Source: Gloeocapsopsis sp. IPPAS B-1203
GTDB taxonomy: Bacteria > Cyanobacteriota > Cyanobacteriia > Cyanobacteriales > Chroococcidiopsidaceae
NCBI RefSeq assembly: GCF_002749975.1
Contig: NZ_PEIG01000006.1
Location: forward strand, 1 to 64,000
DNA: 64,000 nucleotides
Direction of reading: 5' to 3'
Shown: positions 1-64,000 of the stretch, in pieces
Layout of the letters: each line of letters starts with the position of its first letter
How positions within the stretch are numbered: the first letter of the stretch is position 1
The notes under the pieces: generated by a model
What the model was told of the DNA's origin: nothing
Database searches by the model: none
The model's input: the letters and a program-made list of their open reading frames with translations, nothing else
Translations under genes and position numbers: made by a program

Positions 1-108
1 ATACGATTCTACAAACTGGCGACCACACTGTTTACAAACATAGTTTTGTTTGCCGTGGTGACGACCGTTTTTACTGATTTGAGTTGATTCACATTTAGGA
101 CATTTCAT
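1..108 (-). CDS. IS1-type transposase N-terminus (InsA-like zinc ribbon), cut by the window edge
   Basis: Reading down from an ATG at 106-108 gives 36 residues, open to the window edge. They begin MKCPKCESTQISKNGRHHGK and continue with a second Cys pair (YVCKQCGRQF). This CxxC...CxxC zinc ribbon is the N-terminal DNA-binding part of IS1-family InsA-like transposases. Only this domain is in the window, so whether the catalytic part is intact cannot be told. An upstream GGTGTTG (complement of 121-127) lies where IS1-family inverted repeats begin and may mark the element's end. IS1595-type transposases share a similar ribbon and are the main alternative. Confidence 0.7.
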   Translation of the reverse strand, partial: MKCPKCESTQISKNGRHHGKQNYVCKQCGRQFVESY

Positions 109-120
109 ACTCCTATTATG

Positions 121-127
121 CAACACC
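121..127 (-). mobile_element. Possible terminal repeat end of the IS1-type element
   Basis: The complement reads GGTGTTG about 13 bases upstream of the transposase ATG. A similar GGTGTC lies at 3106-3111, upstream of the second zinc-ribbon remnant. IS1-family inverted repeats commonly begin GGT. The other end is outside the window, so this rests on position and resemblance only. Confidence 0.35.
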
Positions 128-265
128 TAAAAATAAGATGCATTTATAAATAAAAGCTTAATTCAATCAGCACTCTATCTGCGTAGGCTCAAGTTCAAAA
201 TGTCAGTAATATGGGTTCTACATCAACATCGTGGTGTCAATTGACACATTTATCGCCTTAACGAT

Positions 266-986
266 CTAGTGTTGGACTCCGGTTTCCTGCAGGTGATGCC
301 GTCGTGTTACACCACTGCGCGGGTCTTGTGATAGGCGATCAGCAGGAAACACATACTGCCAAATCCAAGCCGCGATCAGCGTGAGGGTACTTGCGCTCCA
401 AGGCAAACGGAAGATAGACTGAGCCATAGCCGCGATCGAGGTCTTGCTGGTGTAACTGCCGCACAGTCTGAAGATGCGCTTGCAGCGGTTCTATCACACG
501 GTTCGGCAACATCGTCACCCGACTCTCTTGGTCCTTCGTATCCCGAATTACTAATTGCTGTTGAGCGAAATCAATGTCTTTAACTCGCAACTGCAACCCC
601 TCACTTAATCGTAGCCCCCTCCCATAGAGCAGTTGACCCACTAGCTTGTACACCCCATACAGATAAAAAATGACTTGCTGTACTTCATCGGGGGTCAAAA
701 CTGTAGGCAAATAGCGCGATTTCTTTGCCCGCACTGCGTTAATGCCAACTAATTCTTGTTGCAGGACGACACGATAAAGGAAAACGATGGCATTGAGCGC
801 TTGGTTCTGGGTAGTTGCAGCAACATGTTCAGTCACAGCTAGGTGAGTTAGAAATTGCGTGACTTCTGGTGTACTCATCTCGTTGGGATGGCGTTTGTCG
901 TGAAACAGAATGAAGCGGCGAATCCAGTAAACGTAAGTCTTCTCAGTGCTATAAGAGTAATGCTTAACCCGCACTGCATCCCGCAC
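266..986 (-). pseudogene. Decayed integron integrase (IntI-type tyrosine recombinase)
   Basis: The 986-339 frame encodes a SAM-like N-domain ([21 protein letters not shown]) and the start of the catalytic domain with the box I arginine in [19 protein letters not shown]. It then enters the extra segment that separates IntI from XerC/D ([16 protein letters not shown]). There the frame breaks near 371-375. The neighbouring frame continues the family pattern (AWIWQYVFP, then [16 protein letters not shown]) to a stop at 266-268. Box II with the catalytic H-R-H-Y residues is absent. Upstream of the GTG at 986 the frame still reads the IntI-like PRPRKLLDQ but has no ATG before a stop at about 1068-1070. 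So the gene has lost its start, its frame and its C-terminal half, and cannot encode an active recombinase. Confidence 0.82.
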
Positions 987-1129
987 CTGGTCGAGCAGTT
1001 TTCGAGGACGAGGTTCTAATATCAGATGGTTATTATCTTTTGTATAAAATATATCTTTATGTTGTAGTCATTTTACTGATGCTGCTTGAGCGAATATACA
1101 AAACTGTAATGCAGACCCACCTTAATTAA

Positions 1130-1253
1130 GGCAGATACACAGCAGCCCTGCTGTAGATCCAACCATCTGGGGTAAATCTACAGCAAAGAGTTTGTTTATT
1201 CACTATCGAAAGGGTGGATCTACAGCTAAACTCTGTACAATAAATTGTTATGC
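1130..1253. other. Candidate attI region between intI relic and first cassette
   Basis: This lies just upstream of the decayed integrase, where attI sits in integrons. A 9-mer occurs three times: inverted at 1150-1158 (GCTGTAGAT) and direct at 1176-1184 and 1218-1226 (ATCTACAGC). The stretch ends in GTTATGC (1247-1253), a near match to the integron core GTTRRRY. Cleavage between G1247 and T1248 would define the cassette junction. attI sites are poorly conserved, so the call rests on position, repeats and the matching cassette end. Confidence 0.45.
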
Positions 1254-1401
1254 CGATAGTCCTTTGGTGGGGGCGCAGCCGTAATCTTATCTATCGGTGT
1301 TCAAGAGATGTCAGTGAAGACTTGGTAGCCAAAAGTGCAGAGTGTTCTACCCTTTTTGGTGAAGCTATAATTTCCTCAAGGGCAGAGAAGTACAACTGGT
1401 T

Positions 1402-1602
1402 ATGTCAAACCTTGAGCAAATCGAAGCGGCAATTCTTTCATTACCATCCAATGAGTTTGAGAAGTTAAGGTTGTGGTTCCTTGATTTAGACTACGAACGC
1501 TGGGATGAACAGATAGAGCAAGATATTGAAGACGGTAAATTAGAGGCATTTGCTCAAGAGGCGATCGCTGAGTTTGAAGCGGGGCATTGCCGAGAAATTT
1601 GA
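1402..1602 (+). CDS. Small antitoxin-like protein of a type II toxin-antitoxin pair
   Basis: This 66-residue, very acidic protein starts MSNLEQIEAAILSLPSNEF and is rich in Asp/Glu. It has the size and helical look of short cyanobacterial antitoxins that sit directly before RelE/ParE-fold toxins. Its TGA overlaps the ATG of the next gene (TGATG), so the pair is translationally coupled. The C-terminal acidic half would be the part that wraps the toxin. The DNA-binding half is too short to assign to a named fold, so the antitoxin role is inferred from position and composition. The pair is the cargo of the putative cassette. Confidence 0.7.
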   Translation: MSNLEQIEAAILSLPSNEFEKLRLWFLDLDYERWDEQIEQDIEDGKLEAFAQEAIAEFEAGHCREI

Positions 1603-1862
1603 TGCACTACACAACGCGACGGTTTTGGCAATGCTACAACGCTCTACCCGAAATCGTTCAGCGAACAGCAGACGAGTGCTACGAGTTGCTCAAAGCTGAC
1701 TCATCCCATCCATCTTTGCATTTCAAGAAGTTGGGCAAGAAGTATTGGTCAGTTCGCGCAGGGCTAAGTTATCGAGCTTTGGGTGTTGAAGTCGAAAATG
1801 GTATTTCCTGGTTCTGGATTGGAACACATACAGAGTATGACAAGTTGATTGGCAAGTTATAG
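1602..1862 (+). CDS. RelE/HigB-fold toxin
   Basis: Starting at the ATG overlapping the antitoxin stop gives 86 residues beginning MHYTTRRFWQCYNALP. The core LHFKKLGKKYWSVRAGLSYRALGVEV, then WFWIGTHTEYDKLI, is the pattern of small ParE/RelE-superfamily proteins common in cyanobacteria (basic strand, Arg in the SVR...YRA block, WIGTHxEYD end). Members of this superfamily are mostly ribosome-dependent mRNA interferases or gyrase inhibitors; which applies here cannot be told. A start 15 bases upstream (1587) is possible, but MHY is the more usual N-terminus. The length is normal with no sign of damage. Confidence 0.78.
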   Translation: MHYTTRRFWQCYNALPEIVQRTADECYELLKADSSHPSLHFKKLGKKYWSVRAGLSYRALGVEVENGISWFWIGTHTEYDKLIGKL

Positions 1863-1866
1863 CGCA

Positions 1867-1953
1867 GCATAACAATTCAAATGCAGTGGACATACCGAGA
1901 TGCTTTCTGCTTCGTTTCAAACCCTCTGCTGCCGCTGATTTGAGCCGTTACCC
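1867..1953 (+). other. attC-like recombination site (59-base element)
   Basis: An 87-base imperfect inverted repeat. The left arm has GCATAAC, then AAT, then TCAAATGCAG. The right arm has CTGATTTGA, then GCC, then GTTACCC. The outer TAAC/GTTA and inner TCAAAT/ATTTGA pair. The three bases between them (AAT against GCC) do not pair, as in the unpaired central spacer of attC. One extra base in the left arm (the C opposite none in CTGC/CTG) matches an attC extrahelical base. The middle (about 1886-1931) would be the variable terminal structure. It follows the toxin stop by 4 bases. Single-strand folding was judged by eye. Confidence 0.62.
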
Positions 1954-1962
1954 AAAAAATAT

Positions 1963-2727
1963 TTAAAATAAAAATCTTAATAAAACCGAACCTACCGCGC
2001 CTAAAAAGTTTATAAAATTTGGTTTACTTTTTGGGACAGAATCGCTTGGAGGATTTTCTAATTCTGTAATGAAGATTTGTGTTGTTTGTAACCCATCGTT
2101 ATTAGCTTGCGCCGCAAAAAGTTTTTCGGCTTGTTTAGCATCTTGAAGTGCACCAGGGCGATCGTAAAGTTGGTAACGCGCCACACCTCTTGCGAGATAC
2201 GCCGCAGCATAGTTAGGCTTAATACTTAATGCTTGATTGAAGTAAGCGATCGCACCTTCTGGATCTCCTTTTTTTCCTTGTACGACACCCCAACCATAAA
2301 AATCTTCCGCATTTCCTATTTGCGGTGGTATCCCGACTGCACCTTGTAAATTAGCGCCACCCAACTGCGCACCAGTTAAATTGGCGTTTACTAAAAAAGT
2401 ATCTCGCAAGTCAGCCGCACTTAAATCCGAACCACTCAAAATAGCGCCACTTAAGTTTGCCCCAAATAAACTTGTACCAACAAGATTTGCACCAACAAGG
2501 TTAGCACCAACAAGGTTAGCACGGCTGAGATTAGCACCACTTAAATTTGCACCACTCAAATCTGCACCTGATAGATTAGCCAACACTAAACCAGCACCGC
2601 TCAAGTCACAGTTTTGACACTCCTTTGTTGCTAGGAGTTGTTGAATTTGCTCAGTATTAGCCGATGCACGAGGTATGACAGAAAGTGCGAGTAATACAGT
2701 AATGGCTATAAAAGAAGCTTTCATCAA
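1963..2727 (-). CDS. Exported pentapeptide-repeat and TPR protein
   Basis: A 254-residue protein. Residues 1-23 form a signal peptide (hydrophobic core, then ASA). Residues about 36-125 are tandem pentapeptide repeats of the A(N/D)LSG type, which fold as a right-handed beta-helix. Residues about 143-205 hold a degenerate TPR pair ([30 protein letters not shown]), and a hydrophobic tail follows. The combination is common in cyanobacteria and the biochemical role is unknown; protein-protein scaffolding in the periplasm or thylakoid lumen is a guess. It is transcribed toward the integron relic, stopping about 10 bases past the attC-like site. Confidence 0.85.
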
Positions 2728-2895
2728 GATTAGGATGGCAAAGAATAACTATGCGGCTGAAGATTTATCAAACAAGCAACAACAATAGAGCATTTTTCTA
2801 AGCTTAATGTATCAACTAAAAAATGGGTGTAAAAACCGTGCAAACGCGGAGCCAAAGTGTAAATCATTAGCAATAGCTCAGTAGTTTTACTTGAA

Positions 2896-3111
2896 TTACT
2901 GGTAGTGCATTAAAGATACAGTGGGATAAGTAACGAGATCATGCCAAGTCCAAGGTTGTTGGGTCAGTCCTGCTCGTTGCGCTGCTATTGAACGTTTGCT
3001 GGCATTGCGGGCAGAAATACCGTTGGCTCCCAACGGGGGCTTTACCATGTTGTGGGTGTTAAGATAACCGCACAGACGACATTCCATAGGTTCGGCTTCG
3101 CAATAGACACC
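2896..3111 (-). pseudogene. Transposase zinc-ribbon remnant (IS1-like), frameshifted
   Basis: From an ATG at 3085-3087 the frame gives MECRLCGYLNTHNMV. The zinc ribbon then continues in the next frame as KAPVGSQRYFCPQCQQTF, restoring the second Cys pair, so one indel lies near 3043-3048. Either frame ends soon after, leaving only the N-terminal domain. GGTGTC (complement of 3106-3111) stands 18 bases upstream of the ATG, much like the sequence upstream of the transposase at 1-108. This is a dead fragment of an IS1-type element, distinct in sequence from the one at the left edge. Confidence 0.6.
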
Positions 3112-3248
3112 CTTCTACTTTAACTGCCCCACTATACTTTGATGCACTACCCAAAATTCTTTATAATTCAAAACTCTTGACACTTTGCCTGGATAGCCCC
3201 GACTTTAGTCGTAGGGCATCTGTGATTCATGGAGGAAGTCTATAAACT

Positions 3249-3276
3249 TAAAAAAAAGGTGGGTACAAGCCCACCA
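3249..3276 (-). terminator. Rho-independent terminator of the peroxiredoxin gene
   Basis: On the minus strand a GC-rich hairpin GGTGGGC-TTGTA-CCCACC (3259-3275) is followed by eight or more T. It lies 20 bases past the stop of the peroxiredoxin gene. Confidence 0.85.
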
Positions 3277-3296
3277 AAATCACTCACAAGATTAAA

Positions 3297-3935
3297 TTAT
3301 TTATTGGGTTGGGGAGTCATCCGCAAGTAAGGTTTAAGTTCGGTATGACCTTTGGGGAATTTCTGCTTAATTTCTTCTGGATCTTTGATAGAAGGAACGA
3401 TAACACAGTCATCGCCGTCTTTCCAGTTTGCTGGGGTAGCCACGCTGTAGTTATCTGTAAGTTGCAGTGAATCTATGACGCGCAAAATTTCATCAAAATT
3501 GCGTCCAGTACTGGCAGGGTAAGTAAAGTTGAGACGCAGTTTTTTGTTTGGATCAATGATGAACACTGAGCGTACTGTCAGAGTATCGTTTGCATTGGGG
3601 TGAATCATATCATACAGGTCAGAAACCTTTTTGTCGGGATCTGCCAAGATGGGATAATTCAGACCAACGCTTTGAGTTTCTTCAATATCTCCAACCCAAC
3701 CTTTGTGAGAATCTACATCATCAACACTAAGGGCTAGTGCTTTGACATTGCGTTTGTCAAACTCTGGTTTGAGACGAGCAACTTCACCAAGTTCTGTGGT
3801 GCAAACTGGGGTAAAGTCTTTAGGGTGAGAAAATAAAATTACCCAGCTATTGCCTGCCCACTCGTAAAAATCGATTTCTCCTGCGGTAGAAGCCTGCTTA
3901 AAGTTTGGTACTGTGTCACCTAGTCGAAGAGCCAT
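3297..3935 (-). CDS. 1-Cys peroxiredoxin (Prx6 type)
   Basis: A 212-residue thiol peroxidase that reduces H2O2 and organic peroxides in the cytoplasm. The peroxidatic cysteine is C45 in the motif DFTPVCTTE. No second catalytic Cys occurs at a typical 2-Cys position (the only other Cys is in GDDCVIVP). The long C-terminal dimerisation region ending HTELKPYLRMT is characteristic of the Prx6/1-Cys class. Length is as expected for the family. The gene stands alone with its own terminator. Confidence 0.93.
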   Translation of the reverse strand: MALRLGDTVPNFKQASTAGEIDFYEWAGNSWVILFSHPKDFTPVCTTELGEVARLKPEFDKRNVKALALSVDDVDSHKGWVGDIEETQSVGLNYPILADPDKKVSDLYDMIHPNANDTLTVRSVFIIDPNKKLRLNFTYPASTGRNFDEILRVIDSLQLTDNYSVATPANWKDGDDCVIVPSIKDPEEIKQKFPKGHTELKPYLRMTPQPNK

Positions 3936-4064
3936 AACTCGTTTCCTATGCTCTGAAAGTCTTTAACTCGTTTACTTTGCGATCATGACATAAAACCCCA
4001 GTTCTCCGGTCGGAGTTTAGCGGTTTTCAACAAAATTTTAGGTTTGGTAATTCAGTCTACAGAT

Positions 4065-5531
4065 TTAGTTATTGACGTATTGTTGAACTGCAAGTACTAG
4101 GTTTTCTGTCCAATATTGAGTTAAATCGGTACTAGCTGCTTCGACCATGACGCGAATCACTGGTTCAGTACCAGAGGCACGGACAAGAATTCGTCCTTGG
4201 TTGCCCATTGCAGCTTCGGCTCGTGCGATCGCTTGCTGTATCGCTGTACACTGATTCCAACTCATGCGGCGATCGCGGTCTTCTACACGAACATTGCGTA
4301 ACAACTGAGGATAAGTCGCAAAGCTTTGACTGACCATTTCTGACAGCGGTACTCCTGCATACTGAACTAAAGCCGCAATATGCAAAGCTGTTAACAATCC
4401 ATCACCTGTAATACCGTAGTGACGACAGAGAATGTGTCCTGACTGCTCACCACCTAACATTCCTCCAGTCCTTACCATTTCTGCTTGCACATACTGATCG
4501 CCCACTGGAGTACGAATCATTCTACCACCAATCTTTTCCCAAGCACGCTCAAAGCCAAGATTTGCCATCACTGTGGAAATGATCAAGTTCTCTGGGAGTT
4601 GTTGCCTTGTTTGTAAAGCTTTACCCCACAGATAAAGAATGTAATCTCCATCAACAGGTCTACCTTTGTCATCTACAGCAAGAACTCGATCTGCATCACC
4701 ATCAAATGCAAAACCCAGCGTAGCACGATGTTTTTGTACAGCGGCTTGTAAAGATGTTAAGCAAGTAGAACCACACTCGACATTGATGCGATCGCCATCA
4801 GCGCGATCGTGTAAACAAATGACTTCAGCACCTAAATCTTGAAATACGGCAGGTGCAAGGTTTACTGCAGCGCCCCATGCTAGATCCAGTACAATACGCA
4901 TTCCAGCAAAGTCGCGATTTTGTAGCAAAGGTTTTTTGAGTGATTCTGTGTAATTTTGTACTAAGTCTGAACGCAGATAAGAACGTCCCCAAGCATTTTG
5001 ACCGATATAAAGGTCGGTCTGGCTGCGTACTCCTGCTTCGATTTCGGTTTGCCAAGATTGAGGTAATTTTGCGCCATCTCTACCAAAAAACTTAATGCCG
5101 TTGTCTGCTGGGGGATTGTGGCTAGCAGAAATCATGACTCCACCCACAGCATTGGTGATACTCGTCAAGTAGGCAACACAAGGCGTGGGACACAAACCCA
5201 AATGCCACACTTCTAGCCCAGAAGAAGCTAAGCCAGAGGCAACTGCCATCGCTAGCATATCGCTTGAGTTACGCGAATCCTGCCCGACAATGACTGGTCC
5301 TAAGTTCTGAGAATTTTGACGCAGCACAACTCCAGCCCAAAACCCCACTTGCAACGCTAAGGATGCAGTGAGTAAATCTCCAACTTTTCCACGGATACCA
5401 TCTGTGCCAAATAAAGGAGAATTTGGGAGAGCGATCGCTGATGATTGATAGTTTGCTGCTGTTTGCAGTGATGCTAACCGAGTAGATGCTGTATCTGTAA
5501 CACTTTGAATGCCAATAGGAGACGAGACCAT
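4065..5531 (-). CDS. glmM: Phosphoglucosamine mutase
   Basis: Converts glucosamine-6-phosphate to glucosamine-1-phosphate for peptidoglycan and LPS precursor synthesis. The FGTDGIRG N-terminal motif is at about 41-48. The phosphoserine loop [17 protein letters not shown] has the catalytic S137, the Mg-binding DGDADR is at 277-282, and the phosphate-binding [15 protein letters not shown] is near the C-terminus. At 488 residues it has an N-terminal extension of about 38 residues before the conserved LFGTDG; cyanobacterial GlmM proteins often carry one, but a later start cannot be excluded. Confidence 0.93.
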
Positions 5532-6155
5532 AAGTTTTACCCCTCACACAACTAGTTCACGCTAGGAGAATATCATTTTCTAATCTGATGCTTAATATTG
5601 TTTTAATGTTATTGCAGCTTTATTAAATAGATATAAAGAATTTATTGTATGAATATATGTTTCACCTCAGTACAATCCGCAATTTCTTTATCGATACTTT
5701 ACAATTCTGTGATGGTTTAGTTTATAGACAATACGACCTACGATGTCAGGTATTTCGTAATTCAGTAACATATGTTATAAATTATACTTTTGCAATCAAA
5801 GATTTCGTCAAGGGCAAACTGAGAAAATACGTAATATAGATATACGTATGAAGAAACAGTTAAGTGTCTGTGGCAGTTTTATTTAAGTTGTAAGATTGTC
5901 TGGAAAACCACAAAGCACGCCAAGGAAATACCGCCGTGCAAATCATGGCGTGACGCAAAGAAAAAACATGAAAAGAAATTCTTACAAATAATCTAGCACT
6001 GTTCCAGGATTAAATTGTCGTTTCCTTAGTTGGTGCTAAGTACGTTCAATTCATAAAAGTATCTTATCTACCCACACTTCACAGCAAGGATGGCTATCGT
6101 GCGTTTAGTTAACTTAGATCCTAATAAATTAATGCTAGTTACTAATCTGAAGACT
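5532..6155. other. AT-rich intergenic region, no supported gene
   Basis: This separates glmM from the next gene. It is AT-rich, with a 64-codon frame at 5645-5839 that has no coding character. The only structure seen is an inverted repeat CACGCCA (5916-5922) / TGGCGTG (5946-5952) in an otherwise AT-rich context, which could be part of a small RNA or terminator. Confidence 0.5.
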
Positions 6156-6458
6156 TTAAACTCCAGCTTCTGACAAAAGTGATTGAATACTGTTCCACGT
6201 AAGTCCTTGCTGGATATAATTTGGTGCTTGAGGATTATAGGGACTTGCTACTCTATCAATAGCAAGAATTTTGGCATCATCTGGTAGTACTGGTATTTCT
6301 GGATCAAATGCTGTTGCACGCACTAATGAACTAGAAAAACCCTTAAATATTGCAATCTGGTCTATTTCTCCAGAGATGTTTGCTGTTACAATCAGTACTT
6401 CTTGAGGTCGCTTTGCAGTATATTGTTCTAAGCGCTTTTCTACAGAATCATTCATCAT
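6156..6458 (-). CDS. Conserved cyanobacterial/plastid-type protein of unknown function
   Basis: About 100 residues from an internal ATG (MMNDSVEKRLEQYTAKR); the frame can be extended to 6527 with a less convincing N-terminus. The core (RPQEVLIVTANISGEIDQIAIFKGFSSSLVRATAFDPEIPVLP, shown here only in part, then IDRVASPYNPQAPNYIQQGLTW) resembles a short domain conserved in cyanobacteria and plant chloroplast proteins that has no assigned activity. It has no signal peptide or membrane segment. It lies upstream in the same direction as nothing obvious, so context gives no clue to its role. Confidence 0.7.
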   Translation of the reverse strand: MMNDSVEKRLEQYTAKRPQEVLIVTANISGEIDQIAIFKGFSSSLVRATAFDPEIPVLPDDAKILAIDRVASPYNPQAPNYIQQGLTWNSIQSLLSEAGV

Positions 6459-6643
6459 GACTTGAAAGTGTTGCGTGCTAGAGAAATTCACAAGTGAGGA
6501 ACTAGGAGCAAGTAAAAGAGTAGTCAATGGCTAGTTTTGAGTTGAACTTCTAATTCAGAACTGATAACTCCTAGTCTCCTTGTTTCCCAAAATCAAGAAT
6601 ACTCTCTTCACCTCTGCACTGCTTGAAGTAACTTCAACCTTCA

Positions 6644-7240
6644 TTATTGCGGTAAAGCAGAACGTCCTTGTTTGCCTAGTTTAAATAGCACAAAATAGCT
6701 TAAGCAAACAACGTAAAAGATTAAACCAACTACGCCTAAAAAGCCCAGGAATTGAGGCGTGGAGTTAGCATGAAAGTATTCTCTGAAAAGTAAAGGTGGC
6801 TCTCTTAGTATTGTGCACAAAGGAGTAGCTAAGGCTTCTCTAGAAAAGGCACATTGAAGAAAGGGTATGCTAGCGATCGCTCCTAATACACTATATATAG
6901 TCATAGCCCAGCGCCAAGAATTAAATGTGAGTTTTAATACTCCTCTTGGTTGATCGTCAATTTCTTCATTAAGATCTATCCAAAACCACAGCGCAATAGG
7001 AATCAGAACTCGAGCGATTGTCCCTGAGATATATCCTACTGGTATTGCTGCAATTAGGAGGTAAACCGTGATTGCCAGCAGGCTTGATACACGCCAATAA
7101 ATAGTTAATAGGCGTTGAATTGCTTCATCTTTTTGAACAAATGCCCATACAAGCAATATCAAAGGTACAAGAACTGTAAATAATACAGCTAAACGATAGT
7201 CCATCCAAACTAGGGGACGTAACCAAACTTCATTTTGCAT
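6644..7240 (-). CDS. DUF3177-type cyanobacterial membrane protein
   Basis: A 198-residue integral membrane protein with about five hydrophobic segments: near 17-33, 52-68, 72-87, 112-127 and 165-188. The start MQNEVWLRPLVWMDYRLAVLF and the segment ALWFWIDLNEEI match my memory of the cyanobacterium-restricted DUF3177 family. Its function is unknown. It is on the same strand as the preceding small gene (about 115 bases apart), so co-transcription is possible. Confidence 0.72.
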   Translation of the reverse strand: MQNEVWLRPLVWMDYRLAVLFTVLVPLILLVWAFVQKDEAIQRLLTIYWRVSSLLAITVYLLIAAIPVGYISGTIARVLIPIALWFWIDLNEEIDDQPRGVLKLTFNSWRWAMTIYSVLGAIASIPFLQCAFSREALATPLCTILREPPLLFREYFHANSTPQFLGFLGVVGLIFYVVCLSYFVLFKLGKQGRSALPQ

Positions 7241-7357
7241 AACTCAGATGATTTAGGCAGTAAAAAATTCTTTTGCGATGCACTAATAAGAAACAATGAT
7301 TTAGCAAATCAGTTTTTTTAATCTTCAATTAGATGGCTATAATATCTAATTTCAGAA

Positions 7358-7392
7358 AAATAATAAAAAGGGACACTTTGTCAAGTGCCCTT
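7358..7392 (-). terminator. Rho-independent terminator of cp12
   Basis: The minus strand reads AAGGGCACTTGACAAAGTGTCCCTTTTTATTATT: an almost perfect hairpin (one bulged base) followed by a T-rich tract, about 50 bases after the cp12 stop. Confidence 0.75.
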
Positions 7393-7442
7393 GTGAATTG
7401 TACATTATGCACGTTGTACAGAATTACACTTGATTGATGATT

Positions 7443-7685
7443 TTATTCATCATAAATGCGGCATTCAGCAGCTTCTGGGTTCTCATCACAGTATTGTTCG
7501 AGAGAATTTTTGGGTTTGGTTTGCTTCTGATGAGAAGCTTCTGCTTGTAGTTCTTCTACTGCATCCCAGGCAGCGGCGCATTCACCAGAACTAGCACCAC
7601 TGGTGTCACAGATAGAACGTGCTTGCTCTCTTTCTTGTTCGATTTGTTCTTGGATGTTGCTCATAGATTTTGTTGTTTCTGTCAT
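7443..7685 (-). CDS. cp12: CP12, redox switch of the Calvin-Benson cycle
   Basis: An 80-residue intrinsically disordered protein. In the dark it links GAPDH and phosphoribulokinase into an inactive complex, and light-driven thioredoxin reduction releases them. Both disulphide pairs are present: C26/C36 in the N-terminal half and C66/C75 in the C-terminal half. The core AAAWDAVEELQAE matches the AWD_VEEL signature. The C-terminal CRIYDE is the GAPDH-docking tail. The sequence is full length and canonical. MSNIQEQ at residue 8 is a possible alternative start. Confidence 0.95.
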   Translation of the reverse strand: MTETTKSMSNIQEQIEQEREQARSICDTSGASSGECAAAWDAVEELQAEASHQKQTKPKNSLEQYCDENPEAAECRIYDE

Positions 7686-8137
7686 CTTTTAATAGTATAG
7701 AAAACTTACAATGCTCTATGTTTTGTGCGTTATGGACTTCTAACGTACAACTCGAGCGTTGCACTTCAATAAATATTGATCGCCTTATAGAGGATAACTC
7801 TATAAACAGGGATCAGCAATGGTAGCACTTTATTACTACCATTCATTGATACCAAGCCATGAAGACATGTTTTGTAAATTGATTTTAAGTCTTAATATTT
7901 CAGCAACGATCCAGCGAAAGAAAGAATCTATGAGATAGAGATTAGGGATAACTGCGATCGCTTGAGCAAGAATTTGCTAACAAGCTCTATCTTAGGTTGT
8001 AGCTCTTCTCAAGTAATAGCTCTGAGTTCTGCTAAGTAGAACGCCTTGATTGTCAGCAAAGCTAAAGAACTCTAGAAAATAAGTTTAAACATGAGGCAAT
8101 ATCGTCTAGACTAATCATGCCTTTATGAACTGGCGTT
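7686..8137. other. Intergenic region between cp12 and the SAM-hydrolase-like gene
   Basis: Divergent promoter space. One hairpin is visible, AATGGTAG (7818-7825) / CTACCATT (7836-7843). No open frame of note was seen. Confidence 0.5.
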
Positions 8138-8926
8138 ATGCTCATTAGCTTAATTGCAGATTACGGAAACGGCGATCCAGCTTTTGCTGAAGTAACTCAA
8201 CGTTTATTGTTAGCTTTACCCAAAGCGCAAGTTAGCTTATTGTCTGTTCCTCCCTTTAGCACTTTAGCTACTGGGTTTTGGGTAGCGCAACTTGGTCTTA
8301 ATCCTGGTCCACAAGAACGTTTAATTTATCATAATTGCGCACCTCGTCAAGATAAGTCTGAACCAAGATTAGACAATGAAGGGGAGGGGTTAACTTATGC
8401 CTTGCTAACTAATGGGGTAAAAGTTGTAGGGGTAAATGCTGGATATACACTATCTTTTATCAAGAATTATTCACAAGTTGTTCAAATAGTCAAGGTATCG
8501 CGGGGGGGATCGCAATTTCGTTCGCGAGACGTCTTTCCGCAAGCCGCAGCAGCGATCGCTCAAGATGATTTCAGCCTTTTGGGAGATGAGATAAGTTCTG
8601 AGCAAATTCCCGATGCACCCAGCGATCGCGTTGCGTGGATTGATGGCTACGGTAATATTAAAACTACGATTCCTGCGCATAGTATCAACCTGAATCCTGA
8701 AGATAAAGTCATTATCCGTGTTGGTGATGTTGTGAGTGATGCGATCTATTCTGATGGCAGTTTTAGAGTACCAGAAGGTACTTTAGCTTTTGCACCAGGG
8801 AGTTCTGGCTGGCAAGGAAATGACGGTAAGCCAGTACGATGGATGGAATTATTCTTACGCGGTGGGAATGCGTGGGAACGTTTTGGTAGACCAAAAGTAA
8901 ATCAAGTTGTGACTCGATTAAGCTAG
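8138..8926 (+). CDS. SAM hydrolase / SAM-dependent halogenase family protein (DUF62)
   Basis: A 262-residue member of the S-adenosyl-L-methionine hydroxide adenosyltransferase family, whose members cleave SAM to adenosine and methionine. The N-terminal MLISLIADYG corresponds to the family's (I/L)TDFG block. SRGGSQFRSRDVFPQAAAAI aligns with the FHGRD(I/V)F block and WIDGYGNIKTTI with the DxxGN block. The histidine of FHGRD, one of the activating Asp-Arg-His triad in characterised hydrolases, reads Arg/Ser here. The substrate or activity may therefore differ. The halogenase alternative is less likely by length and distribution. Confidence 0.78.
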   Translation: MLISLIADYGNGDPAFAEVTQRLLLALPKAQVSLLSVPPFSTLATGFWVAQLGLNPGPQERLIYHNCAPRQDKSEPRLDNEGEGLTYALLTNGVKVVGVNAGYTLSFIKNYSQVVQIVKVSRGGSQFRSRDVFPQAAAAIAQDDFSLLGDEISSEQIPDAPSDRVAWIDGYGNIKTTIPAHSINLNPEDKVIIRVGDVVSDAIYSDGSFRVPEGTLAFAPGSSGWQGNDGKPVRWMELFLRGGNAWERFGRPKVNQVVTRLS

Positions 8927-8989
8927 GAGTTGTGGTAGCGATCGCTTCTGAGATTCCTCATCATTTTACTGAGTCTGCAGGTTGCGGAT

Positions 8990-9580
8990 ATGGTACAAAC
9001 ACCAAATAAAGCCTTGACACTAGAAGAGTTTCTTCAACTGCCAGAAACAGAACCCGCTAGTGAATACATTCATGGGCAGATCGTTCAAAAACCAGTGCCG
9101 CAAGGGGAACATAGCGCGATTCAAACTGAGTTGTCAGCAGCAATTAATGCCGCACTTAAACCACAACGAGTTGCTAGAGCATTTTGTGAACTTCGCTGTA
9201 CGTTCGGCGATCGCTCGATTGTTCCAGATATTGCAGTGTTTACCTGGAATCGGATTCCGCGCAAGGAAGATGGTGGAGTTGCTAATGTGTTTGCGATTGC
9301 GCGAAGCGCAGCGCCAGAGGTGATCGCACCAGATTGGGTTATTGAAATTCTCTCACCTGACCCAAGCCAAACGAAAGTCACAAAAAATATTTTGCACTGT
9401 CTGAAACACAATACGCAAATGGGTTAGTTAATCGATCCTGGAGAGCGATCGGTGTTTGTATATCGATCAGATCAGCCAACAGATGTTTTTGATAAACCAG
9501 AGATAAATCTACCTGTACCAGCATTTGCACAAGATTTTAGTTTATCGATGAAAGCATTGTTTGATTGGATACTGGAGTAA
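8990..9580 (+). pseudogene. Uma2-family endonuclease gene broken by one nonsense codon
   Basis: The frame encodes the DUF820/Uma2 PD-(D/E)XK-like fold: start LTLEEFLQLPETEPASEYIHGQIVQ, the SIVPDIAVF acidic strand, then PDWVIEILSPDPSQTK. At 9425-9427 it meets TAG, where family members have a Trp (MG-W-LIDPGE). Reading through, the same frame continues the family C-terminus (IDPGERSVFVYR ... FSLSMKALFDWILE) to TAA at 9578-9580, 196 residues in all. So one TGG-to-TAG change splits an otherwise intact gene. The truncated 145-residue product would lack the C-terminal strands. Uma2 genes are multi-copy in cyanobacteria and of uncertain role. Confidence 0.85.
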
Positions 9581-9816
9581 TCAAACGCAGTAATATCAGA
9601 ACACACTCGCTAGGGAAGGAAATTACAAAAAAAGAGATCGAGTATAAGCTGCGATCGAGAACCATTGAGGTTGTGTAGAAATGGATGGTGTAGTGATAGC
9701 AGTCAGCCACAGTGCGACACATACACAAAAAAAACACCAGCCTCTTGTTCAGGTTTGATAAGGATTGTAGAAGCTTAGCTCACTGCGCTAGCATGGTATC
9801 CGTATTAATGTAATAC

Positions 9817-10110
9817 ATGATATTAAGCTTTAAAGACGAAAGTACAAAGGATGTGTTTGACGGGTTAGACACAAAGAAAGCTAGAAAAGTCTGCCCTCAA
9901 AATTTGTTAGCAGTAGCAAGGCGGAAACTAGATGCAATAAATGCTGCTACGAATCTGAATGATTTAAGGGTTCCGCCAAAAAACTACTTAGAATCCCTTA
10001 GTGGCGATCGCCTTGGACAGCATAGTATCAGAATTGATGACCAGTACCGCATCTGCTTTGTTTGGACTGAACAAGGCGCTGAGGAAGTTGAAATAGTAGA
10101 TTATCACTAA
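9817..10110 (+). CDS. higB: HigB-type toxin
   Basis: A 97-residue RelE-superfamily toxin of the HigB subgroup, a ribosome-associated mRNA interferase. The features are an N-terminal SFKDESTKDVF, a central RRKLDAINAATNLNDLRVPP, GQHSIRIDDQYRICFVWTEQGAEEVEIVDYH with the characteristic R-x-D-x-Q-Y-R-I-C-F block, and the terminal VDYH. It precedes its antitoxin, the reversed order typical of higBA. The sequence is full length. Confidence 0.92.
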   Translation: MILSFKDESTKDVFDGLDTKKARKVCPQNLLAVARRKLDAINAATNLNDLRVPPKNYLESLSGDRLGQHSIRIDDQYRICFVWTEQGAEEVEIVDYH

Positions 10111-10133
10111 TTGGCAAAACTAGAGGACGACTT

Positions 10134-10448
10134 ATGCGTATCCCTGCAAACCGCCCGCCTACCCATCCAGGGGAAATTCTCAAACAAGAGTTTCTTATCC
10201 CTATGGGCATTACGCAACAAGAATTGGCAAATCAGCTGAAGATGTCTTATCAAAGAATCAATGAAATTGTCAATGAAAAGCGGGGTATATCAGAAAGTAC
10301 AGCGCTAAGACTTGCTAAATTTTTTGGGACTTCTGTAGAGTTCTGGCTTAATCTCCAACGAGCTTGTAACTTGTACGATGCTCAAAAAAAAGAATCTAAA
10401 ATACTAGAATCTATAACTACGGTTAGTGAATTTAAAACATCAGCTTAG
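10134..10448 (+). CDS. higA: HigA-type antitoxin (XRE helix-turn-helix)
   Basis: 104 residues. PPTHPGEILKQEFLIPMGITQQELANQL leads into a helix-turn-helix (residues about 25-65: ITQQELANQLKMSYQRINEIV, with recognition helix SYQRINEIVN). FFGTSVEFWLNLQRACNLYDAQ follows, the VapI/HigA signature. It neutralises HigB and represses the operon through the helix-turn-helix. The gene starts 23 bases after higB with an AGAGGA ribosome site, so the two form one operon next to the broken Uma2 gene. Confidence 0.93.
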   Translation: MRIPANRPPTHPGEILKQEFLIPMGITQQELANQLKMSYQRINEIVNEKRGISESTALRLAKFFGTSVEFWLNLQRACNLYDAQKKESKILESITTVSEFKTSA

Positions 10449-10552
10449 CGGCTAGAAACCACAGCTTTTGCTCAAGCTTCTCTTAAAATGCCAAAGTGCG
10501 ATCGCGCTTCACCAAATGTGAAACCTTCTTAGATTATTAAGTGCGTTTCCGG

Positions 10553-10558
10553 TATAAT
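10553..10558 (+). promoter_or_regulatory. Likely -10 element of trpB2
   Basis: A perfect TATAAT lies 28 bases before the ATG at 10586. Transcription from it would begin inside the upstream GTG-started extension, which supports the later start. No good -35 is seen. Confidence 0.55.
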
Positions 10559-10585
10559 GTGTGGCTTCTTACCACAACACCACTA

Positions 10586-11944
10586 ATGGAAACAATTAAA
10601 TATACGCTTACAGAAGACCAAATGCCGACAGCTTGGTACAACATTCAAGCTGATTTACCGACTTCAATGCCACCTGTTTTACATCCTGGAACAGGACAGC
10701 CAATTACTCCAAGCGATCTTGAACCTCTGTTTCCGATGGAGTTAATCGTGCAGGAAGTGAGTCAAGAACGATGGATCGAGATTCCTAAACAAGTACAATC
10801 AATTTATCGTCAATGGCGACCAACACCACTGTATCGCGCCCGACGTTTAGAACAAGCCCTCGATACTTCTGCCAAAATTTATTACAAATACGAAGGTGTT
10901 AGCCCTGCGGGTAGCCATAAACCGAATACAGCAGTCGCGCAGGCGTATTACAACAAACAAGCCGGAATCAAACGTTTAACAACTGAAACAGGTGCAGGAC
11001 AATGGGGATCGTCACTAGCGTTTGCTGGGGCGTTATTTGGGTTAGAGGTAGTCGTGTATATGGTGAAAGTCAGCTACCGACAAAAACCTTATCGGCGGGC
11101 GTTGATGGAGGCTTATGGTGCCAAAGTCATTGCCAGTCCTAGTGAAGAAACAGCAGCAGGTAGAAAAATTCTCGCGCAGTTTCCTGAAAGCAACGGTAGT
11201 TTGGGGATTGCGATTAGTGAAGCTGTGGAAGCTGTACAGGATCAGCACACAAAATATGCTTTAGGTAGCGTCCTGAATCATGTACTACTTCATCAAACTG
11301 TAATTGGGTATGAAGCGATCGCACAGTTAGAACAAGCCGGAGATTATCCTGATATCGTTGTTGGCTGTACAGGCGGTGGCAGTAACTTCGCGGGAATTGC
11401 TTTTCCTTTTATCGGGGCAAAGCTACGCGGCGAACAAAATAATATCAGATTTGTTGCAGTTGAACCAGCAGCTTGTCCGACACTCACCAAGGGTAAATAT
11501 ACATATGATTTTGGCGACACAGCGCATTTAACTCCCTTAGTAAAAATGCACACTTTAGGAAACTCTTTTATGCCTGAAGGCGTTCATGCTGGTGGGTTGC
11601 GGTATCATGGCATGGCTCCCTTACTGAGCCATATTGTCGAGTTAGGACTAATTGAAACTCGTGCCGAACCACAACTTAGTTGCTTTGCTGCGGGGCTGAC
11701 ATTTGCAAGGGTTGAGGGTATTCTTCCTGCACCTGAAGCGAATCATGCGGTAAAAGCTGCGATTGATGAAGCGTTGTGCTGTAAAGAGGAAGGAACGAGT
11801 AAGACTATCTTATTCAATCTCTGCGGTCACGGTCACTTTGATATGCAAGCTTATATGGATTATCAAGCTGGATTGTTGCGTGATACAGAATACAATGCAG
11901 AGGAAGTCGCAATGGCGCTAGCAGGATTGCCTGTGTTTAATTAG
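10586..11944 (+). CDS. TrpB2-type tryptophan synthase beta chain
   Basis: A 452-residue PLP enzyme of the stand-alone TrpB2 subgroup, which condenses indole with serine. It is longer than TrpB1 and has the TrpB2-specific N-terminus ([38 protein letters not shown]). The PLP lysine is in GSHKPNTA (K112). The phosphate-binding GCTGGGSNF and the ETGAGQWG block are present. There is no trpA or other trp gene beside it, as usual for TrpB2, which may salvage indole or act as a serine deaminase. The ATG at 10586 is preferred to a GTG at 10541. Confidence 0.9.
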
Positions 11945-12106
11945 GTATAAGCTAATCCAGGTTGAATTGTTAAGTAACTGTAGCCTCTCTAGCCCCCTAA
12001 ATCCACGCCAGTTGCTCTCACGCGTAGGAACCACTGCGGTGCAGAGGTTCCCCAACTCCAAATCAAAGCCTGACGAGTGGACACTCTTAAGTGCGAGTTT
12101 TGTTGA

Positions 12107-12135
12107 TAAGTCCACGCAGGTGGACTTAGTTTTTC
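12107..12135 (+). terminator. Hairpin terminator between convergent trpB2 and glgA
   Basis: A nine-base perfect stem (TAAGTCCAC at 12107-12115, GTGGACTTA at 12120-12128) is followed by GTTTTT on the plus strand. It sits between two converging genes and could act on both. Confidence 0.7.
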
Positions 12136-12161
12136 TAGCAGCGAATTCATTCGCCAAGCTT

Positions 12162-13610
12162 TTATTCCGCAGCAACAGAAGCTAATTCTTCTTTGGAGTC
12201 AGAATCTTTAGTATCTGGTTCGACAACTTCCTCTTCTGGCAAACCAAGCATGGATTTATACAGCTTGATGTAATCTTTGGCAGATGTTGTCCAACTGAAA
12301 TCTTGGTTCATACCGCGTTGTTGCAGGGCTTGCCAGTATTCTTTATAGCGGAAGCTTTCCCAAGCTCTTACCATACACGTGTAAAGATCCAAAGGTTCGT
12401 AACGGTCAAAGCAATAGCCTGTACCAGCATGATTGATAGGCTCGTGGTGCGATACGGTATCAACTAAGCCACCTGTACGGCGCACAATTGGCACACAGCC
12501 ATAACGAAGCGCAAGCATTTGGCTAATACCGCAAGGCTCAAAGCGACTTGGCATAAGGAAAGCATCACTACCAGCGTAGATACGTCGTGCTAGGGCATCG
12601 TTGTAGAGTAAATAGGTTGCCATTCGACCAGGAAAACGGGACGCCATTTGCCACAATTGGCTTTCATAATAGCGATCGCCTGTTCCTAGTACTACGAACT
12701 GGGCATCAGTATAAGCTAAGAACCGATCGAGCGTTTGTAAAATCAAATCGATACCTTTTTGTTCGACTAACCGCGTAACGATACCAATTAAAAAAGCACC
12801 CGAATTAACTTCTAAACCGACTTCTTCCTGTATTGCGACTTTATTTGCCTTGCGCTGGTCTAATGTATCAGTCGTAAATGTTTGAGCAATGTATTTATCG
12901 GTGACTGGATCGTAAACTTCAGTGTCAATGCCATTGATAATGCCAGACAGCTTACCACTAATAAACGACAACAAGCCTTCCAACGTTTCACCATACTCGA
13001 CTGTCTGAATTTGCTGCGCGTAGGTGGGAGAAACTGTCGTGACGCGATCGGCATATTGTACGGCAGCTGCCATCGTGTTGTGTCCTTGCATATACCACGG
13101 ACACCAAGTAATTTTCTCTAAGTACCAGCGCCACGGTCCTTGATAAGCTAAGTTGTGAATCGTAAACACTGTGGAAATATCTGGAGACTGGTGCATCCAT
13201 ACAGGAATCATTCCTGTATGCCAGTCGTGACAGTGAATAATTTCAGGCTTCCAATAGTTCCAAGCAAATTCCGCTGCACCGTTGGCAAAGAATGTAAACC
13301 TCCATTCTTCATCTTCCCCAGCATAAATGCGACGGGGTGAAAACGCTGGATGTCCAAATAGATACAAGGGGACATCGGTGCCAGGAAGGACAGATTCGTA
13401 AACTGCGAATGACTGAAACATCGCATTACCATGCCAAACTGGATCTTTGGGAATCTCCATTTTGTCGGGCAAAAAGCCATAGTATGGCATGAATATACGG
13501 ACATCATGCCCCATTGCTCTTAACACTTTGGGTAAAGCACCAACAACGTCTCCCATTCCACCGACTTTGGCGATGGGGGCTGCTTCTGCGGCAACAAACA
13601 GAATTCGCAT
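12162..13610 (-). CDS. glgA: Glycogen (starch) synthase, GT5
   Basis: A 482-residue ADP-glucose:alpha-1,4-glucan glucosyltransferase that elongates glycogen. The N-terminal [24 protein letters not shown] holds the KxGG ADP-glucose motif (K15). CHDWHTG and the C-terminal [34 protein letters not shown] (catalytic ExxCG) and RRTGGL follow. The acidic C-terminal tail ([14 protein letters not shown]) is unusual but harmless. Cyanobacteria often have two synthases; the subgroup was not resolved by eye. Confidence 0.93.
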
Positions 13611-13780
13611 CTTAATATTTATGTCCCCTATTCGTATTGCGTCGAGATCATGATAGCGGATGTGAGGGGCGAGGAGCGAGGGGTGAGTGAGCGTGTAGAC
13701 GTGTGGGAGTGTTGTAGAGATTAAAAGATTTAATTGCTTTTTTCCCTACTACCCTACTACCCTCTACTCTTTTCATCCAC

Positions 13781-14761
13781 TCATCCACGTTGCACAGTTT
13801 GGAAGATCTCTTCGAGGATCTCTTGCGCACCTTGTTGACGAAGGCGTTGGGCAAGTTCAGTTCCTAGTTGTTCGGCGGTGCTAGCGCTACCTGTGACGGT
13901 GTCTTTGACAAACTTTGTGCCGTCTACACTTGCAACTATACCTGTTAGTGTTAAAGCATCGCCGTCGAGTTGAGTGTTGACACCGATAGGGACTTGACAA
14001 CCGCCTTCGAGAGAGCGGAGAAAGGCTCGTTCAGCTAATGTGCGATCGCGTGTGGGTACGTGTTCAATTGCTTTAATTAATGACAATACTTCAGTATCAT
14101 CAGTACGACATTCGATGCCTAACGCACCTTGTCCAACAGCGTGTAACGAAACTTCTGCGGGTAAAACTTGGTGAACGCGATCGCCCATTCCCAATCGTCG
14201 TAAGCCTGCTACGGCTAAAATAATTGCGTCATATTCGCCTGCATCGAGTTTTGCTAAACGAGTATTTAAGTTGCCTCGGATATCTTTAAAAGTTAAATGG
14301 GGAAAGTGATAGCGTAGCTGTGCCAATCGTCGTAAAGAAGATGTTCCGACAACTGCGCCTTCGGGTAAAGTATCGATTTGTTTATCTTTATGCTTTTCGT
14401 GTACGACTAATGCATCAGCGGGATCTTCGCGTTCAGTGACAACTCCTAACATTAACCCTTCCGGTAAGTTTGTCGGCAAATCTTTGAGCGAATGCACCGC
14501 AAAATCAATTTCATGCTGTAGCATTCCGACTTCAAGTTCTTTAGTAAATAGCCCTTTATCACCAATCTTAGCGAGAGCTACATCCAAAATCTTGTCACCT
14601 TGAGTAGACATCGTGTGGACTTCAAAGGTGCGATCAGGAAAGGCTTTTTGTAGTTGTTCTTGCACCCAGTAAGTCTGTACTAGCGCAAGTTGACTTTTAC
14701 GCGAACCAATCCGAATTGTGCGAGTAGAATTGGAAACGGTGGGAGAAGCGTTGGGGGACAT
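13781..14761 (-). CDS. hemC: Hydroxymethylbilane synthase (porphobilinogen deaminase)
   Basis: Polymerises four porphobilinogens to hydroxymethylbilane in the tetrapyrrole pathway that feeds chlorophyll, phycobilins and haem. It has 326 residues. The motifs are [14 protein letters not shown] near the start, HSLKDLPT, the RRxAQLR segment ([12 protein letters not shown]), the RGNLNTRL loop, and the dipyrromethane cofactor cysteine C255 in [10 protein letters not shown]. It is on the same strand as glgA, upstream of it, with about 170 bases between. Confidence 0.95.
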
Positions 14762-15138
14762 ATAAGCAGTTCAAAATTCAAAATTTAAATGTCTAACAGC
14801 GCGTTGCGTTGTAGCAGCACAAATTAAATCACTTGATCTAGACTACCGCAGTGCTTGACCAAGATAGGCAATACCAATTCGGAACATTTGTAATTCTTTA
14901 TTCTCTTGTGTACCTAAGCTATCTCTGCTCAATTGGTCCATGCACCATCTGGAATTCGTCTGCCAAGGAATTTTCTCAACTCATAATTCTCTTAAACTCA
15001 CCTCTCAACGCCACTTGCTACAACAGGGGACACCCCCAAAGGCGCAGTGGCTCCCCCTCACCCCTCTGCAATGTCAAAAGGCAGTATGAGAAAATAGACT
15101 GTGAGTAGTAATGTCAGAAAGACTGGAATTAAATCGCA
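14762..15138. other. Intergenic region between hemC and the cysteine synthase
   Basis: Divergent promoter region of about 375 bases. No convincing frame. The GC-rich run of C and G blocks near 15028-15065 resembles decayed dispersed repeat sequence rather than a gene. Confidence 0.45.
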
Positions 15139-16119
15139 GTGGATATTAAAAATGGTTTTGTAGATACCGTTGGTAACACACCATTAATTCGGTTAAAGCG
15201 CTTCAGTGAAGAAACAGGGTGTGACATTCTTGGTAAAGCAGAGTTTCTCAATCCTGGTGGTTCTGTCAAAGATCGAGCAGCACTTTACATTATCAAAGAT
15301 GCAGAAGAAAAAGGATTGCTCAAACCTGGTGGTACTGTCGTAGAAGGAACTGCTGGCAATACTGGTATTGGTTTAGCCCATATATGCAACGCCAAAGGCT
15401 ACAAATGTCTAATTGTGATTCCTGAAACTCAATCACAAGAGAAAATGGATGCTTTGAGAACCTTAGGCGCCCAAGTCCGTCCAGTACCAGCCGTGCCCTA
15501 CAAAGATCCAAACAATTACGTCAAACTCTCAGGTAGAATTGCCTCAGAGATGGAAAATGCTATCTGGGCAAATCAGTTCGATAATTTAGCAAACCGTCAA
15601 GCTCATTACGAAACTACAGGATTTGAGATTTGGCAGCAAACCGATGGTAAGGTCGATGCTTGGATAACTTCTACTGGCACTGGTGGGACTTTAGCTGGTG
15701 TTGCCATGTTCCTCAAAGAGAAAAACCCAGCAGTTAAAACTGTTTTAGCCGATCCTATGGGCAGTGCGCTATACAGTTACATTAAAACTGGTGAAACTAA
15801 AAGTGAAGGTAGTTCGATTACCGAAGGCATTGGGAACAGTCGTGTAACTGCAAATATGGAAGGTGCGCCAATTGACGACGCTATTAGAATTGAGGATCCT
15901 GAGTGTATCCGTGTTGTTTATCGATTACTGCGTGAAGAAGGAATCTTTGTCGGTGGTTCTTCTGGAATTAATGTGGCAGCAGCAGTCACCCTTGCTAAAC
16001 AAATGGGCCCAGGACACACGATTGTGACAATTCTATGTGATAGTGGAGGGCGTTATCAATCACGACTTTTTAACCAAGAATGGCTGGCAACAAAAGGGCT
16101 ATCACCCAATGTGAATTAG
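15139..16119 (+). CDS. cysK: Cysteine synthase (O-acetylserine sulfhydrylase)
   Basis: A 326-residue type II PLP enzyme that makes cysteine from O-acetylserine and sulfide. The PLP lysine is K44 in NPGGSVKDRAA. The asparagine loop EGTAGNTGIGLA, the phosphate loop STGTGGTLAGV and the GGSSGINVAAA serine motif are present. The start is GTG. The EGTAGNTG variant (rather than EPTSGNTG) places it in the cyanobacterial clade near cystathionine-beta-synthase-like sulfhydrylases, so substrate preference could differ from classical CysK. Confidence 0.88.
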   Translation: MDIKNGFVDTVGNTPLIRLKRFSEETGCDILGKAEFLNPGGSVKDRAALYIIKDAEEKGLLKPGGTVVEGTAGNTGIGLAHICNAKGYKCLIVIPETQSQEKMDALRTLGAQVRPVPAVPYKDPNNYVKLSGRIASEMENAIWANQFDNLANRQAHYETTGFEIWQQTDGKVDAWITSTGTGGTLAGVAMFLKEKNPAVKTVLADPMGSALYSYIKTGETKSEGSSITEGIGNSRVTANMEGAPIDDAIRIEDPECIRVVYRLLREEGIFVGGSSGINVAAAVTLAKQMGPGHTIVTILCDSGGRYQSRLFNQEWLATKGLSPNVN

Positions 16120-16179
16120 CCGCCCAAGCATAACAATAACATCGTTATCCCTTTCCCTCATGACAACGCTTGAGTATTG

Positions 16180-16497
16180 ATGTCGAACACATTTTTTAAC
16201 AGGCGATCGCACTCTCAACAAGACAATCTTTCCAGATGCGTCATGGTGTGCCAACATCGCACTTGTCGTAAACAAGGCGCGGCAAAAGTACTTGCTGCTT
16301 TTCAATCTCATCCAGTTGCGGGGATTGATATTGTCAGCAGTAACTGCCTAGGGCAGTGCGGTAATGGACCTATGGTACTAGTGTTACCAGAGCAAATTTG
16401 GTATAGTCGCGTTCAACCTGCTGAAGTACCAGCAGTAGTAAAAAGACATCTTCTGGGCGGATGTCCTGTAGCAGCAATGCTTTACTCACCTCGGTAG
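16180..16497 (+). CDS. Thioredoxin-like [2Fe-2S] ferredoxin domain protein
   Basis: A 105-residue protein with the four cysteine ligands of the thioredoxin-like 2Fe-2S fold: C24 and C29 in CQHRTCRKQGA, and C56 and C60 in NCLGQCGNGPMVLVLPE. Related domains occur in NuoE and in the bidirectional hydrogenase HoxE. The stand-alone cyanobacterial form is a small electron carrier of unknown partner. A TTG at 16177 is an alternative start. Its last 16 bases overlap the convergent ygfZ-like gene. Confidence 0.85.
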   Translation: MSNTFFNRRSHSQQDNLSRCVMVCQHRTCRKQGAAKVLAAFQSHPVAGIDIVSSNCLGQCGNGPMVLVLPEQIWYSRVQPAEVPAVVKRHLLGGCPVAAMLYSPR

Positions 16498-17546
16498 TAT
16501 TCATGAGTAAGAAAGGGAACATCCACTACTTCTCCCACAATATCTCCTACTTTTACCTCTAAACCAAGTCCGCCTGCTTTGTTGCGGATGTAACCTAATC
16601 CAAAGTAACCTTTCTCAATAGCAGTACAACTAGTAAGCTTGCCAACTTTTTCGTCTCCCACTGTAATGACACTTCCAGGTTCTACTTGCGAATCGAGGCG
16701 AATACCCCACAGATGTTGTTTGACTCCTTTGTATGTGTTGAGACGGGCAATAGTTTCTTGTCCGATGTAGCATCCTTTATCGAAGGAAATAGAGTGCCAT
16801 AATCCTGCTTCTAAAGGATTATAGTCTTCGGTAAGTTCTTTTTCTGGTGTTGGGCGACCTTGGAGAATGCGTAGCTGTTCCCAAACCCGATCGCCTATCG
16901 GTTTTACTCCTACTTGGATAATAGTACTCCATACATTTGCCGCAGCTTCAATAGGAATAATCAATGTGTACCCTGGTAACGCCAAGCCACTACCGGCTGC
17001 AATGCGCACTTCACTTTCTGCAAACTTTACGACTTGATGATGTGCATACGGCTGATTGATAATTGCACTTGCTCCCAATTGCTCTAAAACTGCATCACTT
17101 TTTGGTCCAATCAAACTAAATGTTGCTGTTGCATCTGTGATGTCTTTTAACTGCACTTTATCAGCAAAAAAGATATAGCGGTCTAACCAGTCAATCAGAA
17201 ACTCGCGGCGATTGGGTGAAACAATTAACAAAACTGCATCTTCACCAACATAAGCTGTGACTAAATCAATTGTCCGCGCAGTAGAAGTAATAAAAACAGT
17301 ATCGCAGCCTTGTCCTGGTTTGAGTTGCTGAAAATTATTAGTACTTTGGTTATGCAAAAACCGCAGGCGTTCCTCATCACTAACTTGAATTCGTCCCCAA
17401 TGTGAGCGATCGCATAAAACAACCTCCTCTTGAGAAGCCTGCAGTGCAGCTGCATCATTGCCAAAACTGACTGGAACATCACAATCTTGCGTGCTTTCAG
17501 CAAACTTTGCTCCAGTATGAAGCTGAATATTTCGCAGTTGCTGCAT
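16482..17546 (-). CDS. ygfZ: YgfZ/GcvT-fold folate-binding protein
   Basis: A 354-residue relative of the glycine-cleavage T protein. It carries the YgfZ signature DKGCYIGQE with C259 (SFDKGCYIGQETIARLNTYKG). YgfZ proteins use folate to help iron-sulfur assembly or repair, notably of MiaB. The N-terminal VVLCDRSHWGRIQVSDEERLRFLHNQSTN matches the family. It converges on, and overlaps by 16 bases, a 2Fe-2S protein gene, a suggestive but unproven link. Confidence 0.88.
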   Translation of the reverse strand: MQQLRNIQLHTGAKFAESTQDCDVPVSFGNDAAALQASQEEVVLCDRSHWGRIQVSDEERLRFLHNQSTNNFQQLKPGQGCDTVFITSTARTIDLVTAYVGEDAVLLIVSPNRREFLIDWLDRYIFFADKVQLKDITDATATFSLIGPKSDAVLEQLGASAIINQPYAHHQVVKFAESEVRIAAGSGLALPGYTLIIPIEAAANVWSTIIQVGVKPIGDRVWEQLRILQGRPTPEKELTEDYNPLEAGLWHSISFDKGCYIGQETIARLNTYKGVKQHLWGIRLDSQVEPGSVITVGDEKVGKLTSCTAIEKGYFGLGYIRNKAGGLGLEVKVGDIVGEVVDVPFLTHEYYRGE

Positions 17547-17574
17547 AAAATTTACCTTTCTACTATTAGCTTAT

Positions 17575-18078
17575 TTATACATCTGGCAGGTTAGCAAACA
17601 ACTGCGCAACTAACTCTCCTGCTTTTTCATCTAACTGTTGCCAGTCGATATCGCCAGTTTCATCAATCAGACTCGTATCAATTTTAATGTCGTTTGAATG
17701 TGTTGTACCTGATGGGTTGTAGCTACAAAAGCAAATTTGATAACACAGTTCCCATAAATTCACCTCAACTTCTGGTACACCCTGATGATGTAAGCACAAG
17801 TGATATTCTGGTTGTGGTGTTGGTAAATGAATTAATCTTTGTTCTATCTCTGTCACTTGGTCTGGAGAAGCAGTATCTAAGTAGTGTACGAGTTGTGTTA
17901 CAGTTCCTTTTACTTCTTCTGTTGTGCCTTCAGGCCAAACCATAACGTCTTTGTATGTTCCTCGCCAATTCGATGCTTCAAGTTGCTTACCAATATGATC
18001 AATAACTCGAATGAACGCTGGTTGCATTAATATTTCAGCTTGCTGCCAAGCTAGAGGATCTGTAATTTTGGGTAGCAT
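17575..18078 (-). CDS. Conserved cyanobacterial hypothetical protein
   Basis: 167 residues from ATG (MLPKITDPLAWQQAEILMQPAF); a longer start at 18105 exists. It is acidic, with no signal peptide or membrane span. It has a Trp-rich N-terminal half, a stretch YHLCLHHQGVPEVEVNLWELCYQICF with three cysteines, and an acidic C-terminus. I do not recognise a domain. It lies 28 bases upstream of the ygfZ-like gene on the same strand, so the two are probably one operon. Confidence 0.7.
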   Translation of the reverse strand: MLPKITDPLAWQQAEILMQPAFIRVIDHIGKQLEASNWRGTYKDVMVWPEGTTEEVKGTVTQLVHYLDTASPDQVTEIEQRLIHLPTPQPEYHLCLHHQGVPEVEVNLWELCYQICFCSYNPSGTTHSNDIKIDTSLIDETGDIDWQQLDEKAGELVAQLFANLPDV

Positions 18079-18105
18079 AAGATGATTTTGTAGGACTAAA
18101 TGCAA

Positions 18106-18607
18106 TAAAGTACAAAAGCTTTTCTGTATTCTTACAAAAATTTTGTTAGCTTTGCGATCGCCTTATACTGGTATAAATTAGTGTTTGATACTACTGAACA
18201 ACGTTTATTAAGTATCGATAGTATAAACTCGCTCTTAATTATTCATGTTTTAGCATGTATTTTTAGCTACCACCACTTTTAATACTAGTAAATTTTCCTA
18301 ATAAATTGCATGGCAAAAAACTATATCCTACGATAGGATACATGGTTAGAAAATGTCATATAATAATTTTTAAGATATAGAGTTAAGTAGAAAATCTAAA
18401 GTATTTAAAATACTCCTTTTTAATTATTAAGAGGAGGTCAAATTTTAATAATCTTGTTTACGTAGTAGTTAATAAATCGTTCTTAATAAGAAATTGACTA
18501 AACGGCAGTAGTATATTAAATTAGATATTTTTGACTTTATTTATACCTTTTCTTTAAAAAATATATAAAGCAATTTTTTTTATCTTTGTGCAGATTTCAA
18601 ACATTTT
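18106..18607. other. AT-rich spacer upstream of the NACHT gene
   Basis: About 500 bases, strikingly AT-rich relative to the flanks, with no open frame of note. It probably holds the NACHT gene promoter, but no clear -10/-35 pair stands out from the AT background. Confidence 0.5.
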
Positions 18608-20914
18608 ATGAAAACGCGAGCAAGTCGTTCACTAAAAGCTACAGTAGAGGGAATCAAGCAAGCCAATAAAGCTGTACTGAAATTTGCGACAAAAACAGAG
18701 TTAGCAGTAGAACTAGAAGTTTCTCGTGCCACTGTACAAAATTTTTTTGCAGGAAAACCAGTTGCTAGAGAAAATTTCCATAAAATCTGTGAAAAGCTAG
18801 GCATATCTTGGCAAGAAATAGCAGACTTTCCAGAACAATATCTATTGTCAGAAAGCACAGTAAATATATCTTGTCAAGACTTTTCAGGCTTTATTTCAAG
18901 AAACATACAGCAAAATATCCAAACTGTTATTCAGCAAAAATGCGGTAGTTTTAGAGTTTTAGATATGTCACAGCCTAGAACTCTACAGGAAGTTTATACT
19001 AGTCTTAACATTTTAGAGAACATTAGTAATCGTAATTGGCTAGAGATAGAGCAACTTCATCAAAATTTTAATTTAATAGATGATAACAAAATAGTCTCGA
19101 GCAATAGTAAAATACAGGATTTCTCAGCATTACAAGCTGTCAAAAAATACTCCAAACTAATTCTTTTAGGGAAACCAGGTTCTGGCAAAACAACACTTCT
19201 CAAACACATTGCAATAGAATCTGTTTCAGAAAATTTAATAATTCTAAAAATCCCTATCTTTATTACACTCAAAAATTTTGCAGAAAGCCGATATAAACTT
19301 AGCTTAGTTACGTATATCAAACAAGAGCTAGCTAGCTATGGCATCAATAAATTATTTGCTACTCAAATATTAAATCAAGGTCAAGCACTAATTTTATTAG
19401 ATGGACTAGATGAAGTAGGTCAAAAAGATATTTATTGCGTTTTACAGCAAATCAGCGAAATTAGTACTAAATATCACACTAATCAGTTTATTTTGACCTG
19501 TCGTATAGGATCAACAGAGTACAATTTAGAACACTTTACTGAAGTAGAACTTACTGATTTTAATCAATACCAAATTAGTAGTTTCGTAAAAAAATGGTTT
19601 GCGGGGACAGCGATTGATAAAGGCAAACGTTTTCTTCTCAAATTACAACAAAACCCGCGCTTGCAAGAACTTGCGACAAACCCCTTACTATTAACGTTAC
19701 TTTGTTTGGTGTTTGCAGAAGCCGGACATTTTCCTACCAATCGGAACAAGTTATATCAAGAAGCATTGGATATTTTACTTAAGAAATGGGACGCTAAGCG
19801 CTATGTTGAGCGTGATGAAGTTTACAAACAGCTATCAGTATCGCGAAAGCATGAATTATTAAGCTACATTGCACGAAATACATTTGAGAAAGGAGAATAC
19901 TTCTTTAAACAGCAGGATCTAGAACGGTATATTGCAGAATATATCTATAACTTCCCAGATGTATGTGCATGTGGGCAGAGTTTATCGTTCAAACCCGAAG
20001 CTATACTTAAAGCAATAGAAGCCCAGCATGGTTTACTTGTAGAACGTGCTAAAGGGATTTACTCTTTCTCCCATCTAACATTTCAGGAATATTTTACTGC
20101 AAAAAATATTGTTTGTAACGCAGAAGCCAAAGGTGATAAAGCATTAACGCAACTTGCGAATTGTATTACTGATAAGCGCTGGCAGGAAATATTCATACTA
20201 TGTGTAGGAATGCTGCCACAGGCAGACTATTTATTACTGCTAGCAAAGAAATACATTGATTACTTATTAGCCGACGACATCCAATTGCAACAATTTTTGA
20301 GGTGGCTAGATGCCAAGTCATACAATACATCAAGTTCTTGTTCTTTGTTGAACTTGCGAGCCTTTTATCTTGACCTAGAACTTAGTCGGACTTGTGGAAT
20401 TATAGAAGGCAAATTAGAGTTATCTAAAGCTTGTAATCCCGCATTTACTCGTTATATCAACTCCGAATTATCTCTCGATCTAGCTCTAGACCGCGTTCTT
20501 ACAATTGACTATATTTTGAAACAAACCACTCAACCCGTATTAATTTATCATCGCGTTTTAGATCGAGCAATTGTGCGTGCTAGTCTTGTTGCGCCTGAAT
20601 TAAGACAAGTACTACAAGCACTTAAGCAACATACAATAGATTATTGTCAGAGTAATGACAGCTTTATTAAGTGGTGGATAACTGCTGGTCAAGATGAAAT
20701 AACATTATTGAGAAACGCGGTCATTCAGCAGCGTAACTTTGCTTACGATTGGCATTTTAATCCTCATCAACAAAACTTGTTGAAGCAGTATTACGATACT
20801 ACTATACTATTGCTCAACTGCTTAAATTCTAACTGCGTTTCTATTGAAGTTCGACAGAAAATAGCAAATTCTATATTGCTACCTTCAGCAAAGCTATCTC
20901 AGGTTGCAGTATAA
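18608..20914 (+). CDS. HTH-NACHT STAND NTPase (probable immune/NLR-like protein)
   Basis: A 768-residue protein. Residues 1-75 form an XRE-like helix-turn-helix (ATKTELAVELEVSRATVQNFFAGKP). Residues about 120-150 contain a conserved linker (QPRTLQEVYTSLNILENIS). The NACHT ATPase follows: Walker A GKPGSGKTT at 188-196, Walker B LILLDGLDEVG at 261-271, a sensor TCRIG, a winged-helix region with NPLLLTLLCLVFAEAG, and FSHLTFQEYFTAKNI at about 490-505. The C-terminal 250 residues are helical with no recognised repeat. Bacterial NACHT proteins of this type are antiphage NLR-like sensors, and the DNA-binding N-terminus suggests nucleic-acid targeting. The gene stands alone in AT-rich DNA. Confidence 0.88.
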   Translation: MKTRASRSLKATVEGIKQANKAVLKFATKTELAVELEVSRATVQNFFAGKPVARENFHKICEKLGISWQEIADFPEQYLLSESTVNISCQDFSGFISRNIQQNIQTVIQQKCGSFRVLDMSQPRTLQEVYTSLNILENISNRNWLEIEQLHQNFNLIDDNKIVSSNSKIQDFSALQAVKKYSKLILLGKPGSGKTTLLKHIAIESVSENLIILKIPIFITLKNFAESRYKLSLVTYIKQELASYGINKLFATQILNQGQALILLDGLDEVGQKDIYCVLQQISEISTKYHTNQFILTCRIGSTEYNLEHFTEVELTDFNQYQISSFVKKWFAGTAIDKGKRFLLKLQQNPRLQELATNPLLLTLLCLVFAEAGHFPTNRNKLYQEALDILLKKWDAKRYVERDEVYKQLSVSRKHELLSYIARNTFEKGEYFFKQQDLERYIAEYIYNFPDVCACGQSLSFKPEAILKAIEAQHGLLVERAKGIYSFSHLTFQEYFTAKNIVCNAEAKGDKALTQLANCITDKRWQEIFILCVGMLPQADYLLLLAKKYIDYLLADDIQLQQFLRWLDAKSYNTSSSCSLLNLRAFYLDLELSRTCGIIEGKLELSKACNPAFTRYINSELSLDLALDRVLTIDYILKQTTQPVLIYHRVLDRAIVRASLVAPELRQVLQALKQHTIDYCQSNDSFIKWWITAGQDEITLLRNAVIQQRNFAYDWHFNPHQQNLLKQYYDTTILLLNCLNSNCVSIEVRQKIANSILLPSAKLSQVAV

Positions 20915-20943
20915 AGTTAAGAGGAGAATCCCCTTACTTTATA
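20910..20943. terminator. Hairpin between convergent NACHT and ndhN genes
   Basis: TATAAAGTTAAGAGG pairs with CCCCTTACTTTATA across a six-base loop with one bulge, overlapping the NACHT stop codon. It has AT-rich arms on both sides, so it could end transcripts from either direction. Confidence 0.55.
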
Positions 20944-20978
20944 CTTAAGAATTGCGATCGCACTTTACGTCCAGCAGG

Positions 20979-21467
20979 CTATGCACTTTGATAGCTACTT
21001 GGTAGTGTATCTTTTAGTGGTGTCCACCGAAAATAGCGATCGCCACCTCTTTCTAGCACAACTTTTACTCGTGGTTCTAAGCTTGCTAAATTTGCTAAGT
21101 ATTCAATCTCTTGACTAGCAAGCAAATGTCCTTCAATCATCCACAGAACTAATCCTTTTGATTTCGGTGGTAGTTGTTCTAGATGATACGTAACTATCGG
21201 TGGTGCATAGTAAACATTTCCTACTGCGGCGCCTTTGCCAACACTTTTTTTGCCTAAGTGTGGAGGACGTATTCCGTGAACTCTAGTCAAATATGCTGCT
21301 ACATCACCCAAAGAGCGAGCTGTAATGTGTAAGGTAGTATATCCTGCTGCTCGTAGTCGGCGTTGATAGCGACCTTCAAAACCTCCCTCCAGTGGTACAT
21401 AAACTCCAAGTGCACCAGACTTTTCCAAGTCTTTGATAAATTTATTGCCAGTAATAATTAGTGCCAT
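20979..21467 (-). CDS. ndhN: NDH-1 complex subunit N
   Basis: A 162-residue oxygenic-photosynthesis-specific subunit of the thylakoid NDH-1 complex, which drives cyclic electron flow and respiration. MALIITGNKFIKDLEKSGALGVYVPLEGGFEGRYQRRLRAAGY (abridged here) and the LGDVAAYLTRVHGIRPPHLGK block are the NdhN signature. Full length and canonical. Found only in cyanobacteria and chloroplast NDH, it supports the taxonomic call. Confidence 0.96.
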   Translation of the reverse strand: MALIITGNKFIKDLEKSGALGVYVPLEGGFEGRYQRRLRAAGYTTLHITARSLGDVAAYLTRVHGIRPPHLGKKSVGKGAAVGNVYYAPPIVTYHLEQLPPKSKGLVLWMIEGHLLASQEIEYLANLASLEPRVKVVLERGGDRYFRWTPLKDTLPSSYQSA

Positions 21468-22315
21468 AAGTTTTTTGTTCTCATTGAAACGTCAACGCCT
21501 GCTATTGTGATATATCAACCAATAGTGGATGGTTACTGCTATGTCTAGCAAGACTGTTCCTTACTCGTGTATTATCTCTAATTTTAAGTATCTATGCTTA
21601 GCTATAAGAATTCTCATTATTTTTTGGATTGATAAAAACAAATTATATTTTGATTCTCAATTTTGATCGCACAAATCTAAGAGAACTTCATAGCACTTCA
21701 ATTTTCAGCATCCAATGTAGACAAAAAAATCATATTGGTTTATGATGTTAGATTGTGACCAAAATGCCTCAATCGTGAGCCAACAACTTTATTACTAGGG
21801 TTGTCGGCAGCGTAAACTATTTGGCAGCACGGACGTGTTGATTGCTAGATTTAAAGGGTAGCGTTATAATTTTTTATGGCGTTATGCTATCAAACTGCGC
21901 TCTCCAAATAGAGCAGACGGCAAAGCTAATTGTATTGGCTAGCGCCCAAAGTCGCATGAGGCACATACGCTGGGAGCTTGGCATTTCCAAGCAGTTATCT
22001 AATTGAACCTTGGTTCAATGGGCGAGTAGTAAAGCAGAAGTAGACAGCAATGTGTTAACACCTGCGGTACAGTCTAAAGCTCATCAGCATAGATACTAAA
22101 CGGCAAGCCGTTTAAGTCTAGGTGAGGTCATTAACTGCAAGAGCGATCGCTCTAAATCTGAAGTGTATGTCCATGCGTAGGCATTAAACCAAAAGTGACT
22201 TCTTTTTTACTCATACTTTGAGTAGTGGGGAAGAAACTTTCTAGTGAAACCGGTTGCAGCGAATCAGCGTTATCCGGTGCTAATTCAACCTTGAAAAAAG
22301 GAGAAACCAGTTACT
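21468..22315 (+). other. Long structured leader/promoter region of the ribosomal protein cluster
   Basis: About 850 non-coding bases before rplC. Visible inverted repeats are CTATTTGG (21817-21824) with CCAAATAG (21904-21911), ATTGAACC/GGTTCAAT (22002-22019, two-base loop), AAACGGC/GCCGTTT (22098-22113) and an extended HIP1 palindrome AGAGCGATCGCTCT (22140-22153). AAGGAG at 22298-22303 serves rplC. No known RNA family was recognised. The density of pairing suggests a structured 5' UTR or separate small RNA. Confidence 0.5.
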
Positions 22316-22954
22316 GTGGCTGTAGGTATCCTCGGCACAAAGCTGGGCATGACCCAAGTGTTTGACGAGGCAGGAAAAGCAATTCCTGTAACTGTAGTTC
22401 AAGCCGGTCCATGCACAGTTACGCAAATCAAAACGAAGGAAACAGATGGCTATACTGCCATCCAAGTTGGTTACAAAGAAGTGAAGCCCAAAGCATTAAA
22501 CAAACCGCTTCTGGGTCATCTTGCTAAATCATCTGCTCCATCTTTGCGTCACTTACGTGAGTATCACTTAGATAACCCAAGTGAATACGATCTAGGTCAA
22601 GAAATCAAAGCAGATATCTTTACTTCTGGGCAGATGGTCAATGTCATCGGGACTAGCATTGGTCGTGGTTTTGCCGGTTATCAAAGACGGCATAACTTTG
22701 GTCGCGGACCAATGTCTCATGGTTCTAAAAACCATCGATTACCTGGTTCAATTGGTGCAGGGACAACTCCAGGGCGTGTTTATCCTGGTAAAAAGATGGC
22801 AGGTCGTTTGGGCGGAAAGCGCGTGACAATTCCTCAATTGACAGTAGTACAGGTAGATTCAGAGCGTAACCTACTCCTGATCAAGGGCGCAGTTCCAGGT
22901 AAGCCTGGTGCTTTATTAAACATTGTGCCAGCACGACGAGGTAGTCAAACGTAG
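22316..22954 (+). CDS. rplC: 50S ribosomal protein L3
   Basis: 212 residues with a GTG start 12 bases after AAGGAG. The N-terminal [18 protein letters not shown], the [25 protein letters not shown] core loop that reaches the peptidyl-transferase centre, and [16 protein letters not shown] are canonical. First gene of the cluster; S10, which precedes L3 in E. coli, is absent, as usual in cyanobacteria. Confidence 0.98.
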
Positions 22955-23037
22955 GGCGAAGCTATAGGAATTGCCACTACAGGTGATTGGGGTAAATCTT
23001 GATACCCAACACCGAGCTACAAAGAAAGGATAAACAA

Positions 23038-23670
23038 ATGGTAGATTGTGTAGTAAAAAACTGGCAAGGAGAAGAGGTAGGACAAGCAACACTCGATTTG
23101 CGCGTTGCCAAAGAAGATAGTGCTGCTCATATTGTCCACCGAGCCTTGGTACGGCAAATAACCAACGCCAGACAAGGTACAGCAAGTACTAAAACTCGTG
23201 CAGAGGTTCGTGGCGGTGGTCGCAAACCTTGGCGGCAAAAAGGAACGGGTCGCGCGCGTGCTGGCTCAATCCGTTCTCCACTGTGGCGGGGTGGTGGTGT
23301 CATCTTTGGACCAAAGCCGAGAGATTATGAAATTAAGATGAATCGCAAAGAGCGGCGGTTAGCTTTGCGTACAGCTTTGACAAGTCGGGCTGCGGATATG
23401 GTAGTGGTAGAAGATTTTGCGAGTGAGCTACCAAGACCAAAAACGAAAGACCTCTTAGCAGCGATCGCACGTTGGGGAATTGACCCAGAAACAAAGGTTC
23501 TGTTAATTTTGCCTGAGCTTGTAGAAACTGTTTATCTCTCAGCACGAAACGTTGCTCAAGTCAAGTTAATTGCTGCCGATCGGTTGAATGTTTACGACCT
23601 ATTAAATGCTGACCGAATCGTGACTACGGTAGCTGCCATTGAAAAGATTCAGGAGGTCTACGGTGCCTAA
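23038..23670 (+). CDS. rplD: 50S ribosomal protein L4
   Basis: 210 residues from the ATG of [15 protein letters not shown], preceded by GAAAGGA; the frame extends upstream to 22999 but the ribosome site favours this start. The long basic loop ([19 protein letters not shown]) lines the exit tunnel. In E. coli L4 also represses its own operon; whether that applies with this leader is unknown. Its stop overlaps the start of rplW. Confidence 0.97.
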
Positions 23671-23977
23671 GATAGATCCGCGATCGCTACCTGATTTAGT
23701 CCGTCGTCCCATACTAACTGAAAAGGCGACTCGGCTAATGGAGGAAAACAAATTCACATTTGAAGTGATTCCTCAAGCTACCAAGCCAGACATCAAAGCA
23801 GCGATCGAAGACTTGTTTCAAGTCAAAGTTATTCAAGTAAACACTCAGCAACAACCACGCAAGCAACGTCGAGTAGGGAGATTTATTGGCTTTAAGTCTC
23901 AATACAAAAAAGCGATTGTTACGGTAGCGACTGGGGAAGAAGACAAAATTAGAAAAGTCCTGTTCCCAGATGTTTAG
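23663..23977 (+). CDS. rplW: 50S ribosomal protein L23
   Basis: 104 residues from GTG ([22 protein letters not shown]), preceded by AGGAGG at 23651-23656 and overlapping the rplD stop. A longer frame from 23639 lacks a ribosome site. L23 sits at the tunnel exit and docks trigger factor and SRP. The [19 protein letters not shown] loop and [11 protein letters not shown] end are typical. Confidence 0.96.
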
Positions 23978-24046
23978 TGCGTTGTCAGTTGTTATATAGA
24001 CAATTCAATCAACAACTTGAACTTTTAAACACAACAAACAAAACTT

Positions 24047-24910
24047 ATGGGTACACGTTCTTATCGTCCATATACACCCAGTACGCGCCAGCGTATTGTC
24101 TCTGACTTTAATGAAATTACTAAAACTGAACCAGAGCGATCGCTAACAACCTCAGTTCACCGTCCTAAAGGTCGAAACAATCGTGGTGTCATTACCAGTC
24201 GTCGCCGAGGTGGCGGACACAAGCGTTTATATCGGGCGATCGACTTTAAACGCAATAAACATAATATTCCCGCCAAAGTAGCCGCGATCGAATACGATCC
24301 CAACCGCAATGCTCGCATCGCTCTGCTGTATTACCAAGATGGAGAAAAACGGTACATTATTCAACCGAATGGCTTGAAAGTGGGACAAACCGTAATTTCC
24401 GGTCCAGATGCACCTTTTGAAGATGGTAATGCTCTCCCACTTAGCAGAATTCCTCTAGGAACAACAGTTCACAATGTTGAACTCTATCCTGGTCGTGGTG
24501 CTCAAATTGTTCGTGCTGCCGGTGCTAGTGCGCAAGTAGTTGCGAAAGAGGGTAACTACGTTACACTCAAGCTTCCTTCGGGCGAAGTCCGGCTTGTGCG
24601 CCGCGAATGCTACGCCACAATTGGGCAAGTTGGCAACATTGATGTACGCAACCTTAGCTCAGGAAAAGCAGGACGAAATCGTTGGAAAGGACGCCGACCT
24701 AAGGTCAGAGGTAGTGTAATGAACCCAGTCGATCACCCACATGGTGGTGGTGAGGGTAGAGCACCAATTGGTAGATCAGGACCTGTGACACCTTGGGGTA
24801 AGCCAACCTTAGGAGCTAAAACACGTAAGCCAAAGAAAGCTAGCAATGCTCTCATCATTCGTCGTCGTCGCAAGTCTTCCAAACGCGGTCGCGGTGGCAG
24901 AGAATCATAA
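24047..24910 (+). CDS. rplB: 50S ribosomal protein L2
   Basis: 287 residues. The conserved [13 protein letters not shown] loop with the histidine near the peptidyl-transferase centre, and the N-terminal [19 protein letters not shown], are intact. Needed for subunit association. It follows rplW after about 70 bases. Confidence 0.98.
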
Positions 24911-24939
24911 ATCTAAAATCTAACATCCAACATTGAGCT

Positions 24940-25218
24940 ATGGGTCGTTCTTTAAAAAAAGGTCCTTTTGTTGCTGATAGTTTGCTCAGCAAAATCGAAA
25001 AGCTAAATACAAAAGGCGAAAAACAAGTCATCAAAACATGGTCGCGAGCATCTACTATTTTGCCTCAGATGGTCGGTCACACAATCGCTGTCCACAATGG
25101 ACGGCAACACGTGCCGGTCTTTATCAACGAGCAAATGGTAGGACACAAACTAGGTGAGTTCGCTCCGACACGTACCTTTCGCGGTCATGCCAAAAGCGAT
25201 AAAAAAGCAGGGAGATAA
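24940..25218 (+). CDS. rpsS: 30S ribosomal protein S19
   Basis: 92 residues. [16 protein letters not shown] and the [18 protein letters not shown] signature are present. It contacts S13 in the 30S head. Confidence 0.98.
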
Positions 25219-25259
25219 ATAGCTGATAGCTGTGAGCTAACAGCTAAAGGAGAAATGTT

Positions 25260-25628
25260 ATGGCTAGTGATACTACAGAAGTAAAAGCAAGCGCCCGTTA
25301 CATCCGGATGTCTCCCTACAAAGTACGTCGCGTTCTCGATCAAATTCGCGGGCGATCGTACCGAGAAGCGTTGATAATTCTGGAATTTATGCCCTACAGA
25401 GCCTGCGATCCAATCCTCAAAGTGCTCAGAAGTGCAGTTGCTAATGCTGAACATAATGCTGGCTTAGACCCAGCAGAGCTAAAAATTACTCAAGCGTATG
25501 CAGATCAAGGACCAGTGCTTAAGCGTTTTCAACCAAGAGCACAAGGTCGAGCTTACCAAATTCGCAAGCCTACGTGTCACATTACAGTGGCAGTTGCGAC
25601 AGACACAGCGTTAGCAGCAGAAAGTTAG
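25260..25628 (+). CDS. rplV: 50S ribosomal protein L22
   Basis: 122 residues. It has [20 protein letters not shown] at the start, and the beta-hairpin region around [24 protein letters not shown] reaches the tunnel constriction, where macrolide-resistance changes map. Preceded by AAAGGAGAAA. Confidence 0.98.
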
Positions 25629-25646
25629 TCACAAGAGGAAGTATTT

Positions 25647-26399
25647 GTGGGACAAAAAATTCATCCAATCGGGTTTCGCCTAGGAGTTACCCAAGAACAT
25701 CAATCGCAGTGGTTTGCTGAACCAGGGCGTTATCCTGAAATTCTTAAAGAAGATCATAAACTACGCAATTACGTCGAGCAAAAGCTGGGCAGATTAGCGC
25801 AAAATAATAACGCAGGAATTTCTGAAGTACGGATTGAGCGTAAGGCAGATCAAATCGACCTTGAAGTCCGCACAGCTCGTCCTGGAGTCGTCGTCGGTCG
25901 TGGTGGTACTGGAATTGAATCACTGCGCACAGGATTACAAGAATTACTCGGTGGAAACCGTCAAATTCGCATTAATGTTGTCGAAGTACAACAAGTTGAT
26001 GCTGATGCTTATCTCATTGCTGAGTACATTGCACAGCAGCTGGAACGCCGCGTTTCCTTCCGTCGCGTCGTTCGGCAAACAATTCAACGCGCTCAAAAAG
26101 CTGGTATTCAAGGTATCCGGATTCAAGTCAGCGGTCGGCTCAATGGTGCAGAAATTGCTCGTACTGAGTGGACTCGTGAAGGCAGAGTACCGCTACATAC
26201 ATTAAGAGCGGACATTGACTATGCCTATACGACGGCACGAACCATCTATGGAATTTTGGGAATTAAAGTGTGGATCTTTAAGGGAGAGATTATTCCTGGA
26301 CAAGAGCAAACACCAACACCGACAACAACTCAACCGCGCCGTCGCCAACCACAACAGCGCCGTCGTCAGCAGTTTGAAGACCGTTCCAACGAAGAATAA
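25647..26399 (+). CDS. rpsC: 30S ribosomal protein S3
   Basis: 250 residues, GTG start, with AGAGGAAG upstream. The KH domain is around [13 protein letters not shown]. The C-terminal domain includes [13 protein letters not shown], then a basic Pro/Gln/Arg-rich tail (residues about 220-250) that is longer than in E. coli (233 residues). Lines the mRNA entry channel. Confidence 0.97.
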
Positions 26400-26442
26400 C
26401 AGCCGTTAGCAAGAATGCTAATTGCTTTAAAGGTACCCAATC

Positions 26443-26862
26443 ATGCTAAGTCCTAGAAGAACAAAATTCCGCAAACAACAGCGCGGACGAATGGAAGGAA
26501 TCGCCACTAGAGGTAATAATCTCAATTTTGGTGATTTTGGTCTCCAAGCTTTAGAACCCGCTTGGATCACTTCACGTCAAATCGAAGCTTCACGTCGGGC
26601 AATGACTCGCTATATTCGTCGTGGTGGCAAAATTTGGATTCGCATATTTCCTGATAAACCTGTAACGATGCGCCCAGCAGAAACGCGGATGGGTTCAGGT
26701 AAAGGTTCTCCTGAATATTGGGTGGCAGTTGTTAAGCCAGGACGAATTTTGTTTGAAATTGCCGGCGTTCCCGAAGAAACAGCACGGGAAGCAATGCGTT
26801 TAGCAATGTATAAGCTACCAATTAAAACAAAGTTTGTTGTGCGTTCAGAGGATGAGGTTTAG
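26443..26862 (+). CDS. rplP: 50S ribosomal protein L16
   Basis: 139 residues. [17 protein letters not shown], then [23 protein letters not shown] and the [14 protein letters not shown] motif. Positions the A-site tRNA. It stops 3 bases before rpmC. Confidence 0.98.
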
Positions 26863-26865
26863 AGT

Positions 26866-27093
26866 ATGCCACTTCCGAAAATTTCCGAAGCAAGAAATTT
26901 AAGTGATGAAGAAATAGTTGCCCAAATCACTGCCTTGAAGAAGCAACTATTTCAACTGCGCCTCCAAAAAGCCACGCGACAGTTGGAAAAACCACATCAG
27001 TTTAAGCACGCTAGACATCAACTAGCACAATTACTCACTGTGGAACACGAAAGAAAAGCAGCAGCACAATCTCAGTCTGGTGCAAAAGAATAG
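26866..27093 (+). CDS. rpmC: 50S ribosomal protein L29
   Basis: 75 residues, a two-helix hairpin near the exit tunnel. ARNLSDEEIVAQITALKKQLFQLR matches the family. The C-terminal tail is Gln/Ala-rich. Packed 3 bases after rplP and 6 before rpsQ. Confidence 0.95.
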   Translation: MPLPKISEARNLSDEEIVAQITALKKQLFQLRLQKATRQLEKPHQFKHARHQLAQLLTVEHERKAAAQSQSGAKE

Positions 27094-27099
27094 GTAACT

Positions 27100-27351
27100 A
27101 TGGCAATTAAAGAACGAGTTGGCGTTGTAGTCAGCGACAAAATGGCAAAAACGGTGGTCGTCGCCGTTGAAAACCGCGCTTCTCATCCCAAATATGGAAA
27201 AATCGTCGTCCAAACGCGGCGCTATAAAGCTCACGACGAAGCAAATGAATGTAAAGAAGGCGATCGCGTCCGCATTCAAGAAAGTAGACCTCTCAGCCGC
27301 ACAAAACGCTGGGTGGTTAAAGAAATCCTTAGTAGTGCCACTACTAGCTAG
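27100..27351 (+). CDS. rpsQ: 30S ribosomal protein S17
   Basis: 83 residues with an OB fold. [58 protein letters not shown] (shown in part) are conserved. It contains a HIP1-like GGCGATCGCG. Confidence 0.97.
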
Positions 27352-27369
27352 ACAATCGGGAGATTAGCT

Positions 27370-27738
27370 GTGATTCAACCCCAGTCTTACCTTAATGTTG
27401 CTGATAACAGCGGTGCGCGAAAATTGATGTGCATTCGTGTTATGGGTGCAGGTAATCGCCGTTATGGCGGTGTCGGCGATGTAATTATCGCTGTAGTCAA
27501 AGATGCCATTCCGAATATGGCAGTGAAAAAATCAGATGTTGTGCGTGCAGTGATTGTCCGGACGCGTAAAGGATTGCGTCGCGATAGTGGCATGAGTATT
27601 CGTTTTGATGACAATGCAGCAGTCATTATCAATGCCGATGGTAATCCTCGCGGTACTCGTGTTTTTGGACCAGTTGCCCGCGAACTGCGCGACAAAAACT
27701 ATACGAAAATTGTTTCCCTGGCTCCGGAGGTGCTGTAA
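27370..27738 (+). CDS. rplN: 50S ribosomal protein L14
   Basis: 122 residues, GTG start. It begins [23 protein letters not shown] and has [29 protein letters not shown]-like sequence ([13 protein letters not shown]) and an SLAPEVL end. It forms a bridge with 16S rRNA and is the docking site for silencing factor RsfS. It shares one base with rplX. Confidence 0.98.
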
Positions 27739-28094
27739 TGGCTGCACAGAAGAATGGATCTACACCGATTCGCTACAAAATGCACGTCAAAACCGGAGAT
27801 ACCGTACAAGTGATCTCAGGTAGCGACAAGGGCAAAGTCGGTGAAGTCCTCAAGACATTTCCTAAATTAAGCAAAGTGATCGTTCAAGGCGTGAATGTCA
27901 AAACCAAGCACGTCAAACCCACACAAGAGGGCGAATCCGGTCGCATTGTAACTTCAGAAGCACCGATTCATAGCTCTAATGTCATGCTCTACTCGACAAA
28001 GCAAAACGTTGCTAGTCGCGTTTGCTACACCTTTAACGAGCAAGGACGTAAAGTCCGCATGCTCAAAAAAACTGGTGAAATCCTTGATAAATAG
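27738..28094 (+). CDS. rplX: 50S ribosomal protein L24
   Basis: 118 residues. A KOW motif ([23 protein letters not shown]) near the start marks L24, an early assembly initiator. Its ATG overlaps the rplN TAA. Confidence 0.97.
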
Positions 28095-28139
28095 CTTAAT
28101 TTTCCTGACCAAGACCAGGAAGTAGTAGAAGTAAAAACT

Positions 28140-28685
28140 ATGACAGCACGACTCAAAAGCTTATACCAAGAACAGATAGTCCCGCAGTTGATGGAGCAGT
28201 TTCAGTATATAAATATCCATCAAGTGCCAAAGTTGACAAAAGTAACAGTAAATCGAGGTTTGGGCGAAGCCGCACAAAACGCGAAAGCGCTTGAATCGTC
28301 CATTAACGAGATTGCCACAATTACAGGTCAAAAACCCGTTGTTACGCGTGCCAAAAAAGCGATCGCTGGCTTTAAAATTCGCCAAGGTATGCCAGTTGGC
28401 TTGATGGTGACATTGCGTGGCGAACGGATGTATGCCTTTGTAGACAGACTTGTTAACTTGGCATTACCTCGTATTCGTGACTTTCGCGGTATCAGCCCTA
28501 AAAGCTTTGACGGACGCGGTAACTATACCCTTGGTGTTCGCGAACAACTGATTTTCCCAGAAGTTGATTACGACAGCATCGATCAAATTCGGGGTATGGA
28601 TATTTCCATTATCACTACAGCAAAAAACGATGAAGAAGGTCGCGCATTGCTCAAAGCAATGGGAATGCCTTTTCGGGATCAATAA
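28140..28685 (+). CDS. rplE: 50S ribosomal protein L5
   Basis: 181 residues, 5S rRNA-binding. [41 protein letters not shown] and [19 protein letters not shown] are canonical. In many bacteria S14 follows L5; here S8 follows directly. Confidence 0.98.
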
Positions 28686-28704
28686 CGTTTATTAAGAGGA
28701 AACG

Positions 28705-29106
28705 ATGGCGGCTAACGACACAATTGCAGATATGCTGACGCGCATCCGCAATGCAAATATGGCGCGGCATCAGACAACACAGATACCAGCCACAAAAATG
28801 ACCCGCAGCATTGCTCAAGTATTAAGGGAAGAAGGCTTCATTGCCGATTTTGAAGAGACAGGCGAAGGCGTTAAACGCAATTTAGTCATCTCACTCAAAT
28901 ATAAAGGCAGAAATCGCCAACCTTTGATCACTGCCTTGAAGCGAATTAGTAAACCAGGTTTACGAGTTTACTCTAACCGCAAAGAGCTACCACGGGTACT
29001 CGGAGGCATCGGGATTGCGATTATTTCTACTTCTAGCGGCATCATGACCGACCGAGAAGCCCGACGTCAAGGCTTGGGTGGTGAAGTGCTTTGCTATGTT
29101 TGGTAA
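28705..29106 (+). CDS. rpsH: 30S ribosomal protein S8
   Basis: 133 residues. [18 protein letters not shown] at the start and the [21 protein letters not shown]-terminal block are intact. Binds the central domain of 16S rRNA. AGAGGA precedes the ATG. Confidence 0.98.
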
Positions 29107-29147
29107 GACAGCTAGCTATTAGCTGGTTGATTAGGAGTTAATAAGTC

Positions 29148-29687
29148 ATGTCTCGAATTGGTAAGCGCCCAATTACGATTCCCGCCAAAGTCCAAGTGAC
29201 TATTGACGGGTCACAAGTTAAAGTCAAAGGTCCGAAAGGCGAACTCTCGCGCATGCTGCCAGCCGCAGTAACAATCGCCCAAGAGGGTGAAACATTACTA
29301 GTTAAACGAGTTGATGACTCGCGAACAGCCCGTCAGATGCATGGTTTGGCTCGCACCTTGGTTGCCAATATGATTGATGGAGTCTCGCAAGGATTTCAAC
29401 GTAGGTTAGAAATTCAAGGAGTTGGCTATCGTGCTGCAGTTCAAGGTCGCAACCTCACACTTAACGTAGGATACAGCCATCCAGTTCAAATCGAGCCTCC
29501 TGAAGGAATTCAATTGGCAGTAGAAAATAATACCAACGTTATTGTTAGTGGTTTTGATAAAGAACTAGTAGGCAATACGGCGGCAAAAATTCGCGATGTT
29601 CGCCCTCCAGAACCTTACAAAGGAAAAGGCATTCGCTATTCTGGTGAATTTGTCAGACGCAAAGCTGGTAAGGCAGGTAAGAAGTAA
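29148..29687 (+). CDS. rplF: 50S ribosomal protein L6
   Basis: 179 residues, two repeats of one fold. [27 protein letters not shown]-like [12 protein letters not shown] and the signature [14 protein letters not shown] are present. It overlaps rplR by one base (TAATG). Confidence 0.98.
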
Positions 29688-30049
29688 TGAAGTTAGATCG
29701 CAGAGAATCTAAAAAGATTCGCCATCGTCGCATTCGTGGGAAAGTGAATGGTTCCTCAGAACGCCCTCGTTTAGCAGTGTTTCGTTCCCATCAGCATATC
29801 TATGCTCAAGTAATTGACGATACACAACACCATACAATTGTTTCGGCTTCAACGCTCGATCCAGATTTAAAACCATCCCTGAAATCTGGTGCTACTTGTG
29901 AGGCATCTACAGAGGTCGGTAAATTAATTGCGCAGCGATCGCTAGAAAAAGGTATATCAAAAGTCGTGTTTGATCGTGGTGGTAATCTCTATCACGGTCG
30001 CGTTAAAGCCTTAGCTGAAGCCGCACGCGAAGCGGGATTAGATTTTTAA
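29687..30049 (+). CDS. rplR: 50S ribosomal protein L18
   Basis: 120 residues, 5S rRNA-binding. [31 protein letters not shown] (in part) and [24 protein letters not shown] are the family signature. Confidence 0.98.
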
Positions 30050-30111
30050 TTGTGCTGGTGGCTAACCAATCATTAGCAACAAGCATGAAATTACTAGAAA
30101 GGATACAAACT

Positions 30112-30639
30112 ATGGCAACTGGTGGTCGTCGTAAAAGTAACCGCGCAAAAGAAAAAGAAACAAATTGGCAAGAGCGAGTTATTCAAATTCGCCGCGTTAG
30201 TAAAGTTGTAAAAGGTGGTAAAAAACTCAGCTTTCGTGCAGTTGTTGCCGTTGGTAACGAACGCGGTCAAGTCGGAATCGGCGTTGGTAAAGCTGGAGAT
30301 GTCATTGGTGCTGTCAAAAAAGGTGTTGCTGATGGAAAAAAACACCTGATTGATGTTCCACTTACAAACTCTAACTCAATTCCACATCCGACCAATGGTA
30401 GCGGTGGTGGGGCAAAAGTAATGATGCGCCCTGCAGCACCAGGAACAGGCGTAATTGCTGGTGGAGCCGTTCGTACTGTATTAGAACTTGCTGGCGTGCG
30501 CAATATTCTAGCAAAGCAACTAGGTTCTAATAATCCACTTAATAATGCTAGAGCCGCCGTTGACGCGCTATCGACTTTACGGACTTTTTCAGAAGTCGCA
30601 GAAGAGCGTGGCGTTCCAATCGAGAATCTCTACGCCTAA
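30112..30639 (+). CDS. rpsE: 30S ribosomal protein S5
   Basis: 175 residues from [15 protein letters not shown], which has AAAGGA upstream; the open frame extends to 30052 but without support. It has the double-stranded RNA-binding fold, with [17 protein letters not shown] and [15 protein letters not shown]. Involved in decoding fidelity. L30, which often follows S5, is absent, as usual in cyanobacteria. Confidence 0.97.
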
Positions 30640-30687
30640 ACTCACAAGTTAAATAATTTTGTCCAACTCAGAACTAGCATCAAGTCA

Positions 30688-31143
30688 ATGAGACTAACTG
30701 ATCCTAAGCCTCAAGCAGGCTCAAAAAAACGCCGTCGTCGTGTTGGTCGTGGTATTTCTGCTGGTCAAGGAGCAAGTGCAGGTCTAGGTATGCGCGGGCA
30801 AAAAGCTCGTTCGGGTAGCAGCACCAGACCAGGCTTTGAAGGCGGTCAACAACCTTTATATCGCCGCATTCCGAAGCTAAAAGGCTTTCCGATCGTTAAT
30901 CGTAAGCAGTACACTACGATCAATGTATATAAGCTGGCATCACTTCCTGCCAACACAGAGGTAAATCTAGCTTCATTACGCGAAGCTGGAATCATTACTG
31001 CTGTAAAAGGACCACTAAAAATTTTGGGTGATGGGGAATTAAATGTTCCTTTACAAGTTCAAGCAGCAGCTTTCACAAAGCAAGCACGGGAAAAAATTAC
31101 CGCAGCTGGTGGAAATTGCGAACTCGAATCGTCCAAAGTATAA
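30688..31143 (+). CDS. rplO: 50S ribosomal protein L15
   Basis: 151 residues. The glycine-rich N-terminus ([20 protein letters not shown]) and [27 protein letters not shown] are canonical. It directly precedes secY, as in most bacteria. Confidence 0.98.
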
Positions 31144-31211
31144 GTATCCTGTTTTTTGGTAGACGAGTACCTTAAACAGCGCCAGCTAGATGATAAAAAA
31201 GGTACCTCTTT

Positions 31212-32525
31212 ATGATCAGTAGAGACAAAGCCCCGACGGCGCAAGAAACTTTTATGCAGATGGCACAAGCAGCTGGTTTACGAAGGCGGCTGCTTGTCAC
31301 TGTTGGTATTTTAATGTTGGCTCGCCTTGGCGTTTTCTTGCCTGTTCCAGGAATTAATCGCGATTTATTTGCTCAAGCAAGTCAAACTGGCAATAATGCT
31401 TTATTCGGTTTCTTAGATATCTTCTCTGGAGGCGGACTTTCTACCTTAGGAGTTTTTGCTCTAGGAATTTTACCGTATATTAATGCTTCCATTATCATCC
31501 AATTGTTGACTGCTGCTATTCCAGCTTTAGAAAATCTTCAGAAAAATGAAGGTGAGGCTGGACGAAGAAAGATCTCACAAATTACGCGTTATGTGTCTTT
31601 AGGTTGGGCAATTCTCCAAAGTATCTTTATTGCTGCTTTTTGGTTGCAACCTTATGCTTTTAACCCAGGACCTGTCTTTGTCGCCGAAACGGCGATCGCA
31701 CTAGTAGCAGGTTCTATGTTTATCATGTGGGCGTCTGAATTAATTACCGAACGAGGTGTTGGTAACGGAGCATCTCTTTTGATTTTTGTCAATATTGTTG
31801 CTTCCTTGCCAAGAGCCTTAGGAGACACGATCGCATTTGCTCAAACTGGCAGTCGAGAAGCAGTAGGAGGCGTTGTTGTCCTGCTATTAGTCTTTCTCGT
31901 CATGATTGTTGGTATTGTCTTTGTGCAAGAAGGAACCCGTAGAATTCCGATTATTTCTGCACGCAGACAAGTTGGTCGGCGCTTTTTTCAAGAACAGCGT
32001 AGCTACCTACCTTTACGACTGAATCAAGGCGGCGTTATGCCGATCATTTTTGCTTCGGCTGTTTTAATATTGCCAGCGTCTTTAGCAAGTTTCACGCGCA
32101 ATGAATTCCTTTTAAGAATTGCTAATTATCTCAGTCCAAATGGTCCTACGCCTTGGGTCTACGCTCTAGCTTATCTTGTTTTAATTCTCTTTTTCAGTTA
32201 CTTCTACGCTACTTTGATTGTTAATCCAGTAGATTTAGCACAAAACTTAAAGAAAATGGGAGCTACCATTCCTGGAATTCGCCCAGGTCGAGCGACAAGT
32301 GAGTATGTAGAACGAGTCTTGAATCGATTAACTTTTTTGGGAGCAATCTTTTTAGGTCTAGTAGCAATTGTGCCAACGGCTGTCGAAAGTGCGACTCAAG
32401 TCCGAACATTTCAAGGATTAGGTGCAACGTCTTTACTGATTTTGGTTGGTGTTGCTATTGACACAGCAAAACAAATTCAAACATACGTCATTTCACAACG
32501 TTATGAAGGAATGGTGAAACAATAG
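31212..32525 (+). CDS. secY: Protein translocase subunit SecY
   Basis: A 437-residue pore subunit of the SecYEG translocon, in the plasma and thylakoid membranes. Ten hydrophobic segments are visible. [21 protein letters not shown] is the TM2/plug region and the [18 protein letters not shown] segment is typical. It shares one base with adk. The partner secG is at 45060. Confidence 0.97.
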
Positions 32526-33082
32526 TGACGCGATTGATTTTCCTGGGAGCGCCAGGTGCTGGTAAAGGGACTCAAGCTGAAACTTTGGCTCACCACAGGA
32601 ATATTCCTCATATATCAACTGGTGATATTTTGCGCCAAGCCATGCAAAAGCAAACGCCCTTGGGTGTTAAAGCGCAAGACTATGTTTCGCGTGGTGAATT
32701 AGTTCCCGACCAACTGGTTAATGACTTAGTCAAGGAACGCCTTGATGAACCGGATACTGAGCAAGGATGGATTCTTGATGGATTCCCGCGCAAAGTTAGT
32801 CAAGCAAGCTTCTTGGATAAACTGCTACAAGAAAAGCATAACCATCAAGTTGTGCGAGTTGTTAACTTGGAAGTACCTGATGATATTTTAATGGCACGAT
32901 TATTAGCACGCGGTCGTGCAGATGATAACGAGGAAGTTATTCGGCGGCGTTTAGAAGTTTACCGCGAACAAACTGCACCTCTGATCGATTTTTACCGCGA
33001 TCGCCAACAACTTATTTCTGTAAACGGCGATCAATCTTTGGATGAAGTCACTGCTGAACTACTCGACGTGATTGATTCTTGA
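32525..33082 (+). CDS. adk: Adenylate kinase
   Basis: 185 residues, GTG start overlapping the secY stop. P-loop GAPGAGKGT at 8-16, TGDILR, DGFPRK, and the [23 protein letters not shown] lid-hinge. This is the short form without the zinc-type LID. Interconverts ATP+AMP and 2 ADP. Confidence 0.97.
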
Positions 33083-33303
33083 GAAGCATGTTGAATTTAG
33101 AAGCATCGGTAGTAATACAGTTAACTTCAAATTACAGCTTACTGCCAGCTTCTAGTTTTACATCTCAAATCCCAAGTCAATCTTTAATAAGATATATTAA
33201 TAGTAATTTGGGATGTTTTAAGGTTTGTCATCGCTCAAAACAACGATGATGCTATTAGCTGCTTTGGATGACAAACAGCTTATTGAGTTGAGGAAAATTC
33301 AAA

Positions 33304-33528
33304 TTGTCTAAACAAGATTTAATTGAGATGGAAGGCACGGTAACTGAATCCTTGCCTAATGCAATGTTTCGCGTGGATCTTGATAATGGTTTTAATGTTT
33401 TAGCACATATTTCGGGCAAGATCCGCCGTAACTATATCAAAATTTTACCTGGCGATCGCGTCAAAGTAGAGCTAACGCCATACGATTTAACAAAAGGAAG
33501 AATCACATACCGTCTGCGTAAGAAATAA
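33304..33528 (+). CDS. infA: Translation initiation factor IF-1
   Basis: 74 residues, OB fold. [29 protein letters not shown] (in part), [33 protein letters not shown] (in part) are canonical. The start is TTG at 33304, with a GAGGAAAA ribosome site just upstream; no ATG fits. A weak start for an abundant factor is notable. It lies 220 bases after adk, so it may have its own promoter. Confidence 0.95.
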
Positions 33529-33569
33529 CTTCTTTTGTTGAGGATTAAAGGCGATTCCTGGCTGACAAC

Positions 33570-33584
33570 AGGCTCTTTGAGCCT
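33570..33584 (+). other. Hairpin between infA and rpmJ
   Basis: AGGCTC-TTT-GAGCCT, a perfect six-base stem just before the rpmJ promoter. It lacks a U-tract, so a terminator is doubtful. Confidence 0.4.
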
Positions 33585-33613
33585 TGCTTCACTCATAAAA
33601 ATATTGATATAAT
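33584..33613 (+). promoter_or_regulatory. Probable sigma-70 type promoter of rpmJ
   Basis: TTGCTT (33584-33589) and a perfect TATAAT (33608-33613) are separated by 18 bases and lie 25 bases before the rpmJ ATG. It suggests that rpmJ-rpsM-rpsK-rpoA-rplQ can be transcribed apart from the upstream cluster. Confidence 0.55.
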
Positions 33614-33637
33614 ATAGAGTTTGTAATAAAGGAAAAG

Positions 33638-33751
33638 ATGAAAGTTAGAGCATCAGTCAAGAAAATTTGTGAAAAGTGCAGCATTATTCGCCGCAAAGGT
33701 CGAGTTATGGTAATCTGCCAAAATCCAAAGCACAAGCAACGTCAAGGCTAA
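33638..33751 (+). CDS. rpmJ: 50S ribosomal protein L36
   Basis: 37 residues: [20 protein letters not shown] followed by [17 protein letters not shown]. It is the zinc-binding C+ form with C11, C14, C27 and H32. Preceded by AAAGGAAAAG. Full length. Confidence 0.97.
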
Positions 33752-33827
33752 ACAGTAACTGAAACAATGTCTGTTAAGGCATTACTAATATTATCGTAGC
33801 GATCGCAGGAATAGGGAGAAGTTTATT

Positions 33828-34208
33828 GTGGCAAGAATTGCAGGTGTAGACCTTCCACGCGATAAGCGTGTCGAAATAGGTCTTACATATATATACGGGA
33901 TAGGGCTGACTCGTTCAAAAGAAATTTTGGCTCAGACGGGCGTTAATCCGGATACTAGGGTAAAAGATTTAAATGACACAGATGTTGCAGCATTAAGAAG
34001 CACAATTGAAAGCAACTATCAGGTCGAAGGAGATCTCAGGCGCTTAGAAGCAATGAACATCAAGCGCTTAGTTGATATTGGGTCTTATCGTGGACGTCGC
34101 CATCGTATGGGCTTACCCGTACGCGGACAACGGACTCGGACAAACGCACGAACTCGTCGTGGTAGACGCCAGACTGTAGCAGGTAAGAAGAAAGCACCTG
34201 GTAAGTAA
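33828..34208 (+). CDS. rpsM: 30S ribosomal protein S13
   Basis: 126 residues, GTG start after [33 protein letters not shown] and [23 protein letters not shown] (in part) are canonical. Contacts P-site tRNA and L5. Confidence 0.98.
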
Positions 34209-34260
34209 GACTTGAATCATGCAGATCCACAAAAAGTAAAGCCAATTATTTCTTAGTGTT

Positions 34261-34653
34261 ATGGCGCGACAACAAAAAAAATCCGGTGCGAAAAAGCAAA
34301 AACGCAATGTACCAAATGGCATTGCTTACATTCAATCTACTTTCAATAACAGTATAGTCACGATCGCTGACCAAAATGGAGACGTCATCTCCTGGGCTTC
34401 AGCTGGTTCGAGTGGCTTCAAAGGTGCCAAAAAAGGAACACCATATGCTGCACAGACAGCAGCAGAAAGTGCAGCCCGACAAGCAACAGACCAAGGTATG
34501 CGTCAAATAGAAGTCATGGTCAGCGGACCAGGCGCGGGCAGAGAAACAGCAATTCGAGCATTGCAAGGAGCAGGGTTGGAAATTACGTTAATTCGAGATA
34601 TTACCCCAATTCCTCACAATGGTTGCCGTCCACCAAAAAGACGTCGAGTTTAA
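34261..34653 (+). CDS. rpsK: 30S ribosomal protein S11
   Basis: 130 residues. [30 protein letters not shown] (in part) and the C-terminal [19 protein letters not shown] are the signature. Sits by the Shine-Dalgarno helix. Confidence 0.98.
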
Positions 34654-34831
34654 CTCAAAGCAAGCTTCTTAAACAAAGCTTAGACCATGTTGCAAGCAAT
34701 ATTAAGAGCAAATTGTCTCGTCTGCCTCCGCTGCAGTTCATAAACGAGTGACAACGGGGCATTTGCTCAATTTAAGTCAGGCAAACAACTTTGCCTAAAT
34801 TGGCATCTAAATTACTAAGGGAGGTTACTCC

Positions 34832-35779
34832 GTGGCGCAGTTTCAAATTGAATGTGTCGAGTCTAATACTCTAGAGAATCAGAGTCAATACAGTAGATTT
34901 GTCCTGGAACCTCTTGATCGCGGTCAAGGGACAACAGTTGGAAATGCGCTCAGACGAGTTTTACTGTCTAATCTTGAAGGTACAGCAATTACTGCTGTCC
35001 GGATTGCAGGTGTCAGTCACGAATTTGCGACGATTCCAGGAGTTCGTGAGGATGTGCTGGAAATTCTGATGCGCATGAAAGAAATCGTTCTCAAAAGCTA
35101 TTCTTCACAACCTCAAATTGGGCGTTTACTCGTTACTGGACCTGCGACAGTAACTGCCGAACATTTCGATCTTCCTTCAGAGGTAGAAATTATTGACCCC
35201 AGTCAATACGTTGCAACCGTTGCTGAGGGCGCAAAAATAGAGATGGAATTTCGGATTGATAGAGGCAAGGGATATCGCACTGTTGAACGAGGACGCGATG
35301 AAGCTACTGCTTTAGATTTTCTGCAAATTGACTCGATTTTCATGCCAGTTCGCAAAGTTAATTACAGTGTTGAAGATGCTCGTGTTGACGGTTCGATGCA
35401 GAAAGACCGCTTGATTTTAGAAGTTTGGACTAATGGTAGCCTAACTCCACAAGAGGCACTTTCCTCTGCAGCAAATATTTTAGTGGATTTATTTAACCCA
35501 CTCAAAGATATCTCGCTTGAGGCAATGAAAGATGAATTGCCAACAGATGAAGATCCTACTAGCCAAATTCCAATCGAAGAACTTCAGCTTTCTGTAAGAG
35601 CTTATAACTGCTTGAAGCGGGCACAAGTTAATTCAGTAGCAGACTTGCTAGATTACACTCAAGAAGATTTGCTAGAGATCAAAAACTTTGGGCAAAAATC
35701 AGCAGAAGAAGTCATCGAAGCTTTACAAGATCGTTTGGGCATTACTCTTCCTCACGAGAAATCCGCAAAACCTTCATAA
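34832..35779 (+). CDS. rpoA: RNA polymerase alpha subunit
   Basis: 315 residues, GTG start after GGGAGG. The N-terminal dimerisation/assembly domain (FVLEPLDRGQGTTVGNALRRVLLSNLEGTA, in part) is followed by the C-terminal DNA- and activator-binding domain (SVRAYNCLKRAQVNSVADLLDYTQEDLLEIKNFG, in part). Full length. Confidence 0.98.
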   Translation: MAQFQIECVESNTLENQSQYSRFVLEPLDRGQGTTVGNALRRVLLSNLEGTAITAVRIAGVSHEFATIPGVREDVLEILMRMKEIVLKSYSSQPQIGRLLVTGPATVTAEHFDLPSEVEIIDPSQYVATVAEGAKIEMEFRIDRGKGYRTVERGRDEATALDFLQIDSIFMPVRKVNYSVEDARVDGSMQKDRLILEVWTNGSLTPQEALSSAANILVDLFNPLKDISLEAMKDELPTDEDPTSQIPIEELQLSVRAYNCLKRAQVNSVADLLDYTQEDLLEIKNFGQKSAEEVIEALQDRLGITLPHEKSAKPS

Positions 35780-35856
35780 TTGCTTAGCTGTAGTAAGTTT
35801 CTAGCAGTGATTCAAAATATTCACAAAACTTCAAATTGTAGAAATTAAACCTCGCC

Positions 35857-36207
35857 ATGCGTCACCGTCGTCGTGTTCACCAACTTGGAAAGCCAGCTGA
35901 CCAGCGTCGTGCTCTTTTAAGAGCATTGACTACAGAGTTAATCCGTCATGGACGAATTACCACTACGAAAGTCCGCGCCAAGGCAGTCAGATCAGAAGCC
36001 GAAAAAATGATTACTTTAGCCAAAGATGGTTCTCTAGCTGCTCGTAGAGAAGCACTAGGTTACATCTACGACAAACAACTTGTTCATGCCCTATTTGAAC
36101 AAGCACCTAATCGTTATGGTAGTCGAGCTGGGGGATATACTCGAATCTTACATACTGTCCCGCGTCGAGGCGATAATGCTGAAATGGCGATTATCGAACT
36201 CGTGTAG
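35857..36207 (+). CDS. rplQ: 50S ribosomal protein L17
   Basis: 116 residues. [20 protein letters not shown] and LITLAKDGS-like [28 protein letters not shown] are canonical. Confidence 0.98.
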
Positions 36208-36239
36208 ATCAATCGAATTTCTTGTTTTTGAGAAGTTGT

Positions 36240-37133
36240 ATGGTTGCCCCAAACTACGAGCTAAAATACCGAGTAGCCTTAGTAATTCAATACTTGGGTA
36301 CTCACTTTCATGGCTGGCAACGGCAACTTCAGCTACGTACTGTACAAGCAGAAATTGAAAAAGCTATCGAGCGCGTACTCGGTTATCCAGTGACGCTTCA
36401 CGGTGCAGGGCGAACTGATACTGGTGTTCATGCAGCAGCACAAGTTGCACATTTCGATGCCACTAGTCCAATTCCAGCAGAGCGTTGGGCACCAATTCTT
36501 AACAGTTATCTTCCTGACGATATTTTGATTCGTGGATCTGCATCTGTCAACAGTAACTGGCACGCTCGATTTGATGCTAAGTGGCGGCGCTATCGCTACA
36601 CGCTATACACCGAACCTCGACCGAACTTGTTTGTTAAACCTTTTAGTTGGCATTATTATTATGCAGCTTTAGATGAAAATCTCATTCGCTCGGCACTACA
36701 ACCGTTACTTGGGAAACATCACTTAGCAGCCTTTCATCGGGCAGGTTCTCGTCGAGTGCATTCATGGGTAGAAATACAAGCAGTGGAGTGCGATCGCCAA
36801 GGAGCATTTATCAATATTGAAATCCAAGCGGATGGCTTTTTGTATGGGATGGTACGGTTACTAGTAGGATTACTTGTTGACGTGGGGAGAGGTAGTTTAT
36901 CGCTCGATAAGTTTACAGAACTTTGGCAGCAGCAGCAACGAGAGTATGTTAAGTACGCTGCACCTCCTCAGGGTTTATGCTTATTGCGGGTTGGTTATCC
37001 TGATTTTCCTTTTTCTCAAGAAGTTTGGTACGAAACTCTACCACAATTAGTGCTGCCAGCTATCAACAATGTTGCACAAGAAAAGAGGCAAGTCATAAAC
37101 CAAGACATCCTTTCATCAAGTATCAACATTTAA
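36240..37133 (+). CDS. truA: tRNA pseudouridine synthase A
   Basis: 297 residues from ATG (MVAPNYELKYRVALVIQYLG); a TTG at 36222 is possible. Modifies U38-40 of tRNA anticodon stems. The catalytic Asp is in GAGRTDTGVHA, and GTHFHGWQRQ and FLYGMVRLLVG are typical. The last 30 residues (INNVAQEKRQVINQDILSS) are a non-conserved tail. Confidence 0.95.
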   Translation: MVAPNYELKYRVALVIQYLGTHFHGWQRQLQLRTVQAEIEKAIERVLGYPVTLHGAGRTDTGVHAAAQVAHFDATSPIPAERWAPILNSYLPDDILIRGSASVNSNWHARFDAKWRRYRYTLYTEPRPNLFVKPFSWHYYYAALDENLIRSALQPLLGKHHLAAFHRAGSRRVHSWVEIQAVECDRQGAFINIEIQADGFLYGMVRLLVGLLVDVGRGSLSLDKFTELWQQQQREYVKYAAPPQGLCLLRVGYPDFPFSQEVWYETLPQLVLPAINNVAQEKRQVINQDILSSSINI

Positions 37134-37203
37134 GTACCAGTAACTCAATCGTAAACAAAATATTACATCGTTTTTACAATATCAAGAGGATACTAAAACA
37201 CTA

Positions 37204-37656
37204 ATGAACAAAACCTATGTCCCAGCCCAAGATTCCGTCAAACGTGATTGGTATGTCGTCGATGCAGCTGATCAGCGTCTAGGTCGGCTAGCTACTGAAA
37301 TCGCGATGATTTTACGCGGTAAAAACAAACCAGAATTTACACCGCACATGGATACAGGCGGCTTCGTAATCGTGCTCAATGCCGATAAAGTTGTTGTGAC
37401 TGGGAAAAAGCGCAGCCAAAAGCTTTATCGTCGCCACTCAGGACGTCCAGGCGGAATGAAAACAGAAACTTTTGCGCAACTACAATCTCGAGTTCCCGAA
37501 AGAATTGTAGAACACGCTGTTAAAGGAATGCTGCCCAAAAACAGTTTAGGACGGCAATTATTTACCAAACTGAAAGTTTACGCTGGTGCAGATCATCCTC
37601 ACCAAGCACAGCAACCACAGGAAATTAAAATTCAGACAATTCCAGGAGAGCAATAA
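37204..37656 (+). CDS. rplM: 50S ribosomal protein L13
   Basis: 150 residues. [26 protein letters not shown] (in part), [11 protein letters not shown], and [21 protein letters not shown]. Forms the usual L13-S9 operon, overlapping rpsI by one base. Confidence 0.98.
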
Positions 37657-38075
37657 TGCAAGCAATAGATACGACTACTAGCGATCGCGTAATGTATAGA
37701 GGAACTGGTCGCCGTAAATCTTCCGTAGCGAGAGTGCGCTTAGTTCCTGGCGATGGACAAATGATCGTCAATGGTAAACCAGGAGATCTGTATTTTCAAT
37801 TTAATCCTAATTACCTCTCAGTCGCTAAAGCTCCACTAGAAACCTTAGGGTTAGAAAGCGAGTACAACATTTTAGTCACTGCTCATGGAGGCGGATTAAC
37901 CGGACAATCTGATTCAATTCGTTTAGGAGTCGCCCGCGCACTGTGTCAGCTCGACCCAGAAAACCGCTCGCCATTGAAATCTGAAGGCTACCTAACACGC
38001 GACCCCAGAGCAAAAGAGCGGAAAAAATACGGCTTACATAAAGCACGGAAAGCGCCTCAGTTCTCCAAACGATAA
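37656..38075 (+). CDS. rpsI: 30S ribosomal protein S9
   Basis: 139 residues. [39 protein letters not shown], and the C-terminal [17 protein letters not shown] whose final SKR reaches the P-site tRNA. Confidence 0.98.
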
Positions 38076-38169
38076 AAGTTCACAGCTTTTAGATTTTAGT
38101 GTTCTGAAGGTATGTTGAGCGCTGAAGTCTAAAAGTTACAATAGAGATAAACATACAAAAACATATATC

Positions 38170-38409
38170 ATGGCAAAATCTGATCTTCATCCTCAATGGT
38201 ATCCAGAGGCAAAAGTTTACTGTGATGGGAAACTAGTTGCTACAGTAGGTTCGACTAAACCAGAACTGCACGTTGATGTGTGGTCAGGAAATCATCCATT
38301 CTATACAGGTACGCAAAAATTAATCGATACCGAAGGTCGAGTAGAACGCTTCTTACGCAAGTATGGCATGATGGACGCTGAGCAATCTACAGGCGACGAC
38401 AAGAAGTAG
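38170..38409 (+). CDS. rpmE: 50S ribosomal protein L31
   Basis: 79 residues. MAKSDLHPQWYPEAKVYCDGK and SGNHPFYTGTQKLIDTEGRVERF (in part) match. It keeps only one of the four zinc cysteines (C18), so it is the zinc-free, C- form. Confidence 0.96.
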   Translation: MAKSDLHPQWYPEAKVYCDGKLVATVGSTKPELHVDVWSGNHPFYTGTQKLIDTEGRVERFLRKYGMMDAEQSTGDDKK

Positions 38410-38479
38410 CTGGGTTAGATAGTTGAACCGAAGACTGCTTTTGTGAACTTCTACTATCTTGCTTGAGCGATCGCACTTT

Positions 38480-39580
38480 ATGCCTGAAACTTACCTGCTA
38501 AACAAACTCAAATCTGTCGAACAAACTTTTAACGAACTCACTCGCCGCCTGGCTGATCCCGATATTGCTAGAGATCCTAGTGAATATCAAAAGATCGCTA
38601 AGGCACGTTCTTCCTTAGAAGAAGTCGTAACTACTTATGAAACCTGGAAAACTACTCAAGATGAATTAGTGGGAGCCAGGGAAGTCATGAAAGAAGCAAA
38701 TGGTGACTCAGAGCTACAAGAAATGGCAGCTTTAGAAGTCGCAGAACTAGAAGAACAACTAGAGCAGTTAGAAGTTCGCTTGAAAATCTTGCTACTACCA
38801 CGCGATCCTAATGATGAAAAGAACATTATGCTCGAAATTCGGGCGGGAACTGGTGGTGATGAAGCAAGTATTTGGGCAGGTGATTTAGTACGAATGTACT
38901 CGCGCTATGCTGAAAGCCAAGGGTGGAAAGTTAAGCTCGTGAGTGAATCGCTAGCAGAAATGGGCGGCTTCAAAGAAGCCATTTTAGAAATTCAAGGCGA
39001 TCAAGTTTATAGCAAGCTAAAGTTTGAAGCAGGAGTTCATCGCGTCCAACGAGTTCCTGTTACTGAAGCAGGCGGACGAGTCCATACATCAACAGCTACT
39101 GTAGCAGTGATGCCAGAAGTTGATGATGTCGAAATTGAAATCGACCCGAAAGATATTGAAATGTCAACAGCGCGTTCGGGTGGTGCGGGTGGACAAAATG
39201 TCAACAAGGTAGAAACAGCGGCTGACTTGTACCACAAACCCACCGGAATTAGAATTTTTTGTACCGAAGAACGCAGCCAGTTGCAAAATAAAGAACGCGC
39301 CATGCAAATCTTGCGGGCAAAGCTGTATGAAATGAAGTTACGCGAACAACAAGAATCTGTGACTTCGATGCGGCGATCGCAAGTTGGTACAGGATCGCGT
39401 TCGGAAAAAATTCGTACGTACAACTACAAAGATAACCGCGTTACCGATCACCGCTTAGGGCAAAATTTCTCTTTAAGTCCATTTTTAGAAGGAGATTTAG
39501 AGCCAGCCATTCAGGCTTGTATTTCTCAAGATCAGCAAGAACGTTTGGCAGAATTAGCTACTTCGGGTACAGCTTCCTAG
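38480..39580 (+). CDS. prfA: Peptide chain release factor 1
   Basis: 366 residues from ATG ([20 protein letters not shown]); a TTG at 38459 is possible. Reads UAA and UAG. The PVT anticodon-like tripeptide is at 193-195 ([14 protein letters not shown]), and the GGQ that triggers hydrolysis is at 237-239 in [16 protein letters not shown]. Last gene of the cluster. Confidence 0.96.
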
Positions 39581-39667
39581 TTAAGGTGAAGTGATTGTAA
39601 ATAGTGGCTAATGCATGAATTTTGTAGAGCAAGTGTGTTTTAAGTAACAATCTAGCTAGTTCGCTTA

Positions 39668-40195
39668 TTAGTTTTTATTATTGTGGTGGCGTGCTTTTGC
39701 CATGATAGCTTGAATATAGTCAGTCTTGGCATTAGTATAAGCTTCGCGATCGGTTTTGAAACGTTCGGCTAATTGACGTTTCAGAGCGGTGTAATATTGT
39801 ACTTCTTCGGGATGCGATCGCAAATAATCGCGAAATAACACACGTTCCCATAAAGTACTATCTGCCTGAACTATATGTAGGTGGTGAGTGCGCTGCAAAC
39901 CATAAGGTGGCATTCCTTTAACTAAGAACATTCGCTCGTCGCGATGGGGATCTTCTTGCCAGTAAACGTATTTCAGTGCTTCTAATAGTGAAACGTGACG
40001 TTTAGCTTCTTCTAAAGAATGCACGCCAACCAAAAGATCAAGAATTGGTTTCGCGGCTAAGCCAGGAACTGCAGTGCTGCCAAAGTGTTCAATTTGTGTA
40101 ACTAATTCTCCCAGTACTTGCCAAATCGTTGTGGCTTCCTCTTCAAACTGCTGCGACCAACGGGGATCGTATTCAACAATAATTATTTCATCCAT
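39668..40195 (-). CDS. GrpB/UPF0157 family protein
   Basis: 175 residues of the GrpB family, a nucleotidyltransferase-like fold of uncertain substrate. VEYDPRWSQQFEEEATTIW, the strand-loop QIEHFGSTAVPGLAAKPILDLLVGV (in part, with the GS and DxxV core), and HLHIVQADSTLWERVLFRDYLR are characteristic. Known relatives are sometimes fused to dephospho-CoA kinase. Stand-alone here. Confidence 0.9.
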   Translation of the reverse strand: MDEIIIVEYDPRWSQQFEEEATTIWQVLGELVTQIEHFGSTAVPGLAAKPILDLLVGVHSLEEAKRHVSLLEALKYVYWQEDPHRDERMFLVKGMPPYGLQRTHHLHIVQADSTLWERVLFRDYLRSHPEEVQYYTALKRQLAERFKTDREAYTNAKTDYIQAIMAKARHHNNKN

Positions 40196-40248
40196 AGATC
40201 ATATCTAAAGCTAGGGTTTAGCAATGCCAAACCCTACTTGTCTAACTT

Positions 40249-40974
40249 CTAGAATCCTCTTTTATCAATTGTTAAACTGCTAGCATGACCAATTTCATCA
40301 GCAGCGGGATCTTGCGAAGGTACACTATACTCTGACTCAATGACATGAAATGATCCTTGCCCGAGTGTTACAAACGCAAATCCATTTCCATTTGTTGTTA
40401 ACATTTTGCCTCTATATTCCACAGTAGCTCCCTGCTGGGGTTTACCTCTGTACAATACAAGAACTTTTAAAGTTCCTCCTGCGCCAACTGTAAAGGGGTC
40501 TTGCTGTGGAATGATTTCTAAAGGTAAACCGAACCACAACGAAACTAATCCTGATGATTCATAAAAGGCTTTTGCATACTTGTAAGTATGAACAACATTG
40601 GTTTGTTCGTTGTTAGCCGCTAGCGCATCAGGGCGAAAAACATTGATATAGTTATTGTCTCTAACAACGAAGTAGCCATTATTATGGCGAGCAGTTAAAG
40701 CAACAATCTTACGTTGTGGAACTAAAGTCACACCATTATATCTGCGCTGCACCGAAAGCTGAACAGGATGTACTGCTTCATCGTAAGCTCTGGCACTTTG
40801 AAACTTAATTGAATCATACGGGTCTGCTTCGTTAAGTTCTGGATGACCGTATAAAATCTTTAATTCTCCTGGTTTTTCTTCTCTATCAATCCAAATACTA
40901 TGAGCAAAAGCAGGTTGAATTAATAATGGGAGAAGTGTTGCACTCAGCACCAATTTTAAAAACTTGAGCGCCAT
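40249..40974 (-). CDS. Exported DUF4198-type protein (metal-uptake associated)
   Basis: 241 residues from ATG (MALKFLKLVLSATLLPLLIQ); residues 1-25 form a signal peptide cut after AFA. The mature N-terminus HSIWIDREEKPGELKILYGHPE puts a histidine first and matches the DUF4198 family, which occurs near nickel, cobalt and zinc uptake genes. A C-terminal Ig-like repeat (GKPQQGATVEYRGKMLTTNGNGFAFVTL, in part) follows. The Zur/Fur-like palindrome upstream fits a role in metal acquisition. The metal itself is not shown. Confidence 0.72.
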   Translation of the reverse strand: MALKFLKLVLSATLLPLLIQPAFAHSIWIDREEKPGELKILYGHPELNEADPYDSIKFQSARAYDEAVHPVQLSVQRRYNGVTLVPQRKIVALTARHNNGYFVVRDNNYINVFRPDALAANNEQTNVVHTYKYAKAFYESSGLVSLWFGLPLEIIPQQDPFTVGAGGTLKVLVLYRGKPQQGATVEYRGKMLTTNGNGFAFVTLGQGSFHVIESEYSVPSQDPAADEIGHASSLTIDKRGF

Positions 40975-41028
40975 TTGAGTTTCCTCGTCAGTTTTTGTTG
41001 TTCGTACTTGAACCACAAACTTATTTTT

Positions 41029-41043
41029 TGAGAATGATAATCA
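41029..41043 (-). promoter_or_regulatory. Zur/Fur-type operator upstream of the DUF4198 gene
   Basis: TGAGAATGATAATCA matches the 7-1-7 palindrome TGATAATNATTATCA of cyanobacterial Zur/Fur boxes at all but two defined positions. It lies 55 bases before the ATG. Confidence 0.6.
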
Positions 41044-41517
41044 AGTACTAAAGCTATAAATAAACGGTGTTTTGATCGCACCACAATCCCTGGGCAGGGC
41101 ATTTATTTGTTAGTTGTAAAATAAATAAAATAAACTTTAAAAATAACAACAAAATTAATTGATTTTTATAACTTAATTGAATACTGTTTATCTTGATTTA
41201 ATTGAATTTTAATGTATTGCGTTGTACGTAATACGTAAAATGTTGAGGAATAAATGAAGATAAAGCTATATAAAGAAATGCTTATTGAGAGATTTAACTC
41301 ACCATATTAAACTTATAAAATATATCAAGGTGATAATCAATTTTGAAATAGTAAATACGCAGGCGATCGCAGTCGCAGCCGAATAATGCTATGACTGAGA
41401 ACAATCGGTTTTTCGAGCAAAATGTAAAGAGTCACCAACAGCCGAAATTTGGAATTAAATTTTGTTAAGATTGGAGGCGACGAATAGCGATCGCCTTTTT
41501 GCGCGTGGAGACTTTGA
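41044..41517. other. AT-rich intergenic region before the ABC-F gene
   Basis: Non-coding and AT-rich, with two HIP1 sites (about 41363 and 41489). A second GATAATCA half-site occurs near 41332. No gene is supported. Confidence 0.5.
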
Positions 41518-43206
41518 ATGCTGCGACTAGAACATATCAGTAAAATCTACCCCACTGGCGAAGTTCTCAAGGATGTTAACTGGGAAGTCAAAAGTGGCGA
41601 TCGCATTGGTTTAGTTGGAGTGAATGGTGCAGGGAAATCCACTCAACTAAAAATTATTGCTGGAGAAATTGAACCAACATCAGGAGAGGTTATCCGTCCA
41701 GCTAGTCTACACGTTGCTTATTTGACGCAAGAATTTGAGGTCGATCCTGGGCGCACAGTCCGCGAAGAATTTTGGACAGTATTCAAGCAAGCTAATGAGG
41801 TGCAACAATTGCTTGCACAGGTACAGCGCGATATGGAAACTGCGACGCCTGAAGAATTAGATCGCTTAATTCATAAACTTGATCGCCTGCAACGTACCTT
41901 TGAAGCATTAGATGGATACGGACTCGAAGCACAAATCGAGAAAATTTTACCAGAAATGGGTTTTGAGCCAACTGACGGCGATCGCTTAGTCAGTTCTTTT
42001 AGTGGCGGTTGGCAGATGCGGATGAGTTTAGGCAAGATTCTCCTGCAAAAACCAGACTTATTGCTGCTAGACGAACCAACAAACCATCTTGACTTAGAAA
42101 CTATTGAGTGGCTAGAAAACTACTTAAAAAACTTGACCACTCCGATGGTGATCGTTTCCCACGACCGCGAGTTTCTCGATCGGCTGTGTACGCAAATTGT
42201 CGAAACTGAACGCGGCGTTTCCACGACTTATTTAGGTAACTATTCTGCCTACTTACAGCAAAAAGCAGAAGCACAAGTTGCACAAATGAGTGCTTACGAA
42301 CGTCAGCAAAAGGATTTAGAAAAGCAACAAACGTTTGTTGATCGCTTTCGTGCCAGCGCAACACGCAGTACTCAAGCGAAAAGCCGCGAAAAACAACTTG
42401 AAAAAATTGAGCGAATTGAAGCACCAGTAGCAAGTTTAAGAAGTCTTCACTTTCGCTTTCCACCTGCACCTCGTAGTGGTAGAGAAGTTGTATTGATCAA
42501 GGACTTGGTACATATTTATGCAGAGAAGATTCTCTTTTTAGGCGCGAATCTGTTAATCGAGCGCGGCGATCGCATTGCCTTTCTTGGTCCAAATGGTGCA
42601 GGTAAATCTACTCTCCTACGCTTAATGATGGAGTTAGAGCCACCTTCTGAAGGCATCGTTAAGTTAGGAAATCATAACGTAATTCCTGGTTATTTTGAGC
42701 AAAATCAGGCGGAGGCGTTGGAACTTCATAAAACTGTGATGGAAACAATTCACGATGAAGTCCCAGATTGGAAAAACGAGGAAGTCCGGACGCTGCTAGG
42801 GCGCTTTTTATTTAGTGGTGACACAGTATTTAAGCAAGTTGCTGCCTTGAGCGGAGGAGAAAAAGCACGACTAGCTTTAGCAAAGATGCTTTTATGTCCA
42901 GCTAATTTACTGATTTTAGATGAACCGACGAATCATTTGGATATTCCTGCTAAAGAAATGCTTGAAGAAGCAATTCAACACTATGATGGAACAGTAATTA
43001 TCGTTTCCCACGATCGCTATTTTATTTCTCAGGTAGCAAACAAAATAGTTGAGATTCGCGATGGAGAATTTCGGCTGTATAACGGAGATTATCACTATTA
43101 TTTGGAGAAAATAGCTGCTGAAAAAGAACAAGCACGGTTAGCGGCGATCGCTGCTGAAAAAGCTGCCAAGAAAGCAGCTAAAGCAACTACCAAACGGAAA
43201 TCATAA
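41518..43206 (+). CDS. ABC-F family ATPase (ribosome-associated type)
   Basis: 562 residues with two ATP-binding cassettes and no membrane domain. The first cassette has Walker A GVNGAGKST and signature SFSGGWQMRMSLG; the second has GPNGAGKST and LSGGEKARLALAKML, each with LLLDEPTNHLD. A basic linker (residues about 240-320, ATRSTQAKSREKQLEKIERI) is the P-site-tRNA interaction motif region. The Ala/Lys tail (EKAAKKAAKATTKRKS) is typical. ABC-F proteins rescue or tune stalled ribosomes; the subfamily (EttA, Uup, YfmR or YheS) was not resolved by eye. Confidence 0.92.
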   Translation: MLRLEHISKIYPTGEVLKDVNWEVKSGDRIGLVGVNGAGKSTQLKIIAGEIEPTSGEVIRPASLHVAYLTQEFEVDPGRTVREEFWTVFKQANEVQQLLAQVQRDMETATPEELDRLIHKLDRLQRTFEALDGYGLEAQIEKILPEMGFEPTDGDRLVSSFSGGWQMRMSLGKILLQKPDLLLLDEPTNHLDLETIEWLENYLKNLTTPMVIVSHDREFLDRLCTQIVETERGVSTTYLGNYSAYLQQKAEAQVAQMSAYERQQKDLEKQQTFVDRFRASATRSTQAKSREKQLEKIERIEAPVASLRSLHFRFPPAPRSGREVVLIKDLVHIYAEKILFLGANLLIERGDRIAFLGPNGAGKSTLLRLMMELEPPSEGIVKLGNHNVIPGYFEQNQAEALELHKTVMETIHDEVPDWKNEEVRTLLGRFLFSGDTVFKQVAALSGGEKARLALAKMLLCPANLLILDEPTNHLDIPAKEMLEEAIQHYDGTVIIVSHDRYFISQVANKIVEIRDGEFRLYNGDYHYYLEKIAAEKEQARLAAIAAEKAAKKAAKATTKRKS

Positions 43207-43423
43207 ATGCTTTCTCTACGGGGATCAAAGAAAAGCACAAGGATTTTAATGTTAAATCCAAAAAAACTGAGAATCTTGACACAAACAGCGATCCCCACTT
43301 TAAAAAGTCACCAAAGTGGCAAAAATATCTGATAATTGCAAGAATAGGCAAAAATATACTTGCAGTAGCAAGTAGCAATGGTATCATTGCGGTGAGTTAT
43401 TTAAAGTAAAGGGCAACAAAATT

Positions 43424-45025
43424 ATGACCCAAGCACCTGTTGCTCCCGTGGTGCTAGTCATTTTAGACGGGTGGGGCTATCGAGAAGAAGCAGACGGTAA
43501 CGCGATCGCTGCGGCTAAAGTCCCAGTAATGGATAGCCTCTGGCACACATATCCTCGAACTCTTATCAAAACTTCAGGTAAGGCAGTAGGTTTGCCAGAA
43601 GGTCAGATGGGAAACTCTGAAGTAGGGCATCTTAATATCGGTGCAGGGCGCGTTGTACCACAAGAATTAGTACGAATTTCTGATGCAGTAGAAGATGGAT
43701 CAATCCATCAAAACGCAGCGCTATTACAAGTGTGTCAAGATGTTCGCGAGCGTAATGGCAAGTTGCATTTGATTGGTCTTTGCTCAGAAGGTGGTGTTCA
43801 TTCTCACGTTAACCATTTGTTAGGATTGCTTGACTTTGCTAAAGCCCAAGGCATGACTCAAGTATGTATTCATGCAATTACAGATGGTCGCGATACAATG
43901 CCCACAGAGGGTGTTGGTATCATTCAGTTGATTCAAGACTATACCGCAAGGATTGGTATCGGGGAAATTGTCACAATTAGCGGACGATATTACGCAATGG
44001 ATCGCGATCGCCGTTGGGATCGAGTTAAACTTGCCTACGATGTGATGGCTCAAGATGGAGAAGGAGATGGTCGCTCTGCTCTTGAAATTTTACAAGCTTC
44101 CTACGATGCCGGAGTCACCGATGAGTTTGTCGTTCCTCATCGTGTAGCATCAGGAGCGGTAGCATCAGGTGATGGAGTTATCTTCTTCAATTTTCGTCCA
44201 GATCGAGCAAGACAACTTACCCAAGCCTTTGTTGCGCCAGAATTCGATGGCTTTGAGCGCAAAGAGAAGATTAAACCTTTATCCTTTGTCACATTTACGC
44301 AGTACGATCCTGAGCTATCAGTAGCGGTTGCTTTTACACCACAAAACTTGAACAATATCTTAGGGCAAGTAATCTCTGAACATGGGCTTAAACAATTTCG
44401 CACAGCAGAAACCGAAAAGTATGCCCACGTTACCTACTTCTTCAACGGTGGTTTAGAAGAACCATTTGCAGGCGAAGAGCGAGAACTTGTCATGAGTCCG
44501 ATGGTAGCAACTTACGATCGCGCTCCGAGTATGTCAGCTGAAGCTGTGACTGATGTTGCTACTAATGCAATTAAACAAGGTATTTACTCCTTGGTGGTGA
44601 TCAATTACGCTAATCCTGACATGGTGGGACACACAGGACAAATAGAAGCAACCGTCCAAGCACTAGAAACAGTTGATACTTGTTTAGGACGTTTGCTAGA
44701 AAGTATCAGTCAAGCAGGTGGCACTGCTATTGTCACAGCAGATCATGGCAATGCTGAATATATGCGAGATCCACAAGGCAATCCTTGGACGGCGCATACA
44801 ACTAACCCCGTACCGCTGATCTTAATTGAAGGCGAACGAGCTAAAATACCAGGGTATGGTGGAGACGTCAGTTTGCGTAGCGGTGGTCGTTTGTGTGATA
44901 TTGCTCCAACTATTTTGGACATACTCCAGCTACCGCAGCCATCCGAGATGACTGGACACTCGCTGCTAAAACCAGTTGGGGATCAGAATCAAAGAATACG
45001 TACTCCCGTGCAATCGGCTCTATAA
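43424..45025 (+). CDS. gpmI: 2,3-bisphosphoglycerate-independent phosphoglycerate mutase
   Basis: 533 residues. Interconverts 3- and 2-phosphoglycerate with two Mn ions. PVVLVILDGWGYR holds the first metal ligand Asp, the phosphoserine is S65 in QMGNSEVGHLNIGAGR, and TADHGNAEYM completes the second metal site. Full length. secG follows 34 bases later. Confidence 0.97.
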   Translation: MTQAPVAPVVLVILDGWGYREEADGNAIAAAKVPVMDSLWHTYPRTLIKTSGKAVGLPEGQMGNSEVGHLNIGAGRVVPQELVRISDAVEDGSIHQNAALLQVCQDVRERNGKLHLIGLCSEGGVHSHVNHLLGLLDFAKAQGMTQVCIHAITDGRDTMPTEGVGIIQLIQDYTARIGIGEIVTISGRYYAMDRDRRWDRVKLAYDVMAQDGEGDGRSALEILQASYDAGVTDEFVVPHRVASGAVASGDGVIFFNFRPDRARQLTQAFVAPEFDGFERKEKIKPLSFVTFTQYDPELSVAVAFTPQNLNNILGQVISEHGLKQFRTAETEKYAHVTYFFNGGLEEPFAGEERELVMSPMVATYDRAPSMSAEAVTDVATNAIKQGIYSLVVINYANPDMVGHTGQIEATVQALETVDTCLGRLLESISQAGGTAIVTADHGNAEYMRDPQGNPWTAHTTNPVPLILIEGERAKIPGYGGDVSLRSGGRLCDIAPTILDILQLPQPSEMTGHSLLKPVGDQNQRIRTPVQSAL

Positions 45026-45059
45026 AGCCCGTTAGTTTTTATTTTTGGAGTTGATCGGC

Positions 45060-45293
45060 ATGACAGTTTACAACATTGTAGAAGTCCTCTGGGTAATATC
45101 TGCGATTGGTTTAACAGTTTTGGTACTGTTACATAGTCCCAAAGGAGATGGTATTGGTGCGATCGGCGGACAAGCACAATTATTTAGTAGCACTAAAAGC
45201 GCGGAAACTACCCTAAATCGCGTGACTTGGACACTTGCAGTACTTTTTCTGAGTTTCACTGTTGTTCTTAGTGCTAATTGGTTAACTCAGTAA
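45060..45293 (+). CDS. secG: Preprotein translocase subunit SecG
   Basis: 77 residues with two hydrophobic segments (about 5-23 and 53-71) joined by the conserved HSPKGDGIGAIGGQAQLFSS loop. ATG start after TTGGAG; an upstream TTG at 45045 is less likely. Accessory subunit of SecYEG, probably co-transcribed with gpmI. Confidence 0.93.
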   Translation: MTVYNIVEVLWVISAIGLTVLVLLHSPKGDGIGAIGGQAQLFSSTKSAETTLNRVTWTLAVLFLSFTVVLSANWLTQ

Positions 45294-45315
45294 CCTAGTT
45301 GCATTGATTTTATTA

Positions 45316-46107
45316 ATGCGAATCAAGTCTGTTTTACGGCAGATTTTTATGTGGGGATTAGCTGCGATCGCAGCACTGTTAGTTGTTTTACACGGCAATA
45401 GTGTTGGTAGTAATTCATTGGTTATCGCAGCGGAAACACCTCAATCGCAACACAGTGAATCAGTAATTTTACCACCTTCAAAGCCACATCCTCTTCCCGC
45501 TACCTTAGCTCAGTGGTACGATCAAACTAATAGTGATGATTACTTTCTAGAAGTTAAACCAACAAAAATTGGTTACTTGATCTGGTCGCAATTTCCAATT
45601 AAGGTTTATATCCAACAACCACAACTAGAAAGTAGCGATGCAGATATCTTACAAAGCTGGGCGAATGAAGTTTTACAGGCAATTCAAGAGTGGAGCGTCT
45701 ATCTACCTTTGCAAGTGATAGCACAACCCGAAGGCGCTGACATCAAAATTATGCGCTCATCTCCTCCATTAAGAATAGCCCCTAATCAAATGCCACGAGC
45801 ACGTTCTGCAGAAACAAGCTACGAGTTTTACATTAACAGCAACAACTTGCTATCACATCGTTGCTCTATTTTACTTAGTCCTAGTCAAGCAGGTCAGTAT
45901 CTTCAAGCGGCAGCACGGCATGAGTTTGGTCATGCCTTAGGAATTTGGGGACATAGTTCATTACAAAGTGATGCTTTATACTTTGCTCAAGTACGCAATC
46001 CTCCCCTAATCTCTGCTAGAGATGCGAACACGCTCAAGCGTATCTATGAACAACCAACACAATTAGGATGGTCATTACAGAGACATAGAGCTGATATCAA
46101 CTCGTAA
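45316..46107 (+). CDS. Matrixin-like zinc metalloprotease, membrane-anchored or exported
   Basis: 263 residues from ATG (TTG at 45304 is possible). An N-terminal hydrophobic segment (about 8-26) acts as anchor or signal. The zinc site is HEFGHALGIWGH (about residues 202-213), a metzincin HExxHxxG followed by the GH variant seen in bacterial matrixins. The Met-turn position reads DALY where relatives have DVMY. NPPLISARDANTLKRIYEQP matches the family end. Substrate unknown. It follows secG by 22 bases. Confidence 0.82.
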   Translation: MRIKSVLRQIFMWGLAAIAALLVVLHGNSVGSNSLVIAAETPQSQHSESVILPPSKPHPLPATLAQWYDQTNSDDYFLEVKPTKIGYLIWSQFPIKVYIQQPQLESSDADILQSWANEVLQAIQEWSVYLPLQVIAQPEGADIKIMRSSPPLRIAPNQMPRARSAETSYEFYINSNNLLSHRCSILLSPSQAGQYLQAAARHEFGHALGIWGHSSLQSDALYFAQVRNPPLISARDANTLKRIYEQPTQLGWSLQRHRADINS

Positions 46108-46166
46108 TACTCTCTTCTCCTCTGTCCTACTTCTTCACCCTACGGGCAAAGCACCACCTTGCCCCT

Positions 46167-47315
46167 CTATGCTCCGCGACTCAAATGAAAATGTTGTTGC
46201 TCCAAAACTTGAGCATACAGCTTTTCTAACTGAGTAATGTTCTGGCTAAGCGTATAGCGTTCTACAACTCGCTGACGTGCTTTGTCACCTAATAAAGTGG
46301 TTAACTCAGGATGGTCTTGAAAAAGTGGCAGCAAGGTTCGTAGCTGCGATTCTACCCGACGTGGAGTGAGAATAACACCAGCACCAGCTTCTAAAACTTC
46401 TCCATCTGCACCAACATCAGTCGCTAAGCAAGCAACACCGCAAGCCATAGCCTCTAGTAGAGAAATCGAAAGTCCTTCGACCAAGGATGGCAAAATAAAT
46501 ACGTCACAACCTCGGAGAATTTCAATTCGCTGTTCTTCTTCTGCAATAAAACCAAGCCAATGAATCCCATGTTCAGGACCATAGAATGGTTCTAGCGAAG
46601 GTGTTAAAGGACCATCACCCACAATGAGCAATTTACTCTGTGGATGCATTTCTGAATACTTCCAGGCGCGTAGCAGTGGCTCTACATTCTTCTCTGGAGC
46701 AAGGCGACCTTGGTAAATAAATAAACGCTTGGCGTTGAACCTTGCTTTGATTTTCGATGAGCCAGGAGAGTATTTATGAATTTCTACTCCATTGGGGATG
46801 ACAGCAATATTTTCAGGTAAGAGTCCCAATCGAGATAATAACTCACGCTGCACCTGAGAAAAAACGATGACGCGATCGTAGTTTACTAAAAATGGAGCAT
46901 AGAGTTGGTAAGCCAAAAGCTGTGTTCCCGATTTCAGCTTCGCTCCCTTGCCAGCAAAAGGAGTATGAAAAGTTGCAATCAGTGGCAAATTCAATTCTCC
47001 ACAGATATCTGGTAAGAGAAAGTCAAGTGGGGACAATGTTAATGACGCATGCACTAAGTCAGGTTTGAGTTGCCGTAAAGATTGACTCAAGACCTTGGCA
47101 GCTTTGAGAGTTGGAATTGTATAAACTTGCGATTTGTACAGAAATGGCAAAGAAACTTCTGGACAATCGGGCCAGTTATCTGGCTCTGCCTCCTCTTGCG
47201 CAAAGTGAAGAAAGCTGACTTGATGTCCCCGTTCCAACAAAGCATTGGTGACTTCTCGGCTATACGTGACATTGCCACAAAAGGGTGATTTTTTTCCAAT
47301 CCAGGCAATATGCAT
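46167..47315 (-). CDS. Family 4 glycosyltransferase
   Basis: 382 residues, GT-B fold. The N-terminal domain has VTYSREVTNALLERGHQVSFL and the C-terminal donor domain has FIYQGRLAPEKNVEPLLRAW, then GCDVFILPSLVEGLSISLLEAMACGVACLATDVGA (in part) with the EGLS...EAMACG donor motif. It transfers a sugar from a nucleotide donor, and the acceptor is unknown. Starts at an ATG 30 bases after the last upstream stop in frame. Confidence 0.88.
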   Translation of the reverse strand: MHIAWIGKKSPFCGNVTYSREVTNALLERGHQVSFLHFAQEEAEPDNWPDCPEVSLPFLYKSQVYTIPTLKAAKVLSQSLRQLKPDLVHASLTLSPLDFLLPDICGELNLPLIATFHTPFAGKGAKLKSGTQLLAYQLYAPFLVNYDRVIVFSQVQRELLSRLGLLPENIAVIPNGVEIHKYSPGSSKIKARFNAKRLFIYQGRLAPEKNVEPLLRAWKYSEMHPQSKLLIVGDGPLTPSLEPFYGPEHGIHWLGFIAEEEQRIEILRGCDVFILPSLVEGLSISLLEAMACGVACLATDVGADGEVLEAGAGVILTPRRVESQLRTLLPLFQDHPELTTLLGDKARQRVVERYTLSQNITQLEKLYAQVLEQQHFHLSRGA

Positions 47316-47507
47316 TCAGGTTGAGGTGCGATTTTCTCAGTTAAGTAAGCATGAAGGTGAGAGGCACTAAGGTACTTGTAGGCACTTGGGTGGAAACAGA
47401 AATACGCCAGCAACAAATTTTGATTGGCTAACGAGTTATCTTTTCTTACGCCTCATGACTTTTACCGTTAGTCCTTTTCCCATACCTTGTTGATTAAAGT
47501 TGAGAGT

Positions 47508-49037
47508 TTATGTCTCTGTACGGCAAATATACCAGGTTAGGATACCTCCTGCGATCGCAGCTGCGGCTAAACTCAAAAAAACTGCCTGTAATCCGATGAA
47601 TGTCTCGGCTACTCCGGCTAAAGCTAGTGGTAGGGTTAAAGCAATGTTGATTACATTGTTTTGCAGTCCGAAAATTTTTCCCCGCATTTCTGGAGAAGTT
47701 TCCTTTTGAATTGCCGTTTGCATGGGAATCGCGACTAAAGAGGCAAACCCGCCTAAAAGTGTAATCAATAGCAGTACTAACAAAAGATTTTCAGTAAATA
47801 TAGCTAAACCAATTAGACACCCCGCAATTCCCATCGAGCCATAAAGACTCAGTTGAATCGCAGCAAAGCGCTGACCATATTGACCTAAAAGTGTTGCACC
47901 AGCAGCAATTCCCACACCTCCAGCAGCGAGTAAAAAGCCAAACTGAGAAGATTTCAGCCCAGGAATAACTTCAGCCATGCGCACAGCCAAAACAGCAAGT
48001 GCTGCAAAAATTGAAAACAAGATCACCAGTTGAATTAAAGCAGTACGAATCCGGTGGTTTTTTCCCAGATATTGGAATCCATCACGCAAATCTTGCCAAA
48101 CGTGAGGAGATTCTTGCTCGAATCGACGCTCTTTTTCTCCAGTCTTCAACAACATGAGCAAGCAACCAGCGATCGCATAACTACCACCAACGACGAGTTC
48201 TTTGCCAATTTCAGACCCAAATTGCATTGTCACTGCATCAGCAATTGCGAGTAGCGGTTCACCTACAGCAAACCCAACGACAACTAATGCCATCATTGTT
48301 GTGGTGTACAAAGAATTTGCTGACAATAAATGACGTCGTTCTACTATCAAAGGAATTGCAGCCTGCTCTGCCGGAGCAAAAAATTGTGTCAACGTAGAAA
48401 CTAGAAAAGACAATGCCAATAAAATGGCAAAACCTGTTGGTAGGCTACCTACTGCGTTCCAGTCCTGAGTCATCCATAAAAGTACTGGAATTGCCAGAAC
48501 CAAGCCACCACGTAATAAATTAGTGACTACTAGCACTGCTTTTTTTGACCATCTATCTACAAACACACCTGCAACTGAACCAAACAATACTGCAGGAATT
48601 GTAAAAGCCATCATAATTGCTGATACCCAACCGCTGATACTTTGATTGCTAGCTTGGAAACGACTGGAAATAATCGCAATCATTAAGACTAAATAAACTT
48701 TATCTGCCAGCTGAGAAAAAACTTGACCGCTCCATAAAGCAAGAAAATTGCGATTTTTTAAGACAGGCAAAAAACCTAATTCTTCTGGTTCATTATCAAC
48801 TGACGTTGTTGCTGTAGAGTCTTCTATAATATCCTGACTGTTGTGTCTAGGAATACTACCGCTAACTCCTCGATCGACTTGGCTTCCAGAACTGCTCGTC
48901 GTGTTTTCTTGTGAAACTTGATAAACATAGGAAATATCCGGAGATTGACGAGCAGATGAGTCCTTACACCTATGGATACTATTGCAGTTAGGAGATGGTA
49001 AAAAATTTGTATTAAGATTAGACGGTTGCATCATCAT
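47508..49037 (-). CDS. MFS transporter (enterobactin-exporter/MFS_3 type)
   Basis: About 509 residues with 11-12 hydrophobic segments from residue 85 on ([25 protein letters not shown], in part). The loop [24 protein letters not shown] has the MFS motif A pattern (G-x-x-x-D-R-x-x-K). An unusual soluble N-terminus of about 80 residues, Ser/Asn-rich, precedes TM1. The start is one of three consecutive ATGs inside the recO end, so the two genes overlap by about 20 bases and are coupled. Efflux substrate unknown. Confidence 0.85.
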
Positions 49038-50013
49038 TTGTAGAAGTCGGCAAAGCAAAATAACTATCGATTAGGGCAGCAGAGCGAATTGGGCGACCGA
49101 AATGATACTGAGCATATTGTCGTAAAATTTGCTCAATGAATATCCAGTTAACATCTGTATTAGTGTCTGTTGTTAATGCTTTGAGTTGATTTAACTCAGC
49201 TTGGGATAGCTGTTGTAATATGGTCAGTTCTTGAGAATCAATCCGGCTAATTAACATAGGTGTTTCTTGCCGATGCACAATCGTCTGATAGCTTTGCCCA
49301 TGCTCTGTTACACTTCTTGGTTGAGGAGTAGTTTTGGTTGGATAAGTTCCATCAGAGGCATCATGGTAAGGTTCTGCGCTCGTGCTTACCGAACCAGTTT
49401 TAGGTGATATGTTGCGCCCCTCCTTTTGCATGTGTTCCAGTGCAGTTAAACTGACAATTCCACCTGCAGCAGCACTAAATCCTACTTGCCACTGCGAATT
49501 GCTGAAGTCGGGTTTTAACGAAATTCCGCTTAAACAACAACTTTGCACTTGAGGGGCAATTCCTGCGAGTGCAAGCAAGTGAAAAACTGCATGACACAGA
49601 TGGGCGATCGCCAAACGCGGCTGATTTTTAGGTAGTTTTTCTAATCTACTCAGATGCTCGCTAAGTAAACAAAATAGCTCTTCTTGCGGTTGTTCGCTCA
49701 ATGCTTGATACAAAGTCATTTCTGCCAAGTATTGGCTAGCAGCTAACTTACCAAGATCTTGATTTAAACCTGGGTATGATTCCTGGGTTTCGGCTTGTGT
49801 AATTTTATCAAGCGATCGCCCTTTAGCAATTAACAATTCATTAACAACAAACAAGCCACTTCTGCCACTTAAGCTGGAATTGTGTTTTCGCGAACCAGGC
49901 GCTACTGCTCTAATTAAACCAAACTCGCGCGTTAGGATCGTCAGCAATCGATCTGATTCACCTAATGCCATACTTTTCAGATTTATCCCAGTGGCTTTGT
50001 AAGTTCGACTCAT
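49018..50013 (-). CDS. recO: DNA repair protein RecO
   Basis: 331 residues. The N-terminal OB fold begins [20 protein letters not shown] and has [23 protein letters not shown] (in part); the helical part is [35 protein letters not shown] (in part). Loads RecA through RecFOR. The zinc-finger region has only a CC pair, and a poorly conserved insert of about 50 residues (around 205-260, Ser/Thr/Pro-rich) makes it longer than E. coli RecO (242), a common feature in cyanobacteria. Confidence 0.9.
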
Positions 50014-50077
50014 AAATTAGGTGCTAAGGGCTAGAGATAGAAAATCAATTGTCAATAACGATAAGGCAACAATCCTC

Positions 50078-50773
50078 TTAGTTACTGATGATTTCCTGAT
50101 CTATATCCAGGTTATCGCGTTGGCGAATCAATTCTGGACCTCGCGAGGTTCCTAATCGTGTCGCACCGGCTAAAATTAACTCAAACGCTTGTTCAATTGT
50201 ACGAATTCCGCCGGACGCTTTAATTCCGACACGATCTCTGGCAACTTCTTTCAAAAGTCGCACATCTGCAACTGTCGCACCTCCATGCCAACCAGTACTC
50301 GTTTTTAAAAATGCGGCTCCAGCATCCATACATATTTCTGCGGCAAGGCGTTTTTCTGCATCTGTCAGCAAGGCAGTTTCTAGAATAACTTTGACAGTTC
50401 TACCCACTTCACAAATCTCAGCAATTTCCCGATGTAATTGCTCAGTTTTACCCGCTTTGAGCCAACCGAGGTTAATGACAACATCTAATTCTGTTGCACC
50501 ATTATCTACTGCTTCTTGTGCTTCATAAAGCTTTACATTTGAGGTGGTAGCGCCTGTCGGAAATCCAATCACTGTACAAACTCGCGGATTCTTTCCGTGA
50601 AGCAGTTCAGCCGCTTGGCGTACATGAGTAGGGTAAACGCACACTGCTGCAAACTGAAAGCGATCTGCTTGTTCGCACCACTGTTGCACCTGCTCTGAAG
50701 TTGCTGTGGGATGTAGGAGCGCGTGATCGATTAATGGCGCAATATCTATATCTGGATAATCAGCAGCCATCAT
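50078..50773 (-). CDS. deoC: Deoxyribose-phosphate aldolase
   Basis: 231 residues, TIM barrel. Splits 2-deoxyribose-5-phosphate to glyceraldehyde-3-phosphate and acetaldehyde. The Schiff-base lysine is K157 in [21 protein letters not shown] and [14 protein letters not shown] complete the active site. On the same strand as recO, 64 bases upstream, probably an operon. Confidence 0.96.
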
Positions 50774-51027
50774 TTATCTCCGAACAAAGTATATTTTGAT
50801 CAGAATCTTAAGGAAATTTAAAATCTTAAGCTCAGAATACCTTAAAACTAGCGATCGCGAAGCAAAAGATTGCTAATCTTCTATATCCCTCTAGTAACTT
50901 TTGTGCATTCGTCTGCTCAAAAGTCATGATGACAACCTCTTAGCTTAAAAGCTCTTTTGACTCAAAGACAATTTTCTTGGAGAAGACATCACCATATGCT
51001 GGCTCTTCTCAAATAGAGTGCTGTAAC

Positions 51028-51663
51028 TTATTTGCGACCAAAATCAGCAGGAATTTCACCCCAACATGCCGTATTCCATTTCAAAATAGGATTGGTATAT
51101 TCATTATTCTCTAACCACTTTAATCCTCTTTCTACCAAGTCAAAAATTTCTTTATTGCTATCACTTTTTGGCAGTTTTGTTCGGACTTTCTTGTTCCTAA
51201 CCCAAAGAATAGCAGTCTCTGAATCCGAATAAATAGGTAGATGACTTCCTTGCTTTTTTAGATAAGCAAGTCCATGAACAATAGCTAAAAACTCTCCAAG
51301 ATTATTCGTACCATTCGCCATTGGGCGTTTGTGGAAAATTACCTTGTGCGTTGCTGTACACATCCCTCTGTATTCAACATCACCAGGATTACCAATGCAC
51401 GACGCATCAACACAAACGCTATTTATAATAAATTTATTTACTGGTAAAACTTTATTTTGTGTTTCCCAAAAGCTTACTTGCTTTGGTTCAACTCGAAAAA
51501 GTAGCATTTGATCAGTTAGTCCTAATGCTGCTTCTTCTCTAGTTTTGAAGGATTTATATAGTGCACCACTAAACCCTTTAATTTGCTCTTCACATTCTGC
51601 CCAGCTTGTAAATATTCCTGTCTCTCTACCTTTAAAAACTGCATAGTATTTCTTGGTTGTCAT
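51028..51663 (-). CDS. Ribonuclease H with N-terminal viroplasmin (RNase H1-like hybrid-binding) domain
   Basis: 211 residues from ATG (MTTKKYYAVFKGRETGIFTS). Residues 3-47 form the viroplasmin/hybrid-binding domain (YAVFKGRETGIFTSWAECEEQI ... GALYKSFKTREEA, abridged). The RNase H fold follows with VCVDASCIGNPGDVEYRGM (first Asp), NNLGEFLAIVHGL (Glu), YSDSETAILWV (second Asp) and a terminal ADFGRK (last Asp). All four metal ligands are therefore present. It cuts RNA in RNA:DNA hybrids. This architecture is like eukaryotic RNase H1 and some Firmicutes/Bacteroidetes proteins. Lone gene. Confidence 0.88.
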   Translation of the reverse strand: MTTKKYYAVFKGRETGIFTSWAECEEQIKGFSGALYKSFKTREEAALGLTDQMLLFRVEPKQVSFWETQNKVLPVNKFIINSVCVDASCIGNPGDVEYRGMCTATHKVIFHKRPMANGTNNLGEFLAIVHGLAYLKKQGSHLPIYSDSETAILWVRNKKVRTKLPKSDSNKEIFDLVERGLKWLENNEYTNPILKWNTACWGEIPADFGRK

Positions 51664-51898
51664 TTTGTTTCTCTGTGGCCTTCCAAGACTAGGATTCCCC
51701 AAATCCTTAACTACTAGGCAAGATAACTTAAGAAGATTACCCCACTAACAAAATCCAAACTGCTCACTGACAAGCTTATGCCAACTCAACCCAATAGAGT
51801 TTTTTTACTCAAACATGTATTAGTGTGTAATTAATCATTGATGGCGATTAGTTCATAGCTTACTATTACCCATTACCCTTATCAGATAAATTTCTTTA

Positions 51899-52258
51899 TT
51901 GACCAAGATGCATGCACCTTCGCTTTATGAAACTGATTTCTATGCATGGACTGAAGAGCAAGTCAATTTGCTCAAGAATCAGCAGTGGGAGCAAGTAGAC
52001 GCCACTAACTTAATCGAGGAACAGGAATTGCGAGATAGATTAGGAGTGTTATTAGGACATCTTTTGAAATGGCAATTTCAATCTGAAAAACGTAGTAGTT
52101 GGTTAAGTACGATTCGAGAACAACGAATTCAAATCAAATTACTTTTGGCGGATAGCCCCAGTTTAAAACCATACTTAAATCAATTTTTTTTGGCTGCTTA
52201 CGAACTATGAATCCTGACTTCTTGCCCGAACCAGATATAATGAAGCTTGGCGAGTGAA
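51899..52258 (+). pseudogene. DUF29 gene with internal and C-terminal decay
   Basis: The frame 51899-52210 begins SLYETDFYAWTEEQVNLLKNQQW and has LGVLLGHLLKWQFQSEKRSSWLSTIREQR, the DUF29 pattern. Compared with the family it lacks the IESLGR-type stretch after NLIEE and stops early at 52208-52210. The next frame immediately gives NPDFLPEPDIMKLGE to a TGA at 52256-52258, resembling the family C-terminus. This points to two deletions, the second shifting frame. The 103-residue product might still be made. DUF29 is multi-copy and of unknown function. Confidence 0.68.
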
Positions 52259-52310
52259 GTCAATCTTCGTGAACTAATAAAAAATATAGCTGTAAAAATT
52301 TTGGGGCTTC

Positions 52311-53282
52311 TTACAGCAGAAACGGCGTATAGTTTCCGCCTAATGCTTCGACAACAGTGCGAGTATTAGCGATAATCATTTCAATGTAAGAATCTGCATC
52401 GCTTCCTGGAGGACCTATTGAGTCTGAGTACAAAGGTTGCGTAGCTAATTCAACTCCAGCTTCTGCAGCGACAGTTTGAATTAAGGCTGGATTAATTGTT
52501 GTTTCAGCAAAAATCGTGGGAACGTTTGCGTCTCTAATAGCATCAGATAATTGTCGTACTGTCTGGGCACTAGGTTGCTCTTCGGTACTGATACCAATTA
52601 AAGTCCCAAAAATTTTTAAGCCATAAGCATTAGCATAATATTGAAACGCATCGTGGGTCGTAACAAGCCGACGATTTTCGGGAGGAATAGTTTGAATTTG
52701 CTGACCAACCCAAGTGTGAAGTTGCTGCAATTGTGTTGTATAGTTTGCCGCATTTTGAGTCAAAACTTCCTGTTCTTCTGGTAATAACTCAATGAAAGCA
52801 TCTCGAATCGCGTTGACGATCGCGATCGCATTTTGGACATCTCCCCAAACATGAGGATCGGGAACCGTTGTTCCTTGTTCTTCTAGCTGTAGTGGTTGTA
52901 TAACTTCTCCGACTGCAAGTTTTCGTGCATTAACCCCTGCAGCATTCATGAGCCTAATCAAGCCAGGCTCTAAATTATAGCCGTTATAAAGAATCAAATC
53001 AGCTTTTTCAAAGGCAATACTATCTCGCGGGACAGGTTCATACACATGAGGGTCATCGCCTGGTTGTAAAATTCCTGTCAGTTGAATTTGCTCTTTTCCT
53101 AGTTGGGTAGCCCAGTCAGTAATAATTGTGCTCGTAGAAACAACACGAGCCTGAGCATTAGCCCCAGGATCGGCGCGATTGGTCATTGCTGCGCCACATG
53201 CACTCAACCATAACCCCAGCAAGAAGCCAACGACAACTTGCCATCTATAGTTTCTGCCTTGCGACCGAGTCCTCACTTTCAT
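52311..53282 (-). CDS. Mn/Zn ABC transporter substrate-binding lipoprotein (TroA/MntC/ZnuA family)
   Basis: 323 residues. A lipoprotein signal ends at LSACG (C29). Metal ligands by motif are H79 (GDDPHVYEP), H144 (DPHVWGD), H210 (TTHDAFQYY) and D287 (YSDSIG). His at the third site is the TroA/ZnuA pattern, whereas MntC has Glu. There is no His-rich loop of ZnuA type. Metal specificity is thus open between Mn and Zn. Divergent from its ATPase and permease across a repeat-bearing promoter. Confidence 0.88.
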   Translation of the reverse strand: MKVRTRSQGRNYRWQVVVGFLLGLWLSACGAAMTNRADPGANAQARVVSTSTIITDWATQLGKEQIQLTGILQPGDDPHVYEPVPRDSIAFEKADLILYNGYNLEPGLIRLMNAAGVNARKLAVGEVIQPLQLEEQGTTVPDPHVWGDVQNAIAIVNAIRDAFIELLPEEQEVLTQNAANYTTQLQQLHTWVGQQIQTIPPENRRLVTTHDAFQYYANAYGLKIFGTLIGISTEEQPSAQTVRQLSDAIRDANVPTIFAETTINPALIQTVAAEAGVELATQPLYSDSIGPPGSDADSYIEMIIANTRTVVEALGGNYTPFLL

Positions 53283-53297
53283 GGAATTGATACATTA

Positions 53298-53354
53298 GTT
53301 TTCATATTCTTTTCATTTTTCAGCATATACTGTTTTCATATTCTTTTCATTTTT
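53298..53354. promoter_or_regulatory. Phased direct repeats in the divergent metal-transporter promoter
   Basis: A 23-base sequence occurs twice exactly, at 53298-53320 and 53332-53354, 34 bases apart (about three helical turns). Each copy contains TTTTCAT twice, 11 bases apart. Such helix-phased direct repeats are typical of OmpR-type response regulators. In Synechocystis the mntCAB genes are repressed by the OmpR-type ManR, so a ManR-like operator is the natural guess. Confidence 0.6.
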
Positions 53355-53472
53355 AACCTTAGACGCGTCGACATTGTTACTTCTTACTTCATCGCTATAG
53401 AGCAAAAACATGACCCTTCTGCCCTTTCCTAGCCGTACAAAATCACATCTACCAGCGCCAAAAGACACTTTG

Positions 53473-54213
53473 ATGGAAGACGCAGCAATTACTGTCAGCC
53501 ATCTAGGAGTTCAATATCGAAATGTTGAAGCATTGCATGATGCTAACTTCGAGATTTACCCTGGAAGAATAACTGGAATTATCGGTCCTAACGGTGCTGG
53601 TAAGAGTACCTTAATCAAGGCAATGCTAGGGCTAGTTTCAGCAAGCAGTGGCACTGTATTGTATCGAGGTGAGCCGCTCAAGTCTCAGTTAGAGAAAGTC
53701 GCTTATGTTCCGCAACGCTCGATGATTGATTGGAGTTATCCTGCTACTGTGTGGGATATCGTTTTGATGGGGCGAGTGCGTAAAGCTGGTTGGTTTCGCC
53801 GCTTTTCTCATGTTAGCCGCCAAGTGGCTGCTGCTGCGTTGGAACGTGTGGGAATGAGTGAGTATCGCGATCGCTCAATCGGGCAACTCTCTGGTGGACA
53901 ACAGCAACGAGTTTTTCTTGCTCGTGCATTAGCAGAAGAAGCAGAGGTATTCTGTTTTGATGAACCACTAGCAGGCATTGATAAAAAAACTGAAGCAGTC
54001 ATTTTTGAGGTTTTTCACGAGCTAGCCGCAGCAGGTAAAATTGTGCTAGTTGTTAACCATGACTTGGGTGAAGCAATTACTAATTTTGACGACCTCATTT
54101 TATTGAATAAAGAAGTTATTGCGAGTGGTTCGCGTACTACTGTCTTACAACCCGAAAACATGAACCGCGCTTATCGAGGACAAGTTGTGTTTTTTAATGG
54201 AGAAGCAGCATGA
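53473..54213 (+). CDS. Mn/Zn ABC transporter ATP-binding protein
   Basis: 246 residues from ATG (MEDAAITVSHLGVQYRNVEA); the frame extends to an ATG at 53410. Walker A GPNGAGKST, signature LSGGQQQRVFLARAL, Walker B VFCFDEPLAGID and the H-loop VNHDLGE. The VPQRSMIDWSYPATVWDIVLMGR segment is typical of metal-importer ATPases. Pairs with the permease downstream. Confidence 0.93.
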   Translation: MEDAAITVSHLGVQYRNVEALHDANFEIYPGRITGIIGPNGAGKSTLIKAMLGLVSASSGTVLYRGEPLKSQLEKVAYVPQRSMIDWSYPATVWDIVLMGRVRKAGWFRRFSHVSRQVAAAALERVGMSEYRDRSIGQLSGGQQQRVFLARALAEEAEVFCFDEPLAGIDKKTEAVIFEVFHELAAAGKIVLVVNHDLGEAITNFDDLILLNKEVIASGSRTTVLQPENMNRAYRGQVVFFNGEAA

Positions 54214-54246
54214 AAAAACTATTAGCAATTAGCTACTCTGGTAATC

Positions 54247-54267
54247 GGTAATTGGTAATTGGTAATT
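54247..54267. repeat. Three tandem GGTAATT units
   Basis: A seven-base unit repeated three times between the ATPase and permease genes, in a 150-base spacer unusual for such a pair. It looks like simple low-complexity spacer DNA. Confidence 0.7.
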
Positions 54268-54362
54268 GGAACTACCGATTCTGTTTCCCAATAAAATATA
54301 TCTAAAATTTCTGAAGAACTCTAAAAGCCAAAAGCTAACCACTAATTGCTAATCGCTGATTT

Positions 54363-55259
54363 ATGCTAGAAGCTATTATTGAACCGTTGCAGTATGGTTT
54401 TATGCAGCGATCGCTTGTGATTGCTGTTTTGGTTGGGGTGATTTGTGCGATTGTGGGTAGCTATTTAATGGTACAACGCCTAGCGTTACTTGGAGATGCA
54501 ATTAGCCATTCAGTATTACCAGGACTCGCGATCGCTTTTATAGTAGGAGCAGATATTTTTGTCGGTGCTTTTATTGCAGGAGTCGTTAGTACACTTGCTA
54601 TTGCTTTGATTCGGACGCGATCGCCGATTAAAGAAGATGCCGCAATGGGAATTGTTTTTTCTGCCTTTTTTGCGTTAGGAATTACGTTAATTACTATTGT
54701 GCAGAAAACAAATAAAATCGATCTCAACCATTTCTTATTCGGTAACATTTTAGGTGTTACTTCTCAAGATGTTTGGAATACAGCAATTATTTCTTTATTT
54801 GTGATTGCTGTTGTTTTTTTACTCTATAAAGAATTATTGTTTTATACTTTTGATCCTGTGGGTGCGCAAGCAGCAGGATTACCTGTCAATCTCCTCAATT
54901 TTGGCTTGATGGTGTTAATTGCCTTGACAATTGTAGCGAGTCTTACAGCAGTTGGTGTCATTTTAGTTTTAGCGCTATTGATTACACCAGGAGCAACAGC
55001 ATACTTACTTGTCAAACGCCTCAATCAAATGATGATTTTAGGTGCAATTATAGGTATTGTTGCTAGTATTAGCGGTATGTATCTTAGCTACTTTTATAAT
55101 TTACCTTCGGGTCCAGCGATTGTTTTAGTCGCATCTGGCATTTTTGTATTAGCACTATTATTTAGCCCAAGTCAAGGCATCTTAACCTATCCACAGTCTC
55201 ATTCACAGGGATGGGCTTTTTGGAAAGAAATTAAGAATTTACTGCGATCGCGTTCTTAA
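54363..55259 (+). CDS. Mn/Zn ABC transporter permease
   Basis: 298 residues of the ABC-3 family (MntB/ZnuB/TroC) with about 8-9 membrane spans. LEAIIEPLQYGFMQRSLVIAV, GSYLMVQRLALLGDAISHSVLPGLAIAF (in part) and VGVILVLALLITPGATAYLL are the family signature. It completes the importer with the binding protein at 52311 and the ATPase at 53473. Confidence 0.94.
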   Translation: MLEAIIEPLQYGFMQRSLVIAVLVGVICAIVGSYLMVQRLALLGDAISHSVLPGLAIAFIVGADIFVGAFIAGVVSTLAIALIRTRSPIKEDAAMGIVFSAFFALGITLITIVQKTNKIDLNHFLFGNILGVTSQDVWNTAIISLFVIAVVFLLYKELLFYTFDPVGAQAAGLPVNLLNFGLMVLIALTIVASLTAVGVILVLALLITPGATAYLLVKRLNQMMILGAIIGIVASISGMYLSYFYNLPSGPAIVLVASGIFVLALLFSPSQGILTYPQSHSQGWAFWKEIKNLLRSRS

Positions 55260-55277
55260 GTCAATTAGCTAACAGTT

Positions 55278-55892
55278 TTAGTCTGCTGGCAATGATATCT
55301 GGTTGAGAATAACTCCCACTTCTTCCATACCTGCGGAATTGTTTTGCATAGCATAAAGTTCTCTTGCTTTTTGTAGTGATGCAACTGCTTGAGAAACTTT
55401 ACCTTGACTCCAAAACGCAACTCCTAAGTTTTGGCGAGAGACTGGATCGCTTGGGTTAATCTGAATGGCACGATTAAACGCCGCGATCGCTTCAGCGAAT
55501 TTACCTTGACTTCCTAGTGCAATTCCCAAATTGTTGTAAGTTTCAAAATTTTGAGGATTAATTTCAATAGCACGATTGAACGCCGCGATCGCCTCAGCAA
55601 ATTTGTTTTGATTACCAAGCGCTAGTCCAAGATTATTATGGGCGTTTTCGTATTCTGGATAGATTGAAATAGCACGATTAAACGCCGCGATCGCTTCTGC
55701 TAATCTTCCTTGTTCTGCTAATTCTACTCCTTGGTTATTATGAACTTCTGCCTGCTGTCTACTGGCGATAGATGGCATATCAGCCGAAATAATATATGAA
55801 TCTAACGCTAAACTTGGCTGAATCCATATAAAAACGCTAGTAAATCCTACCGCAATCAACCCAGCAAGAATATAAGGCTTTTTCATAAACAA
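55278..55892 (-). CDS. Exported TPR-repeat protein
   Basis: 204 residues. Residues 1-28 are a signal peptide or membrane anchor. Four TPR units follow (about residues 47-180), with near-identical 34-residue repeats containing EAIAAFNRAI and NLGIALG. The repeats show HIP1 sites at the same codon position (GCGATCGC in A-I-A), pointing to recent duplication. A protein-interaction role is likely but no partner is evident. The first codon could also be the ATG two codons in. Confidence 0.87.
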   Translation of the reverse strand: MFMKKPYILAGLIAVGFTSVFIWIQPSLALDSYIISADMPSIASRQQAEVHNNQGVELAEQGRLAEAIAAFNRAISIYPEYENAHNNLGLALGNQNKFAEAIAAFNRAIEINPQNFETYNNLGIALGSQGKFAEAIAAFNRAIQINPSDPVSRQNLGVAFWSQGKVSQAVASLQKARELYAMQNNSAGMEEVGVILNQISLPAD

Positions 55893-56089
55893 CTCCGCCT
55901 GGAGATACAGATAAATGTTGGTATGAAACGAGCTTTTTGATTCTTTTAGCTTAACTGGTTTAGAAAAGTGACTTCTTATAACAAGTTCTACCAGTTTTCC
56001 ATCTTAGGTACTCGTGACATACTTCTTGCTCCCTACTACTTGGAGATGCGATCGCGTTAAGATAACAAAAGTTCACATTTGAGGGTGCT

Positions 56090-56551
56090 ATGGCAGTTAA
56101 AGTTGGAGATACCGCTCCTGATTTTACTCTTCCTTCGCAATCGGGTACAGCGGTTAAACTAAGTGACTTTCAGGGGAAATCTGTTGTTTTGTACTTTTAT
56201 CCTAAAGATGACACCCCAGGATGTACGAAAGAATCATGTGCCTTTCGCGATCAGTATGAAGTTTTTCAAAATGCTGGTGCAGAAGTCATTGGAGTAAGCG
56301 CTGACTCTCCCGATTCACATCAACGATTTGCAGCGAAATATCAATTACCTTTTACGCTTTTAAGTGACGCTGGCAATCAAGTCAGAAAGTTATATGGCGT
56401 TCCTGCAACCCTCGGTTTATTACCTGGAAGAGTGACTTATGTGATCGATCAACAGGGAGTTGTCCAGCATATTTTCAACTCCCAGTTTAACTTTCAAGGT
56501 CACGTTGACGAAGCGTTGAAGACTTTGCAACAAATAGGGGCGAGAGGCTAG
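56090..56551 (+). CDS. bcp: Bcp/PrxQ-type thioredoxin-dependent peroxiredoxin
   Basis: 153 residues. Peroxidatic C45 and resolving C50 in [18 protein letters not shown], the alpha-2 helix arrangement of PrxQ. Detoxifies peroxides with electrons from thioredoxin. No signal peptide. Second peroxiredoxin in the window, of a different class from the one at 3297. Confidence 0.95.
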
Positions 56552-56648
56552 TTGTTAGTTTTGAGTGATGAGTTTTGAGTTAATAGAATTTTCTTAACTC
56601 TTCTACACCTCAGATCTCCTCTGCACTCAAATTATGCAAAGCTATAAC

Positions 56649-57290
56649 TTAATGATGTGCTTTCTCTGCTCGTGATGTACTTTCAGCGTTGCCATTGTTG
56701 CTGTTGCCGTTACTATTGCGCGGTTGAATCACGCCATAACCACCGTGGTTGCGTTCGTAAATAACGTTGATTTCTCCTGTTTCCGCATTGCGGAACATAT
56801 AAAAGTCGTGATCGACTAATTGTAGCTGTTCTAATGCTTCCGTAATTGTCATGGGTGGCATAGCAAAGTATTTAGTTCGCACGACTTCTTCAGGAAGTTC
56901 AGGAGTGCGATCGCCAATGAGATCTTCTACAACAGGTGTTGGTTCTATTGCTATGCTTGTTTTTTCTGGAACCTGTGTTTTCTTGTCGTGGCGCTTCTCT
57001 TTGTATTTCCGCAGTTTCCGCGCAATTTTATCCGCTACCATATCGATACTAGCGTATAAATTCTCACTACTCTCCTCGGCACGAATTACACTTCCGTTGG
57101 CGTAAATCGTCACTTCTGCGGCTTGCTTGTCATTGATGCGTGGATTGCGTGCTACAGATAAATGCACATCCACTTCGTTAGTTAAATTTTGAAAGTGATT
57201 TACTGCCTTTTCAATTTTCTGATGTACATATTCGCGAATTCCATCAGTAATTTCAATGTTTTTGCCGTGGATGACTAGTTTCATATTCAA
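56649..57290 (-). CDS. hpf: Long-form ribosome hibernation promoting factor (LrtA)
   Basis: 213 residues. The S30AE domain (1-110: [33 protein letters not shown]) binds the decoding centre. The linker leads to a C-terminal dimerisation domain (about 135-190: [32 protein letters not shown], in part) that joins ribosomes into 100S dimers. Known in cyanobacteria as LrtA, a light-repressed transcript stabilised in the dark through its 5' UTR. The long upstream gap is consistent with that. Confidence 0.94.
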
Positions 57291-57921
57291 TTCTCCGGCT
57301 AGCGTACTGTCTAAAACGAAACGAAATTTGCAAGAGGAAATACTACTTTTTATGACAACAAATTGTTGTTTGAGCTACTAAGTACTAAAGCAGATGTTTC
57401 ACTTGTTTAGTGTTTCAGCACAAACCTAAAATTAGTTGCTATTTTTACCACACTCGCATAAGATTACAAAATCTTATCTCTGCGTTGAGATAATGGTTTT
57501 GTTACCAGAATTTGCTTTGCTTTCTTGAACTTTTCAGCATAATACATCTATTTTATAACCTTTATAGCACTCCTATCTGAGTTGTCACTGCCCTTACCAT
57601 AAAGTGTCTGTGATAACAAAAGAAATAAGGGGAGTTTCATAAACAATTTAGGTATTGCTATGGAAGGTTTTCTATTATGCACTCACTTTCTCTAGTAATG
57701 CTACTGGTTTGTATATTATCTTCCAACTTGCCAGGTGTGGTGATGTAAGAAGTAGTTCTCTCCATGTCCATTTGAGGTTATATGTTTACCTTAACACTTT
57801 GTATTCTCCCAAACATAATACTTTTATACTCTCTTTAAGAACCTTTGCAACTTTTGACATTTCTTGATTTGTGCTTTGAAAATGAAATGAATTGTGTTGG
57901 TGATTAAGCTTAAATTCTGTT
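57291..57921. other. Divergent intergenic region between hpf/lrtA and lipB
   Basis: About 630 AT-rich bases with no supported gene; a 70-codon frame at 57655-57867 lacks coding character. It probably carries the lrtA 5' UTR and both promoters. No clear terminator or RNA motif was seen. Confidence 0.5.
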
Positions 57922-58644
57922 ATGTTTTTTGATACAAAGAAATTATTTCATACTTCAGAAGTGAGCCAAAATCGCAAATGTTTGTTATGCAAACCTGGAG
58001 TAGTTCCCTACCAAATAGCATGGCAATGGCAGCGATCGCTACAACAACGTGTCTATGACTCTGACTCGGAAGATGTCTTGATTTTGCTCGAACATCCCCC
58101 CGTGTATACTTTAGGGCAAGGTGCCGATCCTAAATTTATTAAATTTGATCCTGACAAGAGTAGATATGATGTGTATCGAGTCGAACGCGGCGGCGAAGTG
58201 ACGTATCATTGTCCTGGTCAACTCGTTGGTTATCCAATTTTAAATCTGCAGTATTATTACAAAGACTTACACTGGTATCTTCGTCAGTTAGAAGAAGTAG
58301 TTATTCAAGTATTAGCCGTTTACGGATTGCCAGGAGAACGTTATCCAGGATTAACAGGTGTTTGGCTAGAAGGCTATAAAGTTGCAGCGATCGGGATTAA
58401 AGTTAGTCGCTGGGTGACAATGCACGGATTTGCTTTAAACGTGTGTCCCGACATGACAGGCTTTGAGCGCATTGTTCCTTGTGGTATTTCTGATAAACCT
58501 GTTGGTAGTCTATCGCAGTGGATTCCTGACATTACTTTAGAACAAGTCATTCCACACGTCACTCAAGCTTTCGCTACAGTATTTGATGTCAATATGGTAA
58601 AAACTGAAGTAAAACATTTACAAATTCTAGCCACTAGTCACTAA
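57922..58644 (+). CDS. lipB: Octanoyl-[ACP]:protein N-octanoyltransferase
   Basis: 240 residues. Moves octanoyl from ACP to lipoate-dependent enzymes. The [19 protein letters not shown] block, the catalytic lysine K160 ([14 protein letters not shown]) and the acyl-accepting C187 ([15 protein letters not shown]) are intact. The first 20 residues are not conserved, and a later start is possible. Confidence 0.94.
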
Positions 58645-58668
58645 TCACTCCTCACTCCTTCATTCAAC
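58632..58668. repeat. 37-base direct repeat, copy 1 (lipB end)
   Basis: Begins CACTAGTCACTAATCACTCC and ends ATTCAAC; identical to 58704-58740. It covers the last codons and stop of lipB. Confidence 0.9.
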
Positions 58669-58703
58669 TTTAAAGAGTGAAACATCTGAAGAAGCTGTGT
58701 CAA

Positions 58704-58740
58704 CACTAGTCACTAATCACTCCTCACTCCTTCATTCAAC
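58704..58740. repeat. 37-base direct repeat, copy 2 (ABC gene end)
   Basis: Identical to 58632-58668, 72 bases downstream. It supplies the last codons and stop of the convergent ABC ATPase gene, so the two genes' 3' ends share one sequence read in opposite directions. Confidence 0.9.
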
Positions 58741-59480
58741 CGACTCAAGAAAGCCCGCAAGCGATCGCTTTTAGGATGCGTTAATACTTCACGCGCTGCA
58801 CCTTGTTCTTCGACTTGACCTTGATTCATAAACATTACCCGATGAGCAACTTCCCGTGCAAATTGCATTTCATGGGTAACGACTACCATTGTCATGCCAT
58901 CAGCAGCAAGTTGTTGCATCACTTGCAAAACTTCGGATACAAGTTCGGGATCTAAGGCGCTGGTTGGTTCGTCAAATAGTATCACCTGCGGATTCATACA
59001 TAAACTACGAGCGATCGCCACGCGTTGCTTTTGTCCTCCTGAGAGTTGTTCGGGGTAAGCACTTGCTTTATCAAACAACCCGACTTTTTCTAAATACAAT
59101 CCTGCAAGTTGGGCGCTTTCTTTGGGTGATTTACCTAATACCTTACGCTGGGCGATTGTCAGATTCTCTAATACGCTCAAGTGCGGAAACAAGTTAAATT
59201 GCTGAAATACCATTCCTACTTGCGATCGCAATTGTCGCAATTGACGATAATTCAACTTGGGCTGAGACAAATCCATGTCATTGACAATCAAGCGCCCACC
59301 ATCAATTGCTTCAAGACGATTAAAGCAACGTAACAACGTACTTTTGCCACAACCTGATGAACCAATAATTGCCACAACCTCCCCACGATGGATTTCACCA
59401 CTAATTCCTCGCAGTACTCGCAGCGAACCAAAATTTTTTTCGATATTCTCAAACCTAATTGCGGTGGTGGAGTTAACCAT
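58713..59480 (-). CDS. Polar amino-acid ABC transporter ATP-binding protein
   Basis: 255 residues, GlnQ/HisP type. Walker [26 protein letters not shown], signature [15 protein letters not shown], Walker [17 protein letters not shown] and H-loop [12 protein letters not shown]. Divergent from the fused binding-protein/permease gene, with which it forms a complete importer. Its C-terminal codons lie in a duplicated 37-base repeat. Confidence 0.94.
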
Positions 59481-59620
59481 ATCCCTGTCTCACAAGGCGA
59501 AGTTTTGTAGAAATTATTTCAGATACACCACAGTTGATTGTAATCTTGTCTACATCCGAGTCAACCTACTTGAGATTGAATTTGCATTTAGGACGCAGAA
59601 ATACCGAGGAGAAAAACAAT

Positions 59621-61153
59621 ATGGAGGAATCACTAAGGCGTTGGCTGCGTCTGAGTGCGGTTGTTGGGTTGTGTTGTTTACTCTTATTTGCAGGTTGTAA
59701 CAATAATTCTGGTTCCTCTGGGGGTGACAGAACTTTAACAGTTGCTGTTGAAGGGACATATCCTCCATTTGAGTTTCAATCGCCGGATGGAGAATTACAA
59801 GGTTTTGATGTTGACTTGATGAATGCGATCGCCCAAGAGGAAGGCTTTACAATTCAGTATCAAAATTTGCCATTTGCGGGGATGATTCCTGCATTACAGG
59901 CGCGAACCATTGATGCTGCAATTGCAGCAATGACGATTACCGAAGAACGTGCCAAAACCGTTTCTTTCTCGCGTCCTTACTTCAAATCAGGACTGGCGAT
60001 CGCAACTAGTGCCAATAATCAAGATATTACCAGTTTTGAGTCTCTCCAAAATCGGCGCATTGCGGTTCAAATCGGTACAACTGGGGCGCTAGAAGCCGCG
60101 AAAGTTCCTGGTGCGCAAGTTCGCAGCTTTGATGACGCGCCGACCACTTTACGCGAATTACTCAACGGTAATGTTGACGCAGTACTCCACGATCAACCTG
60201 TCATTTTATACGCAATCCAAACGGGTAACGTCCAAGGAGTTCGAGTTGTTGGCGATCTCCTGACTGAAGAATATTTTGGCATTCCCACGCCCAAAGGTTC
60301 GCCAAACTTAGCCTTAATCAATCAAGGATTAACAACTCTACTCGAAAACGGCACGTATAACCAAATTTATCAAAAATGGTTTGGTGTAGAACCTCCCCCC
60401 TTACCTGAAAGACTACCTTTCCAAGAAGAAACCGCCACAGGTGGCGCACCGTTTATCGTCACCGCAGTGAACGTCATCGTTCGCGCATTACCATCTTTAC
60501 TGCGTGGTGCTTTAATCACACTACAACTGACGGCGTTTTCTGTTGTTTTAGGCATGATCGCGGGTTCGCTGATTGGAATTATCCGCCTTTCTAAAATTTT
60601 GCCAATTCGTTGGGCTGCTAGAGCATATATCGATTTCTTTCGCGGTACGCCCTTACTAGTACAAATTTTTATGATTTACTTCGGTATACCTGCGATCGCC
60701 CAAGAACTTGGTTTTACTTTCAATCTCAATCGTCTCGCCGCCGCTGTACTTGCTTTAAGTCTCAATAGCGCGGCTTATATCGCAGAAATTGTCCGTGGTG
60801 GGATTCAATCGATTGAGTCTGGACAATCAGAAGCTTCGCAATCATTGGGGATGAGTTCGGTACAAACGATGCGTTATATCATCTTTCCCCAAGCCTTCCG
60901 CCGGATGTTACCTGCTTTGGGCAATGAGTTTATTAGCTTGCTAAAAGATACCAGTTTGGTTGCGGTAATCGGGTTTGAAGAACTGTTCCGCGAAGGTCAA
61001 CTCATTGTTGCAGAAAATTATCGCTCGTTTGAAATTTATGCCACCGTTGCTGTAATTTATCTCTGTCTGACTCTACTATCTTCACAAGCTTTCAGCTACT
61101 TTGAGCGCTGGATGAATCCTGCTGCGCGATCGCGTCACAAAGTCCGTGCCTAA
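59621..61153 (+). CDS. Fused amino-acid binding protein and permease of an ABC importer
   Basis: 510 residues from ATG (MEESLRRWLRLSAVVGLCCL), with GAGGAGAAA upstream; an open frame runs back to 59534. The lipobox LFAGC places lipid on C26. Residues about 38-265 form a type II binding domain (LTVAVEGTYPPFEFQSPDGELQGFDVDLMNAIA, in part). Residues about 290-500 form a His/Glu/Gln-type permease (ALPSLLRGALITLQLTAFSVVL; FFRGTPLLVQIFMIYFG; the EAA loop ASQSLGMSSVQTMRYIIFPQAFRR, in part). Such fusions tether the receptor to the pore. The substrate is a polar amino acid, probably Gln, but unproven. Confidence 0.93.
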   Translation: MEESLRRWLRLSAVVGLCCLLLFAGCNNNSGSSGGDRTLTVAVEGTYPPFEFQSPDGELQGFDVDLMNAIAQEEGFTIQYQNLPFAGMIPALQARTIDAAIAAMTITEERAKTVSFSRPYFKSGLAIATSANNQDITSFESLQNRRIAVQIGTTGALEAAKVPGAQVRSFDDAPTTLRELLNGNVDAVLHDQPVILYAIQTGNVQGVRVVGDLLTEEYFGIPTPKGSPNLALINQGLTTLLENGTYNQIYQKWFGVEPPPLPERLPFQEETATGGAPFIVTAVNVIVRALPSLLRGALITLQLTAFSVVLGMIAGSLIGIIRLSKILPIRWAARAYIDFFRGTPLLVQIFMIYFGIPAIAQELGFTFNLNRLAAAVLALSLNSAAYIAEIVRGGIQSIESGQSEASQSLGMSSVQTMRYIIFPQAFRRMLPALGNEFISLLKDTSLVAVIGFEELFREGQLIVAENYRSFEIYATVAVIYLCLTLLSSQAFSYFERWMNPAARSRHKVRA

Positions 61154-61281
61154 TATTATTTTGCCTGATGTCGCATGAAATCTATATAGGGGGCTGAGGA
61201 AATAGAGGTTTCGACAATCCTAACTTTCAATTACTTTGCGTTTTCATTCAAAATTTATGACACGAGTTAAGAGTAAGCGCA

Positions 61282-61551
61282 ATGTCAGAAGCACAATCTT
61301 TAGTTGTTGACTTTACTCAAGAAGATAATGTTTTAATGTTTTACCCCGCCCGCCGCTGCGATCGAGTGAAAACTTGGGGTGGAATGGTATTTATGTCCAA
61401 CAACAATGGACAATGGCGATCGGCATCCGATGGCAAAACTTGCCCCACGATTAGCCCGATTACAGATGCCAAACCGAAGTGTAGTTTGATGACCGTTGCG
61501 AATCCTGGAACTGCGACTATGTCAGACCAATATGTAAGCGATCGAGAATAG
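61282..61551 (+). CDS. Small protein of unknown function
   Basis: 89 residues, MSEAQSLVVDFTQEDNVLMF, then YPARRCDRVKTWGGMVFMSNNNGQW (in part). It has three Cys (PARRC, KTC, KCSL) and no signal peptide or membrane span. I do not recognise a family. It lies 15 bases before the NmrA-type gene with a good ribosome site for each, so the two are probably co-transcribed. A real gene is likely from spacing and codon character, but not certain. Confidence 0.55.
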   Translation: MSEAQSLVVDFTQEDNVLMFYPARRCDRVKTWGGMVFMSNNNGQWRSASDGKTCPTISPITDAKPKCSLMTVANPGTATMSDQYVSDRE

Positions 61552-61566
61552 GAGGCTTAGCTTATT

Positions 61567-62448
61567 ATGACGATTCTTGTCACTGGTGCAACTGGAAACA
61601 TTGGTGGAGAAGTGATTCATCATCTTCTGAACAAAAACGCCACAATTAGAGGATTGGTACGCGATCGCAAAAAAGCAACCAAACTACAATCTCAAGGCGT
61701 TGAACTTGCCCAAGGCGATTTTTCACAACCCGACAGTTTAGATGCGGCTTTGCAAGGAATTGAAACTGCCTTTCTTGTGATGCCCAACGATCCGCGCCAG
61801 GTTGAATTAGAGTGCAATTTTATTGATTCAGCAAAACGCGCCGGAGTTCGTCATATTGTGAAACTATCGGTATTGCGTTCCGGCGAACTTCCTAGCACAT
61901 TTCAGCAATGGCATCGCCAAATTGAAGAACATTTAGAAAAATCAGGCATGAGTTGGACTCATCTTCGTCCAAATATGCTCATGCAGAATATGCGTTGGTT
62001 TACTTCTACGATCTCGCAACAAGGTGCGTTCTATCACTCGGTAGGAGACACAAAAATCTCCCATGTCGATGCACGCGACGTAGCCGCCGTAGCCGCTGTT
62101 TGTTTGAGTGAATCTGGACATGAAAATCAAGCTTATGATTTGACGGGATCTGAAGCGGTTTCCTTTGCTCAAGTTGCCGACTATTTGACAGCAGCCCTCA
62201 ACAAACCCGTGCAATACATTAATGTTGCGCCTGCTGATTTGAAAGCTGCACGACTCGCAAATGGGGAACCAGAATGGTATCTCGATGCAGAAGCTCAGTT
62301 ATTTGAGTGTTGGCAAGCGGGAGCAGGATCAGCAGTGACCAGCACGATCGCAGACCTTTTGCATGACTTTCCCACATCGTTTGCAGCATTTGTTCAAGAT
62401 TACGTCCAGTCTCACGCGCAAGACTTTTTAACAACTGTAGGAGCTTAA
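61567..62448 (+). CDS. NmrA-type atypical short-chain dehydrogenase/reductase
   Basis: 293 residues. The Rossmann motif TGATGNIGGEVIHHLL binds NAD(P). GIETAFLVMPNDPRQVELECNFIDSAKRAGVRHIVKLSV (in part), SWTHLRPNMLMQNM and SHVDARDVAAVAAVCL are typical of the NmrA/TMR family (quinone oxidoreductase or redox-sensor types). The catalytic Tyr-xxx-Lys is absent, as usual for the group. Followed by a decayed hydrolase gene. Confidence 0.9.
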   Translation: MTILVTGATGNIGGEVIHHLLNKNATIRGLVRDRKKATKLQSQGVELAQGDFSQPDSLDAALQGIETAFLVMPNDPRQVELECNFIDSAKRAGVRHIVKLSVLRSGELPSTFQQWHRQIEEHLEKSGMSWTHLRPNMLMQNMRWFTSTISQQGAFYHSVGDTKISHVDARDVAAVAAVCLSESGHENQAYDLTGSEAVSFAQVADYLTAALNKPVQYINVAPADLKAARLANGEPEWYLDAEAQLFECWQAGAGSAVTSTIADLLHDFPTSFAAFVQDYVQSHAQDFLTTVGA

Positions 62449-62487
62449 TGATGCAATCTGCATTTGGACTCTCTATGTTATTTTTTA

Positions 62488-62776
62488 CCTGATTTTACTG
62501 CTCACGCTGTCGTTTCCGATTTAGCACCGCTACCGTCAGAAGTTGCGTTTGACAAACTAACAATGTCAGCATTTGTGGGATCGTATCTGGATCTAGCGCT
62601 GCGTCATGCTGCAGATTTAGGATATGTACCAGTACAAAGATGACTGTTATCCATTCCCACAGCAGAATCGAACAAATTCTCTCTTAGCCCTTTAATCTAC
62701 CAGTTTGATTGCTGATATCAATACATTCCATACTACGTTAGAGCGAGTGCATCAAAATGAGGTGAATGTTATTTAG
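62488..62776 (+). pseudogene. Remnant of an isochorismatase-like cysteine hydrolase
   Basis: Reading from 62488 gives PDFTAHAVVSDLAPLPSEVA, FDKLTMSAFVGS, then RHAADLGYVPVQ to a stop at 62641-62643. The family pattern FDKxxMSAF...S ... VRHAADLGYVPVLVTDACG is visible, but the segment between, including the catalytic Cys region, is deleted. A later frame (LIADINTFHTTLERV, ending 62774-62776) resembles the C-terminus. No start survives. A dead gene, possibly once in operon with the NmrA-type reductase. Confidence 0.66.
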
Positions 62777-62796
62777 CGCAACAATTTCTACTTCCT

Positions 62797-63381
62797 TCAT
62801 TTTCGGCTACGGTACTGCCAAGGCTCGACAAAACGCGCATCACTCCATACACCTGTGCGTTGACTTTTAGCTTTAGCTTCCGCTTGTTCAACAGCAGTAG
62901 CACTCGGACAATTTTTAAGATAAGGACGGTAAACGAGTGCGAGTCCTTCACGCGCCAAAACTTCTTGAATCAAAGTTCCATTAGCAAGACGTACTTCACC
63001 AATTTGGCGACCGTAGCGATCGCTATCCGTAATCTTTAAAGTAACGCGATCGCCTTCCTGATCGATCAGTTGCTGAACGCGTTGTTGAGCTTTGATACCC
63101 CAGTTGAATTGATTACGCGCAATCCTACTTTTCGTGTATTTTTCTTGATTAGAATGCGGTATTTCTGGAGCATCAACACACGCGAAGCGGACGTGAATTT
63201 TAGCTCCTTTGGTATCAGTCACAGTAATCGTGTCGCCATCACTGACTTTTTGTACAGTGTATTGTTCGCGTGGAATCAGAAATTGACACCCACTCAACCC
63301 GAATAAAATAATAATCGCGTAGATCAGAAAAAGCGATTGCGCTTCGCGCACCGTTAAAAGCGATCGCACAGATAGTTTCAC
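62797..63381 (-). CDS. SNase-type nuclease lipoprotein
   Basis: 194 residues. The signal segment ends in a lipobox LFGLSGC (Cys near 32). The staphylococcal-nuclease fold has VSDGDTITVTD, the catalytic Arg and Asp in VRFACVDAPEIP, DRYGRQIGEV and LVYRPYLKNCPSATAVEQAEAKAKSQRTGVW (in part). It degrades DNA and RNA outside the cytoplasm, with Ca2+ in the classical enzyme. The short palindrome GCGCTTCGCGC near its start is unusual codon material. Lone gene. Confidence 0.9.
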   Translation of the reverse strand: MKLSVRSLLTVREAQSLFLIYAIIILFGLSGCQFLIPREQYTVQKVSDGDTITVTDTKGAKIHVRFACVDAPEIPHSNQEKYTKSRIARNQFNWGIKAQQRVQQLIDQEGDRVTLKITDSDRYGRQIGEVRLANGTLIQEVLAREGLALVYRPYLKNCPSATAVEQAEAKAKSQRTGVWSDARFVEPWQYRSRK

Positions 63382-63481
63382 AAACTCAAAACAAAATTGT
63401 CACCCGTGCGATATTAGCAAATATGAGGGGCATTGATAGTGACTTGTGGGAGAGTAGGAGTGTGGGAGTGTGGGTAATAGA

Positions 63482-63539
63482 GTTTTGTTAGCGTAGCGGT
63501 GCCTTAGCACGTTTTGTTAGCGTAGCGGTGCCTTAGCAC
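63482..63539. repeat. Two perfect 29-base tandem repeat units
   Basis: The unit starting GTTTTGTTAGCGTAGCGGTG occupies 63482-63510 and again 63511-63539 with no mismatch. It lies in the 230-base spacer between the SNase gene (whose 5' end it faces) and the last gene. The inner TTAGCGTAGCGGTGCC...GGCAC-like composition resembles dispersed cyanobacterial intergenic repeats. Confidence 0.9.
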
Positions 63540-63613
63540 ATTTTGAGTTTTCTTAACTCATAACTCATAACTCAACATTCATAACTCTCTTAGTCTTCCC
63601 GCCTACCCTCTGC

Positions 63614-63952
63614 TTACTTCCGGCTACCAACTAACTCGCGTTCTACTTGCTCAACCACCGGAGTATCAATCATTTCTAGTGCTTCGTACTCAGCGCGATC
63701 GATAACAGGATCAGAGTGACGCAAACGGCGTGACAGATAGATACCACCCACTGCAAGTAAGCCTGAGAGTAGAGTGAATCCTGCTAAGTTGGAATTATTT
63801 GTTGTCGGATTGATGCTTGGTGATGACTGATTTACAGAATTAGCCGAAAGCTTAGAGCTAAAGGGACATGCTTGAGCCGAATTAAAAGTAACAAAAGTGC
63901 TACCTGCGATCGCCGCAACCGACAAAAGAGTAATTAGATGACTTGGTTTCAT
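63614..63952 (-). CDS. Small exported or membrane protein, PEP-CTERM/sorting-like tail
   Basis: 112 residues. A signal peptide (1-28, cut after AQA) is followed by a Ser/Asn-rich linker (about 30-56), a hydrophobic segment (LAGFTLLSGLLAVGGIYLS, about 56-74) with RRLRH after it, and an acidic tail. It resembles proteins held in the membrane with a cytosolic tail. I do not recognise a family; the role is unknown. Confidence 0.65.
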   Translation of the reverse strand: MKPSHLITLLSVAAIAGSTFVTFNSAQACPFSSKLSANSVNQSSPSINPTTNNSNLAGFTLLSGLLAVGGIYLSRRLRHSDPVIDRAEYEALEMIDTPVVEQVERELVGSRK

Positions 63953-64000
63953 AATGTTTTGTAGTAGAAAGTTGTTCCAGGTTGTTCTTAATTTTGCATA

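Follow-up and report, generated by a model that had tools for sequence, protein, structure and literature searches.

A conserved 11-bp phased direct repeat between divergent transporter genes of Gloeocapsopsis, a putative operator of the manganese regulator ManR

Control of mntCAB by ManS/ManR in Synechocystis sp. PCC 6803 was reportedly described by Yamaguchi 2002 and Ogawa 2002. Phosphorylated ManR represses mntCAB when Mn is sufficient (PMC7020235, PMC3264485), and, according to one of these sources, apart from ManS/ManR no system has a reliable link to Mn-dependent transcription in cyanobacteria (PMC7020235). A 2026 review names mntCAB as the sole ManS/ManR target and, in its available portions, gives no binding sequence (PMC13421787). 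A repeat of the form TTCATN4-5TTCAT has been proposed in PCC 6803 as the sequence of a sister regulator, CopR; the repeat is found upstream of mntC as well, and again between nrsRS and nrsBACD (PMC4182526). In that study, mntC and the nrs genes were unchanged in any strain, mntC being indifferent to copper or to loss of CopR (PMC4182526). The repeat upstream of Synechocystis mntC is thus already in print, as a putative CopR site and, in the same portions of the source, unassigned to ManR (PMC4182526). The hemi manganese exchangers Hmx1/Hmx2 are Mn importers of PCC 6803; their transcripts are reported as unresponsive to Mn excess and are regarded as constitutive (PMC11649195). Our literature search found no ManR binding sequence and no report of the repeat's assignment to ManR, its conservation or its extension to hmx; it did not cover subscription papers, including the 2002 primary paper, and a published site is possible. 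The Pho box of PhoB offers a likeness of form, with 7-bp direct repeats that recur at an 11-bp period close to the -10 element, but it differs in half-site and metal, and the regulator considered here is a reported repressor in the model species.

The locus described here, from Gloeocapsopsis sp. IPPAS B-1203, resembles ManS/ManR-mntCAB (PMC7020235, PMC3264485, PMC13421787, PMC4361706) in having an OmpR-family regulator without adjacent kinase, an Mn ABC transporter as the predicted target and an 11-bp phased TTTCAT repeat, which Synechocystis salina, a near relative of the model strain, also has at its canonical mntC promoter. Unlike mntCAB, the genes here encode a divergently arranged transporter whose binding protein is of the His type; a presumed bidirectional promoter stands between two putative operators, and the site recurs at an hmx-like pair. 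The CopR site of Synechocystis (PMC4182526) has the same half-site at about the same spacing, whereas its spacer and preceding base differ and its genes concern copper. As in Hmx1/Hmx2 (PMC11649195), the hmx-like genes form a half-size UPF0016 pair, here in the same predicted regulon; in contrast to the reportedly constitutive genes of PCC 6803, this pair and the hmx match of 31 of 52 other genomes carry the box. Three points appear to be new: the element is strictly confined to Mn genes, a transporter of the His type is assigned to Mn, and hmx joins the predicted regulon.

The repeat and its surroundings

The window, meaning the whole stretch of 64,000 nucleotides analysed (contig NZ_PEIG01000006.1, positions 1 to 64,000), contains the following features at this locus:

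52311..53282, minus strand: gene for the substrate-binding protein of a metal ABC transporter (mntC-like, TroA/AztC-like); open reading frame with NCBIfam and PDB sequence matches, all under equivalog cut-offs
53298..53320, plus strand: copy 1 of the 23-mer, putative operator pair 1; TTTTCAT at 53299-53305 and 53310-53316, kept in relatives
53324..53331, no strand assigned: CATATACT, putative overlapping -10 elements, TATACT at 53326-53331 (plus) and TATATG at 53324-53329 (minus)
53332..53354, plus strand: copy 2 of the 23-mer, putative operator pair 2; TTTTCAT at 53333-53339 and 53344-53350, kept in relatives
53410..54213, plus strand: gene for the ATP-binding protein of the transporter (mntA-like); open reading frame, NCBIfam
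54363..55259, plus strand: gene for the permease of the transporter (mntB-like); open reading frame, NCBIfam

The two copies of the 23-mer GTTTTCATATTCTTTTCATTTTT (53298-53320 and 53332-53354) are identical and start 34 bp apart, in a gap of 127 bp (30% GC) that separates the divergent binding-protein and ATPase genes. This agrees with the original prediction, as does the placing of two TTTTCAT boxes one helical turn apart in each copy (starts at 53299, 53310, 53333 and 53344). The accompanying claim that all four boxes lie on one face of the DNA holds for each pair by itself and no more than loosely for the two pairs together. Offsets of 0, 11, 34 and 45 bp correspond to 0, 17, 86 and 103 degrees at 10.5 bp/turn, which leaves the two pairs about 86 degrees out of phase, or 33 degrees at 11.0 bp/turn (0, 0, 33 and 33 degrees). 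In relatives the two pairs stand at varying distances: 11, 23, 33-35, 39 or 59-60 bp. The 23-mer repeat is not due to chance, because none of 1000 dinucleotide shuffles reached its length (longest exact direct repeat in the gap 23, maximum in the shuffles 12) and because relatives conserve the boxes. Within the 5.9-Mb genome, TTTTCAT-N4-TTTTCAT occurs three times, twice in this gap. The extended 22-bp element recurs at no other genomic place with up to two mismatches; at three mismatches there are seven further places, against five for the reversed pattern.

Pair 1 and pair 2 are separated by CATATACT. In most two-pair loci of relatives TATACT follows pair 1 by 9 bp on the plus strand; in species with a single pair, a TATGCT-like box tends to follow the pair by 8-9 bp, and the bases immediately ahead of the pair tend to be TATA-rich. 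The promoter positions proposed here are guesses from these conserved TATA-like bases; searches of the locus for a consensus -35, sigma-70 promoters and terminators returned none. Riboswitch control was rejected, as nothing in 52200-55400 matched an Rfam riboswitch (yybP-ykoY or other) at gathering score. A further segment, TTGATACATTA (window 53283-53297), separates the mntC start from pair 1; most relatives with two pairs keep it, and it could hold another mntC promoter element.

Distribution of the element among manganese genes

The element was followed through 60 related genomes, its own included, 58 of which encode some relative of the binding protein. Group A comprises 40 window-type orthologues (a first search supplied the DNA for 30, and the other ten were fetched later), and group B is a selection of 12 His-rich paralogues from a longer list of members. 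Group C holds 12 canonical MntC proteins and group D nine further proteins whose identity to canonical MntC is 29-35%; the 21 members of C and D were scored together and split afterwards by MntC identity (at least 52% vs at most 35%). The promoter test covered the 450 bp upstream of each gene and sought TTTCAT-N5-TTTCAT, allowing up to one mismatch. This 11-bp pair precedes 36 of the 40 group A genes and all 12 of group C, and none in groups B (0/12) and D (0/9), while other spacings (N2-N4, N6-N9) occur at only 1 to 7 of the 40 group A loci. Loss of the repeats in relatives had been put forward as a refuting outcome; instead, three of the four orthologous loci without the pair have 11-bp phased arrays of weaker boxes, and the sole locus with no box at all belongs to a genome without detectable ManR (G034). 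Across 11 group A loci in equal register the box columns are 97% identical, compared with 34% over the adjoining 26 bp, and 61 sites give the consensus TTTTCATAWTCYTTTCATTTTT. Groups A and C are nearly mutually exclusive: of the 60 genomes, 40 have A and 12 have C, a single one has both, and 51 have at least one of them. Two alternative Mn transporters that share one control would be expected to show this pattern, which looks as though one had replaced the other while the operator stayed the same.

A wider scan of the 60 genomes with the 22-bp element, allowing at most one mismatch, gave 47 matches in 30 genomes; the reversed pattern, used as control, gave none. Every match lies within 600 bp of an Mn gene: 38 at the group A locus, two at canonical mntC and seven upstream of a pair of half-size UPF0016 genes, which match the description of Hmx1/Hmx2 (PMC11649195). 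The shorter TTTCAT-N5-TTTCAT with one mismatch was rejected as a regulon finder, its hits being at about the level of the reversed control in five genomes, and consequently only the 22-bp element and promoter-anchored counts are used. Among the seven three-mismatch places in the Gloeocapsopsis genome, one is at hmx, one precedes a multicopper oxidase-like gene and two are of copper type; the other three, judged by their neighbours, were taken for chance.

In this genome an exact TTTCAT-N5-TTTCAT stands 22 bp ahead of the start of the hmx-like pair. Of 53 genomes having an hmx match, 32 carry the pair there with at most one mismatch (19 exact, 31 in the expected orientation) and 21 do not; other spacings at hmx number 0 to 2. 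Neither hmx gene of S. salina has the box (3-4 mismatches), in agreement with the constitutive hmx reported for PCC 6803 (PMC11649195). Six further genomes with canonical mntC also show no box at hmx, the best site, in the filamentous cyanobacterium ESFC-1, having two mismatches, and the 3.2-kb locus of the full-length UPF0016 gene (Mnx-like) has no pair at up to two mismatches. Lineages with and without the box at hmx form a clean pair for asking if an operator by itself is enough to bring a constitutive metal importer under regulation.

ManR as the candidate regulator

The link to ManR runs through S. salina, whose MntC shares 96% identity with its PCC 6803 counterpart across 268 residues. 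An 11-bp phased repeat lies directly upstream of S. salina mntC, and 16 more of 20 named cyanobacterial loci have it too; the 4 Mb of S. salina hold 39 occurrences of the one-mismatch pair, an expectation below 1% per 700-bp region. Its ManR was picked among ten OmpR-type genes by length, by Cys positions and by elimination, with Table 2 of PMC4361706 as reference, which gives 234 aa, Cys154, Cys230 and a first Cys at 64. In the numbering of the S. salina protein the first Cys is at 66, against 64 in that table (PMC4361706). A genome search for a ManR-like regulator, as the original prediction advised, yielded the Gloeocapsopsis orthologue, L021 (G000:C6:115160-115843), on the same contig as the repeat; it is the reciprocal best hit of S. 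salina ManR (59% identical) and has no adjoining kinase gene. The proposal of an OmpR-type regulator such as ManR is supported by this same-contig orthologue and by the repeat at mntC of S. salina, whose PCC 6803 orthologue is a reported ManR target (PMC7020235).

ManR orthologues are found in 56 of the 60 genomes (at least 61% identity; next matches at most 52%), and only two of the 40 group A genomes, G034 and G005, lack a detected one. G005 (84% complete) has the box. G034 (98% complete, one contig) has neither ManR nor the box, here or at hmx; it keeps orthologues of RpaA, RpaB, SphR, Rre28 and CopR, and the box is unlikely to be kept for any of these five regulators, because a boxless genome retains them. 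The agreement of ManR loss with box loss comes from this one genome, which has lost other response regulators too, being also without clear Rre3, NrsR, CcaR and Rre37 orthologues. A response-regulator gene of G034 broken by a TAG stop (L377, G034:C1:1317591) is closest to RpaB and Rre3, not to ManR.

By eye, the 400 bp upstream of manR (L021) hold no box. The search for further TTTTCAT-N4-TTTTCAT sites, also advised earlier, produced one beyond the gap (L003:1501-1518, G000:C11:53458), about 276 bp before a regulator gene other than ManR, with a kinase gene next. Autoregulation of ManR through this site was rejected, since the OmpR-type gene that follows is NrsR/RppA-like, closest to L194. The site may be compared with the one named for the nrsRS-nrsBACD interval in PMC4182526.

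Taken together, the element at this locus is real, conserved and most likely an operator for ManR. The two 23-mers are very probably tandem ManR operators. With its two direct half-sites spaced by one helical turn, each operator would suit a ManR dimer in head-to-tail arrangement, and the pairs flank CATATACT, which most likely holds overlapping -10 elements of the divergent promoters. A ManR dimer would sit on either side of these promoters and each bound dimer would block both. When Mn is plentiful, phosphorylated ManR would cover both promoters and turn the whole transporter off; Mn shortage would release it. With the same operator at the hmx-like pair of this genome, ManR would govern both import routes.

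The main rival to repression keeps ManR at this site as a PhoB-like, class II activator: pair 1 would replace the -35 element and recruit polymerase to the -10 about 9 bp downstream, consistent with the 8-9 bp retained between pair and -10 in relatives, with the lack of a consensus -35 and with the likeness to the Pho box. Such a role is nevertheless improbable, given that the presumed plus-strand -10 precedes pair 2, that the box in canonical mntC and hmx promoters stands close before the start codon, a repressor-like place, and that ManR is a reported repressor of mntCAB in Synechocystis (PMC7020235, PMC3264485).

A broader rule is about as likely as not: in this branch of cyanobacteria ManR would govern both known plasma-membrane Mn import routes, a non-MntC ABC transporter and the hmx exchangers regarded as constitutive, via a single operator that tracks function, not the gene, across three unrelated promoters, and ManR and CopR would share TTTCAT and be told apart by the 5-bp spacer and the preceding base. 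The predicted operator is ordinary in kind and useful in consequence. It would make the ManR regulon readable from sequence, add a second Mn importer to it and point to the metal carried by a type of transporter whose ligands do not decide between Mn and Zn.

Manganese against copper and zinc

The TTTTCAT-N4-TTTTCAT geometry, which had been taken as that expected of an OmpR-type regulator such as ManR, is not specific to ManR. Both this genome and S. salina have ATTTCAT-N5-TTTCAT, with the same half-site, the 11-bp period and other spacers, at copper-type genes (CopM/DUF305, CopR), and these are probably CopR sites:

Gloeocapsopsis: L022:2278, L025:982, L062:533 and 1505, L064:1505
S. salina: L197:389 and 3097

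A paralogous OmpR-type regulator such as CopR might accordingly bind at the transporter, whose genes would then answer to copper or another signal, and TTCATN4-5TTCAT is indeed the putative CopR sequence of PCC 6803 (PMC4182526). This is quite unlikely, as spacer and preceding base differ between the Mn and copper sites. The base before the pair is A in 7/7 hand-picked copper sites and T in 54/61 group A sites, and the first spacer position has no A in those seven hand-picked sites, while it is A in 58/61 group A sites; canonical mntC sites are looser at this position (A in 12/19 and 20/25 sites). The window element has the Mn-type spacer ATTCT preceded by T, the copper-type spacer and preceding A being absent. 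Moreover, G034 retains a CopR orthologue (63%) yet has no box at this locus, and PCC 6803 mntC responded neither to copper nor to CopR loss (PMC4182526). The comparison suggests, short of proof, that the 5-bp spacer and preceding base separate the sister regulators ManR and CopR.

At L061:1501-1522 (G000:C13:84951) an exact TTTTCAT-ATTTC-TTTCAT, its spacer of the Mn type, stands 10 bp ahead of a multicopper oxidase-like gene with a Tat signal; this gene adjoins a shortened copper-ATPase-like gene. It is a possible further target of ManR or CopR.

The His-type third ligand had left Mn or Zn open. Within the motif [VI]T[TS]HDAF it is His in 30/30 full-length orthologues examined (VTTHDAF in the window); canonical MntC has Glu (SCEGAF), a trait that the window protein lacks. 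The best NCBIfam match of the binding protein is the zinc protein AztC, below cut-off (263 bits vs 350). A transporter for zinc, with the repeat serving zinc control, would suit both traits, but TroA-type proteins with three His and one Asp are known to serve Mn. The consensus palindrome of Zur is TGATAATNATTATCA, and matches to it with at most two mismatches lie upstream of 11/12 group B genes, 1/40 group A genes and 0/12 canonical mntC genes; upstream of the window gene there is no Zur box, the best match having six mismatches. A zinc transporter under zinc control is very unlikely on this evidence. The analysis favours manganese despite the His ligand, because the box goes with Mn genes, canonical Mn transporters included, while the His-rich paralogues carry Zur boxes. 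Finally, chance or neutral duplication in AT-rich DNA, for all the low GC content of the gap and the T-rich boxes, is practically excluded, already refuted by the conservation of the box columns and opposed by the shuffles and by the enrichment of the 11-bp spacing only.

Near-perfect Zur palindromes lie upstream of the His-rich paralogue L103 and of 10 of the 11 other group B loci; because His-rich paralogues have them, the zinc importer of this genome is probably the C4 copy. Elsewhere in the window, a control scan found two other close, long exact direct repeats, at approximately 58632-58668 with 58704-58740 and 63482-63510 with 63511-63539.
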